From Burkholderia contaminans (GTDB lineage Bacteria > Pseudomonadota > Gammaproteobacteria > Burkholderiales > Burkholderiaceae), in NCBI RefSeq assembly GCF_029633825.1, contig NZ_CP090641.1, positions 310,001-374,000 of the forward strand: DNA of 64,000 bases, written 5' to 3'. Positions 1 to 64,000 of this stretch are shown here, one piece after another. The translations under genes and the position numbers were made by a program. Position 1 is the stretch's first letter. Every line of letters starts with the position of its first letter. The notes below the pieces were generated by a model. That model was not told the DNA's origin and did no database searches. It was given only the letters and a program-made list of their open reading frames with translations.

Positions 1-583
1 CGCCGATGCGCACGAACGGCAGCTTCTTGCCGTCGATCCGCAGCACCGCGACGTCGCTTTGCGGGTCGACGGCCAGCACCGTCGCCTTGAATTCGCGGCG
101 GTCGGTGAGCCGTACCGTCACGTCGCTCGCTTCGTCGACCACATGCGCCGACGTGAGGATCAGGCCGTCGGCGCTGACGATGAAACCCGAGCCGCTGCCC
201 GATACCGCGCGCGGCAACATCTCGGGCGCCTGTACCTGTACCTGTGCCGGTGCGCCTTGTGCCGACGGCGGTGCGTCGTGCCTGAAGAACGCGGCGAGCG
301 GATCGTCGGTATCGAGGATCGCGAACGACGGGCCGCTCGCCTGCTGGTCGGGAGCGGCGGTCATGATGGTCACGACCGCCGGGCCGTAGCGGTCGACGAT
401 CGCCGGAAAATCGACCGGCATCGCGTAAGGCGCGGTAGCCGGCCGTTGCTTCATGGTGTGCGGCGTGACGGGCGGCGAGAGGGTTGCGGCAAGGGCGGCC
501 GGCGGGGCCGGCAAACAGCCGGCGAATACGCCCCCGATCAACGCGGTGCGAAGCACGGCGCGAGCAAGCGTCTGGCGAACCAC
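1..583 (-). CDS. Periplasmic trypsin-like serine protease (HtrA/DegP type), 3' part outside window
   Basis: The N-terminal 194 codons of a secreted serine protease; the rest runs off the left edge. A GTG start at 583 is chosen because GGGGGAGG lies just upstream. A signal-peptide-like stretch (residues about 1-28) with a Cys in GCLPA could be a lipobox. The chain then reads DRYGPAVVTIM, a typical HtrA opening, SGSGSGFIVSADG, and TSAHVVDEA, which holds the catalytic His, followed by AVDPQSDVAVLRIDG with the catalytic Asp region. The catalytic Ser and PDZ domains would lie outside the window. HtrA proteases degrade or refold damaged envelope proteins. The family call is secure; the exact member (DegP, DegQ, MucD) is not. 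Confidence 0.85.
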   Translation of the reverse strand, partial: MVRQTLARAVLRTALIGGVFAGCLPAPPAALAATLSPPVTPHTMKQRPATAPYAMPVDFPAIVDRYGPAVVTIMTAAPDQQASGPSFAILDTDDPLAAFFRHDAPPSAQGAPAQVQVQAPEMLPRAVSGSGSGFIVSADGLILTSAHVVDEASDVTVRLTDRREFKATVLAVDPQSDVAVLRIDGKKLPFVRIG

Positions 584-997
584 GGTGCACCTCCCCCGGG
601 GAGTCACGGCGCCGACATGCGCGAGACGCGCAGGCGCTCGACAAGGCCCGGTACACCCATCCATTTATAGTCCACGCGGCCTGTTCGAACATACGAATCG
701 AAACCCGAATGCCGGGCGGCGCGGCGAGTGCGGAGCCGCGACGGCGTTCGTTTCGAACAAAGTGCGCGGTTCGTCAATCCGCACATGTCCGATTGTCATC
801 GGTCGCACGAGAGCGCCCGGCTCCTGTCGCGAAAGCAGCCGGAGCAATGACGGTCGTCACCGATCCAGTTCGCATATTCATGAGTCGATTCTCCTGTCGG
901 CATGCCGAGGCGAAAGCGAGATCGAACGCGAAAGCGATACGGTCGCGGAAATCACCGGCGACGGGTGACGTATCCCGCGCGCTCGGACGCCCCCACG
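584..997. other. Intergenic region with one possible tiny ORF
   Basis: About 410 bases between the protease start and the end of the MocR-type gene. The only candidate gene is a 35-codon ORF on the minus strand (774-881), listed separately. I see no RNA gene, clear terminator or repeat. Confidence 0.4.
774..881 (-). CDS. Possible 35-residue small protein, unknown
   Basis: A short ORF that starts MNMRTGSVTTVI and ends NRTCAD. It is preceded by ACAGGAGA about eight bases before the ATG at 881, a good ribosome-binding site. It lies downstream of, and on the same strand as, the broken MocR-type gene. No family is recognised. The Shine-Dalgarno match is the only support, so this may be chance. 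Confidence 0.25.
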   Translation of the reverse strand: MNMRTGSVTTVIAPAAFATGAGRSRATDDNRTCAD

Positions 998-2469
998 TCA
1001 CTCCCCACCCACCCGCTCCGCGATCGCCGACAACATTCGCAACATCGGCTCGAACGCGTCGGCCGACGTATTGCCGAAACCGAGCACGAGCCCGTTGCCC
1101 GCCGATCCCGCATCGATCGAAAAACCCGACAGCGGAAACGGCCCGATGCCATGCGCACGCGCGGCGTCGACGATCGCACGATCGCGGTAACGCGCCGGCA
1201 GCCGCAGCGCGAGATGCAGCCCGCACGGCCCGCCCTCGATCTGATGCGGCACGCTGAGGTTGCCGTCGAGCGCAGCCAGCAGCAAGCGCCGCCGGTCGCG
1301 ATACAGCCGGCGCATGCGGCCGAGATGACGGCCGTACTCGCCCGTCTCGATGAAATCGGCCAGCGCAAGCTGCACGTGGCGCGTCCCGCCGCGCAGCATC
1401 TCGGGCAACACCGGCCGCACCGCGGCCAGCAGCGCGTCGGGCAGCACGAGAAAACCGATCCGCAGCGCCGGAAACATCGTCTTGCTGAACGAGCCGAGAT
1501 AGACGACGGGCGAATCGGGCGCAAGGCCGTGCATTGCGCCGATCGGCTCGCCGGTGTGACGGAATTCGCTGTCGTAGTCGTCCTCGACGATCCACGCGCG
1601 ATGCCGGCGTGCGGCATCGATCAGCGCGAGCCGGCGCGAGATCGACAGCACGGCGCCGGTCGGGAACTGGTTCGACGGCGTCGTGTAGACGAGGCGCGGC
1701 GTCCGCGCGCGCCAGTCATCCTCTTCCGTGCGCAGCCCTTCCGCGTCGACCGGCATCGGCACGACGTCGAGGTCGGCCGCCTGCATCGCGGTGCGCGCGC
1801 CGCGATAGCCGGGCTCCTCGACCCACACCGTATCGCCCGGGTTCGTCAGCAACTGCGCACACAGCGCGATCGCACCCTGTGCGCCTTCCGTGATCACGAT
1901 CTGCTCGGGATCGCAGCGCACGCCGCGCGTCACGGCCGGTGGCGCGCGATCGATTCGCGCAGCGCGGGCTCGCCGAGCGGGTCGCCGTAGCCGAGCAGGT
2001 CGCGGCCCGCGCGGCGCAGCGCGCGGTCGATCGCGTGGCGCCATGCGTCCGCGGGGAAATGCGTCAGCGCCGGGACGCCCGGACGGAAGCCCTCCGATTC
2101 ACCGGTACCGATGCGGCTCGGGCGAATCCGGCCGAGCCGCTGCGCGACGGCCGGCGGCGCGGCACGCCGGCGCGGCGGCGCCGGCCGCGACATCCCGACC
2201 ACGCGCGTACCGCGGCGGTCGGACTGCAGGAAGCCTTCGGCGACGAGCTGCTCGTAGACGGCGGCCGTCGTGTTGCGCGACACGCCGAGTGTCTCGGCCA
2301 GCGCACGCGTGCCGGGCAAGCGCGTGCCGGCCGGCATCGCGCCGCCGAGAATCGCGTCGCGCACGCGGCGCAGCAACTGGCGCTGCAGCGAAGGCGCGCC
2401 CGGCGTGCGCGCCAGCGGCGCGTCGAGCGGCAGCAGCGGCGCGTCGCCGGAAGGAAGAACAGTCGTCAT
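998..2469 (-). pseudogene. MocR/PdxR-type regulator (GntR HTH + aminotransferase domain), frameshifted
   Basis: MocR proteins join an N-terminal GntR winged helix to a PLP-dependent aminotransferase-like domain and act as transcription factors. The N-terminal part from ATG 2469 shows LAETLGVSRNTTAAVYEQL, a GntR helix. The larger domain shows PEQIVITEGAQGAI, YTTPSNQFPTG, VEDDYDSEFR and LGSFSKTMFPALRIG, where the Lys is the PLP-binding residue. The two parts lie in different frames. The first frame reads SIARHRP then stop, while the next frame continues AVTRGVRCDPEQ. One missing base in the GGCCGGTG segment at about 1934-1941 explains it. Joined, the protein would be about 490 residues, normal for the family. 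It is divergent from the GNAT gene, a usual arrangement for a MocR target. It is either a real null allele or a sequencing error. Confidence 0.85.
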
Positions 2470-2643
2470 CGGAACATCGCAGCGTGAAAATGTCGGAACG
2501 TGGCGCACGGCTAGTGGCGCACGGCGAGGTGCGCACGGCCTGTGAAAGACGGCTCGCGATTCGCGCCCCTTCAATCGTGGCACCATAAATTTGCCGATCT
2601 CTGGCGCTTCTCATGGTACCTCGCCAATACTACGATCGTCTGC

Positions 2644-3888
2644 ATGCCGGTATGTCGCCGGCCGCCAACCGAAGCGAGATCGACCTTGTCCACGCTCACC
2701 AATGCTTTCCAGCAACCCATCGGCCACCCCGTTCCCGACTGGTCCACGCGCCCGCGCCCGGAGCGCATCGTGCTCGAAGGCCGCTACTGCCGGCTCGAAC
2801 CGCTCGACGCCGAGCGCCACGCGGCCGACCTGCACGCCGCCTACTCGCAGGCGCCGGACGGCAGCGACTGGACCTATCTCGCACACGGCCCGTACGCCGA
2901 CGAAGCGAGCTACCGCGAGTACGCGCGCACCGCGCAGGCGAGCCCGGATCCGCTGCACTACACGGTGATCGACCGCGCCACCGGCCGCGCGGTCGGCACG
3001 CTCGCGCTGATGCGCATCGATCCGGCCAACGGCGTGATCGAAGTCGGCTCCGTCACGTTCTCCCCGCTGCTCAAGCGCACGCCCATTTCGACCGAAGCGC
3101 AGTTCCTGCTGATGAAGTACGCGTTCGACACGCTCGGCTACCGGCGCTACGAATGGAAGTGCGACGACCTGAACCTCCCGTCGCGCAAGGCCGCCGCACG
3201 CCTCGGCTTCCGCTACGAAGGCACGTTCCGGCAGGCGATCATCTACCGCGGCCGCAATCGCGACACCGCGTGGTTCTCGATCATCGACGGCGAATGGCCG
3301 GATGTGCGCGCCGCGTTCGAAGCGTGGCTCGCACCGGAGAACTTCGACGCCCACGGCAAGCAACGCCAGTCGCTCACCGCGATCCGCCATGCGCAGGCAA
3401 GCGCGCGCGATGCGGCCAGCCGCGCGAACGACGCGACACGCGTCACGGTGCGCCCGCTCGTCGCCGCCGACGAAGCCGCGTGGCGCCCGCTGTGGCAGGG
3501 TTATCAACAGTTCTACGACACCGCGCTGAGCGAGGCGGTGTTCGCCACGACGTGGGCACGCCTGATGGATCCCGCCGAGCCGATGTTCGTGCTCGGCGCA
3601 TTCGACGCATCGGGTGCGCTGGTCGGAATCGTGCACGCGATCTACCACCGCTCGTGCTGGACCGAAGGGCCGTACTGCTACCTGCAGGACCTGTACACCG
3701 CACCCGACGCACGCGGGCAAGGCGCCGGCGGCGCGCTGATCGAGGCCGTGTACGAACATGCCCGCGAAGCCGGGGCGAGCCGTGTGTACTGGCTCACGCA
3801 CGAAACCAACACGACGGCACGCGCGCTGTACGACAAGCTCGCGAACAACGCCGGGTTCATCCAGTACCGGCACGACGTGAAGAAGTAA
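2644..3888 (+). CDS. Two-domain GNAT N-acetyltransferase (RimJ/RimL-like + GNAT)
   Basis: A fusion of two acetyl-CoA-dependent N-acetyltransferase domains. The first (about residues 25-235) is of the RimJ/RimL type, with GRYCRLEPLD, KSSP-like strands, YRRYEWKCDDLN and SRKAAARLGFRYEG. A linker leads to a second GNAT domain (about 260-414) with VRPLVAADEAAW, YLQDLYTAPDARGQGAGGAL (the acetyl-CoA binding motif A) and ETNTTARALYDKL. Substrates are unknown. The start is uncertain: ATG 2644 is used, but TTG 2686 (giving LSTLTNAFQQP) fits the family start better. It is divergent from the MocR-type gene, which probably regulates it. In my recollection the two domains are more often separate proteins, so the fusion is mildly unusual. 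Confidence 0.8.
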   Translation: MPVCRRPPTEARSTLSTLTNAFQQPIGHPVPDWSTRPRPERIVLEGRYCRLEPLDAERHAADLHAAYSQAPDGSDWTYLAHGPYADEASYREYARTAQASPDPLHYTVIDRATGRAVGTLALMRIDPANGVIEVGSVTFSPLLKRTPISTEAQFLLMKYAFDTLGYRRYEWKCDDLNLPSRKAAARLGFRYEGTFRQAIIYRGRNRDTAWFSIIDGEWPDVRAAFEAWLAPENFDAHGKQRQSLTAIRHAQASARDAASRANDATRVTVRPLVAADEAAWRPLWQGYQQFYDTALSEAVFATTWARLMDPAEPMFVLGAFDASGALVGIVHAIYHRSCWTEGPYCYLQDLYTAPDARGQGAGGALIEAVYEHAREAGASRVYWLTHETNTTARALYDKLANNAGFIQYRHDVKK

Positions 3889-3900
3889 CGCGGCGGCGCA

Positions 3901-3934
3901 GCCGGCCGGCGTTCAACCGCAAACGTCGGCCGGC
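3901..3934. terminator. Hairpin between convergent genes
   Basis: GCCGGCCGGCGTT pairs with AACGTCGGCCGGC across an eight-base loop with one mismatch. It sits between the convergent GNAT and DUF3331-like genes and covers the stop codon of the latter. There is no strong T tract, so termination is inferred from position and stem only. Confidence 0.45.
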
Positions 3935-4353
3935 TCGCGCGCGTCGTCGCCCTCCGCGGCGGCGTCACGTGCCAGTCCGGCCGCTCCCGGCACCGACGCC
4001 GGGCAGATCATCTCGTCGCCATTCGCCGGCACCGGCCTTCGCACCGGCCGGAACACCGGCTCGCCCGCCTCGATCGGCTGCCCCGAGATCGCACAGTGGC
4101 CCGGCTGCAACGCGACGCGCAAGCGCCAGCGCTGCTCGCCGTAATGGCACCGGCCGCTCTCGACCCAGCGGATCAGCAGCGCATGCTCGTCGGCCTCCAG
4201 CACCGTGACGAACAATTGCGGGCGCAACGGCGCCGCTGCGGCCGCCGCATGCTCCGGAATCGGCGCTCGGCCGATCGTCAAGAGCGGATGCGCAACCACG
4301 CCGCCGCACGACGGCATCGCGACGGCATCGGCCGCGACAGGCGCTTCGGTCAT
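3913..4353 (-). CDS. DUF3331-like protein
   Basis: A 146-residue soluble protein. ATG 4353 is chosen because AACGGAGGTGAAG lies directly upstream; an ATG ten codons earlier has no such site. The core reads VLEADEHALLIRWVES, CHYGEQRWRLRVA, HCAISGQPIEAGEPVFRP, then ANGDEMICPA. This Cys-containing 'ISG.PI..G..V.RP' pattern is what I associate with DUF3331, a family found mainly in Burkholderia and of unknown function. The Cys residues could bind a metal, but that is inference. It is convergent with the double GNAT gene. Confidence 0.6.
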   Translation of the reverse strand: MTEAPVAADAVAMPSCGGVVAHPLLTIGRAPIPEHAAAAAAPLRPQLFVTVLEADEHALLIRWVESGRCHYGEQRWRLRVALQPGHCAISGQPIEAGEPVFRPVRRPVPANGDEMICPASVPGAAGLARDAAAEGDDAREPADVCG

Positions 4354-4567
4354 CTTCACCTCCGTTGAAGCGCCCGCGTGCAACGGGATGTCTCACGCGA
4401 GCGCAATCGGGACTGGCGCACATGATACAAATTGAAGTTAACTTCAAGTAAAGGGGTGAGTGCCACGATCCGTATCGGCGATGGCGGCGACGGCGGCAAT
4501 GGCCGGCACGGCACGCGACGGCATCCTGGTCTAAGCTGATGGCTTCGCCTCGACAACGCCGCCCCGC

Positions 4568-5308
4568 ATGCCGACCGCCTCCCCCGCACCGGCCACGCTG
4601 TTCCCGCTCGACGAAGCGTGGTCCACCTTCTCGCGCCGCAAGGCGGCCGTGCGCACTTTCATCGCCGGGTACTGTGCCGCGCGCGACAGGCGCGATGCGC
4701 CGCTGCACAACGGCCCGGACGGCCATGTCGTGCAGTTCGACGACACGATGGGCCGGCCTTTCGAGCATTTCATGATCGAGGGTGCGCCGCTGGCCGGCAC
4801 CGGCTCGTTTGCCGTCGGCGCGTGGATCACGCGCTACGGTGCGGCGCCGCTGCCGCCGGCACTGCACGGCAGGACGCGCCGGCTGACCGACGAGCACTTC
4901 ATGGCCGCCGATATCGACGGGCTGTCCGGCGACGACGCGCTCGCGCAAGCGCTCGCCTGCGACACCGCGGATGCGATCGACGCGTTCAACGCCAGTGGCG
5001 CCTTCCCGCCGTTCCAGCCGAATCCGGCCGCGTTCCTGTTCGCTCACCGGCTCGACGGGCAGATCGCGGCCACCGCGCGCTATGGCTTCGCGTCGCCGCG
5101 CGATATCGTGGTCGACCGCGTCGGAACGGCCGACGCCTACCGGCGCCGCGGCCTCGCGACGCAACTGCTCGCCGCGATCGTCGCGCACGCGCGGCACCGC
5201 GGTGCGCGCCGCGTGTGGCTCATCTCGACCGAAGCCGGCCAGCCGCTGTACCGCGCCGCCGGATTCACGCCGCTCGCCGCGGTCGCCGTGGACGCAGTCG
5301 TCGCCTGA
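4568..5308 (+). CDS. GNAT family N-acetyltransferase
   Basis: A 246-residue cytoplasmic protein with a C-terminal GNAT fold. AATARYGFA and DIVVDRVGTADAYRRRGLAT carry the acetyl-CoA-binding motif (R-R-R-G-L-A), followed by ARRVWLISTEAGQPLYRAAGF, the usual closing strand and helix. The N-terminal 140 residues are not recognisable as a second domain. The substrate is unknown. The gene stands alone ahead of the butanediol dehydrogenase, which has its own promoter. Confidence 0.8.
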   Translation: MPTASPAPATLFPLDEAWSTFSRRKAAVRTFIAGYCAARDRRDAPLHNGPDGHVVQFDDTMGRPFEHFMIEGAPLAGTGSFAVGAWITRYGAAPLPPALHGRTRRLTDEHFMAADIDGLSGDDALAQALACDTADAIDAFNASGAFPPFQPNPAAFLFAHRLDGQIAATARYGFASPRDIVVDRVGTADAYRRRGLATQLLAAIVAHARHRGARRVWLISTEAGQPLYRAAGFTPLAAVAVDAVVA

Positions 5309-5350
5309 ACGCTAAGCGAGCCGCGTCGCGCGTCACCGTTCGTCTCGAGA

Positions 5351-5374
5351 TTCGTCTCATTGCGCTGAGACGAA
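5351..5374. promoter_or_regulatory. 24-bp palindrome, possible enhancer-protein site
   Basis: TTCGTCTCA and its exact complement TGAGACGAA flank TTGCGC. Another TTCGTCTC lies just upstream at 5339-5346, and GCGTCTCAC lies downstream near 5382-5390. The palindrome is about 170 bases upstream of the sigma-54-like element, the usual distance for an upstream activating sequence. An AcoR-like activator is a reasonable guess, but no such gene is in the window. Confidence 0.55.
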
Positions 5375-5524
5375 CGTCCCGGCGTCTCACGCCACCCACC
5401 GTTTCGCTGCCGCAGCAAATTCAACACTCTATTTCCACCCGACCCTTACCGGTCGGGAGAAAGCGAAATGGTGCACCGCACTCTCCGCACACGTCCGATC
5501 GCCACGCACCGCCCCGATTCACGC

Positions 5525-5541
5525 TGGCCCCGTTCCTGCAT
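5525..5541 (+). promoter_or_regulatory. Sigma-54 (-24/-12) promoter candidate
   Basis: TGGCCCCGTTCCTGCAT (starting at 5525) matches the RpoN consensus TGGCACG-N4-TTGCAT at its invariant bases: GG at 5526-5527 and GC at 5538-5539, twelve bases apart. The start of transcription would be near 5551, about 70 bases before the GTG of the dehydrogenase gene. Confidence 0.5.
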
Positions 5542-5622
5542 ACCGGTCGATCGCGCAATCGCGCGACGGGCGCACCGGCAGCCACGCCTCGCGCCCGACG
5601 ACAACCTGATGGAGACAGCAAC

Positions 5623-6720
5623 GTGAGTACACCGGCATCGACCACCGCCCCCAGCATGAAAGCCGCCGTCTGGCACGGCCGCCACGACATCCGCGTCGAA
5701 CAGGTTCCCGTTCCCGAGCGCCCGCCGGCAGGCTGGGTGACGATTCGCGTGCACTGGTGCGGAATCTGCGGCTCCGACCTGCACGAATACGTCGCGGGCC
5801 CCGTCTTCATCCCGGTCGATGCGCCGCATCCGCTGACGGGCCTGAAGGGCCAGTGCATCCTCGGCCACGAGTTCAGCGGCGAGATCGCCGCACTCGGCGC
5901 GGGCGTGACGGGCTACGCGGTCGGCGATCGCGTGACGGCCGACGCCTGCCAGCATTGCGGCACCTGCTGGTATTGCAAGCACGGGCTGTACAACATTTGC
6001 GAGAACCTCGCGTTCACCGGGCTGATGAACAACGGCGCATTCGCCGAATACGTAAACGTGCCGGCCGAGTTGCTGTACAAGCTGCCCGACGACTTCCCGA
6101 CCGAGGCCGGCGCGCTGATCGAACCGCTCGCGGTCGGGCTGCATGCGGTGAAGAAGGCCGGCAACATCGTCGGGCAGACCGTCGTCGTGGTCGGCGCTGG
6201 CACGATCGGCCTGTCCACGATCATGTGCGCGAAGGCCGCGGGCGCCGGGCGCGTGATCGCGCTGGAGATGTCGGCCGCGCGCAAGCAGAAGGCGCTGGAA
6301 GTCGGCGCGAGCGTGGTCATCGATCCGAAGACGTCCGACGCGATCGCGGAAGTCAAGGCGCTGACCGGCGGCTACGGCGCCGACGTGTCGTTCGAGTGCA
6401 TCGGGCACACCACCACCGCGAAGCTTGCGATCGACGTGATCCGCAAGGCCGGCAAGTCGGTGATGGTCGGGATCTTCGAGGAGCCGGCGCCGTTCAACTT
6501 CTTCGACATCGTGTCGACCGAGAAGGAAGTGATCGGCTCGCTCGCGTACAACGGCGAATTCGCGGACGTGATCCGCTTCATCGCGGACGGCCGCATCGAC
6601 GTGCAGCCGCTCATCACCGGGCGCATCGCGCTCGGCGACATCGTCTCGCACGGCTTCGAGGAGCTGGTCAACCACAAGGACCGCAACGTGAAGATCATCG
6701 TGCAGCCCGCCGTCGCCTGA
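5623..6720 (+). CDS. Zinc-dependent 2,3-butanediol dehydrogenase
   Basis: A 365-residue medium-chain dehydrogenase that interconverts 2,3-butanediol and acetoin with NAD. The GTG at 5623 follows GGAGACA; an internal ATG eleven codons later is the alternative. Zinc-site motifs are clear: CGICGSDLHEY and GHEFSGE (catalytic zinc), and CQHCGTCWYCKHGLYNICEN (four structural-zinc cysteines). IEPLAVGLHAVKKA and VVVVGAGTIGLSTI form the Rossmann NAD site. Length and motifs fit bacterial butanediol dehydrogenases of the ButB/BdhA type; a related sorbitol or threonine-type dehydrogenase cannot be ruled out. The sigma-54-like promoter upstream agrees with acetoin/butanediol catabolism in related bacteria. 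Confidence 0.85.
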   Translation: MSTPASTTAPSMKAAVWHGRHDIRVEQVPVPERPPAGWVTIRVHWCGICGSDLHEYVAGPVFIPVDAPHPLTGLKGQCILGHEFSGEIAALGAGVTGYAVGDRVTADACQHCGTCWYCKHGLYNICENLAFTGLMNNGAFAEYVNVPAELLYKLPDDFPTEAGALIEPLAVGLHAVKKAGNIVGQTVVVVGAGTIGLSTIMCAKAAGAGRVIALEMSAARKQKALEVGASVVIDPKTSDAIAEVKALTGGYGADVSFECIGHTTTAKLAIDVIRKAGKSVMVGIFEEPAPFNFFDIVSTEKEVIGSLAYNGEFADVIRFIADGRIDVQPLITGRIALGDIVSHGFEELVNHKDRNVKIIVQPAVA

Positions 6721-7158
6721 CCGCACACGCGGCCGCGGCAGCGATTCGCGCCGCGGCACGCGTGCTGCGAGTGTCACCCTGAAGCGTCGTCCGTGCACGG
6801 GCGGCGCACCTGCCTGCCGTTCCCTTCCCCCTTCCCTGCCGCCGGCGTCCGTCGCGAACGTCGTGCCGCGCGCCGATCGAACACGACGATCTGAAACATT
6901 CGCAATCCAAACTATCCGTCGTAGTGAGCCACCGGCCCGATACGCGATCAGGGTTTCTCCGGATCAAGCGAAATTCGTCCGGTGTCGACAGGACACTGAC
7001 GCAAGGTGATCCTGTGCAAGGCGCGACCCGGCCTCCCTGCCGCGATCGTGGCCGCCCCCTCGAAGGTGGCCCCGCCCCCCACAAAACCTTACGGTGTCAC
7101 GGCGCCGACAGGCCGAGAATACGGGCCCACCCGGGATAGCTTGCAAACATGGTGTGTC
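6721..7158. other. Intergenic region, nothing definite
   Basis: About 440 bases ahead of the sensor kinase. A short inverted repeat GTGTC-GACAG-GACAC lies near 6980-6994. I see no gene, strong promoter or terminator. Confidence 0.4.
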
Positions 7159-9096
7159 ATGAATCGTTCATTCTCGTTTAGCCGGGAACGCGCATATAAC
7201 AATCGATCGCTGACGATCCAGCAGAAGACCCATATCGGCTTCGCACTCGTCACCACGCTGCTGGCCTTGCTGTGCGGCACGATCATCTGGGGGAGCTTCC
7301 GGCAATACCGGCAGGAGAACGCCGACCTGCAGAGCTTCGAATTCGTCCGTGGCGCGATGAGCGCCGCCAACGTCATCTCGGCCGAACGCGGCCCGACGAA
7401 CGACCTGCTGGTGCGCCTGAAGGACGACGGCGCCGCCGAGGCCCGCAACCTGCTCGCCGCGCGCGTGCGTTCCGACCAGGCGCTCGAACGCTTTCGTGCC
7501 GGCATCGCGCAGGCGAGCGTGCTCGACGATCGCGAACGCAGCAACCTGCTGCATGCACTCGACTCGGTCCGGATCACGCTCGCCGATGCGCGTTCGGAAG
7601 TCGATGCACTCGGCATGCGGCCGCTCGCGACACGCAGCGTTCACGACATCCAGCACGCGCAGGCGCGCCTGTTCCGGATCGTCGACACGCTGTCGCTGCT
7701 GATCGACGGCGCAATGACCGATACCGCGATGCGCGACCCGCGCACGTCGGGTGCGATCCTGCTCGCGCGGCTTCTCGGCGAACTCCGCGAATACGCGGGC
7801 CGCACGGGCTCGCTGCTCATCGCGCCGATGTTCGCGCGACAGGCGCTCGACCGCACGCAGTTCGCGGACATCATGCGGATGCGCGGCCGCATCGAGCAAT
7901 TGCGCGCGCTGATCGACGGCTCGATCGGCGCGCAGCTCGACGACCCCGACGTGGCACGCGAATACGCGCAGCTCAACGGGGCCTTCGACGCGCACATCCT
8001 GCCGCTCGTCGACGCGGCCGTCGCCGGCGGCAAGAACGGCGCCTATGCGATGAGTGCGGCCGCCTTTTCCCGCGCGATCGTGCCGCATTTCCGGCCGAGC
8101 GAGCTGTTGCGCGACCACGTGATCGACCTTGCCCGGCGTCGCGCGATCGGCGACCGGAACACCGCCCGGATCAAGGTCGCGGTGTCGGCGTTCGCCACGA
8201 CACTGTGCATCGCGATCCTCGCCTCGCTCGCGCGCGGCGTGCAGCGGCTGCTGTCGAAGCCGCTCGATGCGCTCGGCCGCCGGATCGTCGCACTCAGCGT
8301 TGGCGATACGTCGCACGTCGCGATGCCGCGCGGCATCGGGCCGGAGATCACGCGGATCCATGACGCGCTCGAAACGTTGCGCCACGCGACCGTCCGCCGC
8401 GACATGCTCGAGCGCCAGCGCAACGACATGCTGACGCTGTTCTCGCACGACATGCGCGCCCCGCTGACCTCGCTGATCATCCTGATCGACACGCAGGCGC
8501 GACAGGCGGGCGATGCGCAGACGAAGCAGCAGTTCGCGAGAATCGGCAAGCTCGCGCGGCACACGCTGGCGATGGCCGACGGCTTCGCGCAGCTCTCGCG
8601 GGCGGAGGCCAGCGACTACGAACGCGTGCCGGTCAACCTCGCCGACCTGATGAACGAGGCCCGCGACGCGGTGTGGCCGCTCGCGCACCGGAAATCCATG
8701 TCGATCGACGACGTGCCGCGGCGCGACGACACGATCGTGCTGGGCGACCCGGCGCTGCTGTCGCGCGCGCTGATCAACCTGCTGGACAACGCCATCAAGT
8801 ACAGCGCGTCGCTGACGAGCGTCGAATGCAGGGTCGAGCCGGGCGCCGACGGCAAGACCGTGCGCTGCACGATCCGCGACAACGGGTGCGGGATCAGCAG
8901 CGCGGACCAGATGCGGCTGTTCGAGCGCTACCGGCGCTTTCGCACCGCCGGCCAGCCGGAAACCAGCGGCGTCGGGCTCGGCATGGCGTTCGTCAAGGCC
9001 GTCGTGGAACGGCATGAAGGCAGCATCCACGTCGACAGCGCCGTGCTGCAGGGCACCACGGTCACGATCACGCTGCCGGCCGCGGCAACGCCTTGA
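7159..9096 (+). CDS. Membrane sensor histidine kinase, orphan
   Basis: A 645-residue two-component sensor. ATG 7159 is chosen; in-frame codons further upstream give no plausible protein. A first membrane helix is at about residues 22-42 (FALVTTLLALLCGTIIWG), then an approximately 290-residue sensory region with SAERGPTNDLL, faintly like nitrate-sensing (NIT) domains. A second helix at about 340-357 is followed by a HAMP-like segment. The H-box LFSHDMRAPLTSL has the phospho-accepting His430. The ATP-binding domain shows NLLDNAIKYS (N box), IRDNGCGIS (G1) and SGVGLGMAFVKAVVERHEG (G2). No response regulator lies next to it, so the partner is unknown. Confidence 0.9.
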   Translation: MNRSFSFSRERAYNNRSLTIQQKTHIGFALVTTLLALLCGTIIWGSFRQYRQENADLQSFEFVRGAMSAANVISAERGPTNDLLVRLKDDGAAEARNLLAARVRSDQALERFRAGIAQASVLDDRERSNLLHALDSVRITLADARSEVDALGMRPLATRSVHDIQHAQARLFRIVDTLSLLIDGAMTDTAMRDPRTSGAILLARLLGELREYAGRTGSLLIAPMFARQALDRTQFADIMRMRGRIEQLRALIDGSIGAQLDDPDVAREYAQLNGAFDAHILPLVDAAVAGGKNGAYAMSAAAFSRAIVPHFRPSELLRDHVIDLARRRAIGDRNTARIKVAVSAFATTLCIAILASLARGVQRLLSKPLDALGRRIVALSVGDTSHVAMPRGIGPEITRIHDALETLRHATVRRDMLERQRNDMLTLFSHDMRAPLTSLIILIDTQARQAGDAQTKQQFARIGKLARHTLAMADGFAQLSRAEASDYERVPVNLADLMNEARDAVWPLAHRKSMSIDDVPRRDDTIVLGDPALLSRALINLLDNAIKYSASLTSVECRVEPGADGKTVRCTIRDNGCGISSADQMRLFERYRRFRTAGQPETSGVGLGMAFVKAVVERHEGSIHVDSAVLQGTTVTITLPAAATP

Positions 9097-9220
9097 CGAC
9101 GGGGCTGGTGGCGCTAGCGGCACAAGCCGCAAGCCGCGAGGTGATGCCGCAGCCGCGCCCGATTCTTCGATATACTGGACCGAACCCTTTTCGGGGCAAC
9201 CGCGGGCCACCACGCCCTTT

Positions 9221-9240
9221 GCAGGTTCGCCCCAACCTGC
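9221..9240 (+). promoter_or_regulatory. Hairpin touching the start of the VC0807-type gene
   Basis: GCAGGTT and AACCTGC enclose CGCCCC and end one base before the GTG start at 9241. A smaller stem (CCGAA/TTCGG) lies near 9180. They could be a leader structure or simply separate the kinase transcript from the next gene. Confidence 0.3.
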
Positions 9241-9912
9241 GTGGAATTGCCCACCGTGAAACCGCGAGCCGGACTGATCCTCGAACTCTTCGTCAACCTG
9301 GTGCTGCCTTGGGTCGCCTACCGGGCCGCGCAGCCGTATTTCGGCGAAACCGGCGCGCTGTATGCGTCGGCAGTCCCGCCGATCATCTGGTCGATCGTCG
9401 AATTCATCCGCTCGCGCCGCGTCGATGCGGTGGCGGCCATCGTGCTGCTGGGCATCGCGCTGTCGATCCTCGGGATGGCGCTCGGCGGCAGCCCGCGCAC
9501 GCTGCTGATGCGCGAATCGCTCGCGTCGGGCACGATCGGCGTCGTGTTCCTGCTGTCGCTGTTCCGCGAACGCCCGCTGATCTTCTACCTCGCCCGCGCC
9601 ACGGTGGCCCGCGAGATGGATGGCGGCGCCGCGCATTTCGAAGCCGTCTGGAACGCACAGCCGGGGCTGCGGCAGATGCTCCGGCGGATGACCTTCGTGT
9701 GGGGCGCGTTCATGACGCTGGAAATGCTGCTGCGCCTCTGGATGGTCATGACCTGGCCAGTCGAACGCGTGCTGGTCGTGTCGCCGGTCATGGGCTACAC
9801 GGTGTTCGGCTGTCTGCTGCTGTGGACCTTCTGGTACCGGCGGCGGATGCGCGAGCGCAACAGCGTCCACGTCCCGGGCCGCGACGGCGCCACCGAAACC
9901 GCCGGCCGCTGA
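9241..9912 (+). CDS. VC0807-type integral membrane protein
   Basis: A membrane protein of up to 223 residues that follows the kinase by about 145 bases. It has about six hydrophobic segments, including LILELFVNLVLPWVAY, AVPPIIWSIVEFI, AVAAIVLLGIALSILGMAL and FGCLLLWTFWYRRRM. The pattern VNLVLP...S..PP..W...E..R..R.D and the later FRERPLIFYLARAT match what I recall of the 'VC0807 family', which has no known function. Two GTG starts (9241 and 9256) are possible; the second gives VKPRAGLILEL. Confidence 0.6.
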   Translation: MELPTVKPRAGLILELFVNLVLPWVAYRAAQPYFGETGALYASAVPPIIWSIVEFIRSRRVDAVAAIVLLGIALSILGMALGGSPRTLLMRESLASGTIGVVFLLSLFRERPLIFYLARATVAREMDGGAAHFEAVWNAQPGLRQMLRRMTFVWGAFMTLEMLLRLWMVMTWPVERVLVVSPVMGYTVFGCLLLWTFWYRRRMRERNSVHVPGRDGATETAGR

Positions 9913-9986
9913 TCGCTCCCCACCGTCGTCGCAAGACGGCTGCTGTATGATGCGCGGCGTCTCGTCCGACGAATGCCGCTCCTGTC

Positions 9987-10851
9987 ATGTCCCTTTCGCT
10001 CCTTCCGTCCGCCACGACCTGGCTCGCCCTGTTCGCGGCCGCCGCGTTCGCGTGGCATCGCCCGCAGCACGGCCTGAGCGTCGGCCTCGCCGCGCTCGGC
10101 TATGCGTGCGCGCTGGCGTTCGGCATGCTCGGGCCGCTCGCGCTGGCCCCGCTCGCGTTGCTGGCCGCGGCCGCCCGGGGCGTGATGCCCGAGCGCCCGC
10201 GCGCGGTGCGCATCGCTGCGCACGTCGTCTTTGCCGCCATCGCGATCGCGCTCAGCCTGCACCTGATTCCCGGCTTCCACAATCCGCGCGTGATCGGCCC
10301 GACGCGCTTCACGCCGGATGCCGCGCCGTTCACGATGTACCTGAATCTCGACAAGCCGCTCGTCGGCCTGTGGCTGGTGTGGGTGCTGCCGTGGGTCGCC
10401 CCGACATCCCGCTGTCGCGCGCGCTGCGCACCGGCGCGGTGGCGGCCGTCGCAACGGCGGCCGCGTGCCCGCCGGCGCGCTCGCGTTCGGGATGGTCGGG
10501 TGGGCGCCCAAGTGGCCGCCGTCGGGCTGGCTGTGGCTCGTGAACAACGTGCTGCTCGTGACGCTCGCCGAGGAAGCGCTGTTCCGCGGCTACGTACAGG
10601 GTGGGCTGACGCGCGCGCTGCACGCGTTCGCATGGGGGCCGTGGGCCGCGCTTGCGATCGGCGCGGTGCTGTTCGGCGCCGCGCATGCGGCCGGCGGCTG
10701 GCAATGGATCGTGCTCGGCACGGTGGCCGGCGTGGGCTACGGCCTCGCCTGGCGGCGCGGCGGGCTGCTCGCGTCCGCGCTCGCGCATGCGGGGCTGAAC
10801 GTCATCCACTTCGGCCTGTTCACCTACCCGATGCTCGACGCCGCGCGCTGA
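9987..10851 (+). pseudogene. CPBP (Abi/CAAX-like) intramembrane metalloprotease, two frameshifts
   Basis: The first frame (from ATG 9987) carries membrane segments and ends sensibly near LVGLWLVWVLPWVA. A second frame continues DIPLSRALRTGAVAAVATAAA, and a third continues PAGALAFGMVGW through LAEEALFRGYVQGG, GAVLFGAAHAAGG and ALAHAGLNVIHFG to the stop at 10851. The EE..FRG, H and H..N/H motifs are the metal-binding signature of CPBP proteases. Two single-base losses, near 10397-10404 (GTCGCCCCGA) and 10464-10472 (GCGTGCCCGC), restore one protein of about 288 residues. All essential motifs remain, so a sequencing error is as likely as a real lesion. Confidence 0.8.
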
Positions 10852-10871
10852 CGGCCGCGCGGCGCCGCCGC

Positions 10872-11852
<981 letters not shown>

Positions 11853-12042
11853 TGCGCGCCTCGCCATTGAAGTTGAGCTGACGGCCGGATGCGCGCCGCG
11901 CATCCGCCGAACCGTCGCATGGTATCCCGGGCGGCAGAAATGCGTGCGGCGTCGCCGCAAGGTGCGAAGGAGGTGCCCGCGAGCGCGAGGTCGTGCGGGG
12001 CGCCGGCCGCGCGGCACGTGCGCAGCGGCGCGAGGCGCCTGC

Positions 12043-12714
12043 TTACTTGGCCTGGTCGGCGATCGGCTGCAGGAACGCGGAAAAGCCGGTCAGCATGATC
12101 TGCACGCCGATGCACAGCAGCAGGAACGCCGACACGCGTTTCGCGACCTTGGTGCCTTCGCTGCCGAGGTAGCGCGACAGCAGCGCGGAGCGGCTGTAGA
12201 CCTGCCAGATCACGATCGCAACCAGCACCGAGACGGCAATCGACACGATGCTCGACAGCGCGAACTCCGACAGCTTGTGCGTGCGGTTCGCGTTCAGCGC
12301 GATCGCGGTCGCGATCGAGCCGGGGCCGACCGTCAGCGGCATGGTCAGCGGGAAGAATGCGCGCGTCATGATCGCGTTCGCGTCGATCGGCTTGACCGGC
12401 GTGTCGCCGCCGCCGGGCCCGTCGGGCTCGTTCAGCATCTGCCAGCCGGCCACCGCAACCGCGAAGCCGCCGCCGATCCGCAGCGCTTCCATCGAGATGC
12501 CGAAGAAATGCAGCACCGGCGTGCCGGCGAAGAACGCGACCATCAGCACGACGAATGCGTTGAACGCGACCTTCCTCGCGAGCAGATCGCGTTCATGCTC
12601 GGTGAGCGCCTCGGTCCGTTCGAGAAACAGGAACGCGATGCCGATCGGGTTGATGATGCCGATCAGGCCGGTGAAGCCGAACAGGATCTCGGAGATAAGG
12701 CGGTTGACGATCAT
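12043..12714 (-). CDS. MarC family membrane protein
   Basis: A 223-residue inner-membrane protein with about six helices. ATG 12714 (MIVNRLISE) is the family-like start; the longer reading frame begins with proline-rich non-coding-like sequence. FTGLIGIINPIGIAFLFL, FFPLTMPLTVGPGSIATAI and GVQIMLTGFSAFL match the MarC/YhgN family. Despite the name, the family was shown not to be needed for multiple antibiotic resistance, and its function is unknown. It follows paaF on the same strand by about 170 bases and is probably separate in function. Confidence 0.85.
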   Translation of the reverse strand: MIVNRLISEILFGFTGLIGIINPIGIAFLFLERTEALTEHERDLLARKVAFNAFVVLMVAFFAGTPVLHFFGISMEALRIGGGFAVAVAGWQMLNEPDGPGGGDTPVKPIDANAIMTRAFFPLTMPLTVGPGSIATAIALNANRTHKLSEFALSSIVSIAVSVLVAIVIWQVYSRSALLSRYLGSEGTKVAKRVSAFLLLCIGVQIMLTGFSAFLQPIADQAK

Positions 12715-12885
12715 CGGATGAAGAATCGGTCGGGGCTGGGCCGGCAGCGCGCCGGGGGTCACGCATTGTAGAGCAAGCGCCCGCGCCCGAACCGCAAAAT
12801 TCGGCCGGGCCCGCCGTGCCGACGATCGTCGGCGTTTCCCGTCGGTTTCCCGTCGGTTTCCCCGCGGTTTCCCCGCAGTTTCCCG

Positions 12886-13686
12886 TTACTCGGCGCCCGC
12901 CTCCCACGCCGGTGGCCGCTTCGCGAAGAACGCGGCGAAGCCTTCCTTCGCTTCCGGCGTCGCCCGCACACGGGAGATCGTCTGTGCGGTGAAGGCCGCA
13001 CGCTCGTCCGACGGCGGATACTCGCCGATCGCATCGAAGAAGCGCTTGATCTCCATCAGCGCGCTCGGGCCGTTGCGGCCGAGTTCGGCGAGCGTCTTGT
13101 CGAGTGCTTCGTCGAGCGCATCGAGCGGCACGGCCTGGTGGATCAGGCCGATCGCGACCGCTTCGCCCGCGGCGATCTGGGTCGCCGTCAGCGCGAGGCG
13201 GCGCGCCTGGCGCTGGCCGACCGCCTCGACCAGATACGGGCCGATCACGGCCGGCAGGATCCCGAAGCGTGCCTCGCTGACCGAGAAGCGCGCGTGATCG
13301 CTCGCGATCACGATGTCGCACGCCGCGCACAGGCCGACGCCGCCGCCGAACGCATGGCCCTGCACGCGCGCCACCGTCGGTTTCGGGCATTGCCGGATCG
13401 CGCGCATCATCGCGGCGAACCGCTCCGCATCGCGCAGGTTCGCGGCCGCATCGTTCGCGCTCGCGCGCTGCATCCACTGCAGGTCGGCGCCCGCGCAGAA
13501 TGCGCGGCCATCCGAACGCAGCACGATCGCGCGCACGTCGTCACGACGGCCGAGCGTGGTGAACGCGTCGGTCAGTTCGGCAATCATCGTCTCGTCGAAT
13601 GCGTTGAGCACGTCGCCGCGCTGCAGCGCGACCGTTGCCATGCCGCGCGCATCGACAGTGACGGCCAGGGTCTTCAATCCATCCAT
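12886..13686 (-). CDS. paaF: Enoyl-CoA hydratase, probable 2,3-dehydroadipyl-CoA hydratase
   Basis: A 266-residue crotonase-fold enzyme. RAFCAGADLQWMQ and AFGGGVGLCAACDIVIAS carry the oxyanion-hole glycines, and SEARFGILPAVIGPYLVEAVG carries a catalytic Glu position. The third gene of a minus-strand block after paaH and paaK, 38 bases past the paaK stop. In the phenylacetate pathway PaaF hydrates 2,3-dehydroadipyl-CoA to 3-hydroxyadipyl-CoA, which PaaH oxidises. The sequence is also close to methylglutaconyl-CoA hydratases, so the symbol rests mostly on context. Confidence 0.75.
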   Translation of the reverse strand: MDGLKTLAVTVDARGMATVALQRGDVLNAFDETMIAELTDAFTTLGRRDDVRAIVLRSDGRAFCAGADLQWMQRASANDAAANLRDAERFAAMMRAIRQCPKPTVARVQGHAFGGGVGLCAACDIVIASDHARFSVSEARFGILPAVIGPYLVEAVGQRQARRLALTATQIAAGEAVAIGLIHQAVPLDALDEALDKTLAELGRNGPSALMEIKRFFDAIGEYPPSDERAAFTAQTISRVRATPEAKEGFAAFFAKRPPAWEAGAE

Positions 13687-13724
13687 CGAACAGGTTTCCT
13701 CGGGTAGAACGGCAAACATCGAAA

Positions 13725-15047
13725 TCAGGCGGCCTGGCGGCGATCGATCACGCGCCGCGCCTTGCCGGTCGCGGTCGCGGGAATGCCGCCGGCGGCCAGC
13801 ACCGTCACGCCGGACGACACGCCGACCATCGTCTTGATCCGGTGCTGCAGCTCGCGCGCGAGTGCCGCGCGATCGCTTTCGCTGACGGACGCGGCCGCTT
13901 CGGAGCGCAACTCGACCGCGAGGTCGAGGCGGTCCATGTGCCCGTCGCGCGACAGCGTGATCTGGAACTGGCCCGACAACTGCGGCAGCGCGACGACGAT
14001 CTCCTCGATCTGGCTCGGGAACACGTTCACGCCGCGCACGATCAGCATGTCGTCGGAGCGGCCCGTGATCTTCGCGAGACGGCGCATCGCGCGCGCGGTC
14101 GGCGGCAGCAGCGCGGTGAGGTCGCGCGTGCGGTAGCGGATCACGGGCATCGCCTCCTTCGTCAGCGACGTGAACACGAGCTCGCCCTGGCTGCCGTCGG
14201 GCAGCACTTCGCCCGTGACCGGGTCGATGATCTCCGGATAGAAATGGTCTTCCCAGATCACCGGGCCATCCTTCGTCTCGACGCATTCGCACGCAACGCC
14301 CGGGCCCATCACTTCCGACAGCCCGTAGATGTCGAGTGCGTCGATGCCCACGCGCGTCTCGACTTCCTCGCGCAGCGCCTGCGTCCACGGCTCGGCGCCG
14401 AAGATGCCGATCTTCAGCGACGATTCGGCCGGGTCCATCCCCTGCCGCACCATCTCGTCGATCAGGTTCAGCATGTAAGACGGCGTGACGAGGATGATCT
14501 TCGGCTCGAAATCGCGGATCAGCTGCACCTGCTTCTCGGTCTGCCCGCCCGACATCGGCACGACCATGCAGCCGAGCCGTTCCGCGCCGTAGTGAATCCC
14601 GAGACCGCCGGTGAAGAGCCCGTAGCCGAATGCGTTGTGCAGCGTGTCGCCCGGGCGGCCGCCGGCCGCGCGGATCGAACGCGCGGTCACGTTCGCCCAC
14701 GTGTCGATGTCACGCGCGGTGTAGCCGACCACCGTCGGCTTGCCCGTCGTGCCGCTCGACGCATGCACGCGCACGACCTGCTCGCGCGGCACCGCGAACA
14801 GCCCGAACGGATAGTTGTCGCGCAAGTCGCTCTTGGTCGAGAACGGGAATTTCGCGAGATCCGCCAGCGACTTCAGGTCGTCCGGATGCACGCCCGCCGC
14901 ATCGAACGTGCGGCGATAGTGCGGGACGTTGTCGTACGCGTGGCGCAGCGACCACTTGAGGCGCTCGAGCTGCAGCGCCTGCAGTTCGTCGCGGCTGGCG
15001 GTCTCGATCGGCTCGAGGGCGGCGGCGGGATGCGTCGGGTGAGTCAT
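13725..15047 (-). CDS. paaK: Phenylacetate-CoA ligase (PaaK2-like)
   Basis: A 440-residue member of the ANL adenylating superfamily that activates phenylacetate to phenylacetyl-CoA with ATP. The start ATG 15047 has GGAGGAG upstream. Motifs are HASSGTTGKPTVVGYT (the P-loop-like ATP motif), IFGAEPWTQALREE, DIYGLSEVMGPGVACEC, VIRYRTRDLT and ITGRSDDMLIVRGVNVFP; the last belongs to the mobile C-terminal domain, with a terminal KARRVID Lys region. Length fits the family. B. cenocepacia is known to have two paralogues, one of them (paaK2) grouped with paaF and paaH as here. It sits between paaH and paaF. Confidence 0.9.
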   Translation of the reverse strand: MTHPTHPAAALEPIETASRDELQALQLERLKWSLRHAYDNVPHYRRTFDAAGVHPDDLKSLADLAKFPFSTKSDLRDNYPFGLFAVPREQVVRVHASSGTTGKPTVVGYTARDIDTWANVTARSIRAAGGRPGDTLHNAFGYGLFTGGLGIHYGAERLGCMVVPMSGGQTEKQVQLIRDFEPKIILVTPSYMLNLIDEMVRQGMDPAESSLKIGIFGAEPWTQALREEVETRVGIDALDIYGLSEVMGPGVACECVETKDGPVIWEDHFYPEIIDPVTGEVLPDGSQGELVFTSLTKEAMPVIRYRTRDLTALLPPTARAMRRLAKITGRSDDMLIVRGVNVFPSQIEEIVVALPQLSGQFQITLSRDGHMDRLDLAVELRSEAAASVSESDRAALARELQHRIKTMVGVSSGVTVLAAGGIPATATGKARRVIDRRQAA

Positions 15048-15106
15048 CGGGGTGCTCCTCCAATGGAGTGATGTCGTTATCGTGTTCGAAGCAACGGGAG
15101 GCGAGG

Positions 15107-16663
15107 CTACGGCCGGAACGTGCGGCCGGCGGCATGCAGCGCGGCGATGCGCGGCGACACGCGATAGCGGTCCTCGCCGTAGCTCGCCGCCAGGTTCGAC
15201 AGCACGCGATGCACGCGGCCGATGCCGATCGCATCGGCCCACGCGAGCGGGCCGCACGGGTAGTTCACGCCCTTCTCCATCGCGAGATCGAGATCGGCGG
15301 GCGAGCACACGCCCTGGTTCACCGTATCGGCCGCCTCGTTCGCGAGCATCGCGACGGTGCGCATCGCGACCATGCCCGGCACGTCCGCGACGCCGACGAC
15401 GCGAAAACCCGCCTGCTGGAACAGGCCGACCGCATCCGCATAGGCCGCATCGCTGCACTGGAGCGCGCGCGTCAGTGCAACGAGCCCGGCCTGCGCGTAA
15501 TCGCGCGCAAGATCGACCAGCACGAGATCGGCCACGCCCGTCTGCTCGGCGCGCACGGTCGCGGTACGGCCGTCGGTCAGCGCGATCGATGCACGGCCGG
15601 CCATCGCGAGCAGATCGTCGGCGTGCGCGCCGGCCTGCCGGGCGCCCGGAATCCGTTCGGCGAAGCGCGCATGCAGCGCGGCGGCCGGGCCGTCCTGCGC
15701 AAACAGCGCGACATCGGCCGGCGCGTCGCGCGGTGCCTCGAGATCGGGTGCGGGCGGCGTCGCGCCGTCCGCATACGAATAGAAGCCGCGGCCCGACTTG
15801 CGCCCGAGGAACCCCGCGTTCACGAGTTCCTGCTGGATCAGCGACGGCGTGTAGCGCGGATCGTTGAAGTACGCGCGGAACACCGATTCGGTCACCGCGA
15901 AGTTCACGTCGTGGCCGATCAGGTCCATCAGCTCGAACGGCCCCATCCGGAAGCCGCTGGCCTCGCGCATCACCGCGTCGATCGATGCCGGCGCGCCGCC
16001 TTGCTCGTTCAGCACGCGCAGCGCCTCCGCGTAATACGGCCGCGCGACGCGGTTCACGATGAAGCCCGGCGTCGATTTCGCCATCACGGGCTGCTTGCCC
16101 CACGCGGCGGCGGTCGCCACCAGCACCTGGGCGACCTCGGGTGCGGTCGCGAGCCCGCTGACCACCTCGACGAGCGCCATCAGCGGCGCCGGGTTGAAGA
16201 AATGCAGGCCGGCAACACGCTGCGGCACACGCAGCCCGGCCGCAATCGACGTGATCGAGATCGATGACGTATTGGTGGCCAGCAGGCACGCGTCGTCGAC
16301 ATGGCGCTCGAGCGTCGCAAAGATCTCGCGCTTCACGTCGAGCCGCTCGGCCGCCGCCTCGACGATCAGCGCGGCGCCCGCGAAGTCGGCCAGTTCACGC
16401 ACCGCGCGAATCCGGCTGCCGGCCGCGTCGGCCTGCGCCGGTTCGAGCCGGCCCTTCTCCGCGAGCCGCGCAAACTGCGCGCGGATGCCGGCCAGCGCCT
16501 TGTCGCAAGCGGCTTCGTTCAGGTCGTACAGCAGCACCGCATGGCCGGCCGCCGCCGCGACCTGCGCGATGCCTGCGCCCATCGCGCCGGCGCCGATCAC
16601 GCCGACGACGGCCGACGGCGCCAGCGCGCCCGGGTTCACCGAATGTGGAGAAGAAACAGCCAT
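15107..16663 (-). CDS. paaH: 3-hydroxyadipyl-CoA dehydrogenase
   Basis: A 518-residue NAD-dependent 3-hydroxyacyl-CoA dehydrogenase that oxidises 3-hydroxyadipyl-CoA in phenylacetate breakdown. The N-terminal Rossmann fold is VVGVIGAGAMGAGIAQVAAAAG. LLATNTSSISITSIA, GLHFFNPAPLMALVEVV and KSTPGFIVNRVARPY hold the catalytic Ser/His/Asn positions. Two C-terminal HCDH domains follow (about residues 190-290 and 400-515), the usual layout of PaaH. It is the first gene of the block, behind a PaaR-type operator. Confidence 0.9.
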   Translation of the reverse strand: MAVSSPHSVNPGALAPSAVVGVIGAGAMGAGIAQVAAAAGHAVLLYDLNEAACDKALAGIRAQFARLAEKGRLEPAQADAAGSRIRAVRELADFAGAALIVEAAAERLDVKREIFATLERHVDDACLLATNTSSISITSIAAGLRVPQRVAGLHFFNPAPLMALVEVVSGLATAPEVAQVLVATAAAWGKQPVMAKSTPGFIVNRVARPYYAEALRVLNEQGGAPASIDAVMREASGFRMGPFELMDLIGHDVNFAVTESVFRAYFNDPRYTPSLIQQELVNAGFLGRKSGRGFYSYADGATPPAPDLEAPRDAPADVALFAQDGPAAALHARFAERIPGARQAGAHADDLLAMAGRASIALTDGRTATVRAEQTGVADLVLVDLARDYAQAGLVALTRALQCSDAAYADAVGLFQQAGFRVVGVADVPGMVAMRTVAMLANEAADTVNQGVCSPADLDLAMEKGVNYPCGPLAWADAIGIGRVHRVLSNLAASYGEDRYRVSPRIAALHAAGRTFRP

Positions 16664-17212
16664 CGCTTGCGATCCGTCATGAAGTGGAAGTGCGAGCGAT
16701 TATAAACCGACCGGTCGGTAGATTTATGTCAGGGCGAGCCCGAATTTGTCGTGCAAGAGACCGTTACGGAAACAGCAAAGGCAAAAATTTGAAAGGTCGG
16801 GGCACTTTTTATGAACAGAAAGGTCTATGAAAGGATTCGAATATGAGATAGTGACCCCCGAACGCCTGATAAAATTCGACAAACCGCCGGATTTCAGGGG
16901 GAAACCGCGTGTCACGCCGCCACCGCCGTCCATCATCGGCCGCCCTTTCGGGGTCGGAACCGAGCCCCCGGCCCATGCGTCGTCACACGTGCTCGCCTCG
17001 CCGTTCGCGGCCGGCTGCATCGAACCGTTTCATCCAGCGAGGGGCTTCGGCCCGCCCGCGCCCCTCGCCGCCACATGGCGGCGAACCCCGGGCAGCACCG
17101 TTGCGTGCCGCCCCCTTCGGTTTCATCATCCTCGTTCGGCGGATAGTACGGCCGGGCTTCGTCAATCCGTGACGGCGCGTCGCGCGCCGTCACTCGCATA
17201 AGGAAACCCTCC
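16664..17212. other. Divergent region between paaH and chaA
   Basis: About 550 bases with no convincing gene; ORFs here are rich in Pro and Arg with no family pattern. It holds the PaaR-type palindrome near paaH and, on the chaA side, GCGAGGGGC...GCCCCTCGC (near 17037-17069) and a CGCCGCCA/TGGCGGCG hairpin just after it. The stems may form a leader for the antiporter mRNA, but I could not match a known cation riboswitch. Confidence 0.4.
16706..16719. promoter_or_regulatory. PaaR (TetR-type) operator palindrome
   Basis: ACCGACCGGTCGGT is a perfect 14-bp palindrome inside an AT-rich flank (TATAA before, AGATTTA after), 43 bases upstream of the paaH ATG. A nearly identical inverted repeat has been described at paa promoters of B. 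cenocepacia and bound by the repressor PaaR, with phenylacetyl-CoA as the likely inducer. That part is recalled knowledge. Confidence 0.8.
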
Positions 17213-18301
17213 ATGCCGCTCTCGTCCAACCAGCTCCCGCGCTGGACCCTCGTGGCCCCGCTTGCCGCGTGGCTGGTGCTCGCGCTGTCGCGCGTCGTGC
17301 CGGCCGAAGGCCTCGTCATCGCGGTGTTCGCCGCCGCGCTCGCCGGCGCCGTGTTCGCCGCCGTCCACCATGCCGAAGTCGTCGCGCACCGCGTCGGCGA
17401 ACCGTTCGGCACGCTCGTGCTCGCGGTTGCCGTGACCGTCATCGAAGTCGCGCTGATCGTGTCGGTGATGCTCGGCGCGGGCCCCGAGAAATCAGGCCTC
17501 GCCCGCGACACCGTGTTCGCCGCCGTGATGATCATCTGCAACGGCATCGTCGGTATCTGCCTGCTGGTCGGCGCGTGGAAGCACGGTGAACAGGACTTCC
17601 AGGGGCGCGGCGCCAGCAAGGCGCTCGCGGTGCTGGCGTCGCTGTCGGTGCTGTCGCTCGTGATGCCGAACTACCTGAACGCCGCGCCGGGCCCGTTCTT
17701 CTCGAAATCGCAGCTCGCGTTCGCCGGCGTGTCGTCGCTCGTGCTGTACGGCGCGTTCGTGTTCGTGCAGACCGTGCGCCACCGCGACTACTTCCTCGCC
17801 GAGCACGACAGCGCGAACGAGGCCGTCCACGCGGCAGCGCCGAGCAACCGCACCGCCGTGATCAGCATGCTGCTGCTGTTCGCGAGCCTCGTCGCGGTCG
17901 TGCTGCTCGCGAAGCTGCTGTCGCCGGCCGTCGAGCACGCGGTGATGCGGCTCGGCGCACCCGAGGCCGCGGTCGGTATCGTGATCGCCGCGCTCGTGCT
18001 GCTGCCGGAAGGGCTCGCGGCCGTCACCGCCGCACGCGCGAACCGCCTGCAGACCAGCATGAACCTGGCGCTCGGTTCGGCGCTCGCGAGTATCGGGCTG
18101 ACGATCCCGACCGTCGCGGCCGTGTTCATCTGGGTCGGCCAGCCGCTCACGCTCGGCATCGGCCCGATGGAAACCGTCCTGCTGGCGCTCACCCTGCTCG
18201 TCAGCACGCTGACGCTCAGCCAGGGGCGTACAACGGTGCTGCACGGCGTCGTGCACCTGTCGCTGTTCGCCGCATACCTGTTCCTGTCGATCACGCATTG
18301 A
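17213..18301 (+). CDS. chaA: ChaA-type calcium(sodium)/proton antiporter
   Basis: A 362-residue inner-membrane protein of the Ca2+:cation antiporter superfamily with about ten or eleven helices. The two inverted alpha repeats are visible as GEPFGTLVLAVAVTVIEVAL (about residues 62-82) and LLPEGLAAVTAARANRLQ (about 262-280), each with the transport Glu. It should export Ca2+, Na+ or K+ in exchange for protons. It stands alone and ends at a strong terminator. Confidence 0.85.
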   Translation: MPLSSNQLPRWTLVAPLAAWLVLALSRVVPAEGLVIAVFAAALAGAVFAAVHHAEVVAHRVGEPFGTLVLAVAVTVIEVALIVSVMLGAGPEKSGLARDTVFAAVMIICNGIVGICLLVGAWKHGEQDFQGRGASKALAVLASLSVLSLVMPNYLNAAPGPFFSKSQLAFAGVSSLVLYGAFVFVQTVRHRDYFLAEHDSANEAVHAAAPSNRTAVISMLLLFASLVAVVLLAKLLSPAVEHAVMRLGAPEAAVGIVIAALVLLPEGLAAVTAARANRLQTSMNLALGSALASIGLTIPTVAAVFIWVGQPLTLGIGPMETVLLALTLLVSTLTLSQGRTTVLHGVVHLSLFAAYLFLSITH

Positions 18302-18309
18302 CGCAGAAA

Positions 18310-18350
18310 GGCGCGCGGCCCGGCGGATAATCTCCGCCGGGCCGCGCGCC
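18310..18350. terminator. Strong hairpin terminator between convergent genes
   Basis: GGCGCGCGGCCCGGCGGA pairs perfectly with TCCGCCGGGCCGCGCGCC around TAATC. It lies just after the chaA stop and 45 bases from the stop of the convergent solute-binding/LysM gene, so it can serve both strands. The following bases are only moderately T-rich. Confidence 0.75.
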
Positions 18351-18395
18351 CTCCTTCACGTCCCTTCAGCTTCCTTCGTTCACGCCGCGCCGCCG

Positions 18396-19529
18396 TTACC
18401 GCACCGGAATCACCAGATGCTGGCCCGCCAGGATCAGGTTCGGGTTGGCGAGGTTGTTGCGGCGTTGAATCTCGCGATAGCGCTGGCCGCTGCCGAGCTT
18501 GCTCGCCGCGATCATGTTCAGCGTGTCGCCCGCCTTCACCACGTACGTATGCTCGCCCGACGCGGCCGCGGTCGTCACCGCCTGGTCGCTGACGAAGTAC
18601 TTGCGCAGCAGGTCGAGATACTGGGGCGACTGCTTGAGCTTCGCGATCGCGGCATTCAGGTAGATCAGCAGATCCTGGTCGTCCGCGCGCACGCCGATCT
18701 TGTACGCGATGTTCGAGCCGTCGAGCTTGGTCACCGCGAACTTCAGGTCGGTGTCCTTGATCGAGCTGACCGCGAACGGATAGTCGTAGATGAACGCGTC
18801 GACCGTATGGCCGTCGATGCTCTTCGCAATGAAGGCCGGATCGGAATCGTCGACTTCGACGAACTTCACGTTCGGGTACTGGCGCGTGACGAACGCACGC
18901 ACGTCCGGGTCACCCTTCAGGATGCCGACCGTCTTGCCCGCAAGATCGTCGGTCGAGCGTATCGCGGAGCCCTGCCGCACGATCAGCGAGTAGCCGAAAT
19001 CGTCGACGTACGGCACCGAATAGACGACGCCCGACGGCGTGTTGTCCGGGAACGTCAGCCCGTCCATCGCCACGTCGACCACGTGGTTCCCCTTCGCATC
19101 CGTATCGAGCAGCTGCTTCGGCACGCCCGGGTATGTGTCGACCTCGTGACGCGTATCGACGACCACCGGCTTGCCGCCGTGCGAGAACGACGGATCCGCG
19201 AACAGCAGCCGCGCGAATTCGACGTTGAAGCCGTGCGGCGTGCCCTTGTCCTCGCCGAAGAACGGTTCGCTCGGGTTCTGCACGGAGATCCGCACGATGC
19301 CGTTTTCGGCAATCGATTTCAGCGCGCTGGCCTGCGGCGTGAAGCCGGCCGGCAGTACGTTGGCCGACGGGGAAGACTGAGCGGACTGGCCGGCGTCGCC
19401 ATTTTGCGCGGACGTCGATGCCGGGGCCGCGTCATGCGCGGGAATCAACGTCGACAGGCCGCCCTGATGCACGATCCATACGCCGACGAGCACGACCAGA
19501 AATGCGATGGCGCCAAGAAGTTTTTTCAT
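18396..19529 (-). CDS. Family-3 solute-binding protein fused to LysM domain
   Basis: A 377-residue exported or membrane-anchored protein. Residues 4-22 form a hydrophobic signal or anchor (LLGAIAFLVVLVGVWIV). An Ala/Ser-rich linker leads to an amino-acid-binding-protein-like domain (about 70-320): NGIVRISVQNPSEPFFGED, GFNVEFARLLF, DLAGKTVGILKGDPDVR, VDAFIYDYPFAVSSI. The C-terminal 51 residues (HTYVVKAGDTLNMIA...ILAGQHLVIPVR) are a LysM domain, which binds peptidoglycan. No permease or ATPase is nearby, so it may sense a ligand at the cell wall rather than deliver it to a transporter. Twenty bases separate it from the upstream membrane protein, so they form an operon. Confidence 0.8.
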   Translation of the reverse strand: MKKLLGAIAFLVVLVGVWIVHQGGLSTLIPAHDAAPASTSAQNGDAGQSAQSSPSANVLPAGFTPQASALKSIAENGIVRISVQNPSEPFFGEDKGTPHGFNVEFARLLFADPSFSHGGKPVVVDTRHEVDTYPGVPKQLLDTDAKGNHVVDVAMDGLTFPDNTPSGVVYSVPYVDDFGYSLIVRQGSAIRSTDDLAGKTVGILKGDPDVRAFVTRQYPNVKFVEVDDSDPAFIAKSIDGHTVDAFIYDYPFAVSSIKDTDLKFAVTKLDGSNIAYKIGVRADDQDLLIYLNAAIAKLKQSPQYLDLLRKYFVSDQAVTTAAASGEHTYVVKAGDTLNMIAASKLGSGQRYREIQRRNNLANPNLILAGQHLVIPVR

Positions 19530-19549
19530 GGTTGCAAGCCTGCGGGAAG

Positions 19550-20323
19550 TTATTGTTGTTTCGACGGCAGTTGCGCGGGGGTCGTCGTGTCGAGCCCGGG
19601 CGCGTGCGGCGCGCTCATCGCCGCCTGCTGCTGTGCCTGCTTGACCTCGGGGTTGTCCATCAGCGACGTCTCCATTTCGGAGAACGCCTTGTTGACCGAG
19701 CGCATCACCGAATCGACGGCCACGTCGGTCTTGATCTGCTCGAACGTGTCGGACGCTTGCCGGCCCGCGAGCTTGTTCATCTGCTGCGCGGCCTGCGACA
19801 TGTCCCACATCGCCTTCGCGCGGTCGATCGCCGATGCGAAGTTCTTCAGTTCGGCCTGCACCTGCTTGTAGCGGCCCTCGCGAAACGAGAGCAGCTGCTT
19901 CATCGTGTCGAGCTGCTGCCGGAAGCGCGGCGCATCGTCCGGATACTGCTTCTCGAACAGCTCCGTCTTGCTCTCGAAGTTCTTCACCTCGGTGCGAAAC
20001 GCGGTGATGCTGTCCGCGAATTTCTGCGCCGCCTGGCGCTTTTCCGCGAGCTGGTTGATCAGCGTCTCGATCGGATTGGCCTGCGCCTCCTGGACGATCA
20101 TCTTCACCTTCTGGTTCGCGAACTTCATCGCGACGACCGGCGCGAAATAGATCGCGCCGAGGCCGATCACGCCCGCCGTGACCAGTGCGATCACCCCCTT
20201 CAGGATGAACAACGCCGCCGGAGCCGCGATCGCGACACCGGCGATGATGATCGCCCACTTGATCAGCTTGACCTTGCCACTCCCCGAACTGCCGTTTGCT
20301 TCTTCATTCGAAAGCTGCGACAT
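19550..20323 (-). CDS. Membrane protein with long coiled coil, unknown
   Basis: A 257-residue protein of unknown family. ATG 20323 follows AAGGAGAAAAACTC. A polar N-terminus leads to two adjacent hydrophobic segments (about residues 20-65: WAIIIAGVAIAAPAALFIL and ALVTAGVIGLGAIYFAPVVA). A long charged helical region follows (about 70-215), with EKRQAAQKFADSITAFRTEV and YKQVQAELKNFASAIDRAKA. The C-terminus is Gln/Ala-rich. The helical stretch resembles PspA-like coils only loosely. It is the first gene of an operon with the solute-binding/LysM protein; a shared role in envelope sensing is inference. Confidence 0.65.
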   Translation of the reverse strand: MSQLSNEEANGSSGSGKVKLIKWAIIIAGVAIAAPAALFILKGVIALVTAGVIGLGAIYFAPVVAMKFANQKVKMIVQEAQANPIETLINQLAEKRQAAQKFADSITAFRTEVKNFESKTELFEKQYPDDAPRFRQQLDTMKQLLSFREGRYKQVQAELKNFASAIDRAKAMWDMSQAAQQMNKLAGRQASDTFEQIKTDVAVDSVMRSVNKAFSEMETSLMDNPEVKQAQQQAAMSAPHAPGLDTTTPAQLPSKQQ

Positions 20324-20994
20324 GAGTTTTTCTCCTTGAACCTCGAACCGAACTGCGTGCGTTTGCCTCTTCAAGCTCAATCGAAATGCTTCGGACTCCG
20401 GTGCCGCCGGGCAGTCAGGCAAGCCGGCGGCGCAATGCAAGGATGGGCGCGACGGACGTCACGAGACGCCGGTGTAGGCGCCGTTCGGGATGCGGTGGTG
20501 AGGAGCGGCAGACGACGCTGCGATGCGGCGCGCCGGACGGGCGCCGTTCATCGTCGCGGCTCGTGCGCGGACGGGAAAGTGTACCGATGCACGGTACGAA
20601 ACGGGATGACGGATACGTGACGCGACAGGCGTCGGGTGAAGCGTTGTTCCGGCGGGCCGACAAACGCGGGGCCGGTATTCCGGTACGAGTGCGTAAAGGC
20701 TCATCGTTGTTCTTCTGCGTATCGCGGGTGCAGGAACCGCGCGGCCGGCGCGTCCCGCTCCAAATGCACGGACGTATCCTGCGCCGACCGGCATGCAGCG
20801 TCAAGCAGTTGTCGCAGTGCAGCGACGCACTGCGTTCCTCCGTTGGAACACCGGTTGCGAACCGGCTTTCAGCACGGTAAGGATTCGCAGGACTGCGACC
20901 TGTCGTGCTCGGTCAGGATTGCTTGCCATCGCTTGCGCAAGCTTCCGGATTGAAAGCTTGTCACATCGAACGGACGTATTCCGGGCGTACGCCG
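20324..20994. other. Intergenic region, nothing definite
   Basis: About 670 bases between an operon start and the end of a LysR gene. Reading frames here give Arg/Pro/Ala-rich translations with no family pattern. A small palindrome, GTACCG-ATGCA-CGGTAC, lies near 20581-20597. I see no RNA gene. Confidence 0.4.
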
Positions 20995-21897
20995 TTACGC
21001 ACCGCCCTGCTCCTGCGAGAGGAACCGCTCGACCATCGCGTTGAACACCGGCAGCGCCGGATTGTCGTTGTCCGCGCGCCACGCGAGATACAGCTCGGCC
21101 GCCACGTCGGCGCCCGCCAGCGGCCGGAACACCACGCCGTCGACATGCAGTTCGCGCGCCGACGCCGGCACGAGCGCGGCGCCGAGCCCCGCGCGCACGA
21201 GGCCGAGGATCGTATGCGTCTGCCCGACGTAATGCAGGTAGTTCGGCAGCCGCCCCGCGTTCGCGAAGACGCCGGAAATCAGGTCGTGGAAGTACTTCCC
21301 CTCGTTCGGCGAATACGCGATGAACGGCTGCCGGTCGAGATCGTCGGGACCGATGCGCTCGCACGCGGCGAGCGGCGCGCCCTCCGCGACCGCTACCAGC
21401 ATCGGCTCGCGCTGCACGAGCCGGTATTCGAGCGGCTGGCGCGCGGCGCGCTGGCGCACGAAGCCGGCGTCGAGCATCCGCGACGCCAGCGCATCGATCT
21501 GCACGGTCGACACCATCTCGCGCAATTCGATGTCGACGTCCGGCAGCGCGTGCGCGGCGTGCGCCAGCAGCATCGGGATCATCCGGTACGCGCTGACCGC
21601 CGTGAAGCCGAGCGTGATGCGGCCGGCGCCGCCGTGTGCGACGCGCTGCGCGGCCTGCTCGGCCCGTGCGGAGAATTCGAGGATGTGCCGCGCGTCGCGC
21701 AGAAAGCGCTCGCCGGCCGCGGTCAGGCTGACCTGCCGGCTGCTGCGTTCGAGCAGCGCGATGCCGAGCGCATGCTCGAGCAGCTGGATCTGCCGGCTGA
21801 GCGGCGGCTGGGTCATGAAGAGCCGTCGCGCCGCACGGCCGAAATGCAGTTCCTCGGCAACCGCGACGAAGCAGCGAAGCTGGTGCAGTTCAATCAT
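20995..21897 (-). CDS. LysR family transcriptional regulator
   Basis: A 300-residue LysR regulator. The N-terminal winged helix is MIELHQLRCFVAVAEELHFG with RRLFMTQPPLSRQIQLLE as recognition helix. The effector-binding domain follows (ITLGFTAVSAYRMIPMLL, FIAYSPNEGKYFHDL, VRAGLGAALVPASA). The sequence looks like the CatR/BenM/HcaR branch. It is divergent from a 2-hydroxyacid dehydrogenase / MFS pair, which it likely controls. Confidence 0.9.
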   Translation of the reverse strand: MIELHQLRCFVAVAEELHFGRAARRLFMTQPPLSRQIQLLEHALGIALLERSSRQVSLTAAGERFLRDARHILEFSARAEQAAQRVAHGGAGRITLGFTAVSAYRMIPMLLAHAAHALPDVDIELREMVSTVQIDALASRMLDAGFVRQRAARQPLEYRLVQREPMLVAVAEGAPLAACERIGPDDLDRQPFIAYSPNEGKYFHDLISGVFANAGRLPNYLHYVGQTHTILGLVRAGLGAALVPASARELHVDGVVFRPLAGADVAAELYLAWRADNDNPALPVFNAMVERFLSQEQGGA

Positions 21898-21931
21898 CCA
21901 ATTCTTGAATCAATCGATAGTCTTTTGATGT

Positions 21932-21960
21932 TAGACGGATATCGATGCGATTTCTATACT
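21932..21960 (+). promoter_or_regulatory. Sigma-70 promoter for the hydroxyacid dehydrogenase gene
   Basis: TAGACG and TATACT are separated by exactly 17 bases, with the -10 ending 51 bases before the ATG at 22011. It lies in the divergent region with the LysR gene, whose start is at 21897, as expected for a LysR-activated promoter. Confidence 0.5.
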
Positions 21961-22010
21961 CGGTTGCACCTGATGCACGGCCCGCGCCGCGCAAGCCGAC
22001 CGAGACCTTC

Positions 22011-22949
22011 ATGACCATCGACATCCTCCTCACCCAGCCGCTCCCCGACGCCATCGACGCCGAACTGTCCGCCCGTTACGCGGTGCACCGGCTGTATGCG
22101 GCCGAGCAACCGGACGCGCTGCTCGATCGCGTCGCCGCCCGCATCCGCGGTGTCGTGACCGGCGGCGCGAACGGCCTCGCCGCCACGCTGATGGACCGGC
22201 TGCCCGCGCTCGAGATCGTCGCGATCAGCGGCATCGGCACCGACGCCGTCGATCTCGACCGCGCGCGGGCACGCGGCATCCACGTGACGACGACGCCCGA
22301 CGTGCTGACCGACGACGTCGCCGACATGGCGATGGGGCTGATCCTCATGACGCTGCGCGACCTCGGCGCCGGCGAGCGCATCGTGCGCGCCGGCCGCTGG
22401 GGCAAGACGGTCCAGCCGCTCGCGACGCAGGTGACCGGCAAGCGTCTCGGCATCGTCGGGCTTGGTCGCGTCGGCCGTGCGATCGCACAGCGCGCGCAGG
22501 CGTTCCGGATGCCCGTGAGCTACTTCGGCCCGCGCGAGCATCGCGACAGCGACTATCGCTTCGTGCCCGACCTCGCCGCGCTCGCGCGCGACAGCGACGT
22601 GCTCGTGATCGCGGCATCGGCCGATCACGGCAACGTGCTCGTGACCGCCGACGTGCTCGCCGCGCTCGGCCCCAAAGGATTCCTGATCAATGTCGCACGC
22701 GGCAAGCTGGTCGACGAAGCCGCGCTGATTCGCGCACTCGCCGACGGCACAATCGCCGGCGCCGGCCTCGACGTATTCGCGAACGAGCCGCACGTACCGG
22801 CCGAGCTGCTCGAGCTCGACCGTGTCGTCGTGCAGCCGCACCGTGCGAGCGCGACCCACGAAACGCGCGAAGAGATGGGCCGGATCGTGCTGGCCAACCT
22901 CGCTGCATGCTTCGCGGGCCAGCGCCCGCCGACCAGCGTCACGCGCTGA
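22011..22949 (+). CDS. D-2-hydroxyacid dehydrogenase (glyoxylate/hydroxypyruvate reductase type)
   Basis: A 312-residue NAD(P)-dependent reductase of the D-isomer-specific 2-hydroxyacid dehydrogenase family. ATG 22011 (MTIDILLTQP) is the family start. GKRLGIVGLGRVGRAIAQRA is the nucleotide site. The catalytic Arg (LINVARGKLVDEAAL), Glu (DVFANEPHVP) and His (VVVQPHRAS) are all present. Reduction of hydroxypyruvate, glyoxylate or a sugar-acid product is likely. It is followed after 73 bases by an organic-acid carrier gene, suggesting uptake and use of a sugar acid. Confidence 0.85.
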   Translation: MTIDILLTQPLPDAIDAELSARYAVHRLYAAEQPDALLDRVAARIRGVVTGGANGLAATLMDRLPALEIVAISGIGTDAVDLDRARARGIHVTTTPDVLTDDVADMAMGLILMTLRDLGAGERIVRAGRWGKTVQPLATQVTGKRLGIVGLGRVGRAIAQRAQAFRMPVSYFGPREHRDSDYRFVPDLAALARDSDVLVIAASADHGNVLVTADVLAALGPKGFLINVARGKLVDEAALIRALADGTIAGAGLDVFANEPHVPAELLELDRVVVQPHRASATHETREEMGRIVLANLAACFAGQRPPTSVTR

Positions 22950-22991
22950 TCACGGCGCACCGCTGCGCGGCCCCTCGTTACAACACCGGAT

Positions 22992-23010
22992 GCCTCCGCT
23001 CGACGGAGGC
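22992..23010 (+). promoter_or_regulatory. Hairpin just ahead of the MFS ribosome-binding site
   Basis: GCCTCCG and CGGAGGC enclose CTCGA, ending a few bases before the AGGAGA site of the MFS gene. It may tune translation or weaken read-through; it has no T tract. Confidence 0.3.
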
Positions 23011-23022
23011 CAGGAGACACGC

Positions 23023-24387
23023 ATGCCCAATCGATCCAGCGGCGCCGCCCTCGCCGCGTCGCCCGCCGCCTCGCGCACGATCGGACGCGTCCGCTATGCG
23101 GTCCTCGCGCTGATCTTCGCGGTCACCGTCATCAACTATGCGGACCGCGCGACGATGTCGATCGCCGGCACCGGCGTCGCGCATGACCTCGGGCTGACGC
23201 CCGTGCAGCTCGGCATCGTCTTTTCCGCGTTCGCGTGGGCCTATGCGATCGGCCAGATCCCGGGCGGCTGGCTGCTCGACCGCTTCGGCGCACGGCGCGT
23301 GTACGGCCTGAGCCTGCTGCTGTGGTCGGTCTTCACGATGCTGCAGGGCACGGTCGGCTGGCTCGCCGTGCAAGGCGCGTCCGCCACGCTCGCGCTGTTC
23401 GTGATGCGCTTCATGCTCGGCCTCGTCGAATCGCCGGCGTTCCCGGCCAACTCGAGAATCGTCGCGTGCTGGTTCCCGACCGCCGAACGCGGCACGGCAT
23501 CTGCCCTGTTCAATTCGGCGCAGTACATGGCCGTCGTGCTGTTCACGCCCGCGATGGCGTGGCTCACGCATGCGCTCGGCTGGGAGCACGTGTTCCTGTG
23601 GATGGGGATGCTCGGCATCGCGCTCGCCGCGCTGTGGTTCGCGTGGTATCGCGAACCGCACGGCCACCCGCGCGTGAGCGACGCGGAGCGCGACTACCTG
23701 CGCGCGCACGGCGCGCTCGTCGATCTCGAAGCGAACCGCGTGCGCCATCGGCCGCGCGTGTCGTGGCACGACGTGTCGCAACTGTTCCGCCACCGCAACC
23801 TGTGGGCGATCTACGTCGGCCAGTACTGCATCACGGCACTCACCTACTTCTTCATCACGTGGTTCCCGATCTACCTGATCAAGGGGCGCGGGATGACGAT
23901 CATGGAGGCCGGCTGGGTCGCCGCGCTGCCGGCGATCTGCGGGTTCACGGGCGGCGTGCTCGGCGGCGTGCTGTCGGACTGGCTGATCCGGCGCGGCATG
24001 CATCCGTCGAAGGCGCGCAAGACGCCGTTCGTCGTGGGGATGGCGATGGCGACGCTGCTCGTGCTTGCGAACGGCGCAACGTCGAATGCGGTCGTGATCG
24101 CGCTGATGACGATCGCGTTCTTCGGCAAGGGGCTCGCGGCGGTCGGCTGGGCCGTGCTCGCCGACACCGCGCCGGAAGGCATGGTCGGCCTGAGCGGCGG
24201 CGTGTTCAACGGCCTCGGCAACATCGCCGGGATCGTCACGCCGCTCGTGATCGGCTATTTCGTCGCCAGCACCGGCTCGTTCGCCGGCGCATTGTGGTTC
24301 GTCGCCGCGCACGGGTTGCTCGGCATTGCCGCCTACGGATGGCTCGCGGGGCGCTTCGAGCGGATTCGCATCGCGCCGCGCGCATGA
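23023..24387 (+). CDS. MFS transporter, anion:cation symporter type (GudP/GarP-like)
   Basis: A 454-residue 12-helix carrier. ATG 23023 follows CAGGAGACACGC. VINYADRATMSIAGTGVAHDLG near residue 40 and GWLLDRFGARRVYGLS in the 2-3 loop are typical of the ACS family that imports D-glucarate, galactarate or galactonate. FPANSRIVACWFPTAERGTA is another marker of that family. With the hydroxyacid dehydrogenase upstream and the divergent LysR, it likely forms a sugar-acid uptake unit; the exact substrate is not readable. Confidence 0.85.
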   Translation: MPNRSSGAALAASPAASRTIGRVRYAVLALIFAVTVINYADRATMSIAGTGVAHDLGLTPVQLGIVFSAFAWAYAIGQIPGGWLLDRFGARRVYGLSLLLWSVFTMLQGTVGWLAVQGASATLALFVMRFMLGLVESPAFPANSRIVACWFPTAERGTASALFNSAQYMAVVLFTPAMAWLTHALGWEHVFLWMGMLGIALAALWFAWYREPHGHPRVSDAERDYLRAHGALVDLEANRVRHRPRVSWHDVSQLFRHRNLWAIYVGQYCITALTYFFITWFPIYLIKGRGMTIMEAGWVAALPAICGFTGGVLGGVLSDWLIRRGMHPSKARKTPFVVGMAMATLLVLANGATSNAVVIALMTIAFFGKGLAAVGWAVLADTAPEGMVGLSGGVFNGLGNIAGIVTPLVIGYFVASTGSFAGALWFVAAHGLLGIAAYGWLAGRFERIRIAPRA

Positions 24388-24436
24388 ACCACGCCGCGGC
24401 ACCTGCGGTTCGCGCGGCGCACGCCCGCGCGGATCG

Positions 24437-25405
24437 TCACGCGCGCTTGCGGCCGCCCGGCATCTGTTCGGTCGTCAGCCGGTCGAGTTCACGCAGGTCG
24501 TTCTCCAGCGCGGGCGTGAGCGTCGTGCGCAGGTGATCGAGGAACGTGCGGATCTTCGCGTCGAGATAGCGGCGCGTCGCGTAGACGGCGTACACGCTCA
24601 CCGTCTGCAGCCGGTACTCGGGCAGCACGCGGATCAGCCGCCCTTCGCGGATGTCGTCGAGCACCGTGTACAGCGCGACGCAAGCGATCCCGCGCCCGGC
24701 GCGCACCGCGACGCACAGCGCGTCCGGCACGTTGACCTGAAACGGCGCGGGCTGTAGCTCGTAGACAGCCTCCTCGCCATCGCTGCGCTCGAGCCGCCAT
24801 TCGCCGGCCGGCGATGCGGGCGTATCGAGGCGCAGGCACACGTGGTTCGGCAATTCGTCGGGCGACTGCGGCGTGCCGTGGCGCGCCAGGTATTCGCGCG
24901 ACGCGACGAGCACGCTGCAGCTCGTGCCGCAGGTCTGCGCGACATAGCCCGAATCGGGCAGTTGCGACGCCGTCACGATCGATACGTCATACCCCTCCTC
25001 GACGAGATTCGGCATCCGCTGCGCGAGCGTCAGCTCGACCGACACGTCCGGGTTGTCCTCCTGGTAACGGACGATCGACGACACGACATGACTCTGCCCG
25101 AGCCCCGTCATCGCATGAATGCGCATCTTGCCGCTCGGCCGCAGCAATGCGTTGCGCGCCTCCGCGTTCGCGTAGTCGATTTCCGCGAGGATCGATTTAG
25201 CGCGCTCGAAATAGCGTTCGCCGCTTTCGGTGAGGCCGAGGTGGCGCGTCGTGCGATGCAGCAGCCGCGTCTGTACGTGCGCTTCGAGGTTCGATACCGC
25301 GCGGGAAACCTGCGCGGTGGTCGCGTCGATTTCCTTCGCGACCGCAGTAAAACTGCCGGATTCGACAACGCGCACGAACAGGCGCATGTTTTCGAGCATG
25401 TCCAT
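24437..25405 (-). CDS. LysR family transcriptional regulator (CrgA/DmlR-like)
   Basis: A 322-residue LysR protein. The DNA-binding part is MRLFVRVVESGSFTAVAKEI with TTAQVSRAVSNLEAHV as the recognition helix, then RLLHRTTRHLGLTESGERYF. The effector domain begins KMRIHAMTGLGQSHV. Strong likeness to the CrgA/AaeR/DmlR branch. It is convergent with the MFS gene, so its target is not obvious and may be elsewhere. Confidence 0.9.
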   Translation of the reverse strand: MDMLENMRLFVRVVESGSFTAVAKEIDATTAQVSRAVSNLEAHVQTRLLHRTTRHLGLTESGERYFERAKSILAEIDYANAEARNALLRPSGKMRIHAMTGLGQSHVVSSIVRYQEDNPDVSVELTLAQRMPNLVEEGYDVSIVTASQLPDSGYVAQTCGTSCSVLVASREYLARHGTPQSPDELPNHVCLRLDTPASPAGEWRLERSDGEEAVYELQPAPFQVNVPDALCVAVRAGRGIACVALYTVLDDIREGRLIRVLPEYRLQTVSVYAVYATRRYLDAKIRTFLDHLRTTLTPALENDLRELDRLTTEQMPGGRKRA

Positions 25406-25768
25406 TGAATTGGCTTCGGGGGAGTCAGTGGGGAGGCGTCGGCAGCGCTCGCGTCAGGTGGGGAACGGAACGCAGCCGCGAACCACGTCGAATCGATCAC
25501 CGTGCCGGGGGAAAGGCGGGAGAGCGGGCATCGCGTACGGGGTTCTGGCATGACGGGGGATTCAGTGGCCCGAATTGTACGCCGCTGCAGACAAATTTGC
25601 GCTGGTTTCCGGCCCGCAACCTCTCATCCGATGAAAGGTTCTTGCAAGCAATGCGCGTCGCGCACGTGCAACGGCTTGATGCAGCACGACAATTTGTATC
25701 ACAACACGATATAATTCGCGGCTCGTCGCTGCGCGCATCCGCGCCGTCACCTTTATCGCTTACCGTCC
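25406..25768. other. Divergent region between LysR and HPP-CBS genes
   Basis: About 360 bases without a gene. The right end carries a TATAAT box and the inverted repeat at 25695-25713. The LysR side shows nothing definite. Confidence 0.5.
25695..25715 (+). promoter_or_regulatory. Putative MarR operator over the -10 box of the HPP-CBS gene
   Basis: TGTATCA-CAACA-CGATATA is an imperfect inverted repeat with seven-base arms and a five-base spacer. TATAAT at 25710-25715 overlaps its right arm. The same layout, with a perfect repeat, is found upstream of the marR gene (27021-27039). A repressor bound here would block RNA polymerase. Confidence 0.55.
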
Positions 25769-26944
25769 ATGTCGTCAGGCTCCCCTTCGTCGCGCCGCAC
25801 GTTGCGGCAATGGCTGCACAGCTTCATTCCCCATCCGATGTCGCTGGGCTGGCGCGAGCGCCTGCGTTCGTGCACGGGCGCGCTCGTCGGCATCGCGACG
25901 GTCGGCGTGACGATGCGGCTGCTGCCCGGCGTGCCGGGCCTCATGCCGCTGCTCGTCGCGCCGATGGGCGCGTCGGCCGTGCTGCTGTTCGCGGTGCCGG
26001 CGAGCCCGCTTGCGCAACCGTGGTCGATCATCGGCGGCAATCTCGTCGCGGCGACCGTCGGTGTCGCGTGCGCACAGTGGATCGCCGATCCGATCACGGC
26101 CGCTGCGGTTGCAATCGCCTGTGCGATCGGCGGCATGTTCGTGCTGCGCTGCGTGCACCCGCCGTCGGGCGCCGTCGCGCTCACGGCCGTGGTCGGCGGC
26201 CCCGCGATTCATTCGCTCGGGTTCAGCTTCGTGCTGGAGCCGATCGCGCTGCAATCGGCCATCCTGCTGTCGGCCGCGCTCGCCTATCATGCGCTGACCG
26301 GGCACCGTTACCCGCATGGCGGCGTGCGCCCGGAAGCGAAACCGCAGGCAGGCGGCGCCGCACCGGCGCGCGGCGGCTTCACGCGCGGCGACCTCGATGC
26401 GGTGCTGAAGCGCCGCGGCGAATGGCTCGACGTCGATCCGGACGATCTCGAGGCGCTGCTGCGCGAAACCGAGATGCAGGCCTATGCGCGCACCTTCGGC
26501 CAGCTCTCGTGCGCCGACCTGATGACGAGGCATGCGATCGAAGTCGCACCGTCGACGTCGGTGACGGCCGCGCTCACGCTGCTCGACCGCCACCGCGTGA
26601 AGGCGCTGCCGGTCGTCGACGGCGAAGGTCGCCTGACCGGCATCGTCACGCGCGCCGACCTCACGCGGCAGTTGCGCCGCCCGGCCCCGCTGTGGCAGCG
26701 CCTGTCGGCACGGCTGCCGCAATCGCTCGGCGGCCAGGCGGCGAGCGTCGCCACCGTGATGACGCGCGATGTCGCGTGCGTGCCGGAAACGATGCCGATC
26801 ACCGCGCTCGTTCCGCTGTTTACGCATTCGGGCCACCACCACATTCCGGTCGTCGATGCATCGCGCCGGCTCGTCGGGATCATTACCCAGACGGATCTCG
26901 TCACCGGCCTCTATCGCCAGGCACACATGCTCGAGGCCGCGTAG
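25769..26944 (+). CDS. HPP family membrane protein with CBS pair
   Basis: A 391-residue inner-membrane protein. Residues about 20-185 hold four or five helices and the naming motif RCVHPPSGAVALTAVVGG. After a linker, two CBS domains follow: CADLMTRHAIEVAPSTSVTAA...VVDGEGRLTGIVTRADL and VATVMTRDVACVPETMPITA...VVDASRRLVGIITQTDL. CBS pairs bind adenine nucleotides and gate the attached transporter. HPP proteins have been linked to nitrite transport in plants and cyanobacteria; the role here is unknown. It shares a putative operator with the nearby marR-CLC operon. Confidence 0.85.
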   Translation: MSSGSPSSRRTLRQWLHSFIPHPMSLGWRERLRSCTGALVGIATVGVTMRLLPGVPGLMPLLVAPMGASAVLLFAVPASPLAQPWSIIGGNLVAATVGVACAQWIADPITAAAVAIACAIGGMFVLRCVHPPSGAVALTAVVGGPAIHSLGFSFVLEPIALQSAILLSAALAYHALTGHRYPHGGVRPEAKPQAGGAAPARGGFTRGDLDAVLKRRGEWLDVDPDDLEALLRETEMQAYARTFGQLSCADLMTRHAIEVAPSTSVTAALTLLDRHRVKALPVVDGEGRLTGIVTRADLTRQLRRPAPLWQRLSARLPQSLGGQAASVATVMTRDVACVPETMPITALVPLFTHSGHHHIPVVDASRRLVGIITQTDLVTGLYRQAHMLEAA

Positions 26945-27020
26945 CGCATGCCGCGCACGTAACGCCACGCAGCAGCCAACGCGACACCGAATGCATTCAT
27001 TTCGCCATAATTCGGCCATT

Positions 27021-27039
27021 TATATCATGTCGTGATATA
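27021..27039 (+). promoter_or_regulatory. Putative MarR autoregulatory operator
   Basis: TATATCA and its exact complement TGATATA flank TGTCG, 37 bases before the marR ATG. MarR proteins commonly bind such palindromes in their own promoters. A similar repeat precedes the HPP-CBS gene. Confidence 0.65.
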
Positions 27040-27075
27040 TTTATCGCTACCGAAACTGACTATCCGACCGCCCCG

Positions 27076-27489
27076 ATGAACGATACCCGACGCGCGCTGG
27101 CGAAAAGCGATTTCCAGCAACTGTCCGAGTTCCGCTACCAGATGCGCCGCTTCGAGCGCTTCTCCGAACGCGCCGCGCAAAGCGAAGGCGTGACGCCGCT
27201 GCAATACCTGCTGCTGCTGCACATCAAGGGCTATCCGCATCGCGAATGGGCAACCATCGGCGAACTCGCGGAACGCCTGCAGGCGCAGCATCACGGCGTC
27301 GTTGCGCTGGTCACGCGCTGCGAATCGCTTGGCCTCGTGAAGCGCAAGACGAGCGAAGCGGATCGCCGGCAGGTCGAGGTCCACCTCGAGCCGGCCGGCG
27401 AGACGCTGCTCGCCCGTCTCGCGGCCATGCATCGCGCCGAGCTGAAGTCGCTCAAGGGCGCGTTCCAGGTTCCCCAGATCGATTACTGA
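27076..27489 (+). CDS. MarR family transcriptional regulator
   Basis: A 137-residue winged-helix repressor. Dimer helices (SDFQQLSEFRYQMRRFERFSE) are followed by GVTPLQYLLLLHIKG, WATIGELAERLQAQHHGVVALVTRCESLGLV (the recognition helix) and KRKTSEADRRQVEVHLEPAGE (the wing). The chain lacks much of the usual C-terminal helix but is within family range. Twenty bases separate its stop from the CLC gene start region, so they are an operon. Likely ligands are not apparent. Confidence 0.85.
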   Translation: MNDTRRALAKSDFQQLSEFRYQMRRFERFSERAAQSEGVTPLQYLLLLHIKGYPHREWATIGELAERLQAQHHGVVALVTRCESLGLVKRKTSEADRRQVEVHLEPAGETLLARLAAMHRAELKSLKGAFQVPQIDY

Positions 27490-27508
27490 CCCTGCCCCTT
27501 CCACTCCG

Positions 27509-29296
27509 ATGAACGCACCCCACAAACGCGATTTCGCGACCAACGACCGCCTGCCCAGGATCGCGTTGCTCGCCGCCGCGATCGGCCTGCTCAGCACGCT
27601 GGCCGCATTCGTGCTGTTGAGCCTGATCCACCTGTTCACGAACCTGTTCTTCTACCAGCAGTTCTCGTTCGCCGACCGCTCGCCGGCGAACCACACGCTG
27701 GGCGCATGGGTGATCGTCGTGCCGGTGATCGGCGGGCTGGTCGTGGGGTTGATGGCGCGCTTCGGTTCGGAAAAGATCCGCGGCCACGGCATTCCCGAAG
27801 CGATCGAGGCGATCCTGTTCGGCAAGAGCCGCATGTCGCCGAAGGTCGCGATCCTCAAGCCGCTGTCGTCCGGCGTCGTGATCGGCAGCGGCGGCCCGTT
27901 CGGCGCCGAAGGCCCGATCATCATGACGGGCGGCGCGCTCGGCTCGCTGATCGCGCAGTGCGTGCACGTCACCGCCGCCGAGCGCAAGACGCTGCTCGTC
28001 GCCGGCGCGGCCGCCGGCATGACGGCCGTGTTCGGCACGCCGGTCGCCGCCGTGCTGCTCGCGGTCGAACTGCTGCTGTTCGAATGGCGTCCGCGCAGTT
28101 TCCTGCCGGTCGCGCTCGCCTGCGCGGTGGCCGGTTTCGCCCGCGCCGTGTTCTTCGGCGTCGATCCGCTGTTTCCGCTGACCACCGCCGCGCCGACACC
28201 CGTCGCGCTGCTGTCATGCATCGTCGCGGGCCTGCTGGCGGGCATGCTCGCATGCGGCCTGTCGGCGGCGCTGTATCGTGTGGAGGACACCTTCGCAAAA
28301 CTGCCGGTGCACTGGATGTGGTGGCCCGCGCTCGGCGCGATCGTGATCGGCATCGGCGGCTGGCTCGAGCCGCGCGCGCTCGGCGTCGGCTACGACGTGA
28401 TCGGCGACCTGTTGCATCAGCACATCGCATTGAAGATCGCGCTCGCGCTGCTGCTCGTGAAGGCCATGATGTGGGTGATCGCGCTCGGCTCGGGCACGTC
28501 GGGCGGCGTGCTGGCGCCGCTGCTGATGCTCGGCGCCGGCCTCGGCACCGTGCTGTCGCCGATGCTGCCGGGCGGCGATCCGGCGCTGTGGCCGCTCGTA
28601 TGCATGGCCGCGACGCTCGGGGCGACGCTCGGTGCCCCGCTGACCGCAATCGTGTTCGCGTTCGGCCTCACGCACGACACGAATGCACTGCTGCCGCTGC
28701 TCGCGGCGACGCTCGTCGCGCACGGCTTCGCGACCATCGTGATGAAGCGCTCGATCATGACGGAAAAGATCGCGCGCCGCGGTTATCACATCTATCGCGA
28801 ATACGGCGTCGATCCGCTCGAGCGGCACGACATCGGCGAAGTGATGACGTCGGCCGACCTGCTCGTCGCGATCGACGGCGCAGCGACGCTCGATATCGTC
28901 GAGTCGCAGTACTTCGGCGCGAAGCAGACGCACCGTGCGTACCCGGTCGTGCAGAATGGCCGCCTGCTCGGTCTCGTCGATCGCGCGACGCTCGATGCGC
29001 AGCGCGCTCAGGCCGCGGCCGACACGCCGATCGCGGCCGCATTCGCCAACCATGCGCCTGCGGTCGCGCAGGCGCACGAAACGTGCCGCGTCGTCGCGTC
29101 GCGACTCGCGATGCTCGGCCTCGAACGCCTGCCCGTCGTCGCCGACGAGCAATCGATGCGTCTCACGGGCATCGTGTCACGCAGCGACCTGATCAAACCC
29201 GCACTCCAGCACTTCGACGACGAACAGAAGCGCGAACGCTTCCGCCCGATCGTCCCGGCCAACCTGCGCGACATCGGCACGCGCAAGGCCGGCTGA
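27509..29296 (+). CDS. CLC chloride channel/antiporter with CBS pair
   Basis: A 595-residue membrane protein of the CLC family. The selectivity segments are GHGIPEAIEAI, GSGGPFGAEGP (retaining the gating Glu of the G-x-E-G-P motif) and GSGTSGGVLAPLLMLG. The usual Ser of GSGIP is His here; I recall GHG-IP/VP as a common bacterial variant, so ion choice is uncertain. Two cytosolic CBS domains occupy about residues 445-575 (IGEVMTSADLLVAIDGAATLD; ERLPVVADEQSMRLTGIVSRSDL). It is cotranscribed with marR. Roles in acid resistance or anion export are typical for bacterial CLCs. Confidence 0.9.
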   Translation: MNAPHKRDFATNDRLPRIALLAAAIGLLSTLAAFVLLSLIHLFTNLFFYQQFSFADRSPANHTLGAWVIVVPVIGGLVVGLMARFGSEKIRGHGIPEAIEAILFGKSRMSPKVAILKPLSSGVVIGSGGPFGAEGPIIMTGGALGSLIAQCVHVTAAERKTLLVAGAAAGMTAVFGTPVAAVLLAVELLLFEWRPRSFLPVALACAVAGFARAVFFGVDPLFPLTTAAPTPVALLSCIVAGLLAGMLACGLSAALYRVEDTFAKLPVHWMWWPALGAIVIGIGGWLEPRALGVGYDVIGDLLHQHIALKIALALLLVKAMMWVIALGSGTSGGVLAPLLMLGAGLGTVLSPMLPGGDPALWPLVCMAATLGATLGAPLTAIVFAFGLTHDTNALLPLLAATLVAHGFATIVMKRSIMTEKIARRGYHIYREYGVDPLERHDIGEVMTSADLLVAIDGAATLDIVESQYFGAKQTHRAYPVVQNGRLLGLVDRATLDAQRAQAAADTPIAAAFANHAPAVAQAHETCRVVASRLAMLGLERLPVVADEQSMRLTGIVSRSDLIKPALQHFDDEQKRERFRPIVPANLRDIGTRKAG

Positions 29297-29783
29297 CTCA
29301 CCTGGCGGCGCGGCACTCTCACCGCGCACGACCCGCTCGCGTCACCTTCCGCCCGATGCGGCACGCCCCTCGTGTGCCGCATCGCATTCCGTCGCTTCCC
29401 GTGTTTAAAGTTGGTTAACAATCAGACGGGCGAAAGTTTGTCATCATGGTACTCATGCGACGGGGCCAACAAACAATCCAGCCATTCCACTTCGCAATCA
29501 AATAAAGAGTCACGGCACGGCATGCAGACGCATGCCGCTCGCCGCGACCGTCACGTCACCACACGACCGGGCAGCGCGCCGACCACGCAGCGCATGACGT
29601 CGTGCCGCACACGATACATGCCGCGCCGCAGCAAAGTGCACAGCATCGCAACCGCCCATTTGGCAAGCGCGTTAACAACTTGTTTCGGAATAGCCGGAAC
29701 CGTGCTCTGCCAATGCAATCTCACTTGTACGCAGTCCTGTGCTGCGCATCCCACTCAATCAATCACGACTCGAGGGAGATAAC
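29297..29783. other. Intergenic region with a hairpin, no gene seen
   Basis: About 490 bases. An AT-rich patch (GTTTAAAGTTGGTTAACA near 29402) may hold a promoter for the small periplasmic protein gene. CGGCATGC-AGAC-GCATGCCG forms a perfect hairpin near 29518-29537. Translations in all frames look non-coding. Confidence 0.4.
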
Positions 29784-30119
29784 GTGAACGCGAAATACTT
29801 ACCGCTCATCGCATTGACCGTGGCATTTTCTGCTCATGCAGCCGATTCTGCCCTGCAGAACGTGGGACAAAGCCAGAAACCCGCCGACGAGGTCGCGCAG
29901 TGCATCGCGAAGACCTGGGCCGACAAGTCGCAGCAACAAGTGACGTCGCAGTATGAACTCGCGAACGGCCTCGCGATGGCCGTCTATGCGCCGGGCCAGC
30001 AGCCGCCGAACGGCGCTGCCGCCGTCGTGCGCCCGGCCAACGCCGCGAATGCGAAAACCTGGGTCGGTTTCCGCGGCGGCGATGCATCGTCGGCCGGCGA
30101 CATCAACGCCTGCCTGTAA
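29784..30119 (+). CDS. Small exported protein, unknown
   Basis: A 111-residue precursor. The GTG at 29784 is chosen because GAGGGAGATAAC lies upstream. The signal peptide is NAKYLPLIALTVAFSAHAADS with cleavage after AHA. The mature part has two Cys (VAQCIAKTWADK and the terminal NACL) that could form a disulfide, with TSQYELANGLAMAVYAPG and KTWVGFRGGDASSAGD between. This looks like a conserved Burkholderia periplasmic protein of unknown function. A clear terminator follows. Confidence 0.7.
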   Translation: MNAKYLPLIALTVAFSAHAADSALQNVGQSQKPADEVAQCIAKTWADKSQQQVTSQYELANGLAMAVYAPGQQPPNGAAAVVRPANAANAKTWVGFRGGDASSAGDINACL

Positions 30120-30164
30120 CGAGAACAGGCGCTCCGGATGGCCATGGCGCCATCCGCTTGCTAC

Positions 30165-30192
30165 AAGCCCCGCTTCGGCGGGGCTTTTCTTT
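30165..30192 (+). terminator. Rho-independent terminator
   Basis: AAGCCCCGC-TTCG-GCGGGGCTT followed by TTCTTTTTCT. It is a textbook stem, tetraloop and T tract 45 bases past the small exported protein, and may also serve the convergent ppnP gene. Confidence 0.9.
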
Positions 30193-30209
30193 TTCTGCGC
30201 GGCTGCGTG

Positions 30210-30530
30210 TTACAGGTAGCTGCAGACGTAATCGAGCGTCTCGAGCACTTCGATGTCGAAGCGGCTCTTGCCCGGCACCGAGAACGATTCGCCGGCGCCG
30301 TAGGTCTGCCATTCGCTGCTGCCGTCGAGCTTCACGCGGCACTTGCCGGCCTGCACTTCCATCAATTCGGGGGCGTCCGTGCCGAAGTTGAGCGCGCACG
30401 GCAGGATCACGCCGAGCGTCTTGCGCGTGCCGTCCGGGAAGAGCACGGTATGCGACACGCACTTGCCGTCGAAATAGACGTTCGCGCGCTTGACGACCGA
30501 TACGTTGTCGAATTGGGTTGCACTGGTCAT
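30210..30530 (-). CDS. ppnP: Pyrimidine/purine nucleoside phosphorylase
   Basis: A 106-residue cupin-fold enzyme of the PpnP (YaiE, DUF1255) family that phosphorolyses several nucleosides to base and ribose-1-phosphate. ATG 30530 is chosen; earlier codons are non-coding-like. [43 protein letters not shown] and [13 protein letters not shown] match the family closely, and the length is right. Confidence 0.9.
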
Positions 30531-30739
30531 GAAATGCCTCTGATTGCTGGATGCCGGATGGCGATGTTGTTGGAGGCCGGCCGGAGCGGCGGGCCGGCCG
30601 CTATGATACCGGCTCGCGCGGCATGTGCCGGAATGGCGGGCCCGCCGCGCAAGCCGCGTGCCCGTTACACCATGGCAACGCCTCACGGATAATCGTCAGG
30701 ATGACGATGCATTTAGGATCGTCAACCGCGGGCGCCGGT

Positions 30740-31642
30740 TCACCGCAGCCCCTTGCGCCGCGCGGAATCACGCAGGCAGTCGAGCAGCATCGCCGCCGCC
30801 GGGGTCAGCGGGCTGTCGCGGCGCGTGATGACCTGCACCGAGACGCCCGGCAGGCGCTCGCGGATCGGCAGCACCGCGAGCTGGTCGCGCGCCCACTCGG
30901 CCTGCAGCAATTGCTCGGGCATCGACGCGATCAGGTCGCATTCCATCATCAAGCTGCGCGCGAGCCCGAAGCTCGGGCATTCGACGACGCGCGCCGGCAC
31001 CGGCAGCCCGTAGGCGACGAACGAATTGAACAGCACCTGCGTCGAGCTTTCCGGCGACGGGTTCATCAGCCAGTCGGCCTCGACGAGCTCGGCGAGCGAC
31101 GTGGCCGACGCGAGCGGATGCCCCTTGCGGGCGACGATCAGCGACCGGCTGGCATAGAGCTCAGCGTGATCGAATTCGGCGGCCAGCAGTTCGGGCACGA
31201 CGACGGCCACCGCGAAGTCGAGCGAGCCATCATGCAGGCGCGGCAGCGCGACGCCCGGAAACCCTTCGATCAGGTTGACGCGCGCCACCGGGAAGCGGCG
31301 CCGGAATGCGCGAAACGCGTCGGGCAGGATCGTCACCGCGGCGGCTGGCGTGATCGCCGCCGCGACGGAGCCCGTCATCGCGCCCTGCGCCTGCTCGATG
31401 TCGTCGCGGGCGCGCTGCATTTCGGCGACGATCAGCCGCGCGCGCACCTGCAATTGCTGGCCGAACGCGGTGAGCTGCACGCCGCGCGCGGTGCGCACGA
31501 CGAGCGACACGCCGAGTGCGATCTCCAGTTCCTTGACCGCCTTCGTCAGCGCCGCCGGCGACACGTTCAGGCGCCGCGCGGCCGCGCGAATGCTGCCCTC
31601 TTCCGCGACGGTGACGAACGCTTTCAACTGATGGTATTTCAT
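30740..31642 (-). CDS. LysR family transcriptional regulator
   Basis: A 300-residue LysR regulator: MKYHQLKAFVTVAEEGSIRAAA, then RLNVSPAALTKAVKELEIALG as recognition helix and TARGVQLTAFGQQL. The effector domain shows GSLDFAVAVVVPELL and PLASATSLAELVEADWLM. Divergent from the amidohydrolase gene with about 180 bases between, so it likely controls the amidohydrolase / MFS operon. Confidence 0.9.
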   Translation of the reverse strand: MKYHQLKAFVTVAEEGSIRAAARRLNVSPAALTKAVKELEIALGVSLVVRTARGVQLTAFGQQLQVRARLIVAEMQRARDDIEQAQGAMTGSVAAAITPAAAVTILPDAFRAFRRRFPVARVNLIEGFPGVALPRLHDGSLDFAVAVVVPELLAAEFDHAELYASRSLIVARKGHPLASATSLAELVEADWLMNPSPESSTQVLFNSFVAYGLPVPARVVECPSFGLARSLMMECDLIASMPEQLLQAEWARDQLAVLPIRERLPGVSVQVITRRDSPLTPAAAMLLDCLRDSARRKGLR

Positions 31643-31824
31643 GGCGGCAACGCGTGACCCGTGGAAACCCTGTGCTGCGCGGCAGACGCCGGCTCAGGGT
31701 ATTCCCGAGCGGCAACCGGTGGTGAGCACCAAAGCAATTTATCAGCTTCTGGTGCACAAAAGAAATTTATATGCTTGCTCGTCACAGGTGCGTCAAACGC
31801 CCCACCTGCCCCACAGGAGAGACC

Positions 31825-33009
31825 ATGCTGCAAGCCGTGAACCCCGTCATCCCCGGTATCGCCGCGATCGCACCCGAGCTGGTCGAGGTGCGCCGCCGCA
31901 TCCACGCTCACCCCGAACTCGCGTTCGAGGAAACGCTCACGAGCGATCTCGTCGCCGAACTGCTCACCGGCTGGGGTTATGACGTGCATCGCGGCATCGG
32001 CAAGACGGGAGTGGTCGGCGTGCTGCGCGAAGGGCAAGGCACGCGCACCGTCGGGCTGCGCGCCGACATGGATGCACTGCCGCTCGCGGAAACCACGGGC
32101 CTGCCGTACGCCAGCCGCCACGCGAACAAGATGCACGCATGCGGCCACGACGGCCACACCGCGATGCTGCTGTGCGCGGCGCGCCACCTCGCGGCCACGC
32201 GCCAGTTCTCCGGCACGCTGAACCTGATCTTCCAGCCGGCCGAGGAAAACTTCGGCGGCGCGAAGGCGATGATGGACGACGGCCTGTTCGACCGCTTCCC
32301 GTGCGACGCGATCTTCGCGATCCACAACATGCCGGGCCGCGCGGCCGGCGACATGGCCTTCCGCACCGGCGCCGCGATGGCGTCGGCCGACCGCGTGACG
32401 ATCACGCTGCGCGGCGTCGGCGGCCACGGCGCGATGCCGCATTTCGCGCGCGATCCGATGTCGGCCGCGGGCAGCATCATGGTCGCGCTGCAGACGATCG
32501 TCGCACGTGAGGTCGATGCGCAGCATGCGGCCGTGATCACGGTCGGCAGCGTGCAGGCCGGCGAGACGTTCAACATCATTCCCGAAACCGTCACGATGAA
32601 GCTGTCGGTACGCGCGCTGAACGCCGACGTGCGCGCGCTGCTCGCGCGCCGCATCGAAGCGCTCGCGAAAGGCCAGGCGGAAAGCTTCGGCGTCACGGCG
32701 GAAGTCGACTACGACTACGGCTACCCGGTGCTCGTCAATCACGCGGAGCCGACCGCGTTCGCAGCCGACATCGCGCGCCGGATGCTCGGCGCCGAACGCG
32801 TCGAAACCGACACCGCGCCGTTGATGGGCAGCGAGGATTTCGCGTTCATGCTCGAAGCGCGCCCCGGCTGCTATGCGTTCATCGGCAACGGGATCGGCAG
32901 CAAGGGCGGCTGCATGGTGCACAACCCCGGCTACGACTTCAACGATGACATCCTCGCGATCGGCGCGAGCTACTGGGTTCGCATCGCCGAAGCCTGGCTC
33001 GCGGCCTGA
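31825..33009 (+). CDS. M20 family amidohydrolase (hippurate hydrolase-like)
   Basis: A 394-residue zinc-dependent amidase of the M20D group that cleaves N-acyl amino acids. ATG 31825 follows ACAGGAGAGACC. Metal ligands are visible: Cys and His in HACGHDGHTAMLL, Glu in IFQPAEENFGG, His in FAIHNMPG and Glu/Asp in MGSEDFAFML. The dimerisation domain includes LRGVGGHGAMPHFARDP. Substrates could be hippurate, indole-acetyl or acetyl amino acids. It is followed 44 bases later by an MFS carrier, likely its uptake system. Confidence 0.9.
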   Translation: MLQAVNPVIPGIAAIAPELVEVRRRIHAHPELAFEETLTSDLVAELLTGWGYDVHRGIGKTGVVGVLREGQGTRTVGLRADMDALPLAETTGLPYASRHANKMHACGHDGHTAMLLCAARHLAATRQFSGTLNLIFQPAEENFGGAKAMMDDGLFDRFPCDAIFAIHNMPGRAAGDMAFRTGAAMASADRVTITLRGVGGHGAMPHFARDPMSAAGSIMVALQTIVAREVDAQHAAVITVGSVQAGETFNIIPETVTMKLSVRALNADVRALLARRIEALAKGQAESFGVTAEVDYDYGYPVLVNHAEPTAFAADIARRMLGAERVETDTAPLMGSEDFAFMLEARPGCYAFIGNGIGSKGGCMVHNPGYDFNDDILAIGASYWVRIAEAWLAA

Positions 33010-33053
33010 CGCCCCTTCACCCCATCGTTTCGCGCCCAACCGGGGAGCCCCAC

Positions 33054-34373
33054 ATGGAAACGTCCGCCCTTTCGTTCGCCAGCACGCCGGTCGATGCCCG
33101 CGCCGCCGCGAAGAAACGCCGGCTGATCGCGGCCGCCGCCGTCGGCAACGCGCTCGAGTTCTACGACTTCACGGTCTACAGCTTCTTCGCGATCCTGATC
33201 GGCAAGCTGTTCTTTCCCGTGCATTCGTCGTTCGGGCAATTGATGCTCGCGGTCGCGAGCTTCGGCGTCGGCTTCGTCACGCGCCCGCTCGGCGGGCTCG
33301 TGATCGGCATGTATGCCGACCGTGCCGGCCGCAAGAAGGCGATGATCCTCACGCTGCTGCTGATGGCGCTCGGCACCGCGACGATCGCGGTCGCGCCCAC
33401 CTTCGCGCAGATCGGGCTCGCCGCACCGCTGCTGCTCGTGCTCGCGCGCCTGCTGCAGGGGTTCGCGTCGGGCGGCGAAGTCGGCGCGTCGACGACGCTG
33501 CTGCTCGAGCAGGCGCCGCAGCATCGTCGCGGCTTCTACGCATCGTTCCAGTTCTCGAGCCAGGGGCTCGCCGCGCTCGCCGGTGCGCTGACCGGCGTCG
33601 CGCTGACGTCGACGCTGAATGCCGCGCAACTCGAAAGCTGGGGCTGGCGCGTGCCGTTCATCATCGGCACGCTGTTCGTGCCGCTCGGCTACTGGCTGCG
33701 CCGCACCGTCGAGGAAGTGCCGGCCGCCGCGCCTGCCGCCGCGCGCGACGAGCCGGTTGCATCGCTGCCGCTCGCCGACGTGCTGCGCCATCACGGCAAG
33801 GCCGTATTCGCAGGCCTCGGCGTGACGATCGGCGGCACGTCGATCCACTACATCATCGTGTTCTACATGGCGATCTACGGCGTGCAGGTGCTGCACCTGC
33901 CGACCTGGCTGTCGATGACGGCCGGCTGCGTCGCGGGTGCAATCCTGATGCTCGTGACGCCGATCGGCGGCCACCTGTCCGACGTCTACGGGCGCAACCG
34001 GATCGTCTGGTGGACGCGTATCGTGCTGATGGCTGCGATCTATCCGGCGTTCGTCGCGCTGAACCGCTGGCCCGGCGCCGCATCGCTGCTGTCGATCATC
34101 GCCGCGCTGTCGATCGTGCATGCGATCAACATCGGTGCGACGGGCGCGATGCTCGGCGAACTGTTCCCGCGTGCGGTGCGCGCGACCGGCGGCGCGCTCG
34201 TGTACAGCATCGGCGTCGCGATCTTCGGCGGCTTCGCTCAATTCTTCGTCACGTGGCTGATCGCGGCGACCGGCAATCCGAACGCACCTGCGTGGTACGC
34301 GATCGGCTGCGGTGCGATGACGCTGCTTGCCGTGCGCTGCATGGATGAAAAGGCCGGGAAGGCACTTGACTGA
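33054..34373 (+). CDS. MFS transporter, metabolite:proton symporter family
   Basis: A 439-residue 12-helix carrier. AVGNALEFYDFTVYSFFAILIG in helix 1 and RPLGGLVIGMYADRAGRKKAM in the 2-3 loop are the signature of the MHS family (ProP, KgtP, CitA). LLQGFASGGEVGASTTLLLE and LSDVYGRNRIVWW support it. It likely imports the N-acyl amino acid or carboxylate used by the amidohydrolase upstream. Confidence 0.9.
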   Translation: METSALSFASTPVDARAAAKKRRLIAAAAVGNALEFYDFTVYSFFAILIGKLFFPVHSSFGQLMLAVASFGVGFVTRPLGGLVIGMYADRAGRKKAMILTLLLMALGTATIAVAPTFAQIGLAAPLLLVLARLLQGFASGGEVGASTTLLLEQAPQHRRGFYASFQFSSQGLAALAGALTGVALTSTLNAAQLESWGWRVPFIIGTLFVPLGYWLRRTVEEVPAAAPAAARDEPVASLPLADVLRHHGKAVFAGLGVTIGGTSIHYIIVFYMAIYGVQVLHLPTWLSMTAGCVAGAILMLVTPIGGHLSDVYGRNRIVWWTRIVLMAAIYPAFVALNRWPGAASLLSIIAALSIVHAINIGATGAMLGELFPRAVRATGGALVYSIGVAIFGGFAQFFVTWLIAATGNPNAPAWYAIGCGAMTLLAVRCMDEKAGKALD

Positions 34374-34398
34374 CCGGTGGCCGATGCGCGATGCGCGA

Positions 34399-34428
34399 TT
34401 GACGTGGTGCGCGCGCATCGTGCATGAT
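34399..34428 (+). promoter_or_regulatory. Promoter for threonine-leader transcript
   Basis: TTGACG (34399-34404) and CATGAT (34423-34428) lie 18 bases apart. Transcription would begin near 34435, at or next to the ATG of the leader peptide, so the leader could be translated from a leaderless or nearly leaderless mRNA. Confidence 0.4.
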
Positions 34429-34434
34429 CGCTCC

Positions 34435-34521
34435 ATGCGCCACATCACGACCACCACCTCGACCACGACGCGCACGACCGCCTTCGGCGGGCTCGTGCGG
34501 CGAGTGCGCGCAAGGTCGTAG
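34435..34521 (+). CDS. Threonine-rich leader peptide (28 residues)
   Basis: A short ORF that reads MRHITTTTSTTTRTT and continues AFGGLVRRVRARS. Nine of residues 5-15 are Thr, encoded by ACC and ACG. The shape recalls the E. coli ThrL leader (which starts MKRISTTITTT). No strong ribosome-binding site precedes it. It lies between the MFS gene and an isochorismatase-family gene, ahead of hairpins that can form exclusive structures, as in ribosome-stalling attenuation. It would sense charged threonine tRNA. Confidence 0.6.
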   Translation: MRHITTTTSTTTRTTAFGGLVRRVRARS

Positions 34522-34571
34522 CGCCATCCCTCACAGGCCCCGCCGGTTCCGGACGGGGTCTTGTCGTTTCT
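34478..34571 (+). promoter_or_regulatory. Attenuator-like alternative hairpins
   Basis: Segment 1:2 is CCGCC-TTC-GGCGG (34478-34490), inside the end of the leader ORF. Segment 3:4 is GGCCCCG pairing with CGGGGTC (34536-34560) with an inner CCG stem and GTTC loop, followed by TTGTCGTTTCT, a terminator. GGCGGG (34486-34491) can instead pair with CCCGCC (34539-34544), which would break both. This is the 1:2, 2:3, 3:4 layout of a classic attenuator. A ribosome paused on the Thr codons near 34447-34479 would free segment 2. Confidence 0.5.
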
Positions 34572-34602
34572 CCGTCCGTACCGGTCACTCAGGAGAAACG
34601 CA

Positions 34603-35145
34603 ATGTCCGAAGTCTCTTCCCCGAAACGCGCACTGCTCGTCGTCGACATGCAGGTCGGCCTGTTTCACGGCCCCGAGCGTCCGTACGACGGCGAACGCGT
34701 GCTCGCGAACATCAACCGGTTGATCGGTCGCGCGCATGAAGCCCGTGCGCCGGTGTTCGCCGTGCGTCACACCGGGCCGGCCGGTTCACCGATCGCACCC
34801 GGAACGCCGCTGACCGCGCTGGTGCCGGCACTCGCGATCGATACGGCGCGCGACACCGTGTTCGACAAGACGCGGCCGAGCTGCTTCGCGGGTACGCGGC
34901 TCGCCGAATGGTTGCGCGAAGCCAGCATCGGCGAGATCGTCATCGCGGGAATGAAGACCCAGTACTGCGTCGACACGGCCTGCCGTGCGGCCGCCGATCA
35001 CGGCTTTCGCGCGGTGCTCGTGACCGACGCGCACACCTGCATGGACACGCCGGAACTGCCGGCCGAGAGGATCGTCGCGCATCACAACGCGACGCTTGGC
35101 GGCCCGTTCGCGACGCTGACGACGACCGACGCGTGCGTGTTCTGA
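34603..35145 (+). CDS. Isochorismatase-family cysteine hydrolase
   Basis: A 180-residue hydrolase. ATG 34603 follows CAGGAGAAACGC. The catalytic triad of the family is visible: Asp in ALLVVDMQVGLF, Lys in VFDKTRPSCFAGT and Cys in IAGMKTQYCVDTACRAA. Members hydrolyse isochorismate, nicotinamide or other amides and carbamoyl compounds; the substrate here is unknown. It stands downstream of the threonine leader, which is unexpected for this family and could hint at a link to threonine metabolism. A decayed second copy follows. Confidence 0.85.
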   Translation: MSEVSSPKRALLVVDMQVGLFHGPERPYDGERVLANINRLIGRAHEARAPVFAVRHTGPAGSPIAPGTPLTALVPALAIDTARDTVFDKTRPSCFAGTRLAEWLREASIGEIVIAGMKTQYCVDTACRAAADHGFRAVLVTDAHTCMDTPELPAERIVAHHNATLGGPFATLTTTDACVF

Positions 35146-35189
35146 CGCACGACGCGCCGATCGGATTGGGGCGCGCGAGAGAGCGCGTT

Positions 35190-35262
35190 GCGATAACGTC
35201 AGCACTGAGCATGCACATCATCGCGTGCCCCGACGGAGCGTGCGACGCATCGCTGCCGCCGA
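35190..35262 (-). pseudogene. Porin gene fragment
   Basis: Read on the minus strand this gives GGSDASHAPSGHAMMCML, close to GGDASHDPSGHAMMYVL of the intact porin at 45758-46864. By hand, about 42 of 46 bases match positions 45947-45992. Only this short piece remains, so it is a relic of a second porin gene or of recombination with one. Confidence 0.65.
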
Positions 35263-35302
35263 GATGCTCGACGTCTCTCAGCAATACGCCTCATTGGCTC
35301 CA

Positions 35303-35500
35303 CCGGTTCCAGACGGGGTCTTTCCGCGTCTCCGTCCATACCGATCACTCTCGAGAACGCGATGGCCGATCCGCTATCTTCAACACGCACTGCCCATCAG
35401 CGACACGCATGCCGGGATGCTTTACGGCCTCGAACGTCCATACGAAGAGAAACGCGTGCTCGCCAACATCACCCTGCCGATCCCGTCCCGCGTCGGCGGC
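35303..35500 (+). pseudogene. Decayed copy of the isochorismatase-family gene and its 5' region
   Basis: This segment aligns to 34543-34740 with an offset of about 760 bases. CCGGTTCC-GACGGGGTCTT, TCTCCGTCC-TACCG-TCACTC, the start codon region (ATG at 35362), GGCCTCGAACGTCCATACGA and AACGCGTGCTCGCCAACATCA all have counterparts in the intact copy. Indels destroy the frame and the 3' two thirds are missing. The attenuator terminator stem is weakened by substitutions. Confidence 0.75.
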
Positions 35501-35802
35501 TACCGCCTCGACTTTATCTCGACGAGCCGCATCTTGAATTTCACAGTGCGAAACATATTCACGCCGAGATTGAAGGAACGACGGCTGACGCCAAAATCCG
35601 TCAATATCGGTTACTGAATATCAATCGCATGCGAATGTAAGCGGCTTTTTCCCGCCGTCGTGCAGTTACCGTAATCGCATCGGACTCATATTTTGGCGTC
35701 GGACTATCGGGCTGCGAGAACTCGGAGAATGAAGATTCGACTACGATGACCGTTGGATAATACGACGCACGTCGTGACCTGCAGGGCCTCACGACGTTGA
35801 AT

Positions 35803-37599
35803 ATGCACGACAAGCTGCGCGGCTACTATGAACAGGAACTGGCGAAGCTGGAAAATCAGTTCGCAACCTTCTCCAACGAATATCCACGAATTGCCGCCCG
35901 CCTGAGCTTTACAGGCGGACAGACGGACGACCCGCACATCCAGCGGATGATGCAGGCATTCGCGTTGATTGCAGCCGAAATCCGGGCCAACCTGGACGAC
36001 GGCGCACCGAAGTTCACCGAAGCGCTGCTTCATGTCTTGCACCAGCACTACTTGCGACCGTTCCCCGCATGTTCGATCGCTCGCTTCGATCCGATCAAGG
36101 AATTACCGGGCAAGCCGGTCGTCTTGCCGCGTGGCATGGAGCTCACGTCGCGCGGCGGGGAAGTTCGCTTTCGAACCGCTTATGACGTAACGCTTGCGCC
36201 GATCCGCATCGCAAACGCTCAATTCTCCCGCAGCACCGTCGCACCGGCACAAGTCGCATTGCCGCCGAACACAACCAGCTTCATTTCTATCACGATTGAG
36301 CCGACGGTCGCCGCCTCGCCGCTCGGCGCCGTTTCGCCCGACACGCTGCGCGTCCATTTCGCTGGAGAACGCCAGACCGTCGTCGCGCTGCTGGATACGG
36401 TCCTGCTGCGCGTCCGGGGCGCATTTGTCGAAGCGGACGACAGTGGACGGTGGTTGCCAATTGCAGGGATACCGGTCACTCCGGTCGGGTTCGGCCCGAA
36501 CGATATGCTGCTGCCGCCGTCGCAAAATTCGCCGCTGGTTCAATCGCTGCTGGAATACGTCGGATTTCCGGACAAGTTCGATTTTGTCGACATTCATTTA
36601 CGCCGATGTCTTAAACCCGACCAAATGAATCGCGCGCGGCGATTAACTCTGCATCTGGCGATCGAAGGTATGCACGCCGATTCGCGGGTCGCGCAAGCGC
36701 TCACCCCGCTATCGGCGGACAACATGGGATTGTTCTGTACACCAATCGTGAACCTTTTTAAGCATATGGGAGTGAAGTCGTCGCGCGGCGAAATCGTCGC
36801 AGATTATCCCGTAGTGCCGAAACCGAGCCGACCAGACATACGCGGCATCTATTCGGTTGATGCGGTTCGCGATCTGTCAGACGGGATCGCTATTCCGCCG
36901 CTGAATGCATGGGGCATCGGGGCCTGCGAACGGTTCTGGATCACGCGCCACGATCCCTACGCGGCAATCCATCAACCCGGACGTGAAACGTCGCTCGTAC
37001 TGCTACGAGCGGACGGGACAGCGGTGGCGAAAACACCGCTGCAATTGAGTGCAGACCTCACCTGCACGAATCGCGACTGGCCATCGCGGATGCGGATCGG
37101 CTCCCTCAAGGGCGATCTGAAAAACGAAAACGATCAAGTGCCTTGCAGGATTACGCTGCTGAAACAGCCGACGCCGACCTATAGCGCGTCCCGTGAGTCG
37201 GAAGCGCAGTGGCGCGTGCTCGCACTGACGACAGCCAACCTGACGCAGTTGACACGCGGGGGGTGGCCGGACTTCGTGAAACTTATGCGCCAACTTGCAC
37301 CGAGCGACCGACGCGCCGAACACGTCGGGGCGATTTCGTTCGTCAAGCGAAACGTCGTCGAGAGACTACTGGCGATCAAGCCGCATTCGGCCCTAGTGAG
37401 AGGCTTCGAAATTGTGATGGCGGCAGATGAGAGGGCGTTCATTGAAAACAGCATGGGTACGCTGATCCTTCTGCTCGACCTATACCTGTCGCGGTACGCG
37501 CCAGCCAACAGCTTCACCCAGCTCGTCGTCCTGTCGAAGAACGACGGCTCCGTGATCGTTCGTTGCCCGATGCGGCCGGGCCTCGCGCCGCTGTTGTAG
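35803..37599 (+). CDS. tssF: Type VI secretion baseplate subunit TssF (orphan)
   Basis: A 598-residue protein of the ImpG/VasA family, which with TssK, TssG and TssE forms the T6SS baseplate wedge. ATG 35803 gives MHDKLRGYYEQELAKLE, the family start; a TTG two codons earlier is possible. NEYPRIAARLSFTG, DDPHIQRMMQAFALIAAEI, LRPFPACSIARF and the C-terminal LYLSRYAPANSFTQLVVLS...MRPGLAPLL are characteristic. No tssG, tssE or other core gene lies in the window, so it is detached from a full T6SS locus. It is convergent with a PAAR gene, with only two bases between stops. Confidence 0.9.
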   Translation: MHDKLRGYYEQELAKLENQFATFSNEYPRIAARLSFTGGQTDDPHIQRMMQAFALIAAEIRANLDDGAPKFTEALLHVLHQHYLRPFPACSIARFDPIKELPGKPVVLPRGMELTSRGGEVRFRTAYDVTLAPIRIANAQFSRSTVAPAQVALPPNTTSFISITIEPTVAASPLGAVSPDTLRVHFAGERQTVVALLDTVLLRVRGAFVEADDSGRWLPIAGIPVTPVGFGPNDMLLPPSQNSPLVQSLLEYVGFPDKFDFVDIHLRRCLKPDQMNRARRLTLHLAIEGMHADSRVAQALTPLSADNMGLFCTPIVNLFKHMGVKSSRGEIVADYPVVPKPSRPDIRGIYSVDAVRDLSDGIAIPPLNAWGIGACERFWITRHDPYAAIHQPGRETSLVLLRADGTAVAKTPLQLSADLTCTNRDWPSRMRIGSLKGDLKNENDQVPCRITLLKQPTPTYSASRESEAQWRVLALTTANLTQLTRGGWPDFVKLMRQLAPSDRRAEHVGAISFVKRNVVERLLAIKPHSALVRGFEIVMAADERAFIENSMGTLILLLDLYLSRYAPANSFTQLVVLSKNDGSVIVRCPMRPGLAPLL

Positions 37600-37601
37600 C
37601 G

Positions 37602-37856
37602 TTACACAAGACTCGAGATCAGGTGACAACCGCATGTCGCGCGATGGCCGTGTCGCGCTATCGGAATGCCGTTGTCCTTCATCGATTCATCGCCTTCCTC
37701 GATGATGTTCGGCGACACGTTGGGATGCTGCGGACACGACACGCGGTCGCCTTTGCGCGCGACGTAGCGGCCATCGAATTTCATGGTCGATGAGCCCGTT
37801 TCGACTTTGCCGCCGTGGTCCGTAGAATCGCCTACTCGAACAAAATTAATAGACAC
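37602..37856 (-). CDS. PAAR domain protein (T6SS spike tip)
   Basis: An 84-residue PAAR protein that caps the VgrG spike. The start is GTG 37856 after AGGGTGAAGAT. The repeats are seen as VGDSTDHGGKVETGSSTM, YVARKGDRVSCPQHP, and ARHGHRATCGCHLISSL, with His/Cys residues placed to bind zinc. It is on the strand of the vgrG-effector-immunity operon but separated by the immunity gene and a decayed PAAR copy. It probably sharpens the VgrG of this island. Confidence 0.85.
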   Translation of the reverse strand: MSINFVRVGDSTDHGGKVETGSSTMKFDGRYVARKGDRVSCPQHPNVSPNIIEEGDESMKDNGIPIARHGHRATCGCHLISSLV

Positions 37857-38094
37857 ATCTTCACCCTATTCTTGAAATGCACCAAATTTCGACGCGATGC
37901 CCCCGATCGAAATTACCACTACGCTAAGTAATTTTACGACCACTCATCATCTCCAGTTAATGAAGATTTCCACTTTTACTTACATGGAGATTTCAATTCA
38001 TTAACGGAATGTGCTTCCCCAAGCAACACGGCTTCGAAGCCCACGTCATTGTTCAAAAGGTGAGTTTACATATACCCTTTCTTGTCCTCGGGAC
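37857..38094. other. AT-rich spacer between the two PAAR copies
   Basis: About 240 low-GC bases without a gene. A long inverted repeat is at 37956-38005. The PAAR promoter presumably lies here. Confidence 0.4.
37956..38005. repeat. Nine-base inverted repeat
   Basis: GTTAATGAA and TTCATTAAC are exact complements 32 bases apart in an AT-rich spacer. GATTTC also occurs inside next to each arm as a direct repeat. It could be a regulatory hairpin or a trace of a rearrangement between the duplicated PAAR units. Confidence 0.4.
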
Positions 38095-38426
38095 ACGAAG
38101 GGTGGCTTAACTTCGTAGAGTTCATGCACCAGCTTCACCGAACGACCGGTGCACCGGCCCCATCAAAGCGATTTCATTCGTCAACGGGAACACCGTCGAG
38201 CGATCAAGCCACATTCCGTCCTTGTGAGAGGTTTCGAAATTACGGCAGCGCGGACGAGAGCACACCCATTGAAACAGTATGGGCAGACTGCTCCCACTTC
38301 TCGACTGACACCTCTCACGCTGCCCGTCAGCCGACGGCTTTACGCAACTCGTCGCCTTACTAAAGAAAGACGGTTCCCATGATCGCACACTATCCGACGG
38401 AGCCAAGCCTCGCGCCGCTGGTGTAG
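38095..38426 (+). pseudogene. Decayed second copy of tssF 3' end
   Basis: Base patterns match the last 350 bases of tssF: GCACCGGCCCC..GCGATTTCATTCGTCAA, GATCAAGCC-CATTC-G-CCT-GTGAGAGG-TTCGAAATT, and the end GCC--GCCTCGCGCCGCTG-TGTAGCGTTACAC. The copy has several indels and no open frame. It is followed by a decayed PAAR on the opposite strand, so the pair duplicates the tssF-PAAR junction. Confidence 0.8.
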
Positions 38427-38428
38427 CG

Positions 38429-38658
38429 TTACACGACGCTTGATATTGAGTGCCAGCCGCATGCCCCCAATGATCGTATCTCGCAATCGAAATGCTATTG
38501 TCCATCATCGATTCGCCTCCTTCCCTAGCGAGGTTATGTGACACGTCGGAACCCTGCCGACACGACATGCGATCACTCTTGCGAGCGACGTAGCGGCTAC
38601 GCGATTTCAGGGCCGACGATCCGGAGCCCATCTTGCCGCCATGGTCGGTAGCATTTTA
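38429..38658 (-). pseudogene. Decayed second copy of the PAAR gene
   Basis: The frame reads MGSGSSALKSRSRYVARKSDRMSC, then GGESMMDNSISIARYDH, matching GSSTMKFDGRYVARKGDRVSC and DESMKDNGIPIARHGH of the intact PAAR. The zinc-binding Cys near the C-terminus is lost by frameshift, and a stop codon lies just upstream of the preserved TDHGGK. It is a non-functional relic. Confidence 0.8.
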
Positions 38659-38708
38659 AGTTCAAACATCATCGGTCATTTAAATTTTAAATACGACATC
38701 CCATCAAA

Positions 38709-39632
38709 TCAAATTCCATCCCTAACTGCGAAGAATGGGAATTTTCTCCCTTGCGGCTTGGCCACCCACAACCCAGAAAATACATTTCCCCGCCTAATCG
38801 CCGAAAACTCCCCGGTCATTTTTTTTAATGCACCATCAAGATATTCATTCATGAAAATACTCTCCCCATCCTGACGACCAGACAAATATAATTTATTCGA
38901 TTTGTTTTGATATCGATACTCCCCACGAATCAATGAGTTTTCATTATCGATAGATAACTCCACCGGATATTTCCCAATACCTCCGCGCAGTTCTCCAGAA
39001 AAACGTATCTGACTCGTCGGGCAAGCCTCGAAGCAAACAAGACTCTCCGGGGTTACGTCAAGTTGAGCAGAGTAGACATATGCGCGACGTCCAATTATTT
39101 TTCCATTGATGTCATGAACAAATGATTCAATCGATCGAAAACCATCTTGTATTGTGATTTTTTGAGGAGATGCCGCTCCCGACTTAAAATTATCCCGCCA
39201 CTGTGAGGCCAAGTCCCACGAGAACTCTGACAATCTCTGCGGAGTCGTCAGCGCAAGCTCGTCGGCCGACCATACATTGTACCCTCTCTGCGCAGAGGCC
39301 TGCATCGCAATCGAAAAATAAATCACTCGATTAAATAGGATTTGACCATCCAACTTCTCAATTCCGACAATCACGAATGACTTGTCATTTGAATCGCTTT
39401 CTTTTACGAGATAATATTGATTGCCTCGGAGCATAACATACACATCCTGCATGGACGGGCTGTTAATTTTCTCCCCATCCCGGCCCGCCTTTCCGTCGGG
39501 TCGGCGCATCAAATCCCATTGCTTATTGATGTAAAATTCACATTCAACGGATTTTGAACACTCTTCTGAAAACGAAAGTGCTGGAGCAAAGAGTAGCGAC
39601 AAAATTAAAAAAATACTCGTATACAAGTTCAT
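38709..39632 (-). CDS. Exported protein, probable T6SS immunity protein
   Basis: A 307-residue secreted protein with no family I recognise. The signal peptide is MNLYTSIFLILSLLFAPALSFSEE. The mature part has Cys pairs (CSKSVEC; CFEAC) and beta-rich sequence such as IRFSGELRGGIGKYPVELSID, SLIRGEYRYQNKSNKLYLSG and MTGEFSAIRRGNVFSGLWVA. Its ATG overlaps the stop of the effector gene by four bases (ATGA), giving translational coupling. Periplasmic location plus coupling to a peptidoglycan-hydrolase-like effector fit an immunity role. GC is much lower than in nearby core genes, suggesting horizontal transfer. Confidence 0.7.
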   Translation of the reverse strand: MNLYTSIFLILSLLFAPALSFSEECSKSVECEFYINKQWDLMRRPDGKAGRDGEKINSPSMQDVYVMLRGNQYYLVKESDSNDKSFVIVGIEKLDGQILFNRVIYFSIAMQASAQRGYNVWSADELALTTPQRLSEFSWDLASQWRDNFKSGAASPQKITIQDGFRSIESFVHDINGKIIGRRAYVYSAQLDVTPESLVCFEACPTSQIRFSGELRGGIGKYPVELSIDNENSLIRGEYRYQNKSNKLYLSGRQDGESIFMNEYLDGALKKMTGEFSAIRRGNVFSGLWVAKPQGRKFPFFAVRDGI

Positions 39633-42586
39633 GATCTAGAATCCTTAAGCAACTCCTCGAACTGCTTAGCGTATTCGGCGAAGATTTTCGCCTTATCGAC
39701 TCCATTAATTATTCTTCTAGCCGACAAATAGTCGACCTTCGATTTACTTATAAAATCAGACAACGAAAACCCAGTAAACACCCCGTCCCTCATCCCAATT
39801 ACCATGATCTTTAGCGCCACATCCCATTCACACGCCAAATCTGGCTCACTGACCAAAGGCAACTTTAGAATGTCGGCGAATGTTTCGTATTTCTTCTTCC
39901 ATGTAATCTGCACGAGCCCGCGGCCCCGATATTTATAGCCATCACCAACCTCAGCATTACCCATACTCCGCGCGTATTCGACTCGCCTACCTGTTGGGCC
40001 AACTCCATAGTCAATTTCAGCCTTTTCATAGCTAATTCCTTCTGTTCTAGGCCCAAAAAATACCGACCTATTCCAATCGTAACACTCGATTCTAGCTGTG
40101 GCCAGCATATACGCGATTTTTTGTATATCACACCCACCACCAGCCTCGATAAAATATTTTTTTATCCCTTCGAATAATTTTCTTAGATTGGCTTCCGACT
40201 CAGAGTTCAGCGGCCCAAGTTTTGTTTTGGGAGAGTTACTATTTTCATACCACCCGAAAACTTCAGAATGACGTGCCTTGTATCCCTCGATAAATTTGTC
40301 GATATTAATGCAATCCCCGCATTTGAAATTCCCGATTAAACCAATCGGATGAAAGTGCCAAGGCGAAAGATCCGTGGGGAAACCGTCAACTCCCTTGATT
40401 TCCTCCCACCACTGAAGCTTCGCGAGTCGGTCAAGTTCCGTCTTCCACATCTCCTTCTGCGTTTTCATGAGCGGGGAGAGATCTTCCCACTTTCCGAGGC
40501 CACCGCCCCACTCGGTTTCATTGCGCACTATAAGGTGCGAGACCGCTTCGGCCATCCAGCGCGTATCCAGTGCGTGCTTCAGTTCCTGCGCCGACACCTT
40601 CCCGTCGTGATTCGTATCGATCGCCTTTTCGATCTTCGTGATGAGTTCGCCAGCGTTGACCTTCGCCGCTTCCCCCATAAACTCCGTGCCGTCCTCGTCC
40701 GCCAAATATTGCTCAGTCGTATGGATGTGGCGCTTGTACATGTCGGCAGGGCCGACACTACCGTTGTCGACCAATTCGAAACCCGGCCATTCCCAAGGGC
40801 TCCGAAACTGTACGCGTGGGTGGTCCGTGTCGCACACCCAGCCTTTCAGTTCGGAGCCATCCTTCGAACCAATCGTGATGTTCCACCAATGATGGCCCTT
40901 GTCGTCGATTGCAACGTTACCCTCGCCAAGCTTGTCGAGTTCGGCACGACGAAGCACGTCCCGGAAGTCCGCTCCCGGCCCGCTTGCCTTGGAAACGTCC
41001 AGCGGAAAGTTCTGCCAGCCCGCAACATTCGCCGTGCTGATCGTATTCGCGAGGCTGCTTTCCACCCACATCGGATTCCCGACGTTTACTAAATTCTGCG
41101 TTGCCTTCTGCTTGCCCTTCGCGGGCACATTTGTCACGCTCTTGGGCTGCACCTTGACCCAGCGCGAACCCTTTGCATCGCCCAGCGGTACAAGCTTCAA
41201 TCCCGCCTGCGTCAGTTTCTGATCGGGCGCGGGAATTTCGGTGACCAGCCTGGCCCCCGGCTCTATTTCCAGAAGCGGCTTGTTTTTATCGTTCAGTTCT
41301 TTGGCACGCGCGCGGCTTCGGTCCATGAAATCTTTGAAATCTGCGCCCGCGAATACTTCGAGATGCAACATCGGGTAGTTCGGCTTCGGCGGTATCGGAC
41401 TCGCCTTCATGGGCCATTGATACTGGCCTACATGCGCAACGACTTCGCCTGCCTTGACGCGCTGCGGCTCCTTCAGGATCACGACCGTATCAAGCGGCTT
41501 CGGATCGACAACGGCATCCAGTTCTCCTTTGAACACGTAGCCCCAAGGCGCGTGAGGGGATACCGGCTTACCCACTTCGGCAGGCAAAATCGTGCCCGAT
41601 TTGATGGTCTTGATCTTGAGCCAATCTGTGTGTGCGGGATCGCCTTCACCGGCAATCACTTCGGCCCCGGTCGGCAGTATCCCGAGAATCTTGCTCTTAC
41701 CGTTCGGCAATTCCCGAATGCGCAACCCCGTCTGCGGAGCCGGCGGGGCGACATCTTGATCGCTATCGGTCGGCATCGGTTCGTTCGAGTTGGTGTTGTT
41801 GACGGGCAGATTGTCTGCCCCATCGGTACGCGTGGCGGGAGGCTGCACAGGCGCCTTCGGCACCGATTGTGGGTCCTTCGCCTTGTCGCCAACTCGATAA
41901 TAGCGATCGCCTTCCCAGTACGACATCGGCGTGGGAAGCGCCGGATCGGGCTTCGGGTTCGCCTTGGCCTGCTCAATCGCCTTCTGATAGGTCGCCCAAT
42001 CCATCGTGTGCATGTACAGGCTGAAAAACACGAGGGGTTTGTCGTTCGCCGGTTTGCTGCTCGGCGCAGGATTATCGGCCGGGGCGGGTGTTGGTGTGGC
42101 GGTAGTCGATGCGGGCGCGGGAGCCGATGCGGGGGCCGCCGGTTTCGCGGGTTCTTTCGGTGCCGGTTTCGGCGGTACGGGAGGCAATTTTAGTTCATGC
42201 CGAACCAGTACAAAACCGGTCGAGTAGTGCGCAAGACCAAGGTTGTTCGGATACGTCGTTTCCTCGTATTTCGTGTTCAGCCTGTACGCAACAATCTTGC
42301 CGTCCGCGATGGCACGCACGCCGCTGTCCTGCTTCAACATCTCCGCGCTGCCATCGGCGAAGTGCACGCCCCCATGCCACATTCCGCTGACGCCCATCGG
42401 ATAAAAGCCGTTCTCACACTTCGCCAGCGCTTTGAAATACGTCATTGGGTCTGTTGCGTCGGCCTTACCTACCGGTGTGAACGGATACGCCCAGCTCAGC
42501 GTGGTATCGGCTGGTTCCGTTGGTTTCGGAGCCGGGTGCGGCGTGGTCGCTGGATGGTGCTTCTTTTTAGGGGTTGTCTTGCTCAT
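39629..42586 (-). CDS. T6SS effector: degenerate M23-like + SH3-like + EF-hand + GH19-like lysozyme
   Basis: A 985-residue protein just downstream of vgrG (61-base gap). A Lys/Pro-rich N-terminus leads to an M23-like half (GMWHGGVHFADGS, residues 68-80; VRAIADGKIVAYR), a Pro/Ala linker (135-185), an SH3-like segment (LRIRELPNGKSKILGILPTG, 288-307), and a second M23-like half (VKAGEVVAHVGQY, MLHLEVFAG, to about 415) where the first His of the HxH motif is Met. Then come an EF-hand (DTNHDGKVSAQE, 657-668) and a C-terminal GH19-like domain (about 770-985) with IAYMLATARIECYDW (Glu834 as likely acid) and YKYRGRGLVQITWKKKY. It should cut peptidoglycan glycan chains in the periplasm of rivals. GC drops across the GH19 part, as if that end were exchanged. 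Confidence 0.8.
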   Translation of the reverse strand: MSKTTPKKKHHPATTPHPAPKPTEPADTTLSWAYPFTPVGKADATDPMTYFKALAKCENGFYPMGVSGMWHGGVHFADGSAEMLKQDSGVRAIADGKIVAYRLNTKYEETTYPNNLGLAHYSTGFVLVRHELKLPPVPPKPAPKEPAKPAAPASAPAPASTTATPTPAPADNPAPSSKPANDKPLVFFSLYMHTMDWATYQKAIEQAKANPKPDPALPTPMSYWEGDRYYRVGDKAKDPQSVPKAPVQPPATRTDGADNLPVNNTNSNEPMPTDSDQDVAPPAPQTGLRIRELPNGKSKILGILPTGAEVIAGEGDPAHTDWLKIKTIKSGTILPAEVGKPVSPHAPWGYVFKGELDAVVDPKPLDTVVILKEPQRVKAGEVVAHVGQYQWPMKASPIPPKPNYPMLHLEVFAGADFKDFMDRSRARAKELNDKNKPLLEIEPGARLVTEIPAPDQKLTQAGLKLVPLGDAKGSRWVKVQPKSVTNVPAKGKQKATQNLVNVGNPMWVESSLANTISTANVAGWQNFPLDVSKASGPGADFRDVLRRAELDKLGEGNVAIDDKGHHWWNITIGSKDGSELKGWVCDTDHPRVQFRSPWEWPGFELVDNGSVGPADMYKRHIHTTEQYLADEDGTEFMGEAAKVNAGELITKIEKAIDTNHDGKVSAQELKHALDTRWMAEAVSHLIVRNETEWGGGLGKWEDLSPLMKTQKEMWKTELDRLAKLQWWEEIKGVDGFPTDLSPWHFHPIGLIGNFKCGDCINIDKFIEGYKARHSEVFGWYENSNSPKTKLGPLNSESEANLRKLFEGIKKYFIEAGGGCDIQKIAYMLATARIECYDWNRSVFFGPRTEGISYEKAEIDYGVGPTGRRVEYARSMGNAEVGDGYKYRGRGLVQITWKKKYETFADILKLPLVSEPDLACEWDVALKIMVIGMRDGVFTGFSLSDFISKSKVDYLSARRIINGVDKAKIFAEYAKQFEELLKDSRS

Positions 42587-42647
42587 GATTCCCGACTCGG
42601 ATTCGGTTTCAGTATTTTTTGTGATTAGACTGTACCGGTCGCGCGGT

Positions 42648-45152
42648 TCAACCGGAGAACACGGTGAAACGCCCGCCCTCGGTCGATACCGGCGACGAAT
42701 GCAGCGGATTTTGCAGTGCACCGCTTGCGGCACCGGCTTTCTCCCAATCCGCGCACTTTTCCACAATCTGCCCCGACGTTGCGTTCTCGATCATGTTCGC
42801 CGTCAGTTTGATATACGAACCGTTCGCGCCGATCCAGATTTCGTCGGCAGACAGATACATCTTCTTGCCCGCCGTGATCTTCACATCTTGCGAAGCGGCC
42901 AAACTCATCGAATCATTCTGCGCCTGCAGGTCTATCGGGCCGCTTGCCGCGTAGATCTTGACTCCGAGCTTTTCCGCAAACAGGCTGATTTGCTCCAACA
43001 CACTGGCGAGCAACGCCCGTCCGGCCGCGAGGTTGATGTCCTCCCCGGCGACCACGTTGGTTTGCTTGTTCGCCGTGATATGCGCCGATCCTTGCGTTGA
43101 GGCGGCGATGCCTTCCGGACTCGACAGCAGCATGATCGGTTTCGCAAAACCGTTCGCACTGCCCGTACCGCCACCTGCCGTGCGACCGCCTTTGGACGTA
43201 CCGGCCACGGGGTGCTGCGTTGCGTCCGTGAAAGTTTTCAGTGCATCGTGGCCGTCTTGCTGACTCTGCGCCCGATTCGACTGGCTCGCCTTCGACGTCG
43301 CTGCCAGCATTGCTTCAGCGCGGGTAAGCTGTTCGGACGCCGCCGTCGCACTCAGCGGTTGTGTAGTTGCAGGTTGCGTCGAAACGTAGAGCCCTTGTTC
43401 GGCCCGCACCGCACCGTAGCCCAATGACTTGAGATCAAAGCCCTGCCCGATGAACGCGCCGCGCGTGTTGCCCGAATGCTGGATCAGATAGCCCAGGTGC
43501 AGATGGGAGCTATAACTCGTCGAGTACAAATGCACGCGGTTCTGCCCACTGGCGTCGTCCATCATCAGTTGGTTATAACCTTCACCGCCGTACTCGCGCG
43601 ACAGCAAGCCCGAAGTCAGCCCGTGCGTGTGCCATTCGGGCATGCTTTCGCCGCCGTGCATTCTGGACAGGATCACGGGACGATCGCAATCGCCGTTGAT
43701 GAAGCCGATCAAGACTTCGTCGTTCTTGCGCAGTGGAAACATGCCGCCGCGCTTGTTGCCCGCATCGGGCATCGCCGCGCGTATCCATGCCGACACGTTC
43801 TGGTCGCCATCATTGAGCCGATTGGACGTCAACCGCACCTTCGCGCGCAGCATCGCATCCGTGTAAATCTCTTCGTCTTCCGGACCGCCGACGATACCGG
43901 TCTGAAGCTGCATGATCGGTTTCTTGTGCTCGAACGGACTACGAAACGCGACGCGGCGCCGTTGCGCTTCGATTTCGACGTGAAAGAATCCAACGCCGCC
44001 GTCGTCATGGCGCACGGACGAACCCGCACCGCTCGCGCGCGCTTGCTCGACTTCAGCGCGCAGGCTCCTGCGAAAACGCATCAGGTTCTCGAGTCCCGGC
44101 ACGTTATTCTGGATGAGCCAGTTCACCGAGAGAATCGCCATTTCGCGATCCTGATCCGGTTGTGCGTCATGCACGGGGTGCCCGGTCAGCACCCCATAGC
44201 GGCCAGGCCATGCGCAACGCAATGCGCCCACGCCGTAGAAGCGTTGCGCGCGTGAGCGCCATTCCTCGGTGACAACGTTTGCCTGAGCCTCGCCCATGTC
44301 GCGATCGGACCACGTATGCGACCCGGTGTATTCGTACTGCTCACCCAGCCCCGGTACATCGTCAAGATCGAACGCAGGCATCGTGACGTGCTTCGAAAGA
44401 TCCGGACGCTTGTAGTCGAACGTACCTGTGTCGAGTTCGGCCGACTGGATTTCCTGCGAATCGATCCACTCGCTAAGACCATCGAATTCTTCGTTCTGCA
44501 CTGAGCGGCTAAACAAAATGGTCTTTTGCTTCAACTCGGGAACCGAGAAAAGATCGTCCATGATGACGACCTTGTGCGACTTGCCGTCCTGCGCGATATC
44601 GAAACGCGGAAAAAGGCCGAGTTCTTCAAATGTACGGTGGACGTAGTTCCAGTCGGATTCCCATTGCATCCGCTGCGAATACGAGCGCAATGCCTGACGC
44701 AGTTGCCACGTAAAGTTACCGGCCGCCTGCGGATACTTCCCAAGCACATCGGACATGGTTTGTTGCGCAGGAGTCTCGATCCAGTCGCGCCGGTCGCTGC
44801 CGAGCCGCAGCAGCGCGAGGAACGAATTGAATCGGAGCTGGTAATAGGTGTTGGCTCCGTCTCCGCCCAAGCGACTGAACGCAGTCACATAACCGTGAAT
44901 CGGCATTTCGCTGCCGTCCGTCTGCCGAATCCACAGCGTCACGGATTGCCGGATCAGTGCCTTCGCCTGAATCGTTTCGAGTCGCGTCGACGTTGCGTCG
45001 ATCGTGAATTCGAAGTCTCGCCCGAGGCAAGCACGCCCACGGACATAGAGCGGGACCAGCCAGTCTTCGCCAAGCGGCGTATCGAGGCGGACAATGCGTC
45101 CGTGTTGCACGTATTGCGTGCGCAGCGCCTTGTTCAGGAGATCGGAAACCAT
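42648..45152 (-). CDS. vgrG: VgrG spike protein (TssI)
   Basis: An 834-residue T6SS tip protein. ATG 45152 gives MVSDLLNKALRTQYVQHG; the longer reading frame has no family likeness. The gp27-like part (about residues 30-400) shows PLYVRGRACLGRDFEFTIDA, IHGYVTAFSRLG and WESDWNYVHRTFEELGLFP. The gp5-like OB part holds RAKVRLTSNRL and IRAAMPDAGNKRGGMFPLRKND, then EVLIGFINGDCDRPVILSRMHG. The DUF2345 tail (about 620-800) includes SSPEGIAASTQGSAHITA and SADEIWIGANGSYIKLTANMI. It carries the adjacent effector. It is an orphan vgrG, apart from any full T6SS locus. Confidence 0.95.
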   Translation of the reverse strand: MVSDLLNKALRTQYVQHGRIVRLDTPLGEDWLVPLYVRGRACLGRDFEFTIDATSTRLETIQAKALIRQSVTLWIRQTDGSEMPIHGYVTAFSRLGGDGANTYYQLRFNSFLALLRLGSDRRDWIETPAQQTMSDVLGKYPQAAGNFTWQLRQALRSYSQRMQWESDWNYVHRTFEELGLFPRFDIAQDGKSHKVVIMDDLFSVPELKQKTILFSRSVQNEEFDGLSEWIDSQEIQSAELDTGTFDYKRPDLSKHVTMPAFDLDDVPGLGEQYEYTGSHTWSDRDMGEAQANVVTEEWRSRAQRFYGVGALRCAWPGRYGVLTGHPVHDAQPDQDREMAILSVNWLIQNNVPGLENLMRFRRSLRAEVEQARASGAGSSVRHDDGGVGFFHVEIEAQRRRVAFRSPFEHKKPIMQLQTGIVGGPEDEEIYTDAMLRAKVRLTSNRLNDGDQNVSAWIRAAMPDAGNKRGGMFPLRKNDEVLIGFINGDCDRPVILSRMHGGESMPEWHTHGLTSGLLSREYGGEGYNQLMMDDASGQNRVHLYSTSYSSHLHLGYLIQHSGNTRGAFIGQGFDLKSLGYGAVRAEQGLYVSTQPATTQPLSATAASEQLTRAEAMLAATSKASQSNRAQSQQDGHDALKTFTDATQHPVAGTSKGGRTAGGGTGSANGFAKPIMLLSSPEGIAASTQGSAHITANKQTNVVAGEDINLAAGRALLASVLEQISLFAEKLGVKIYAASGPIDLQAQNDSMSLAASQDVKITAGKKMYLSADEIWIGANGSYIKLTANMIENATSGQIVEKCADWEKAGAASGALQNPLHSSPVSTEGGRFTVFSG

Positions 45153-45700
45153 CAAACTACCCCGTACCGTGTAGTAACAAAAACGGCCGCCGAGCATCGC
45201 CGGGCGGCAGATTGGTATCTCTTCGCAATAGGAAACGGCCCAGAATTTTTTCTGGCCCCTACAGAGGCCTTCGGCATAGACACGATTCAAACCACATCTG
45301 GCCGAACCGGAATTCATCATATCAAAACGAACTCGGATGTGGCTTACGTCATGCTTTCGCGCAAGTCAATGCCGTCAGGCGGTACCGGCACGCAGCCCGT
45401 AGGCCACGGCATTCGCTAACAACAGCGCCCACCGTAGCTCGGGCCAGCCAGATAGCGATAAATCGAATAACCGCCGTTTACCTCGAAGCCTCCAGTCCAT
45501 AAACGTCAGAAACCGTGAATCCATCGAGCGCGAACTCCCCGCAACGCAATGCTCGCGCAAGCCATGCGCCCTCTGCGGGCCAATGGATAGTCGAGCAACG
45601 TGCGGTTGGGTACGTGAGAACTGCCGCGGCCGATACGATGCCTCTGATTCCTCCGCCCGACATCGGCATGCTTGCCAGAACGCTTCGCAAGCGCTGTAAA
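45153..45700. other. Region with frame-broken, gene-like minus-strand sequence
   Basis: About 550 bases between vgrG and the porin terminator. On the minus strand, three frames each hold protein-like pieces: ARALRCGEFALDGFTVSDVYG, FEVNGGYSIYRYLAGPSYGG, and ALLLANAVAYGLRAGTA. They follow one another as if from one gene with frameshifts. I cannot name the family. No intact gene is seen. Confidence 0.4.
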
Positions 45701-45738
45701 CGCAAAAGGCACGGGTTCAATCACCCGTGCCTTTTGCG
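45701..45738 (-). terminator. Porin terminator
   Basis: CGCAAAAGGCACGGGT and ACCCGTGCCTTTTGCG form a perfect 16-bp stem around a six-base loop, 20 bases past the porin stop. On the minus strand the stem ends in GCCTTTTGCG, so a T run is built into it. Confidence 0.85.
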
Positions 45739-45757
45739 TATCTGGCGTTGCCTACCT

Positions 45758-46864
45758 TCAGAACGTATGCATCATCCCGACATACGCCCCCGTCTGCGAC
45801 TCGCCCGTGATCGGGCTCGTGCCCGACGTCGCATCGCGCGGCGTCGCGAGCAGCGAGAAGTTGGAGTTGCCGCCGTTGCGTACATACGCGACCGTCCCGT
45901 ACAGGAAGGTGCGCTTCGACAGGTTGTACGTGGTGCCGAGCACGTACATCATCGCGTGGCCCGACGGATCGTGCGATGCATCGCCGCCGCCGTCGCCCAC
46001 CTTCACGTAGTAACCGCCACCGGTCACGGCCCATTGCGGCGTCGCGGTATAAGTCGCGCCAAGCCAGTAGTGATCGGCACGATCGGCCACGCCGGCCGGG
46101 CTGTCCGGCGCCTGGTAGTGCGTATACGCACCCTGGATCTTGAACTTCGACACCTTCACGTTCGCGCCGACGAAGTACTCGCGAGACGCGGTGAAGATGT
46201 TGCTGAACTTGCCGTTGTTGTCGCGCAGTTCGTCGTAGATGCCGCGCACGTCGAGCAACGGCGAGTGGTACGAGATCATGATCCCGTCCGAGCGGCCGAA
46301 ATCGTCGGCCGCGCCGTAGTTGAAGCCGCGCGATTGATTGCCGAACGCGTATTGCGCCTGCACGTCGAAGCCGCCGATCACCGGGCTGTGATATTCGATG
46401 TTGTTGCTGGTCTGCTGCCAGTTGCGGCCGCGCACGAGCGAGGCCGACGAAAACGCCTGCTGCACGAACGGGTCGAATTCCCACACGCCGTCGCTGTCGA
46501 TGAACAGGTTGCGGCCGGCCTGCAGCTGGCCCCACGTGTTGCTCTTCAGCCCGACGTACGCGCGCCGCGACCACATGCGGCCGCCACCCGTCTGGCCGTT
46601 CATCACCTGGAACGCGGTTTCCAGGTTGAAGACCGTCGACAGCCCGCCGCCGAGATCCTCGATGCCCTTCAGCCCGAACATGCTGGTGCCCCAGTCGCCG
46701 CTTTCGGCGCTCCAGCGGGTCCCGCTGCCGCCATTCGGCTTCGCGATGTGGTTCAGGTATTCGATGCCGCCGTCGACGCGGCCGTACAGCGTCACGCTCG
46801 TCTGCGCAAAAGCGGCCGCCGGTGTGGCGGCCGCGATCAGCCATGCGAAATGTTTGAGTCGCAA
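45758..46864 (-). CDS. Gram-negative trimeric porin
   Basis: A 368-residue outer-membrane general diffusion porin. Signal peptide RLKHFAWLIAAATPAAAFA is followed by QTSVTLYGRVDGGIEYLN, the standard Burkholderia/Neisseria porin start. Alternating strands, SRRAYVGLKSNTWGQLQAGR (the constriction-loop region) and the C-terminal GAYVGMMHTF with final Phe all fit the Porin_4 family. Substrate choice cannot be read. A decayed fragment of a near relative is at 35190-35262. Confidence 0.95.
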   Translation of the reverse strand: MRLKHFAWLIAAATPAAAFAQTSVTLYGRVDGGIEYLNHIAKPNGGSGTRWSAESGDWGTSMFGLKGIEDLGGGLSTVFNLETAFQVMNGQTGGGRMWSRRAYVGLKSNTWGQLQAGRNLFIDSDGVWEFDPFVQQAFSSASLVRGRNWQQTSNNIEYHSPVIGGFDVQAQYAFGNQSRGFNYGAADDFGRSDGIMISYHSPLLDVRGIYDELRDNNGKFSNIFTASREYFVGANVKVSKFKIQGAYTHYQAPDSPAGVADRADHYWLGATYTATPQWAVTGGGYYVKVGDGGGDASHDPSGHAMMYVLGTTYNLSKRTFLYGTVAYVRNGGNSNFSLLATPRDATSGTSPITGESQTGAYVGMMHTF

Positions 46865-46927
46865 AATGATGCCCCCTCGGAGTCTCGACCTTCCAGCGCG
46901 CGCCCCATGCGCGCGCCCCGGGTCCGT

Positions 46928-47347
46928 TTATCCGCGATCGATCGAAAAACGCCCGGGGCCCGCCGCGCAAAGCGCGAGCAGGCCGCCGGCGATCGCGATG
47001 TTCTTGTAGAAATGAATCATGTTGTTGATCTGCTCGCCGCCCGTCATCGTCCAGTAGTGGTGGCCGATGATGCCGGTGCCGATCGTATAGAGCGCCAGCA
47101 GCAGCGCGAGCGCCCGCGTCTGGAAGCCGACCAGGATCGCGACCCCGACGAACAGCTCCATCACGACGGAGATCGCGGCGGAGATGATCGGCGCGGGCGC
47201 GCCTTCGGAACCCATGAACGCGATGGTCCCGGGGAAGTCGACGATCTTCTTCCAGCCGAACATGATGAACAGGATCACGAGCAGGATCCGGGCAAGCAGC
47301 AGCAGCACATCGCGCTGGGACGCGAGAAACGGTTGATTCGGTGTCAT
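46928..47347 (-). CDS. DoxX family membrane protein
   Basis: A 139-residue four-helix inner-membrane protein. ATG 47347 gives MTPNQPFLASQRD. LLLLARILLVILFIMFGWKKI, PGTIAFMGSEGAPAP, VMELFVGVAILVGFQTR and NNMIHFYKNIAIAGGLLAL match DoxX/YphA-like proteins, often linked to redox or thiol stress. It lies between the porin and the glucose dehydrogenase operon, on the same strand, but its link to either is unclear. Confidence 0.85.
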   Translation of the reverse strand: MTPNQPFLASQRDVLLLLARILLVILFIMFGWKKIVDFPGTIAFMGSEGAPAPIISAAISVVMELFVGVAILVGFQTRALALLLALYTIGTGIIGHHYWTMTGGEQINNMIHFYKNIAIAGGLLALCAAGPGRFSIDRG

Positions 47348-47532
47348 GGTGTCGATCAACGAAAACGATGCGCGTAGCCCGAACAGCGCCGGCGCACCGG
47401 ATTGCGAATGAACCAGGACGGGCGGCCGCCTGCGCCGCCCGCCCCGCTCTGCAACAACCGGCATCGGGCAGCGACCCGATGTGCTGTACTCCTCCTCTTG
47501 TCAGTTATCGCCCTGCTTCGTCACGCGCCGCA

Positions 47533-48810
47533 TCAGCGCAGCTTCGCGACGTCCTGCTCGGTCACCTTCGCGGCCGGATTGCCGAACTGCCCGGTCAGGT
47601 AGTTCGTCAGCGCGGCGATCTGCGCATCCGACAGCTCGTGGCGGAACGCCGGCATCCCGACGTCCTCGCTGCCGGCCTTGCGCTGCACGCCGTTCAGGAT
47701 CACCTGCACGAGGTTGGTCGGATTCGGTGCGCCGACCGTCGTGTTGTGGAACAGCGGCGGGTAATAGCCGTCAGGCGTGCCCTTGCCCTGCATCTGGTGA
47801 CACGTTGCGCAGTTGCCGAGATAGAGCCGTGCCGGGTCGATGCCCGACGACGCGAGCGCGACGCCGCGCAGCGTCAGGCCATCTTCGGCCGGCTTGCCCC
47901 ACGACGCGCGCGACTGCTTCGCATCGCCGCTGGCAACGGCCGGCACCGTGCGAATGTACGTCGAGATCGCGCCGATGTCGGCTTCGGTCATCTTCGAGAA
48001 GCTGTGCTCGATCGCCTCGGCCATCGGGCCGGCCGCCTGCGCGAGACCCGGCACGCTGCCGGTGCGCAGGTACTGGACGAGCTGCTGCTGCGTCCAGCCG
48101 CCGATCCCCGCGTTGGCGTCGGACGTGATGTTGTAGCCGTCCCAGCCCGCGAGCACCGAGCCCGACAGGAAGCTGCCGCCCGTCTCGTCAAGCGACTTCT
48201 CCTGCATCGCGATGCCGCGCGGCGTGTGGCACGTGCTGCAGTGCGCCAGGCCCTGGACCAGGTACGCGCCGCGGTTCCACTCGGCGCTCTGCGCCGGCTT
48301 CGGCTCGTACGCGCCGTCCTTCAGGAACAGCCAGTTCCAGATCTTCAGCGGCCAGCGCATGCTCAGCAGCGCGGGGATCTCGTTCTTCGGCGGCGCCTGC
48401 TTGACCGGCTCGACACCGTGCATGAAGTACGCGTACAGGGCCTTCACGTCGTCGTCGTTGATCTTCGCGTACGACACGTACGGCATGGCCGGATACAGGT
48501 TGTCGCCGTTCTTCGACACCCCGTGGCGCACCGCGCGCTCGAAGTCCTCGGCCGACCAGTTGCCGATGCCCGTGTCGGGATCGGGCGTGATGTTGCTCGT
48601 GTAGACCTTGCCGAGCATCGGGATCGGCATGCCGAGGCCGCCCGCGAACGGCTTGCCGCCCTTCGCGGTGTGGCACGCCATGCAGTCGCCCGCGACCGCG
48701 AGATATTCGCCGCGCTTGACGAGCGCCGGATCGGCCGCATCGGCCGCGCGTACGAGACCCGGCAGCGCGAGGCAGCCGGCGAGGAGGAAGGTGAGAGTAG
48801 ATTTCCGCAC
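47533..48810 (-). CDS. Triheme cytochrome c subunit of FAD-glucose dehydrogenase
   Basis: A 425-residue exported cytochrome. The start is GTG 48810, two bases past the stop of the catalytic subunit, with AAGGAAG upstream inside that gene. A signal peptide (STLTFLLAGCLALPGLVRAAD) precedes three heme sites: GDCMACHTAKGG, AHCSTCHTPRG and GNCATCHQMQG. Length and three-CxxCH layout match the beta subunit of the B. cepacia enzyme. It passes electrons from the flavoprotein to the membrane quinone pool or other acceptors on the periplasmic side. Confidence 0.95.
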   Translation of the reverse strand: MRKSTLTFLLAGCLALPGLVRAADAADPALVKRGEYLAVAGDCMACHTAKGGKPFAGGLGMPIPMLGKVYTSNITPDPDTGIGNWSAEDFERAVRHGVSKNGDNLYPAMPYVSYAKINDDDVKALYAYFMHGVEPVKQAPPKNEIPALLSMRWPLKIWNWLFLKDGAYEPKPAQSAEWNRGAYLVQGLAHCSTCHTPRGIAMQEKSLDETGGSFLSGSVLAGWDGYNITSDANAGIGGWTQQQLVQYLRTGSVPGLAQAAGPMAEAIEHSFSKMTEADIGAISTYIRTVPAVASGDAKQSRASWGKPAEDGLTLRGVALASSGIDPARLYLGNCATCHQMQGKGTPDGYYPPLFHNTTVGAPNPTNLVQVILNGVQRKAGSEDVGMPAFRHELSDAQIAALTNYLTGQFGNPAAKVTEQDVAKLR

Positions 48811-48812
48811 GG

Positions 48813-50432
48813 TCAGACTTCCTTCTTCAGCGTGTCCGACATCCGCAGCGCAAGCGCCGCGATCGTCAGCGTCACGTTCACCGTACCGACGGTCGGCATC
48901 GTCGAGCTGCTCGAGATGAACAGGTTCGGATGGTCGAACGTGCGGCAGTCCTTGTCGACGACCGAGTCGCGTGCATCCGCGCCCATGATCGTCGCGCCCG
49001 TGATGTGGTTGTTCGGCGCGAACTCGTCGTTGAAGACGACTTCGGTGCCGCCCAGCACCTTCGCGGCCGTCGCGTAGACCTCGCGCGTGTGCACGGCGCC
49101 GCGCTTCACGTAGTCGTCGATCGCATACGTGATCTCGGGGCGCGGGATGCCGATCGCGTCGGTGGCCGTCTTGCTCGGCACGATGCGGTTCTCGGGTTGC
49201 GGCAGGATTTCGTGGAAGCAGTCGAACTGCACGTAGCGCGCGGAACGGTCGCGGATCTGCGCGTCGAGCTCCTCGGGCTTCATCAGCTTGCCGCCCTTGA
49301 AGATCTTCTGCGTTTCCTGGTTGATGCGCGACATGTTCGACAGGTGGATCTTCTTCGCGGCTTCGGTCGCGCGGAACGGGCCGTCGCGGAAACCGATCAG
49401 CGACGTCATCTCCTGCGGGCCGCGGCCCGGCCACAGCTTCTCGTTCGCGTAGAACGACACGCCGGTGCCCGGGTGATCCATCAGGTTGCGGCCGACCATG
49501 TCCGAGCTGTTCGCGACGCCATTCGGGAAATCGCGGTTCGCGGACATCAGCAGGATCTTCGGCGTCTCGATGCCGTTCGCCGCAATCACGAAGTACTTGC
49601 CTTCGACGCGATGGTCGGCGCCCGTCTTGTCCTTGTAGACCGCCGCGGTGATGCGCTTGTCCGGCCCGGTCTCGAGCTTGTAGACGACCGCGCTGTCGAT
49701 CAGCTTCGCGCCGGCCAGCTCGGCCTTCTCGACGTGAACGATACCGTTGTACATCGCGCCGATCGGGCAGATCGGCATGCAGTTGTTGTTCCCGCAACAG
49801 GTCGGCCGGCCGTCGTACGGGCGGCTGTTGCGCGCGACCGGCTCGGTCACCACGTGGAACTTCGGGTCGTAGCCGTTGAGCGCGCTCTTGATCGTCTGCT
49901 CGTTGAACGACAACGGCAGCGGCGGCATCGGGTACGGCTCCTTGCGCGGCGAGTACAGGTCTTCCTCGGGGCCCGGGCCCCACACGCCGAGTTCCTCTTC
50001 GGCGCGCTGGTAGTAATGCTCGAGGTCGTCGTACTGGATCGGCCAGTCGCGGCCGACGCCGTACACGGTCTTCATCTTGAAGTCGTTCGGGATGAAGCGC
50101 CACGCCGATGCGGCCCAGTGCCACGTCGTGCCGCCCACCGCGCGGATGTACTGCGAGTTGAACTTGTGCTCGCCCTTCAGGACCAGGTAGTCGTTCGGCG
50201 GGCCGTATTCCGGATGCGGCGCCCATGCGCTCGACGGATACGGCGCCATGAAATCGGTCTTGTCGACCTGGTTGCGGAAGCGCTCGACGATTTCCCAGCG
50301 CGGCATGCGCGGGCCGGCTTCCAGCAGGATCACGGACTTGCCCGCCATCGCGAGCTGGTGTGCAACGATCGCGCCTGCGACACCCGATCCGACGACGACG
50401 ACGTCGGCCTTTTGCGTATCGGTATCGGCCAT
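48813..50432 (-). CDS. FAD-dependent glucose dehydrogenase, catalytic alpha subunit
   Basis: A 539-residue GMC-type oxidoreductase that oxidises glucose C1 to gluconolactone in the periplasm. ATG 50432 gives MADTDTQKADVVVVGSG, the known start of the B. cepacia subunit. The FAD site is VVGSGVAGAIVAHQLA...LLEAG. CCGNNNCMPICPIG supplies the cysteines of the [3Fe-4S] cluster reported for this enzyme. NNHITGATIMG and MPTVGTVNVTLTIAALALR hold the C-terminal active-site region. It has no signal peptide and is exported with the gamma subunit. Confidence 0.95.
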   Translation of the reverse strand: MADTDTQKADVVVVGSGVAGAIVAHQLAMAGKSVILLEAGPRMPRWEIVERFRNQVDKTDFMAPYPSSAWAPHPEYGPPNDYLVLKGEHKFNSQYIRAVGGTTWHWAASAWRFIPNDFKMKTVYGVGRDWPIQYDDLEHYYQRAEEELGVWGPGPEEDLYSPRKEPYPMPPLPLSFNEQTIKSALNGYDPKFHVVTEPVARNSRPYDGRPTCCGNNNCMPICPIGAMYNGIVHVEKAELAGAKLIDSAVVYKLETGPDKRITAAVYKDKTGADHRVEGKYFVIAANGIETPKILLMSANRDFPNGVANSSDMVGRNLMDHPGTGVSFYANEKLWPGRGPQEMTSLIGFRDGPFRATEAAKKIHLSNMSRINQETQKIFKGGKLMKPEELDAQIRDRSARYVQFDCFHEILPQPENRIVPSKTATDAIGIPRPEITYAIDDYVKRGAVHTREVYATAAKVLGGTEVVFNDEFAPNNHITGATIMGADARDSVVDKDCRTFDHPNLFISSSSTMPTVGTVNVTLTIAALALRMSDTLKKEV

Positions 50433-50938
50433 CAGGCTTGCCTCTCGATCGGTTTTTCGGCCCAGAAGCCGGGTTTGTTGGGGCAATACGACGGGATCAC
50501 GAGCGTATCGGATACGACGCTGAACATTAATGCTTCTTCGTAGGTAATCACGACGTTATCGACGATACCGAGATACCACGCTTCAAGAATCTTCAGCGCG
50601 AGCGCTTCCTGATCGGGATTCAGCGAACCGGACGCGAGTGCGCCGGCGAGTTGCGGCAGGCTGTCGGCCGTCTTGAACGAACCCTTCTGCAATGCCTGCA
50701 GGAAGCGCTGGCCGAGCACGCGGCTCAGCCCCTTCTTGCCTGTCACTGCTTCGGAGAGCGTCATGAACGTATCGAGCGGCGCGGTGCCGGGATCGTCGGC
50801 CAGGGCCCGCAACGCCAGCGAGCCGGTGAGGCCCGCCGCCGTCAGCGCCAGTGCGCCCTGCAGCCATTGACGTCGTGTGATGCCTGTTACGGCTGCGTCG
50901 CCTGTGCGACGCGAGTGGGGAGTGTTGTCGTTGTGCAT
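50432..50938 (-). CDS. Glucose dehydrogenase gamma subunit (Tat-exported chaperone)
   Basis: A 168-residue small subunit needed for folding and export of the catalytic subunit. ATG 50938 follows AGAGAAGGAAAC. A twin-arginine signal (ITRRQWLQGALALTAAGLTG) is clear; the catalytic subunit has none and is carried with it. GSLNPDQEALALKILEAWYLGIV and YCPNKPGFWAEKP match the gluconate dehydrogenase subunit-3 family. Its stop shares one base with the alpha start (TGATG), so the two are translationally coupled. Confidence 0.95.
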   Translation of the reverse strand: MHNDNTPHSRRTGDAAVTGITRRQWLQGALALTAAGLTGSLALRALADDPGTAPLDTFMTLSEAVTGKKGLSRVLGQRFLQALQKGSFKTADSLPQLAGALASGSLNPDQEALALKILEAWYLGIVDNVVITYEEALMFSVVSDTLVIPSYCPNKPGFWAEKPIERQA

Positions 50939-51241
50939 GTTTCCTTCTCTCGAACACCGGATTCGGGAAAACCACGCTTGATATTTCTCAAACATTGGCG
51001 CGGACCTGAAATGTACGCGCACAAATCGGATCGAACAATCTTTTTATAGTCCATTAAATGTTCCGCAATCCGAGACAATCGACATTTCGCTGCATTTTTG
51101 TGTCGTTGACGCGACAAATCTGCGGCACGCACCCCAGTGTCGCACGCCGACGACACACCGTGCAGCGCGATGCGCGCGCAGGTCGGTCGGTTAGAATCGC
51201 GTGCAATCAAACAGAAAGCTTCCCTCCAAGGGCAACGAGCG
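50939..51241. other. Divergent promoter region, glucose dehydrogenase / macroglobulin
   Basis: About 300 bases with an AT-rich centre (TTTTTATAGTCCATTAAATG near 51041) that likely holds promoters on both strands. No gene is seen. Confidence 0.5.
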
Positions 51242-54200
51242 ATGAAGCAACGCGACAAACAGAACAAAGCAAAGCGAACCGACCACACCACCCGGCTGCT
51301 CTGGCGCATCGGCGCCGTCGCGGCGCTCGGCGGCGCCACGGCGCTGTCGCTGCATGCGGGCGCGGCGCGCACGGTGAGCGTGTCGCCGCAAGGCACCGTC
51401 ACCGAGGTCCGGCAAACCGTCGTCAAGTTCGACGAACCGATGGTCGCGTTCGGGTCGGCCTCCGCGCCGAATCCCGCACGCGTCACCTGCAACGATTCCA
51501 CGGCGGCGCGCGGCCAGGGACACTGGCTCGACGACAAGACCTGGGCTTACGATTTCGAAAACGACCTGCCGCCCGGCGTGCGCTGCTCGGTCGCGCTCAA
51601 CGACACGCTGCGCTCGGTCGCCGGCAATGCGGCCAGCGGCCCGCGCCGCTTCACGTTCCAGACGGGCGGCCCGTTCCCGGTGAACGTCCGCCCCGGCTCG
51701 CGCGAGATCGAGGAACGGCAGATGTTCGTGCTGAAGCTGAACGGCCCGGCCGAACCGCGCTCGGCGCTCGCGAACATCTGGTGCGAAGCAGCCGGCATCG
51801 GCAACCGCATTCCCGTCACGGCCGCCGACGACGATGCGCGCAATGCACTTCTCGACCATTTCGGTCTGAAGAAGGATGCCGCGCGGGTGCTGACGCTGTC
51901 GTGCGCACAGGCGCTGCCGGCAAGCGCGAAGATGCAGCTCGTGTACGGCAAGGGCGTCACGAGCCCGAGCGGGATCCCGAACGAAACGGAACGCCGCTTC
52001 GATTTCACCGTGCGCGCCCCGTTCGCCGCGAGCTTCTCGTGCGAACGCGAAAACGCGAAGGCGCCCTGCACGCCGCTGCGCCCGCTCACGCTGTCGTTCA
52101 ACGCGCCGATCTCGCGCAAGAATGCCGAGGCGATCAAGCTGCGCGGCCCGGACGGAACGCTCTCGCCGACCTTCGCGGCCGACGACAAGAGCGAGGAAGT
52201 CACCACCGTCACGTTCAACCCGCCGCTGCCCGAGCAGGCCGGCCTCACGATCGAGTTGCCGTCGGGCCTGCGCGACGTGACCGACCGCTCGCTGTCGAAC
52301 GCCGACCTGTTCCCGCTCGCGACGCGCACCGCGCCGATGCCGCCGCTCGCGAAGTTCTCGTCGGGCACCTTCGGGATCGTCGAGCGCTTCGCCGAACCCG
52401 ATTCGCCCGCGCTCGTGCCCGTCACGCTGCGCAACGTCGAGGCCGACCTGCATATCGACGGCCTCAACACTCAAGGTGCGCAATTCTCGAACCTGAAGGT
52501 CGACGACGACACCGCGATTCGCCAGTGGATGCGCACGGTCGACCGCTTCGACAACTGGTCGATGACGGCCGGCTCGATCGACAGCCAGATTCCCGGCCTG
52601 CTCGAACGCAAGGGCCAGCATCCCGTGTACGTGCCGCGTGAAGCCGGCGAGAAGGCGCCCGCGCCGAAGGATCGCCGCATCGACGTGCGCTCGCTGACGC
52701 TGCTCAAGGGCCAGCCCGGCGTGCAGGCGCTGACGCTGCCGAAGGCGGACCCGAAGGCGCTGCGCCCGTTCGAAGTCGTCGGCGTGCCGATCGAGAAGCC
52801 TGGCTTCTACGTGCTCGAGCTCGCGTCGCCGGCGCTCGGCCGCTCGCTGCTCGCGAAGCCGTCGAGCATGTACGTGCGCACCACGGTGCTCGTCACCAAC
52901 CTCGGCGTGCACCTGAAACAGGGCCGCGAAAACAACCTCGTGTGGGTCACGACGCTCGACAAGGGCAAGCCCGTGCCGAACGCGCAGATCCGCGTATCGG
53001 ACTGCAACGGCGACGAGATCGCGTCCGGCAAGACCGATGCGCAGGGCCTGCTGAAGATCGACGGCGCGTTCGAATCGAAGCGCGCCTGCAGCTCGTCCGA
53101 TTCGGAGCAACGCTTCGACGACTACTTCGTGTCGGCCCGCGTGAACGATCCGAAGACGGGCCCCGACATGGCGTTCGTCAGCTCGGGCTGGAACCGCGGA
53201 ATCGAATCGTGGCGCTTCAACGTGCCGACCGACACGGACAGCGCACGCACCGTGCGCGCGCATACGGTCTTCGACCGCACGCTGCTGCGCGCCGGCGAAA
53301 CCGTGTCGATGAAGCACTTCATTCGTGCCGAAACGCTGCAGAGCCTTGCGTTCCCGGCGCAATACCCGACGCGCGTGACGATCCGCCATCTCGGCACGGG
53401 CCAGACCTACAAGCTGCCGCTCACGTGGGCAGCCGACCACAGCGCGGACACGCAGTTCACGCTGCCGGCCGCCGCGAAGCTCGGCGAATACAGCGTCGAG
53501 CTCGAAGGCGGCCCGGAAGACGCCCCGACCGCCACCTATTACAGCGGCAGCTTCCGCGTCGAGGCGTTCCGCCTGCCGGTGCTGAAGGGGTCGATCGGCG
53601 CGCGCGACGCGCAGAAGAGCCCGCTCGTCGCCGTGAAGGAAGCGCCGCTCGCGGTGCAGATCGACTACGTATCGGGCGGCGGCGCATCGAACCTGCCGGT
53701 GCAGGTGTCGGCGCTGATGAAGTGGGCGTCGCCGCCGTTCGCGGATCGCTTCGAGGACTTCAGCTTCACGCCGTATCGCGCCGACAAGAGCGACGGCAAC
53801 GCCGACGACGATTCGCAGGACGGCGACAACGCATCGGCGTCAAACAACGATCCCGACGCAACGAAGCTGATCGCCGACAAGCTGCCGCTGACGCTCGACC
53901 GCAACGGCGCGGGCTCGGTCACGCTCAAGGGCCTGCCCGACGTCGACGCACCGAAGCGCATCGCGCTCGAAGCGACGTTCGCCGACCCGAACGGCGAAGT
54001 GCAGACGATTCGCGGCGACACGATCCTGTGGCCGGCCGCGGTGGTGGCCGGCATCAAGGCGGGCCGCTGGGTATCGGTCGGCCAGCGCGTGCCCGTGCAG
54101 GCACTGGCGGTCGACCTGCAAGGCAAGCCGCGCGCGTCGGTGCCGATCGAGATCAAGGGTGTCGCGCACATCACGACGTCGTCGCGCAAGCGGATGGTCG

Positions 54201-57200
54201 GCGGCTTCTATGCGTACGACAACAAGAGCGACACGCGCGACCTCGGCGTGCTGTGCTCGGGCAAGACCGACGACAAGGGCCGCATGGCCTGCGACGCGAC
54301 GCTCGAACAGGCCGGCAACGTGCAGCTGATCGCGGTCGCCAAAGACGGCGACGGCCGCACGTCGAACGCATCGACGTCGGTGTGGGTCACGCGCGAGGAC
54401 GAGCTCTGGTTCGGCGGCGACAACACCGACCGGATCGACGTGATCCCCGAGAAAACCGCGTACGAGCCGGGCGAAACCGCCCGCTTCCAGGTGCGCATGC
54501 CGTTCCGCTACGCAACCGCGCTGGTCGCGGTCGAACGCGGCGGCGTGATGGAAACGCACATCGTCGAGCTCAACGGCAAGAACCCGACGGTCGACCTGAA
54601 GGTCGACGAATCGTGGGGGCCGAACGTCTACGTGTCGGTGCTCGCGCTGCGTGGCCGGATTCGCGAGGTACCGTGGTACTCGTTCTTCACGTGGGGCTGG
54701 AAGGCACCGGTCGAATGGGCGCGCGCGTTCTGGCGCGAAGGCCGTCACTATGAAGCGCCGACCGCGTTCGTCGACCTGTCGAAGCCCGCGTTCCGCTATG
54801 GTCTCGGCGAAATCAAGGTCGGCACGGGCGTGCATCGTCTCGGCGTGACCGTGACGACGGATGCGACGCGCTACACGGTGCGCAGCAAGGCGCAGGCGCA
54901 CGTGAAGGTCACGCTGCCCAACGGCCAGCCCGCACCGGCCGGCACGCAAATCGCGGTCGCGGCCGTCGACGAGGCGCTGCTCGAACTGATGCCGAACAAC
55001 AGTTGGGACCTGCTCGACGCTATGCTGCGGCGACGCGCGTACGGCGTCGAGACATCCACGGCACAGATGGAAATCGTCGGCCGCCGCCACTTCGGCCGCA
55101 AGGCCGTGCCGGCGGGCGGCGGTGGCGGCAGCGCGCCGACGCGCGAGCTGTTCGACACGTTGCTGCTGTGGAATCCGCGCGTGACGCTGGATGCGAACGG
55201 CAGCGCGACCGTCGAGGTGCCGCTGAACGACGCGCTCACGCGCTTCCGGATCGTCGCGATCGCTGCGGTCGGCCCCGACCGCTTCGGCACCGGCAGCACG
55301 TCGATCCGCAGCACGCAGGACCTGCAGCTGATCTCCGGCCTGCCGCCGCTCGTGCGCGAAGGCGACGCGTTCCGTGCGCAGGTCACGCTGCGCAACACGA
55401 CCGACCGTGCGATGCAGGTCGTCGTGACGCCGCGCGTGACGGGCCTCGACGTCGCGCCGCAAACCGTCTCGCTCGCGGCCAACACGGCCACCGAGGTCGC
55501 GTGGACGATCACCGTGCCCGAGCAGGCGCTCGACGCGGCCGGTGCGCTGAACTGGCGCATCGAGGCGGCCGAGCAAGGCGGCAAGCGCGCGGCCGACGCG
55601 CTGGCGGTCGCGCAGAAGGTCGTGCCCGCGCTGCCGGTCACGGTCCAGCAGGCGACGCTCGCACAAGTCGACGGCACGCTGACGGTGCCGGTCGCCTCCC
55701 CGGCCGGCGCCGCGAACAACGCGCAAGGCCTGCCGCGCGGCGGCATCGCCGTGTCGCTGCAGTCGAAGCTCGCCGACGGGCTGCCCGGCGTGAAACGCTG
55801 GTTCGAACGCTATCCGTACCGCTGCCTCGAACAGCAGACGTCGCGCGCGATCGGCCTGCGCGACCCCGCGCAATGGCAGGCGCTGATCGCACGCATGCCC
55901 GTCTATCTCGACAGCGACGGGCTCGCAAACTACTTCCCGCCGTCGTCCGACGATTCGCATGCCGGCAGCGCGACGCTTTCGTCGTACCTGCTCGTGGTGT
56001 CCGACGAGGCGAGCCGTCTCGACCCGCGCTTCGCACTGCCGGAAGACCTGCGTACGCAGCTCGAGGCCGGGCTCGTGCGCTTCGTCGACGGCCGCCTCGA
56101 GCGCAACGCGTGGGCGCCGCGCCAGGATCGCGACCTGCGCAAGCTGGCCGCGATCGAGGCGCTGTCGCGCTACGGCGCCGCGCAGGGCCGCATGCTCGGC
56201 TCGATCGAGATCGCGCCGAACCAGTGGCCGACTTCCGCGGTGATCGACTATCACGCGATCCTGACGCGCGTGAAGGACATCCCGCAACGCGACGAAAAAC
56301 GCGCGCAGGTCGAACAGATCCTCCGGGCACGCCTCACGTATCAAGGCACGCAGCTCGTCTTCTCGACCGCACGCGACGACGACCTGTGGTGGCTGATGAC
56401 CAGCAACGAGACCAACGCGGCACGTCTCGCGCTGGAATTCGCGGGCGACCCGGCGTGGAAGGACGAAATGCCGCGCGTGACGGCCGGCCTGCTGGCGCTG
56501 CAACGCCAGGGCGCGTGGCAGACCACGACGTCGAACGCGCTCGGCCTGCTCGCGATCGAGCGCTTCTCGCGCACCTACGAGAGCACGCCGGTCACCGGTG
56601 CGACGAAGGTCGCGCTCGGCGGCGACGCGCGTACGATCTCGTGGTCGCAAGGAGCGGCACCCGCGGCCGCCGACACGCCTGCGTCGGCAACCCCGGCCAC
56701 CCGCGCCGCCGCGGCCCGCAGCGTGATGCTGCCGTGGCCGCGCGCGTCGCAGGCGCCGGCCACGCTGTCGGTCACGCAGGACGGCACGGGCCGCCCGTGG
56801 GCCACGATCGAAAGCCTCGCGGCTGTGCCGCTGCGTTCGCCGTTCGCGGCCGGCTACCGGATCACGAAGACCGTCACGCCCGTATCACCCGCGGTCAAGG
56901 GCGTGCTGACGCGCGGCGACGTCGTGCGCGTGCATCTCGACATCGATGCGCAGAGCGACATGACGTGGGTCGTCGTCAACGATCCGGTTCCGGCCGGTTC
57001 GACGATCCTCGGTTCGGGCCTCGGCCGCGACTCCGAAGCGGCGACGCAGGGCGAGAAGTCGCCGGACGGCGCGTGGCCGGCGTTCATCGAGCGCGATTTC
57101 GACGGCTACCGCGCGTACTACGACTATCTGCCGAAGGGCAAATTCTCGGTCGAGTACACGGTGCGGCTGAACAACGTCGGTACCTTCGGGCTGCCGCCGA

Positions 57201-57289
57201 CGCGTGTCGAGGCGCTGTACGCGCCGTCCGTGTACGGCCTGTGGCCGAACCCGCCGATGACCGTGAAACCGGCCGAAGCGGGCAAGTAA
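51242..57289 (+). CDS. Bacterial alpha-2-macroglobulin
   Basis: A 2015-residue periplasmic protein that traps foreign proteases. ATG 51242 gives MKQRDKQNKAKRTDH, followed by a signal or anchor helix (about residues 17-37, LLWRIGAVAALGGATALSLHAG); I see no lipobox Cys. Repeated macroglobulin domains follow (SVSPQGTVTEVRQTVVKF; AHTVFDRTLLRAGETVSMKHF; SGLPPLVREGDAFRAQVTLRN). The thioester motif CLEQ is at residues 1528-1531 in YPYRCLEQQTSRAIGL, so covalent trapping is kept. It is larger than E. coli YfhM (about 1650). pbpC follows within eleven bases, the conserved pairing for this family. Confidence 0.95.
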   Translation: MKQRDKQNKAKRTDHTTRLLWRIGAVAALGGATALSLHAGAARTVSVSPQGTVTEVRQTVVKFDEPMVAFGSASAPNPARVTCNDSTAARGQGHWLDDKTWAYDFENDLPPGVRCSVALNDTLRSVAGNAASGPRRFTFQTGGPFPVNVRPGSREIEERQMFVLKLNGPAEPRSALANIWCEAAGIGNRIPVTAADDDARNALLDHFGLKKDAARVLTLSCAQALPASAKMQLVYGKGVTSPSGIPNETERRFDFTVRAPFAASFSCERENAKAPCTPLRPLTLSFNAPISRKNAEAIKLRGPDGTLSPTFAADDKSEEVTTVTFNPPLPEQAGLTIELPSGLRDVTDRSLSNADLFPLATRTAPMPPLAKFSSGTFGIVERFAEPDSPALVPVTLRNVEADLHIDGLNTQGAQFSNLKVDDDTAIRQWMRTVDRFDNWSMTAGSIDSQIPGLLERKGQHPVYVPREAGEKAPAPKDRRIDVRSLTLLKGQPGVQALTLPKADPKALRPFEVVGVPIEKPGFYVLELASPALGRSLLAKPSSMYVRTTVLVTNLGVHLKQGRENNLVWVTTLDKGKPVPNAQIRVSDCNGDEIASGKTDAQGLLKIDGAFESKRACSSSDSEQRFDDYFVSARVNDPKTGPDMAFVSSGWNRGIESWRFNVPTDTDSARTVRAHTVFDRTLLRAGETVSMKHFIRAETLQSLAFPAQYPTRVTIRHLGTGQTYKLPLTWAADHSADTQFTLPAAAKLGEYSVELEGGPEDAPTATYYSGSFRVEAFRLPVLKGSIGARDAQKSPLVAVKEAPLAVQIDYVSGGGASNLPVQVSALMKWASPPFADRFEDFSFTPYRADKSDGNADDDSQDGDNASASNNDPDATKLIADKLPLTLDRNGAGSVTLKGLPDVDAPKRIALEATFADPNGEVQTIRGDTILWPAAVVAGIKAGRWVSVGQRVPVQALAVDLQGKPRASVPIEIKGVAHITTSSRKRMVGGFYAYDNKSDTRDLGVLCSGKTDDKGRMACDATLEQAGNVQLIAVAKDGDGRTSNASTSVWVTREDELWFGGDNTDRIDVIPEKTAYEPGETARFQVRMPFRYATALVAVERGGVMETHIVELNGKNPTVDLKVDESWGPNVYVSVLALRGRIREVPWYSFFTWGWKAPVEWARAFWREGRHYEAPTAFVDLSKPAFRYGLGEIKVGTGVHRLGVTVTTDATRYTVRSKAQAHVKVTLPNGQPAPAGTQIAVAAVDEALLELMPNNSWDLLDAMLRRRAYGVETSTAQMEIVGRRHFGRKAVPAGGGGGSAPTRELFDTLLLWNPRVTLDANGSATVEVPLNDALTRFRIVAIAAVGPDRFGTGSTSIRSTQDLQLISGLPPLVREGDAFRAQVTLRNTTDRAMQVVVTPRVTGLDVAPQTVSLAANTATEVAWTITVPEQALDAAGALNWRIEAAEQGGKRAADALAVAQKVVPALPVTVQQATLAQVDGTLTVPVASPAGAANNAQGLPRGGIAVSLQSKLADGLPGVKRWFERYPYRCLEQQTSRAIGLRDPAQWQALIARMPVYLDSDGLANYFPPSSDDSHAGSATLSSYLLVVSDEASRLDPRFALPEDLRTQLEAGLVRFVDGRLERNAWAPRQDRDLRKLAAIEALSRYGAAQGRMLGSIEIAPNQWPTSAVIDYHAILTRVKDIPQRDEKRAQVEQILRARLTYQGTQLVFSTARDDDLWWLMTSNETNAARLALEFAGDPAWKDEMPRVTAGLLALQRQGAWQTTTSNALGLLAIERFSRTYESTPVTGATKVALGGDARTISWSQGAAPAAADTPASATPATRAAAARSVMLPWPRASQAPATLSVTQDGTGRPWATIESLAAVPLRSPFAAGYRITKTVTPVSPAVKGVLTRGDVVRVHLDIDAQSDMTWVVVNDPVPAGSTILGSGLGRDSEAATQGEKSPDGAWPAFIERDFDGYRAYYDYLPKGKFSVEYTVRLNNVGTFGLPPTRVEALYAPSVYGLWPNPPMTVKPAEAGK

Positions 57290-57299
57290 CGAGACCTTG

Positions 57300-59537
57300 A
57301 TGATCGATCCGGTATTGCCGCGGCCGGCGCGTTTCGCCGGCCGCGTATTCGTCGCAATCGTGCTGGCCGCGCCGCTCGTCGCACACGCGCTGCCGAGCTA
57401 CGACGAAGTGCGCCGCAACTGGCGCAGCTCCGACTGGGTGCTGCTCGCACGCGACGGCACGCCGCTGCAGCGCACGCGTGTCGACCTCACCGAACGGCGC
57501 GGCGACTGGGTGTCGCTCGCCGATGTGTCGCCCGCGTTTCGCGAGGCGATCGTCGTGTCCGAAGACAAGCGCTTTTATGAACACAGCGGCGTCGACTGGC
57601 GCGGCATCGCCGGTGCCGCATGGGGCAACCTGTGGAACGAGCGCACGCGCGGCGCATCGACCGTCACGATGCAGCTCGCCGGGCTGCTCAGCGATTCGCC
57701 GCGCCGCTCGGGCCAGCGCTCGCTGCCGCAGAAGGCGACGCAGGCGGTCAACGCGCTGCTGCTCGAACGCGGCTGGCGCAAGGATCAGGTGCTCGAGGCG
57801 TACCTGAACCTCGTGCCGTTCCGTGGCGAGACGATCGGCCTCGCCGCGCTGTCGCAGGTGCTGTTCGGCAAGGCGCCGTCGGGCCTCGATGCACGCGAAG
57901 CCGCGATCGCGGCCGCGCTCGTGCGCGCCCCCAACGCAACACCCGCAAAAGTCGCCGAGCGCGCGTGCCGGATCCTGCGCGACATGCATGCCGAGCAGGC
58001 CTGCGCGTCGCTCGACGGCTACGTACAGCTCGTCATCGCGCGCCCGGCCAGCGCCGCGCGCGACGACGGCGCCGCACTCGCCCCGCACTTCGCGCGACGC
58101 ATCGCGGCCGAGGTCCGGCCAACGGCCGGCGCGCAGATCCGCACGACCCTCGATGCGCCGCTGCAGCGCTTCGCGCGCGACACGCTGGTGCGCGCGCTGA
58201 CCGAGCTCAACGCGCCCGCGCACCGGCGCAACGTGCAGGACGGCGCAGTCGTCGTGATCGACAACGCGACCGGCGAGATTCGCGCGTGGGTCGGCTCGTC
58301 CGGCGCGCTGTCGGGCGCGCGCGACGTCGATGCCGTGCTCGCGCCGCGCCAGGCCGGCTCGACGCTCAAGCCGTTCCTGTATGCGCAGGCGATCGACGAG
58401 AAACGGCTGACGGCCGCGTCGCTGCTCGACGATGCGCCGATCAACCTTGCCGCCGGGGGCGGCCTGTACATTCCGCAGAACTACGACAAGGATTTCAAGG
58501 GCTGGGTGAGCGTGCGCAGCGCGCTCGGCGGCTCGCTGAACGTGCCGGCCGTGCGCACGCTCGTGCTCGTCACGCCGCACCGCTTCGCGCGCACGCTGAC
58601 CGCGCTCGGCCTGCCGCTCGCGCAGGAAGGCGATTACTACGGATTCAGTCTCGCGCTCGGCAGTGCGGACGTCACGCTGCTGTCGCTGACCAACGCGTAC
58701 CGCGCGCTTGCGAACGGTGGCGTGGCCCGCAAGGTCGTCGACCGGCCCGCGCCGGCGCCGGCATCCGGCGCGTCGGCCGCTGCGCCCGCGACCGACGGCA
58801 CGCGCGTGTTCAGCGAGGCAGCCAGCTTCGTCGTGACCGACATCCTCTCCGACAACAACGCGCGCGTGCGCACGTTCGGCTTCGACAATCCGCTCGCGAC
58901 GCGCTTCTTTTCGGCGGTCAAGACCGGCACCAGCAAGGACATGCGCGACAACTGGACCGTCGGCTTCACGTCGCGCTATACGGTCGGCGTGTGGGTCGGC
59001 AATGCGGACGGCTCGCCGATGTGGGACGTGTCGGGCGTCACGGGTGCGTCGCCCGTGTGGTCGGCCGTCGTGGGCTACCTGCACCGCGACCAGCCGAGCC
59101 GTGCGCCGCGCGCGCCGGCCGGCGTCGAGACGCGCCGCATCACGTTCGAACGCGATATCGAACCGTCGCGCAACGAGTGGTTCGTCGCGGGAACGGCCGT
59201 CGACACGATCCGGCTCGCCGCCCCCGTCACGCCGGGCAAGGACGGTGCGCGCGCGCCGCTGACGATCGGCATGCCGACCGACGGCACGATCTTCGCGATC
59301 GATCCGGACATTCCGCCGAAGAACCAGCGGATCTGGTTCGAGCGCTCGGCCGGGCGCGCCTCGAAATTCGCGTGGCGGCTCGACGACAAGGTGATCGGGC
59401 ATGCCGATCGCATCGCGTGGATGCCGTGGCCGGGCCGGCACCGGCTCGAACTCGTCGATGCGCGCGGCAAGGTGGCCGATACGATCAGCTTCGAGGTGCG
59501 CGGCGCATTCGCGAAGGCGGCCGCGCGCAAGCCTTGA
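57300..59537 (+). CDS. pbpC: Penicillin-binding protein 1C
   Basis: A 745-residue bifunctional peptidoglycan synthase. ATG 57300 is chosen; a TTG one codon earlier is possible. The N-terminal signal anchor is FAGRVFVAIVLAAPLVAHAL. The GT51 domain shows SEDKRFYEHSGVDWRGIAG, RGASTVTMQLAGLL and LEAYLNLVPFRGETIGL. The transpeptidase domain shows AGSTLKPFLYAQ (active Ser354, Lys357), GGSLNVPAV and VKTGTSKDMRDN (Lys541). The C-terminal BiPBP_C domain (IWFERSAGRASKFAWRLDDK) marks PbpC. It pairs with the macroglobulin, and the two may repair and guard the wall after attack. Confidence 0.95.
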   Translation: MIDPVLPRPARFAGRVFVAIVLAAPLVAHALPSYDEVRRNWRSSDWVLLARDGTPLQRTRVDLTERRGDWVSLADVSPAFREAIVVSEDKRFYEHSGVDWRGIAGAAWGNLWNERTRGASTVTMQLAGLLSDSPRRSGQRSLPQKATQAVNALLLERGWRKDQVLEAYLNLVPFRGETIGLAALSQVLFGKAPSGLDAREAAIAAALVRAPNATPAKVAERACRILRDMHAEQACASLDGYVQLVIARPASAARDDGAALAPHFARRIAAEVRPTAGAQIRTTLDAPLQRFARDTLVRALTELNAPAHRRNVQDGAVVVIDNATGEIRAWVGSSGALSGARDVDAVLAPRQAGSTLKPFLYAQAIDEKRLTAASLLDDAPINLAAGGGLYIPQNYDKDFKGWVSVRSALGGSLNVPAVRTLVLVTPHRFARTLTALGLPLAQEGDYYGFSLALGSADVTLLSLTNAYRALANGGVARKVVDRPAPAPASGASAAAPATDGTRVFSEAASFVVTDILSDNNARVRTFGFDNPLATRFFSAVKTGTSKDMRDNWTVGFTSRYTVGVWVGNADGSPMWDVSGVTGASPVWSAVVGYLHRDQPSRAPRAPAGVETRRITFERDIEPSRNEWFVAGTAVDTIRLAAPVTPGKDGARAPLTIGMPTDGTIFAIDPDIPPKNQRIWFERSAGRASKFAWRLDDKVIGHADRIAWMPWPGRHRLELVDARGKVADTISFEVRGAFAKAAARKP

Positions 59538-59765
59538 GCGGGTGAATGCGTGAGCCGGCGTTGCCTGTTGCTCGCCCAGGTGATGGCGCCGGCACGCTCA
59601 CCGCACGACTGACGCCCCGCCGCCGGCGTAGCGGCACGGCGCACGACCCGCTCGACGGCAGCATGCCAAACGGCCGAGCAGCGCCCCGATTCGGGACCTA
59701 GAATAGGAACGGCGCCTCACTATCTGCGCCGACCGGTTGCCCCACTCTCGTCAAGGCCCGCGACC

Positions 59766-60455
59766 ATGAACATTCACCCCAGGCGTTTCATCCGCCCCGC
59801 GCTGGGCACGCTCTGCCTCGCCACCCTCGCGACGCTTCAGGCGTGCAACGGCGATGCCTGCTTCGGCGTCGATGCCTGCTTCAACAACAACACGCAGACG
59901 GTCGCGCTTTCCGGCACGGCCGCGACGGGCGGTGCGCTCGCCAGCGCGCAGGTCACGGTCAGTTGCGTGGCAGGGTCGGCGACGACGCTGACGGATGGCG
60001 GCGGCAACTACCGCTTGACGGTCAATGCGGCGCTGCCGTGCGTGATCACCGTGACGTCGGGCGGCACGAGCCTGCATTCGCTCGCCTATGCGGGCGGCAC
60101 GTTCAATACGACGCCCGAGACGGAGCTGATGCTCGTCTATCTCGCCGCCCAGCTCGGCACGAACACGGGCACATTGATCGGCAATTTCCAGGGGAATTCG
60201 CGCTATCAGCAGGCGATGAACAACGCGGACACCGTACAGGCCGCGCAATCGGCCGTGGTGACGAACCTGCAGCAGCGCTATTCGGTGGCGCTCACCGCGC
60301 CGGCGTTCCTGACCACATCGTTCACGGTCGGGCAACCGGGTGTCGACAGCGATCTCGCCGCACTCGCGAAAGCCGGTGCAATCGACTCGAACGGGATGCC
60401 GGATCCGGCTGCGGTATCGCTGCTGACGCAGGCCGGCGCGGCGCATCCGCTGTAA
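59766..60455 (+). CDS. Putative lipoprotein, unknown
   Basis: A 229-residue precursor. The signal peptide ends LATLQACNGDACFG with a plausible lipobox (LQAC) and Cys27 as lipid site. The mature part has a carboxypeptidase-regulatory-like beta domain (VALSGTAATGGALASAQVTVSC, TTLTDGGGNYRLTVNAALPC) and a helical part (RYQQAMNNADTVQAAQSAVV). Two Cys near the lipobox may form a disulfide. Function is unknown. Confidence 0.7.
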   Translation: MNIHPRRFIRPALGTLCLATLATLQACNGDACFGVDACFNNNTQTVALSGTAATGGALASAQVTVSCVAGSATTLTDGGGNYRLTVNAALPCVITVTSGGTSLHSLAYAGGTFNTTPETELMLVYLAAQLGTNTGTLIGNFQGNSRYQQAMNNADTVQAAQSAVVTNLQQRYSVALTAPAFLTTSFTVGQPGVDSDLAALAKAGAIDSNGMPDPAAVSLLTQAGAAHPL

Positions 60456-60494
60456 ACGGCCTGTGGTGGAAAGAAATTCGCCCGGTAGCGGCCG

Positions 60495-61016
60495 TCAGGT
60501 GCGCGCTTCGGATTCGCCATCCGCCAGCAACGCCCACCGTTCGTGGTCGCGCCATTCGCCGCCGATGCGCAGATAGCGCGGCGAAAACCCCTCTTTCGCG
60601 AAACCGAGCCGCCGAACCAGCGCGATCGACGCGTGGTTGCCGGGCTGGATGTTCGCTTCGAGCCGATACAGCCCGAGTTCGCCGAACGCGACGCCGATCG
60701 CCGCGCGCCGGGCTTCGGTCATCGGCCCCGTACGGCTGAACGCCGCCATTCCGTAGTACCCGAGATACGCGCTCTGGAACACGCCGCCGACGATCTCGTT
60801 GAGGTTCACCACACCGACCACCGCCCCGGACGTGCGTTCGCGCGCGACGAGGCCGACGTTCGGCCCCGTCAGGCAGCGGCCGAACCACTGGTCGAATCCC
60901 GCCTGATCGGTGAACGAATCGACCCACGGGAGATGGTGGCTCCGGCTCGCGCGGTTGGCGGCGATCAGGTCGGCGGCGTCGGCACGGGCGACGCGGTTCA
61001 GCAGGATCGGGCTCAT
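60495..61016 (-). CDS. GNAT acetyltransferase, RimJ/RimL type
   Basis: A 173-residue N-acetyltransferase. LLNRVARADAADLIAANRAS and GFDQWFGRCLTG open the fold; VGVVNLNEIVGGVFQSAYLGYYG, MTEARRAAIGVAFGELGLYRLEANI and NHASIALVRRLGFAKEGFSPRYL are the RimJ/RimL-like strands and acetyl-CoA site. The target may be a ribosomal N-terminus or a small molecule. It lies 20 bases past the Bcr/CflA gene and probably shares its transcript. Confidence 0.85.
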   Translation of the reverse strand: MSPILLNRVARADAADLIAANRASRSHHLPWVDSFTDQAGFDQWFGRCLTGPNVGLVARERTSGAVVGVVNLNEIVGGVFQSAYLGYYGMAAFSRTGPMTEARRAAIGVAFGELGLYRLEANIQPGNHASIALVRRLGFAKEGFSPRYLRIGGEWRDHERWALLADGESEART

Positions 61017-61036
61017 GGCTCGTCGACGGCGGGCAC

Positions 61037-62290
61037 TTACGCGGCCTCCTCGCGCCCGCACGCGACGGGCGCGGCCTGCGCCTGCTGCTGCGACAGGTAC
61101 CGCAACAGCTTGGTGACCATCCACACGACGATGCACGACAGCAGGACGAAGAACACCGCGAGCGGCGTCAGCACGTGAATCGACACGAAGCCGGCCAACC
61201 CCATCATCGCGGACGAGACCAGCAGCAGCGCGCACCCGAGGATCGCGCTCGTCAGGCCGGCGATATGCGGAAACAGCGAATTGCCCTTGGCCATCAGCGT
61301 CGGATACATCGCGCCCGCGCAGAAGCCCATCACGAGCACCGGCGTCGCGAGCGTCCAGACGCGCAGCCCGACGGTCAGCGCCAGCACCAGCATCGCGACC
61401 GACGCGCCCGCCATCACGCGCGCACCGATGCGCAGCCGTTGCTCGGCGCTCGGCAGCCCGGGCCGGTGAATCCGGTTCGACAGGCCGCCGAGGAAATACA
61501 TCAGCCCGATTCCGAGCGCGAGATAGCCGAAGAAGGTCGGCGGCTTGTGCAGCGTGGTCTGCACCATGAACGGCCCGACGATGTTGAACACGAGCAGGAT
61601 GCTGTAGCACAGCCCCTGTGCGAGGAAGCAGCTCTGGAACACCGGGCTCGCCAGCACCTTGCCCGCGTTCGTCATCAGCGTGCGCGGCTCGAGATGCACC
61701 GGTTTCGGCAAGGTTTCGCGGTAACGCCACAGCAGCGCCCACATCACCAGCGAGTACACGAGCAGGAACACGAGGCACGCGCGCCAGCCGAACCATTCCT
61801 GCAGGTGCGCGCCGATCACCGGTGCGACGATCGGCGCGAGCCCCCACGCGATCGACATGTATGTGAACGCGTGCATCAGCGCCTGGCCGGAGAACGAATC
61901 GGTGATGATCGCCTTCGCGAGCAGGTTGGTGGTCGCGATCCCGAAGCCCTGCAGGCAGCGCGCGAGCACGAACGTCTCCAGGTTCTGCGCGCCGAGCGAC
62001 AGCAGGCAGCCGATCGTGTAGATCACGAGCCCGAACGCGAGCACACGCTTGCGCCCGTAGGCATCGGCGACCGGCCCGAAAATCAGCTGGCCGAGCGCGT
62101 AGGCCGCCATGTAGCCGGACACGCTCGACTGGATCGCCTGCGGAGTAGTGGCGAACGAACGGGCCATGTCGGGCAGCGCGGGCACGTAGATGTCGATCGC
62201 GAGCTGGCCGGCGGACGCGAACAGGCAGATGAGGAACAGCAGGAAACGCGGCGAATTCGACTCGCGCGCGGGAGTGAGCGTGGCGTTCAT
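61037..62290 (-). CDS. Bcr/CflA family drug:proton antiporter
   Basis: A 417-residue 12-helix MFS exporter. ATG 62290 (MNATLTPARESNSP) is chosen over an upstream Met. SAGQLAIDIYVPALPDMARSF in helix 1, FGPVADAYGRKRVLAFGL in the 2-3 loop and LQGFGIATTNLLAKAIITDSF are the Bcr/CflA markers. Known members export bicyclomycin, chloramphenicol or florfenicol; the substrate here is not readable. A GNAT gene follows, a common partner in resistance loci, but that is only suggestive. Confidence 0.85.
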   Translation of the reverse strand: MNATLTPARESNSPRFLLFLICLFASAGQLAIDIYVPALPDMARSFATTPQAIQSSVSGYMAAYALGQLIFGPVADAYGRKRVLAFGLVIYTIGCLLSLGAQNLETFVLARCLQGFGIATTNLLAKAIITDSFSGQALMHAFTYMSIAWGLAPIVAPVIGAHLQEWFGWRACLVFLLVYSLVMWALLWRYRETLPKPVHLEPRTLMTNAGKVLASPVFQSCFLAQGLCYSILLVFNIVGPFMVQTTLHKPPTFFGYLALGIGLMYFLGGLSNRIHRPGLPSAEQRLRIGARVMAGASVAMLVLALTVGLRVWTLATPVLVMGFCAGAMYPTLMAKGNSLFPHIAGLTSAILGCALLLVSSAMMGLAGFVSIHVLTPLAVFFVLLSCIVVWMVTKLLRYLSQQQAQAAPVACGREEAA

Positions 62291-62588
62291 GACGACGGGG
62301 AAGGAGGTCGGGCAGCAGTGCCGCAGCGTCAATGTTCGAATGTCGAACACGCGTGCGTGTCGCGGCGAATTCCGTATTGTGCCTGTTGTTGCATCGGGCG
62401 ACAGGATTCCCCTGGCACGGGCGAGGTTGAATGCCGATTGCGGCGCGTCCCGACATGCGCTAACCGGCGCCGGCCGGCGGCGGTTTTAATGTTGATTTAA
62501 GCCGACGGCGGCATTGTCTCGGATGGCTCACTCCGTGAGCCGCACGTCATTGTTGATTCGATCAATCTCGTTTGATGGAGATACGAAG

Positions 62589-63125
62589 ATGCGATTCCGT
62601 TCGTATATGGCGGCGGGCGCGCTGGCGCTGGCGCCCGTGTTCGCCCTGGCCGGGCAGGCCGGCGCGGTTGCCGCCCAACCGATGTTCGTCAACATCGACG
62701 GGCAGGCCGTGCCCGTGAAAGCCGAAACGCGGGTCGTCCAGACGGCCGTCGGCCCGATGAAGGTCAGCACGTGGAGCTGGCATAGCCCGCAAGGCGGCGC
62801 GAGCTTCGAGATGCAGACGTCGTCGGGCGGCCTGCCGCCCGCGGCGGCGCTGCGGCAAATGCAGGCCGCGCAGTACCGGATGCAGGCGGCTCAGGCACAG
62901 ATGGTCGCGATGCAGCAGCAGATGATGGCGCTCCAGCACATCGCGTTCGCCAATGCACTGGCGATGCCGATGCCGCAGCCCGTCGGCTTCGCGATGGCGC
63001 CGTGGGCCATGCCCGAGCCGGTGCTCGTCATCGTGCCGGCGCAGCCGTCGGTGCGTTCGACGGCCCCGGCAACGCCGGCCGCCCCTGCCGCCCCCGCCAC
63101 GCGCGGCACGGAAATCAAGGCCTGA
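62589..63125 (+). CDS. Small exported protein with Met/Gln-rich helix, unknown
   Basis: A 178-residue precursor. ATG 62589 follows ATGGAGATACGA. The signal peptide ends near LAGQAGAVAAQP. The mature part begins with a beta segment (PMFVNIDGQAVPVKAETRVV), then a helix very rich in Met, Gln and Ala (RQMQAAQYRMQAAQAQMVAM continuing to about residue 125), and ends in a Pro/Ala tail. Met-rich helices can bind copper, but no His/Cys cluster supports that. Function is unknown. A good terminator follows. Confidence 0.65.
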   Translation: MRFRSYMAAGALALAPVFALAGQAGAVAAQPMFVNIDGQAVPVKAETRVVQTAVGPMKVSTWSWHSPQGGASFEMQTSSGGLPPAAALRQMQAAQYRMQAAQAQMVAMQQQMMALQHIAFANALAMPMPQPVGFAMAPWAMPEPVLVIVPAQPSVRSTAPATPAAPAAPATRGTEIKA

Positions 63126-63157
63126 CACGCGTCGCGCCGCTCGGCGCCACGCGCTCG

Positions 63158-63184
63158 AACCGCCGGCATACGCCGGCGGTTTTT
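63158..63184 (+). terminator. Rho-independent terminator
   Basis: AACCGCCGGC-ATAC-GCCGGCGGTT followed by TTT. It closes the small exported protein gene and may also serve the convergent gltI-like gene. Confidence 0.85.
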
Positions 63185-63200
63185 CATTGCGACGGCCGAA

Positions 63201-64000
63201 TCAATACTGCGCCTGATCCGTCGGATTCCTGAACAGCTGCTTCATCTCCGCCGACAGCGGATAGTCGAGGCTCACGCCCTTGGGCGGAATCGGCTGAGTG
63301 AACCACTGGTTGTAGAGCTTCTCGGCCGCGCCCGACGTCTGCATCTTCGCGATCACGCCGTCGACGACATGCTTGAACGCCGGATCGTCCCTGCGCATCA
63401 TGCACGCGTAGTTTTCGTGGACGAGCGGTGTGCCCGTCACCGTGTACGCGCCCGGGTTGCGGTCCTTCGCGATCTCGCCGTACAGCAGCGGCTCGTCCAT
63501 CACGAACGCCACCGCGCGCCCGGTCGTGACGTTCATGAACGCTTCGGCATGATCCTTCGCGCTGATGATCGTCATGTTCATCGCCTTCTCTTCGTTGAGC
63601 TTGCGCAGCAGGCGCTCGTCCGACGTGCCGGCCGTCGTCGCGACCGTCTTGCCGGCCAGGTCCGCGAAGTCCTTTACGCCGGAATCCTTGCGCGTGCTGA
63701 AGCGAATACCGTACAAAAAGATGCTGTTCGAGAACGCGGCCTGCTTCTGCCGTTCGAGCGTGTTCGTCGTCGAACCGCATTCGAAATCGATCGTCCCGTT
63801 CTGCAGTAGCGGAATCCGGTTCTGCGACGTGATCGGGATTTCCTTCACCGCGAGGTTCGGCGCGTTCAGTTCCGTCTTCAACTGGTCGATGATGCGCGAC
63901 GCGATGTCCCGCGAATAGCCGATGTTCTTCTGCTGGTTGTCCGAATACGAGAACGGCACCGACGATTCGCGAATGCCCAGCGACACGACGCCCGTGTCCT
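63201..64000 (-). CDS. gltI: Glutamate/aspartate ABC transporter binding protein, 5' end outside window
   Basis: The C-terminal 266 codons of a periplasmic family-3 solute-binding protein; the start and signal peptide lie beyond the right edge. GIRESSVPFSYSDNQQ, NIGYSRDIASRIIDQL, NGTIDFECGSTTNTLERQ, DLAGKTVATTAGTSDERLL, DHAEAFMNVTTGRAVAFVMDE and IPPKGVSLDYPLS are typical of GltI/DEBP proteins. The Arg, Thr and Asp residues of the ligand site are present. Permease and ATPase genes would be expected outside the window. Confidence 0.9.
   Translation of the reverse strand, partial: DTGVVSLGIRESSVPFSYSDNQQKNIGYSRDIASRIIDQLKTELNAPNLAVKEIPITSQNRIPLLQNGTIDFECGSTTNTLERQKQAAFSNSIFLYGIRFSTRKDSGVKDFADLAGKTVATTAGTSDERLLRKLNEEKAMNMTIISAKDHAEAFMNVTTGRAVAFVMDEPLLYGEIAKDRNPGAYTVTGTPLVHENYACMMRRDDPAFKHVVDGVIAKMQTSGAAEKLYNQWFTQPIPPKGVSLDYPLSAEMKQLFRNPTDQAQY

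Follow-up and report, generated by a model that had tools for sequence, protein, structure and literature searches.

In the attenuator of the Escherichia coli thr operon a leader ORF rich in Thr codons is followed by alternative hairpins and an intrinsic terminator, and in Gram-positive bacteria aminoacyl-tRNA synthetases are under the control of the T-box. The element reported here lies in a window of 64,000 nucleotides (the whole stretch of Burkholderia contaminans DNA that was analysed) and resembles the former (RF00506) in that a short Thr-rich leader ORF leads into possible alternative hairpins and an intrinsic terminator, but it precedes a hydrolase or a threonyl-tRNA synthetase (ThrRS) instead of thrABC, is probably leaderless and carries two extra helices, PD and a hairpin over the Shine-Dalgarno (SD) sequence. 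With the T-box it shares the service of genes that restore tRNA charging, extra synthetases included, whereas the sensor in the Burkholderia element would be a translated leader.

Sensing of uncharged tRNA is described in passages of PMC3766115, which also present the target operons of amino acid attenuators as highly conserved and the genes concerned as mostly encoding biosynthetic enzymes. A further point of comparison is trpL of Sinorhizobium meliloti, in passages of PMC7298713 a ribosome-dependent attenuator whose RNA begins at the leader AUG; it has Trp codons and a biosynthetic operon, whereas the Burkholderia element has Thr codons and a hydrolase. Rfam gave no match in the window and, across 16 related loci, none to this element, RF00506 and T-box included, and among the matches listed from the main texts of the open-licence literature we did not find the element described. 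We interpret the locus as an attenuator of the ribosome-mediated kind, which would sense how well tRNA-Thr is charged and set the expression of a stand-alone isochorismatase-like hydrolase accordingly, a reading to which we assign a probability of roughly 0.87.

Layout of the leader region

The features of the locus are collected in Table 1. The sequence-only reading had pointed to nine Thr in residues 5-15 of a 28-codon ORF placed behind a promoter-like element; direct reading of the sequence confirmed the former, the latter is present and conserved, and six bases separate the -10 hexamer from the leader ATG. As in other amino acid attenuators, the gene is preceded by a short ORF in which codons for a single amino acid are repeated, and an intrinsic terminator lies between the two. 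What follows is not a threonine-making gene, as it would be in an attenuator of thr biosynthesis, but a member of PF00857 here and ThrRS in related copies; the Pfam match bears out the earlier assignment of the downstream gene to the cysteine hydrolases.

Table 1. Features of the Thr leader and hydrolase locus (positions in the window)
Feature	Position	Strand	Remarks
Promoter	34399..34428	+	-35 TTGACG 34399-34404, 18-nt spacer, -10 CATGAT 34423-34428; kept in 13 aligned loci; predicted function
Thr-rich leader ORF	34435..34521	+	28 codons, ATG 34435-34437, TAG 34519-34521; peptide MRHITTTTSTTTRTTAFGGLVRRVRARS
Hairpin 1:2	34471..34499	+	34471-34482 with 34486-34490 and 34493-34499; left arm in last Thr codons; -20.0 kcal/mol
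Possible antiterminator 2:3	34485..34545	+	34485-34491 with 34539-34545; duplex -17.5 kcal/mol in the window
Terminator hairpin 3:4	34533..34564	+	G+C-rich, T-rich tail; -20.2 kcal/mol
Helix PD	34542..34585	+	34542-34547 with 34580-34585; 34550-34556 with 34572-34578
Hairpin over Shine-Dalgarno	34565..34600	+	CGTTTCTCC 34565-34573 with GGAGAAACG 34592-34600; region fold -16.4 kcal/mol
Shine-Dalgarno of hydrolase	34591..34595	+	AGGAG, read directly
Isochorismatase-like cysteine hydrolase	34603..35145	+	180 aa; PF00857 130.3 bits, cut-off 27

In a single sequence the matches to promoter and terminator patterns are at chance level (in a 5-kb stretch, 1 promoter-like site against 0.9 expected and 3 terminator-like sites against 3.3), so the case for the element rests on its conservation. 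These counts would suit an ORF that is rich in Thr by accident and has stems of no significance, as would the longer overlapping ORFs in other frames; the latter were rejected as a conserved feature, the frames being interrupted between species.

Conservation of the leader with the hydrolase

A first search found orthologues of the hydrolase in 12 other genomes (76-94% identity), and all 13 loci could be aligned from the -35 hexamer through the hydrolase start. At an E-value of 1e-40 the hydrolase is present in 43 genomes of a 398-genome sample of the Burkholderiaceae, which together with one further genome from the first ortholog search give 44 family loci. A leader started by ATG and holding at least five Thr precedes the hydrolase in 43 of them, the sole exception being L007, in which ACG replaces the leader ATG and the hydrolase is intact. 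A close hydrolase (E 1e-20) occurs in 8 of 399 sampled genomes of the order, and the Thr leader accompanies it in 8/8. Promoter, hairpins and terminator are conserved together with the Thr leader upstream of orthologous isochorismatase-like hydrolases, and the layout is kept in more distant genera; diverged leaders such as MNAHMLTSTTTTTASGGS and MSSRTFTNTTTPTTAYGGP precede hydrolases of about 59-72% identity. Leader and stems missing from related strains would have spoken against the sequence-only reading; alignment across relatives gave the opposite, both being conserved, and the layout of Thr leader, hairpins and terminator is confirmed as real and as reaching beyond the window. The leader is also present in five genomes without a full-length hydrolase (G011, G018, G020, G027 and G079); by eye, the beginning of the hydrolase gene is destroyed or truncated in them, and the leader ATG is lost too in three of these (G018, G027 and G079).

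The scan of named genomes, comprising the best 80 of 496 relatives, took in Burkholderia, Paraburkholderia, Trinickia, Cupriavidus, Pseudomonas, Serratia, Rahnella, Pantoea, Shewanella, Aeromonas and others. A loose test, requiring an upstream ORF with at least four Thr and any common start, was passed by 75 of these 80 loci, the hydrolase loci of four Aeromonas and one Pseudomonas having no Thr leader by it; control stretches passed it too (31, 14 and 26 of 80), as did a mean of 32.5/80 shuffles. A strict test (ATG start, three Thr inside four residues, at least 16% Thr) was passed by 74 of the same 80 loci, which come from Beta- and Gammaproteobacteria; of the control stretches 1, 1 and 0 of 80 passed, and of the shuffles a mean of 1.5/80. 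Such ORFs are thus nearly absent from control stretches, and a chance origin of the leader, contradicted as well by the synonymous variation of the Thr codons and by the compensatory changes in the helices presented below, is rejected.

Model searches have to be read with more caution. In a class-wide sample of 190 genomes, model R2 had two matches at E 0.001, namely the own genome and one probable false positive, which we take, from a motif, to be the end of a groEL-like gene with its terminator; the element is therefore patchy and weak model hits are untrustworthy. The figures obtained with model R1 at E 0.01 (207/398 and 43/399) include weak matches and do not give the number of true elements.

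When the ORF lists were compared by eye, the gene neighbours of the hydrolase differed between genera, so that leader and hydrolase look like a conserved unit; for the same reason the gene neighbourhood was dropped as a clue to the substrate. This bears on the possibility that what the locus makes for use in trans is the leader peptide, or else the short terminated RNA, and that the hydrolase is merely a neighbour. A precedent exists in the trpL attenuator RNA and leader peptide of S. meliloti, both of which act in trans according to passages of PMC7298713; however, the leader stays with the hydrolase while the other neighbours change, and the residues of the peptide other than Thr diverge freely between genera, which makes this reading very unlikely; a second role, in trans, may nevertheless exist.

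Threonine codons of the leader

Comparison between species brings out the Thr codons themselves. Counted back from the Gly-Gly anchor, codons -8, -7 and -6 specify Thr in 37, 38 and 39 of the 42 distinct hydrolase leaders, i.e. in 114 of 126 cells, with Ser or Ala in only 4, and at each of these positions three or four third bases occur in the Thr codons. Codons -4 and -3, situated inside a hairpin arm, are Thr in 42/42 and invariant in sequence. In the ThrRS-linked leaders, of which 22 are distinct, Thr likewise makes up most of the run and the third bases differ. Thr is kept among relatives while third bases vary, and selection would appear, from these alignments, to act on threonine and not on the RNA alone.

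The hydrolase leaders close their Thr run with Ala, and Ser is frequent in them. According to passages of PMC12121999, chloramphenicol stalling is strongest after Ala, Ser or Thr codons, a preference that such a codon run matches, and the leader could be imagined to sense a ribosome-targeting, chloramphenicol-like antibiotic in place of Thr-tRNA, with the hydrolase as a protective enzyme. We consider this highly unlikely in view of the rarity of Ser and Ala at codons -8 to -6 and of the threonyl-tRNA synthetases found under the same RNA, which a drug sensor does not need and leaves unexplained.

Start of the leader transcript

From the position of the predicted transcript start on the leader ATG it had been proposed that the leader may be leaderless. 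The ATG lies 6-7 nt past the -10 hexamer in 62 of the 67 loci scanned with the promoter pattern (among the other five, four gave no hit to the pattern and one had ACG), and this distance supports the proposal. From the -35 hexamer to the ATG there are 35-37 nt in 66/66 leaders, a set that excludes L007 and L103; of the 71 named loci that the script placed (from the best 80 of 496 relatives), 63 have a distance of 35-38 nt. An SD-like motif was found in front of 0/66 leader ORFs and of 62/63 downstream genes. Because the spacing is fixed and no SD-like motif precedes the leader ORFs, the transcript probably starts on or beside the leader AUG, which would make the leader leaderless. Leaderless transcripts are reported for Burkholderia cenocepacia in passages of PMC4603805. 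As to the scripts, the one used for leaders missed L007 (ACG start) and L139 (offset), the L139 leader being read separately; the one used for named loci placed leader and terminator in 71 of 80 loci, the remainder being without one by its patterns, and its start choices at L263, L285 and L315 look wrong.

RNA helices between leader and hydrolase

Helix PD pairs a terminator arm with the stretch that leads up to the hydrolase and is mutually exclusive with the terminator; it overlaps the SD hairpin at 34572-34573. The T-run of the terminator is imperfect in the window (TCTTGTCGTTTC) and reads TTTTTT in most ThrRS-linked relatives.

The duplex energy of the own arms of each helix was compared with that of arms swapped between types in 59 of the 66 leaders; L111, L115 and L117 (gene start unfound), L134, L137 and L139 (odd or cut) and L094 (arm 2 unmatched) were excluded. 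Own and exchanged arms gave -15.9 versus -14.9 kcal/mol for hairpin 1:2 (0/20000 permutations), -20.8 versus -19.3 kcal/mol for the terminator (p 5e-5), -24.3 versus -19.8 kcal/mol for PD (0/20000 permutations) and -12.6 versus -10.7 kcal/mol for the SD hairpin (0/20000 permutations). Since the permutations leave relatedness in, these figures are to be taken as supports and not as probabilities; as such, they support compensatory variation in hairpin 1:2, the terminator, PD and the SD hairpin, and compensatory changes are found at the base of the terminator stem.

PD was also followed in alignment A6, which holds 28 of the 66 leaders (A3 holds 34), picked for spread. There, 89.2% of cells are paired, against 24-46% when the pairing is slid, and cells with double changes number 15 against 5.0 in shuffles; in the same alignment neither the pairs with double changes (3) nor the further pair types (12) rise above shuffles.

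The three exclusive pairings proposed in the sequence-only reading stood in part. Hairpin 1:2 and the terminator covary, but the antiterminator 2:3 showed no covariation on arm exchange (own -15.7 against exchanged -15.9, p 0.85), and when the window sequence is folded from region 2 on, the structure of minimum energy retains the terminator and not 2:3; this pairing is possible in all 23 types tested, and its arms barely vary. PD and the SD hairpin were two features absent from that scheme, and their compensatory variation suggests that control may be translational as well as transcriptional.

The same RNA chassis before other genes

A second group of leaders, e.g. MNARFVTTTTTTTTTANGGLGGGCTS, precedes in other Burkholderiaceae a truncated ThrRS that has the catalytic core and the anticodon domain and is without the N-terminal domains; the ThrRS of L073, for instance, matches TIGR00418 with 441.8 bits (cut-off 383.65) and, in Pfam, tRNA-synt_2b and HGTP_anticodon only. 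At E 1e-6, DNA of the ThrRS-linked leader had matches in 23 of the genus's 65 genomes. With a loosely defined start motif, the beginning of ThrRS was located in 20 of 23 such loci (not in L111, L115 and L117). The window's own genome gave no match to the ThrRS-linked copy, the weaker model matches there belonging to other classes. Judged from N-termini, L125, L201, L202 and others represent a further ThrRS-linked type, and in one genome (L212, G102) a Thr leader stands before a full-length ThrRS with TGS and SAD domains. It is mainly because threonyl-tRNA synthetases carry the same element that we name the charging of Thr-tRNA as the signal, and this equivalent element supports the response to charged Thr-tRNA that the sequence-only reading had suggested for the hydrolase. 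Threonine-linked metabolism, also suggested there, would be just one among several roles that the hydrolase may have.

Other cargoes were encountered on the same chassis. Thr leaders, e.g. MQRNLIPFVTVITTTTIGNGGTSLMRTR, stand before a 110-aa ABM-domain protein at L225, L226 and L234 (Pfam on L225 and L234), and a Guanidine-I riboswitch (RF00442, 91.6 bits; L225:569-668, minus strand) lies at most 3.1 kb from the Thr-leader/ABM locus of G112. Met-rich leaders, e.g. MNYDARNFMMCTMTANGESWES, precede a GNAT acetyltransferase of about 157 aa (Pfam on two) at L199 (G000:C2:2252043-2252177, in the own genome), L203, L215, L216, L218, L233, L235 and L238, and are possibly a sensor of Met-tRNA. Weaker model matches occur in tandem in the own genome (L200, G000:C2:905152-905297 and 905857-906001) and at L227-L231; their short ORFs have no obvious repeated codon, and some precede a DUF2917 protein (Pfam on L200 and L228).

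The hydrolase

Isochorismatase-like hydrolases act through an Asp-Lys-Cys catalytic triad. Asp15, Lys89 and Cys122 of the hydrolase are invariant in 24 aligned orthologues (alignment A4, which omits the frameshifted hydrolases of L081 and L207), so that the triad is complete. The NCBIfam equivalogs for biuret hydrolase (50.9 bits, cut-off 370), PRK11440 hydrolase (47.3, cut-off 195), nicotinamidase/pyrazinamidase (38.2, cut-off 174) and RutB (27.2, cut-off 377.95) all scored far below their cut-offs. The predicted model (mean pLDDT 89.7) is about as similar to N-carbamoylsarcosine amidase as to other amidases of the superfamily. In the best 50 rows of two structure tables, which include amidases such as N-carbamoylsarcosine amidase (3eef, 1nba), maleamate amidase, RutB and biuret hydrolase, identity to the hydrolase is 18-31%. 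Comparison of folds was discarded as a means of naming the substrate, many amidases matching and none being singled out.

Because extra threonyl-tRNA synthetases carry the same RNA, the hydrolase is most likely part of a response to ThrRS or threonine stress. Natural inhibitors of ThrRS exist, e.g. borrelidin and obafluorin, the latter produced by a Pseudomonas (passages of PMC9880928), and it is tempting to guess that the hydrolase acts against such compounds, which would fit the control that it shares with ThrRS; an activity that frees threonine from a conjugate would fit too.

Some remnants were seen near this and related loci. Just past the hydrolase, 35289-35369 is a decayed duplicate of the terminator, the ribosome-binding region and the hydrolase start (80% identity), extending by eye to about 35460, and similar remnants occur in G018 and G027. 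The hydrolase copies of L081 (G068), L207 (G264) and L139 (G341) are broken by frame breaks or a stop, with the Thr leader still upstream. On the same strand as the hydrolase, 35797-37599 is a T6SS TssF gene (PF05947), for which no link to the leader was seen.

Proposed mechanism and significance

Conservation of the leader, the stems and the Thr codons supports the attenuator reading, and the comparative sequence evidence suggests that the hydrolase would be turned on when Thr-loaded tRNA runs short. The order of events that we infer is the following. Transcription would begin on the leader AUG or right beside it, and the leaderless end would be where a ribosome initiates. With ample Thr-tRNA the ribosome would clear the Thr codons, hairpin 1:2 would re-form behind it and the terminator 3:4 would form; in a variant, where the stop codon falls right after region 2, the ribosome would occupy region 2 and the terminator would again form. 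With scarce Thr-tRNA, a ribosome stalled on the Thr codons would mask region 1 and leave region 2 free for region 3, and the pairing 2:3 would let RNA polymerase read through. In the read-through RNA, PD would take the freed terminator arm and compete with the SD hairpin, so that translation may be opened too. The OFF state would then consist of 1:2, the terminator and the SD hairpin, and the ON state of 2:3 and PD with the SD open.

More speculative, and on balance doubtful, is an extension to a whole family of leaderless attenuators that would serve the response to aminoacyl-tRNA-charging stress in Beta- and Gammaproteobacteria, sharing the RNA chassis and changing the codon cassette and the gene: Thr codons for extra ThrRS and the hydrolase (in a few genomes, for the small ABM-domain protein), Met-rich leaders for the GNAT acetyltransferase, with the hydrolase destroying natural ThrRS inhibitors.

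What is new at this locus is a proposed threonine attenuator, probably leaderless and with extra covarying helices, that is tied to a hydrolase and not to a biosynthetic operon. The association with the hydrolase spans two groups of Proteobacteria and, in the Burkholderiaceae, the element is tied to extra threonyl-tRNA synthetases as well. If the proposed reading is true, it would give an orphan hydrolase a testable function, extend leaderless attenuation to a new setting and provide a candidate, backed by covariation, for combined transcriptional and translational control; the element would also offer a sequence handle for finding bacterial responses to natural ThrRS inhibitors.
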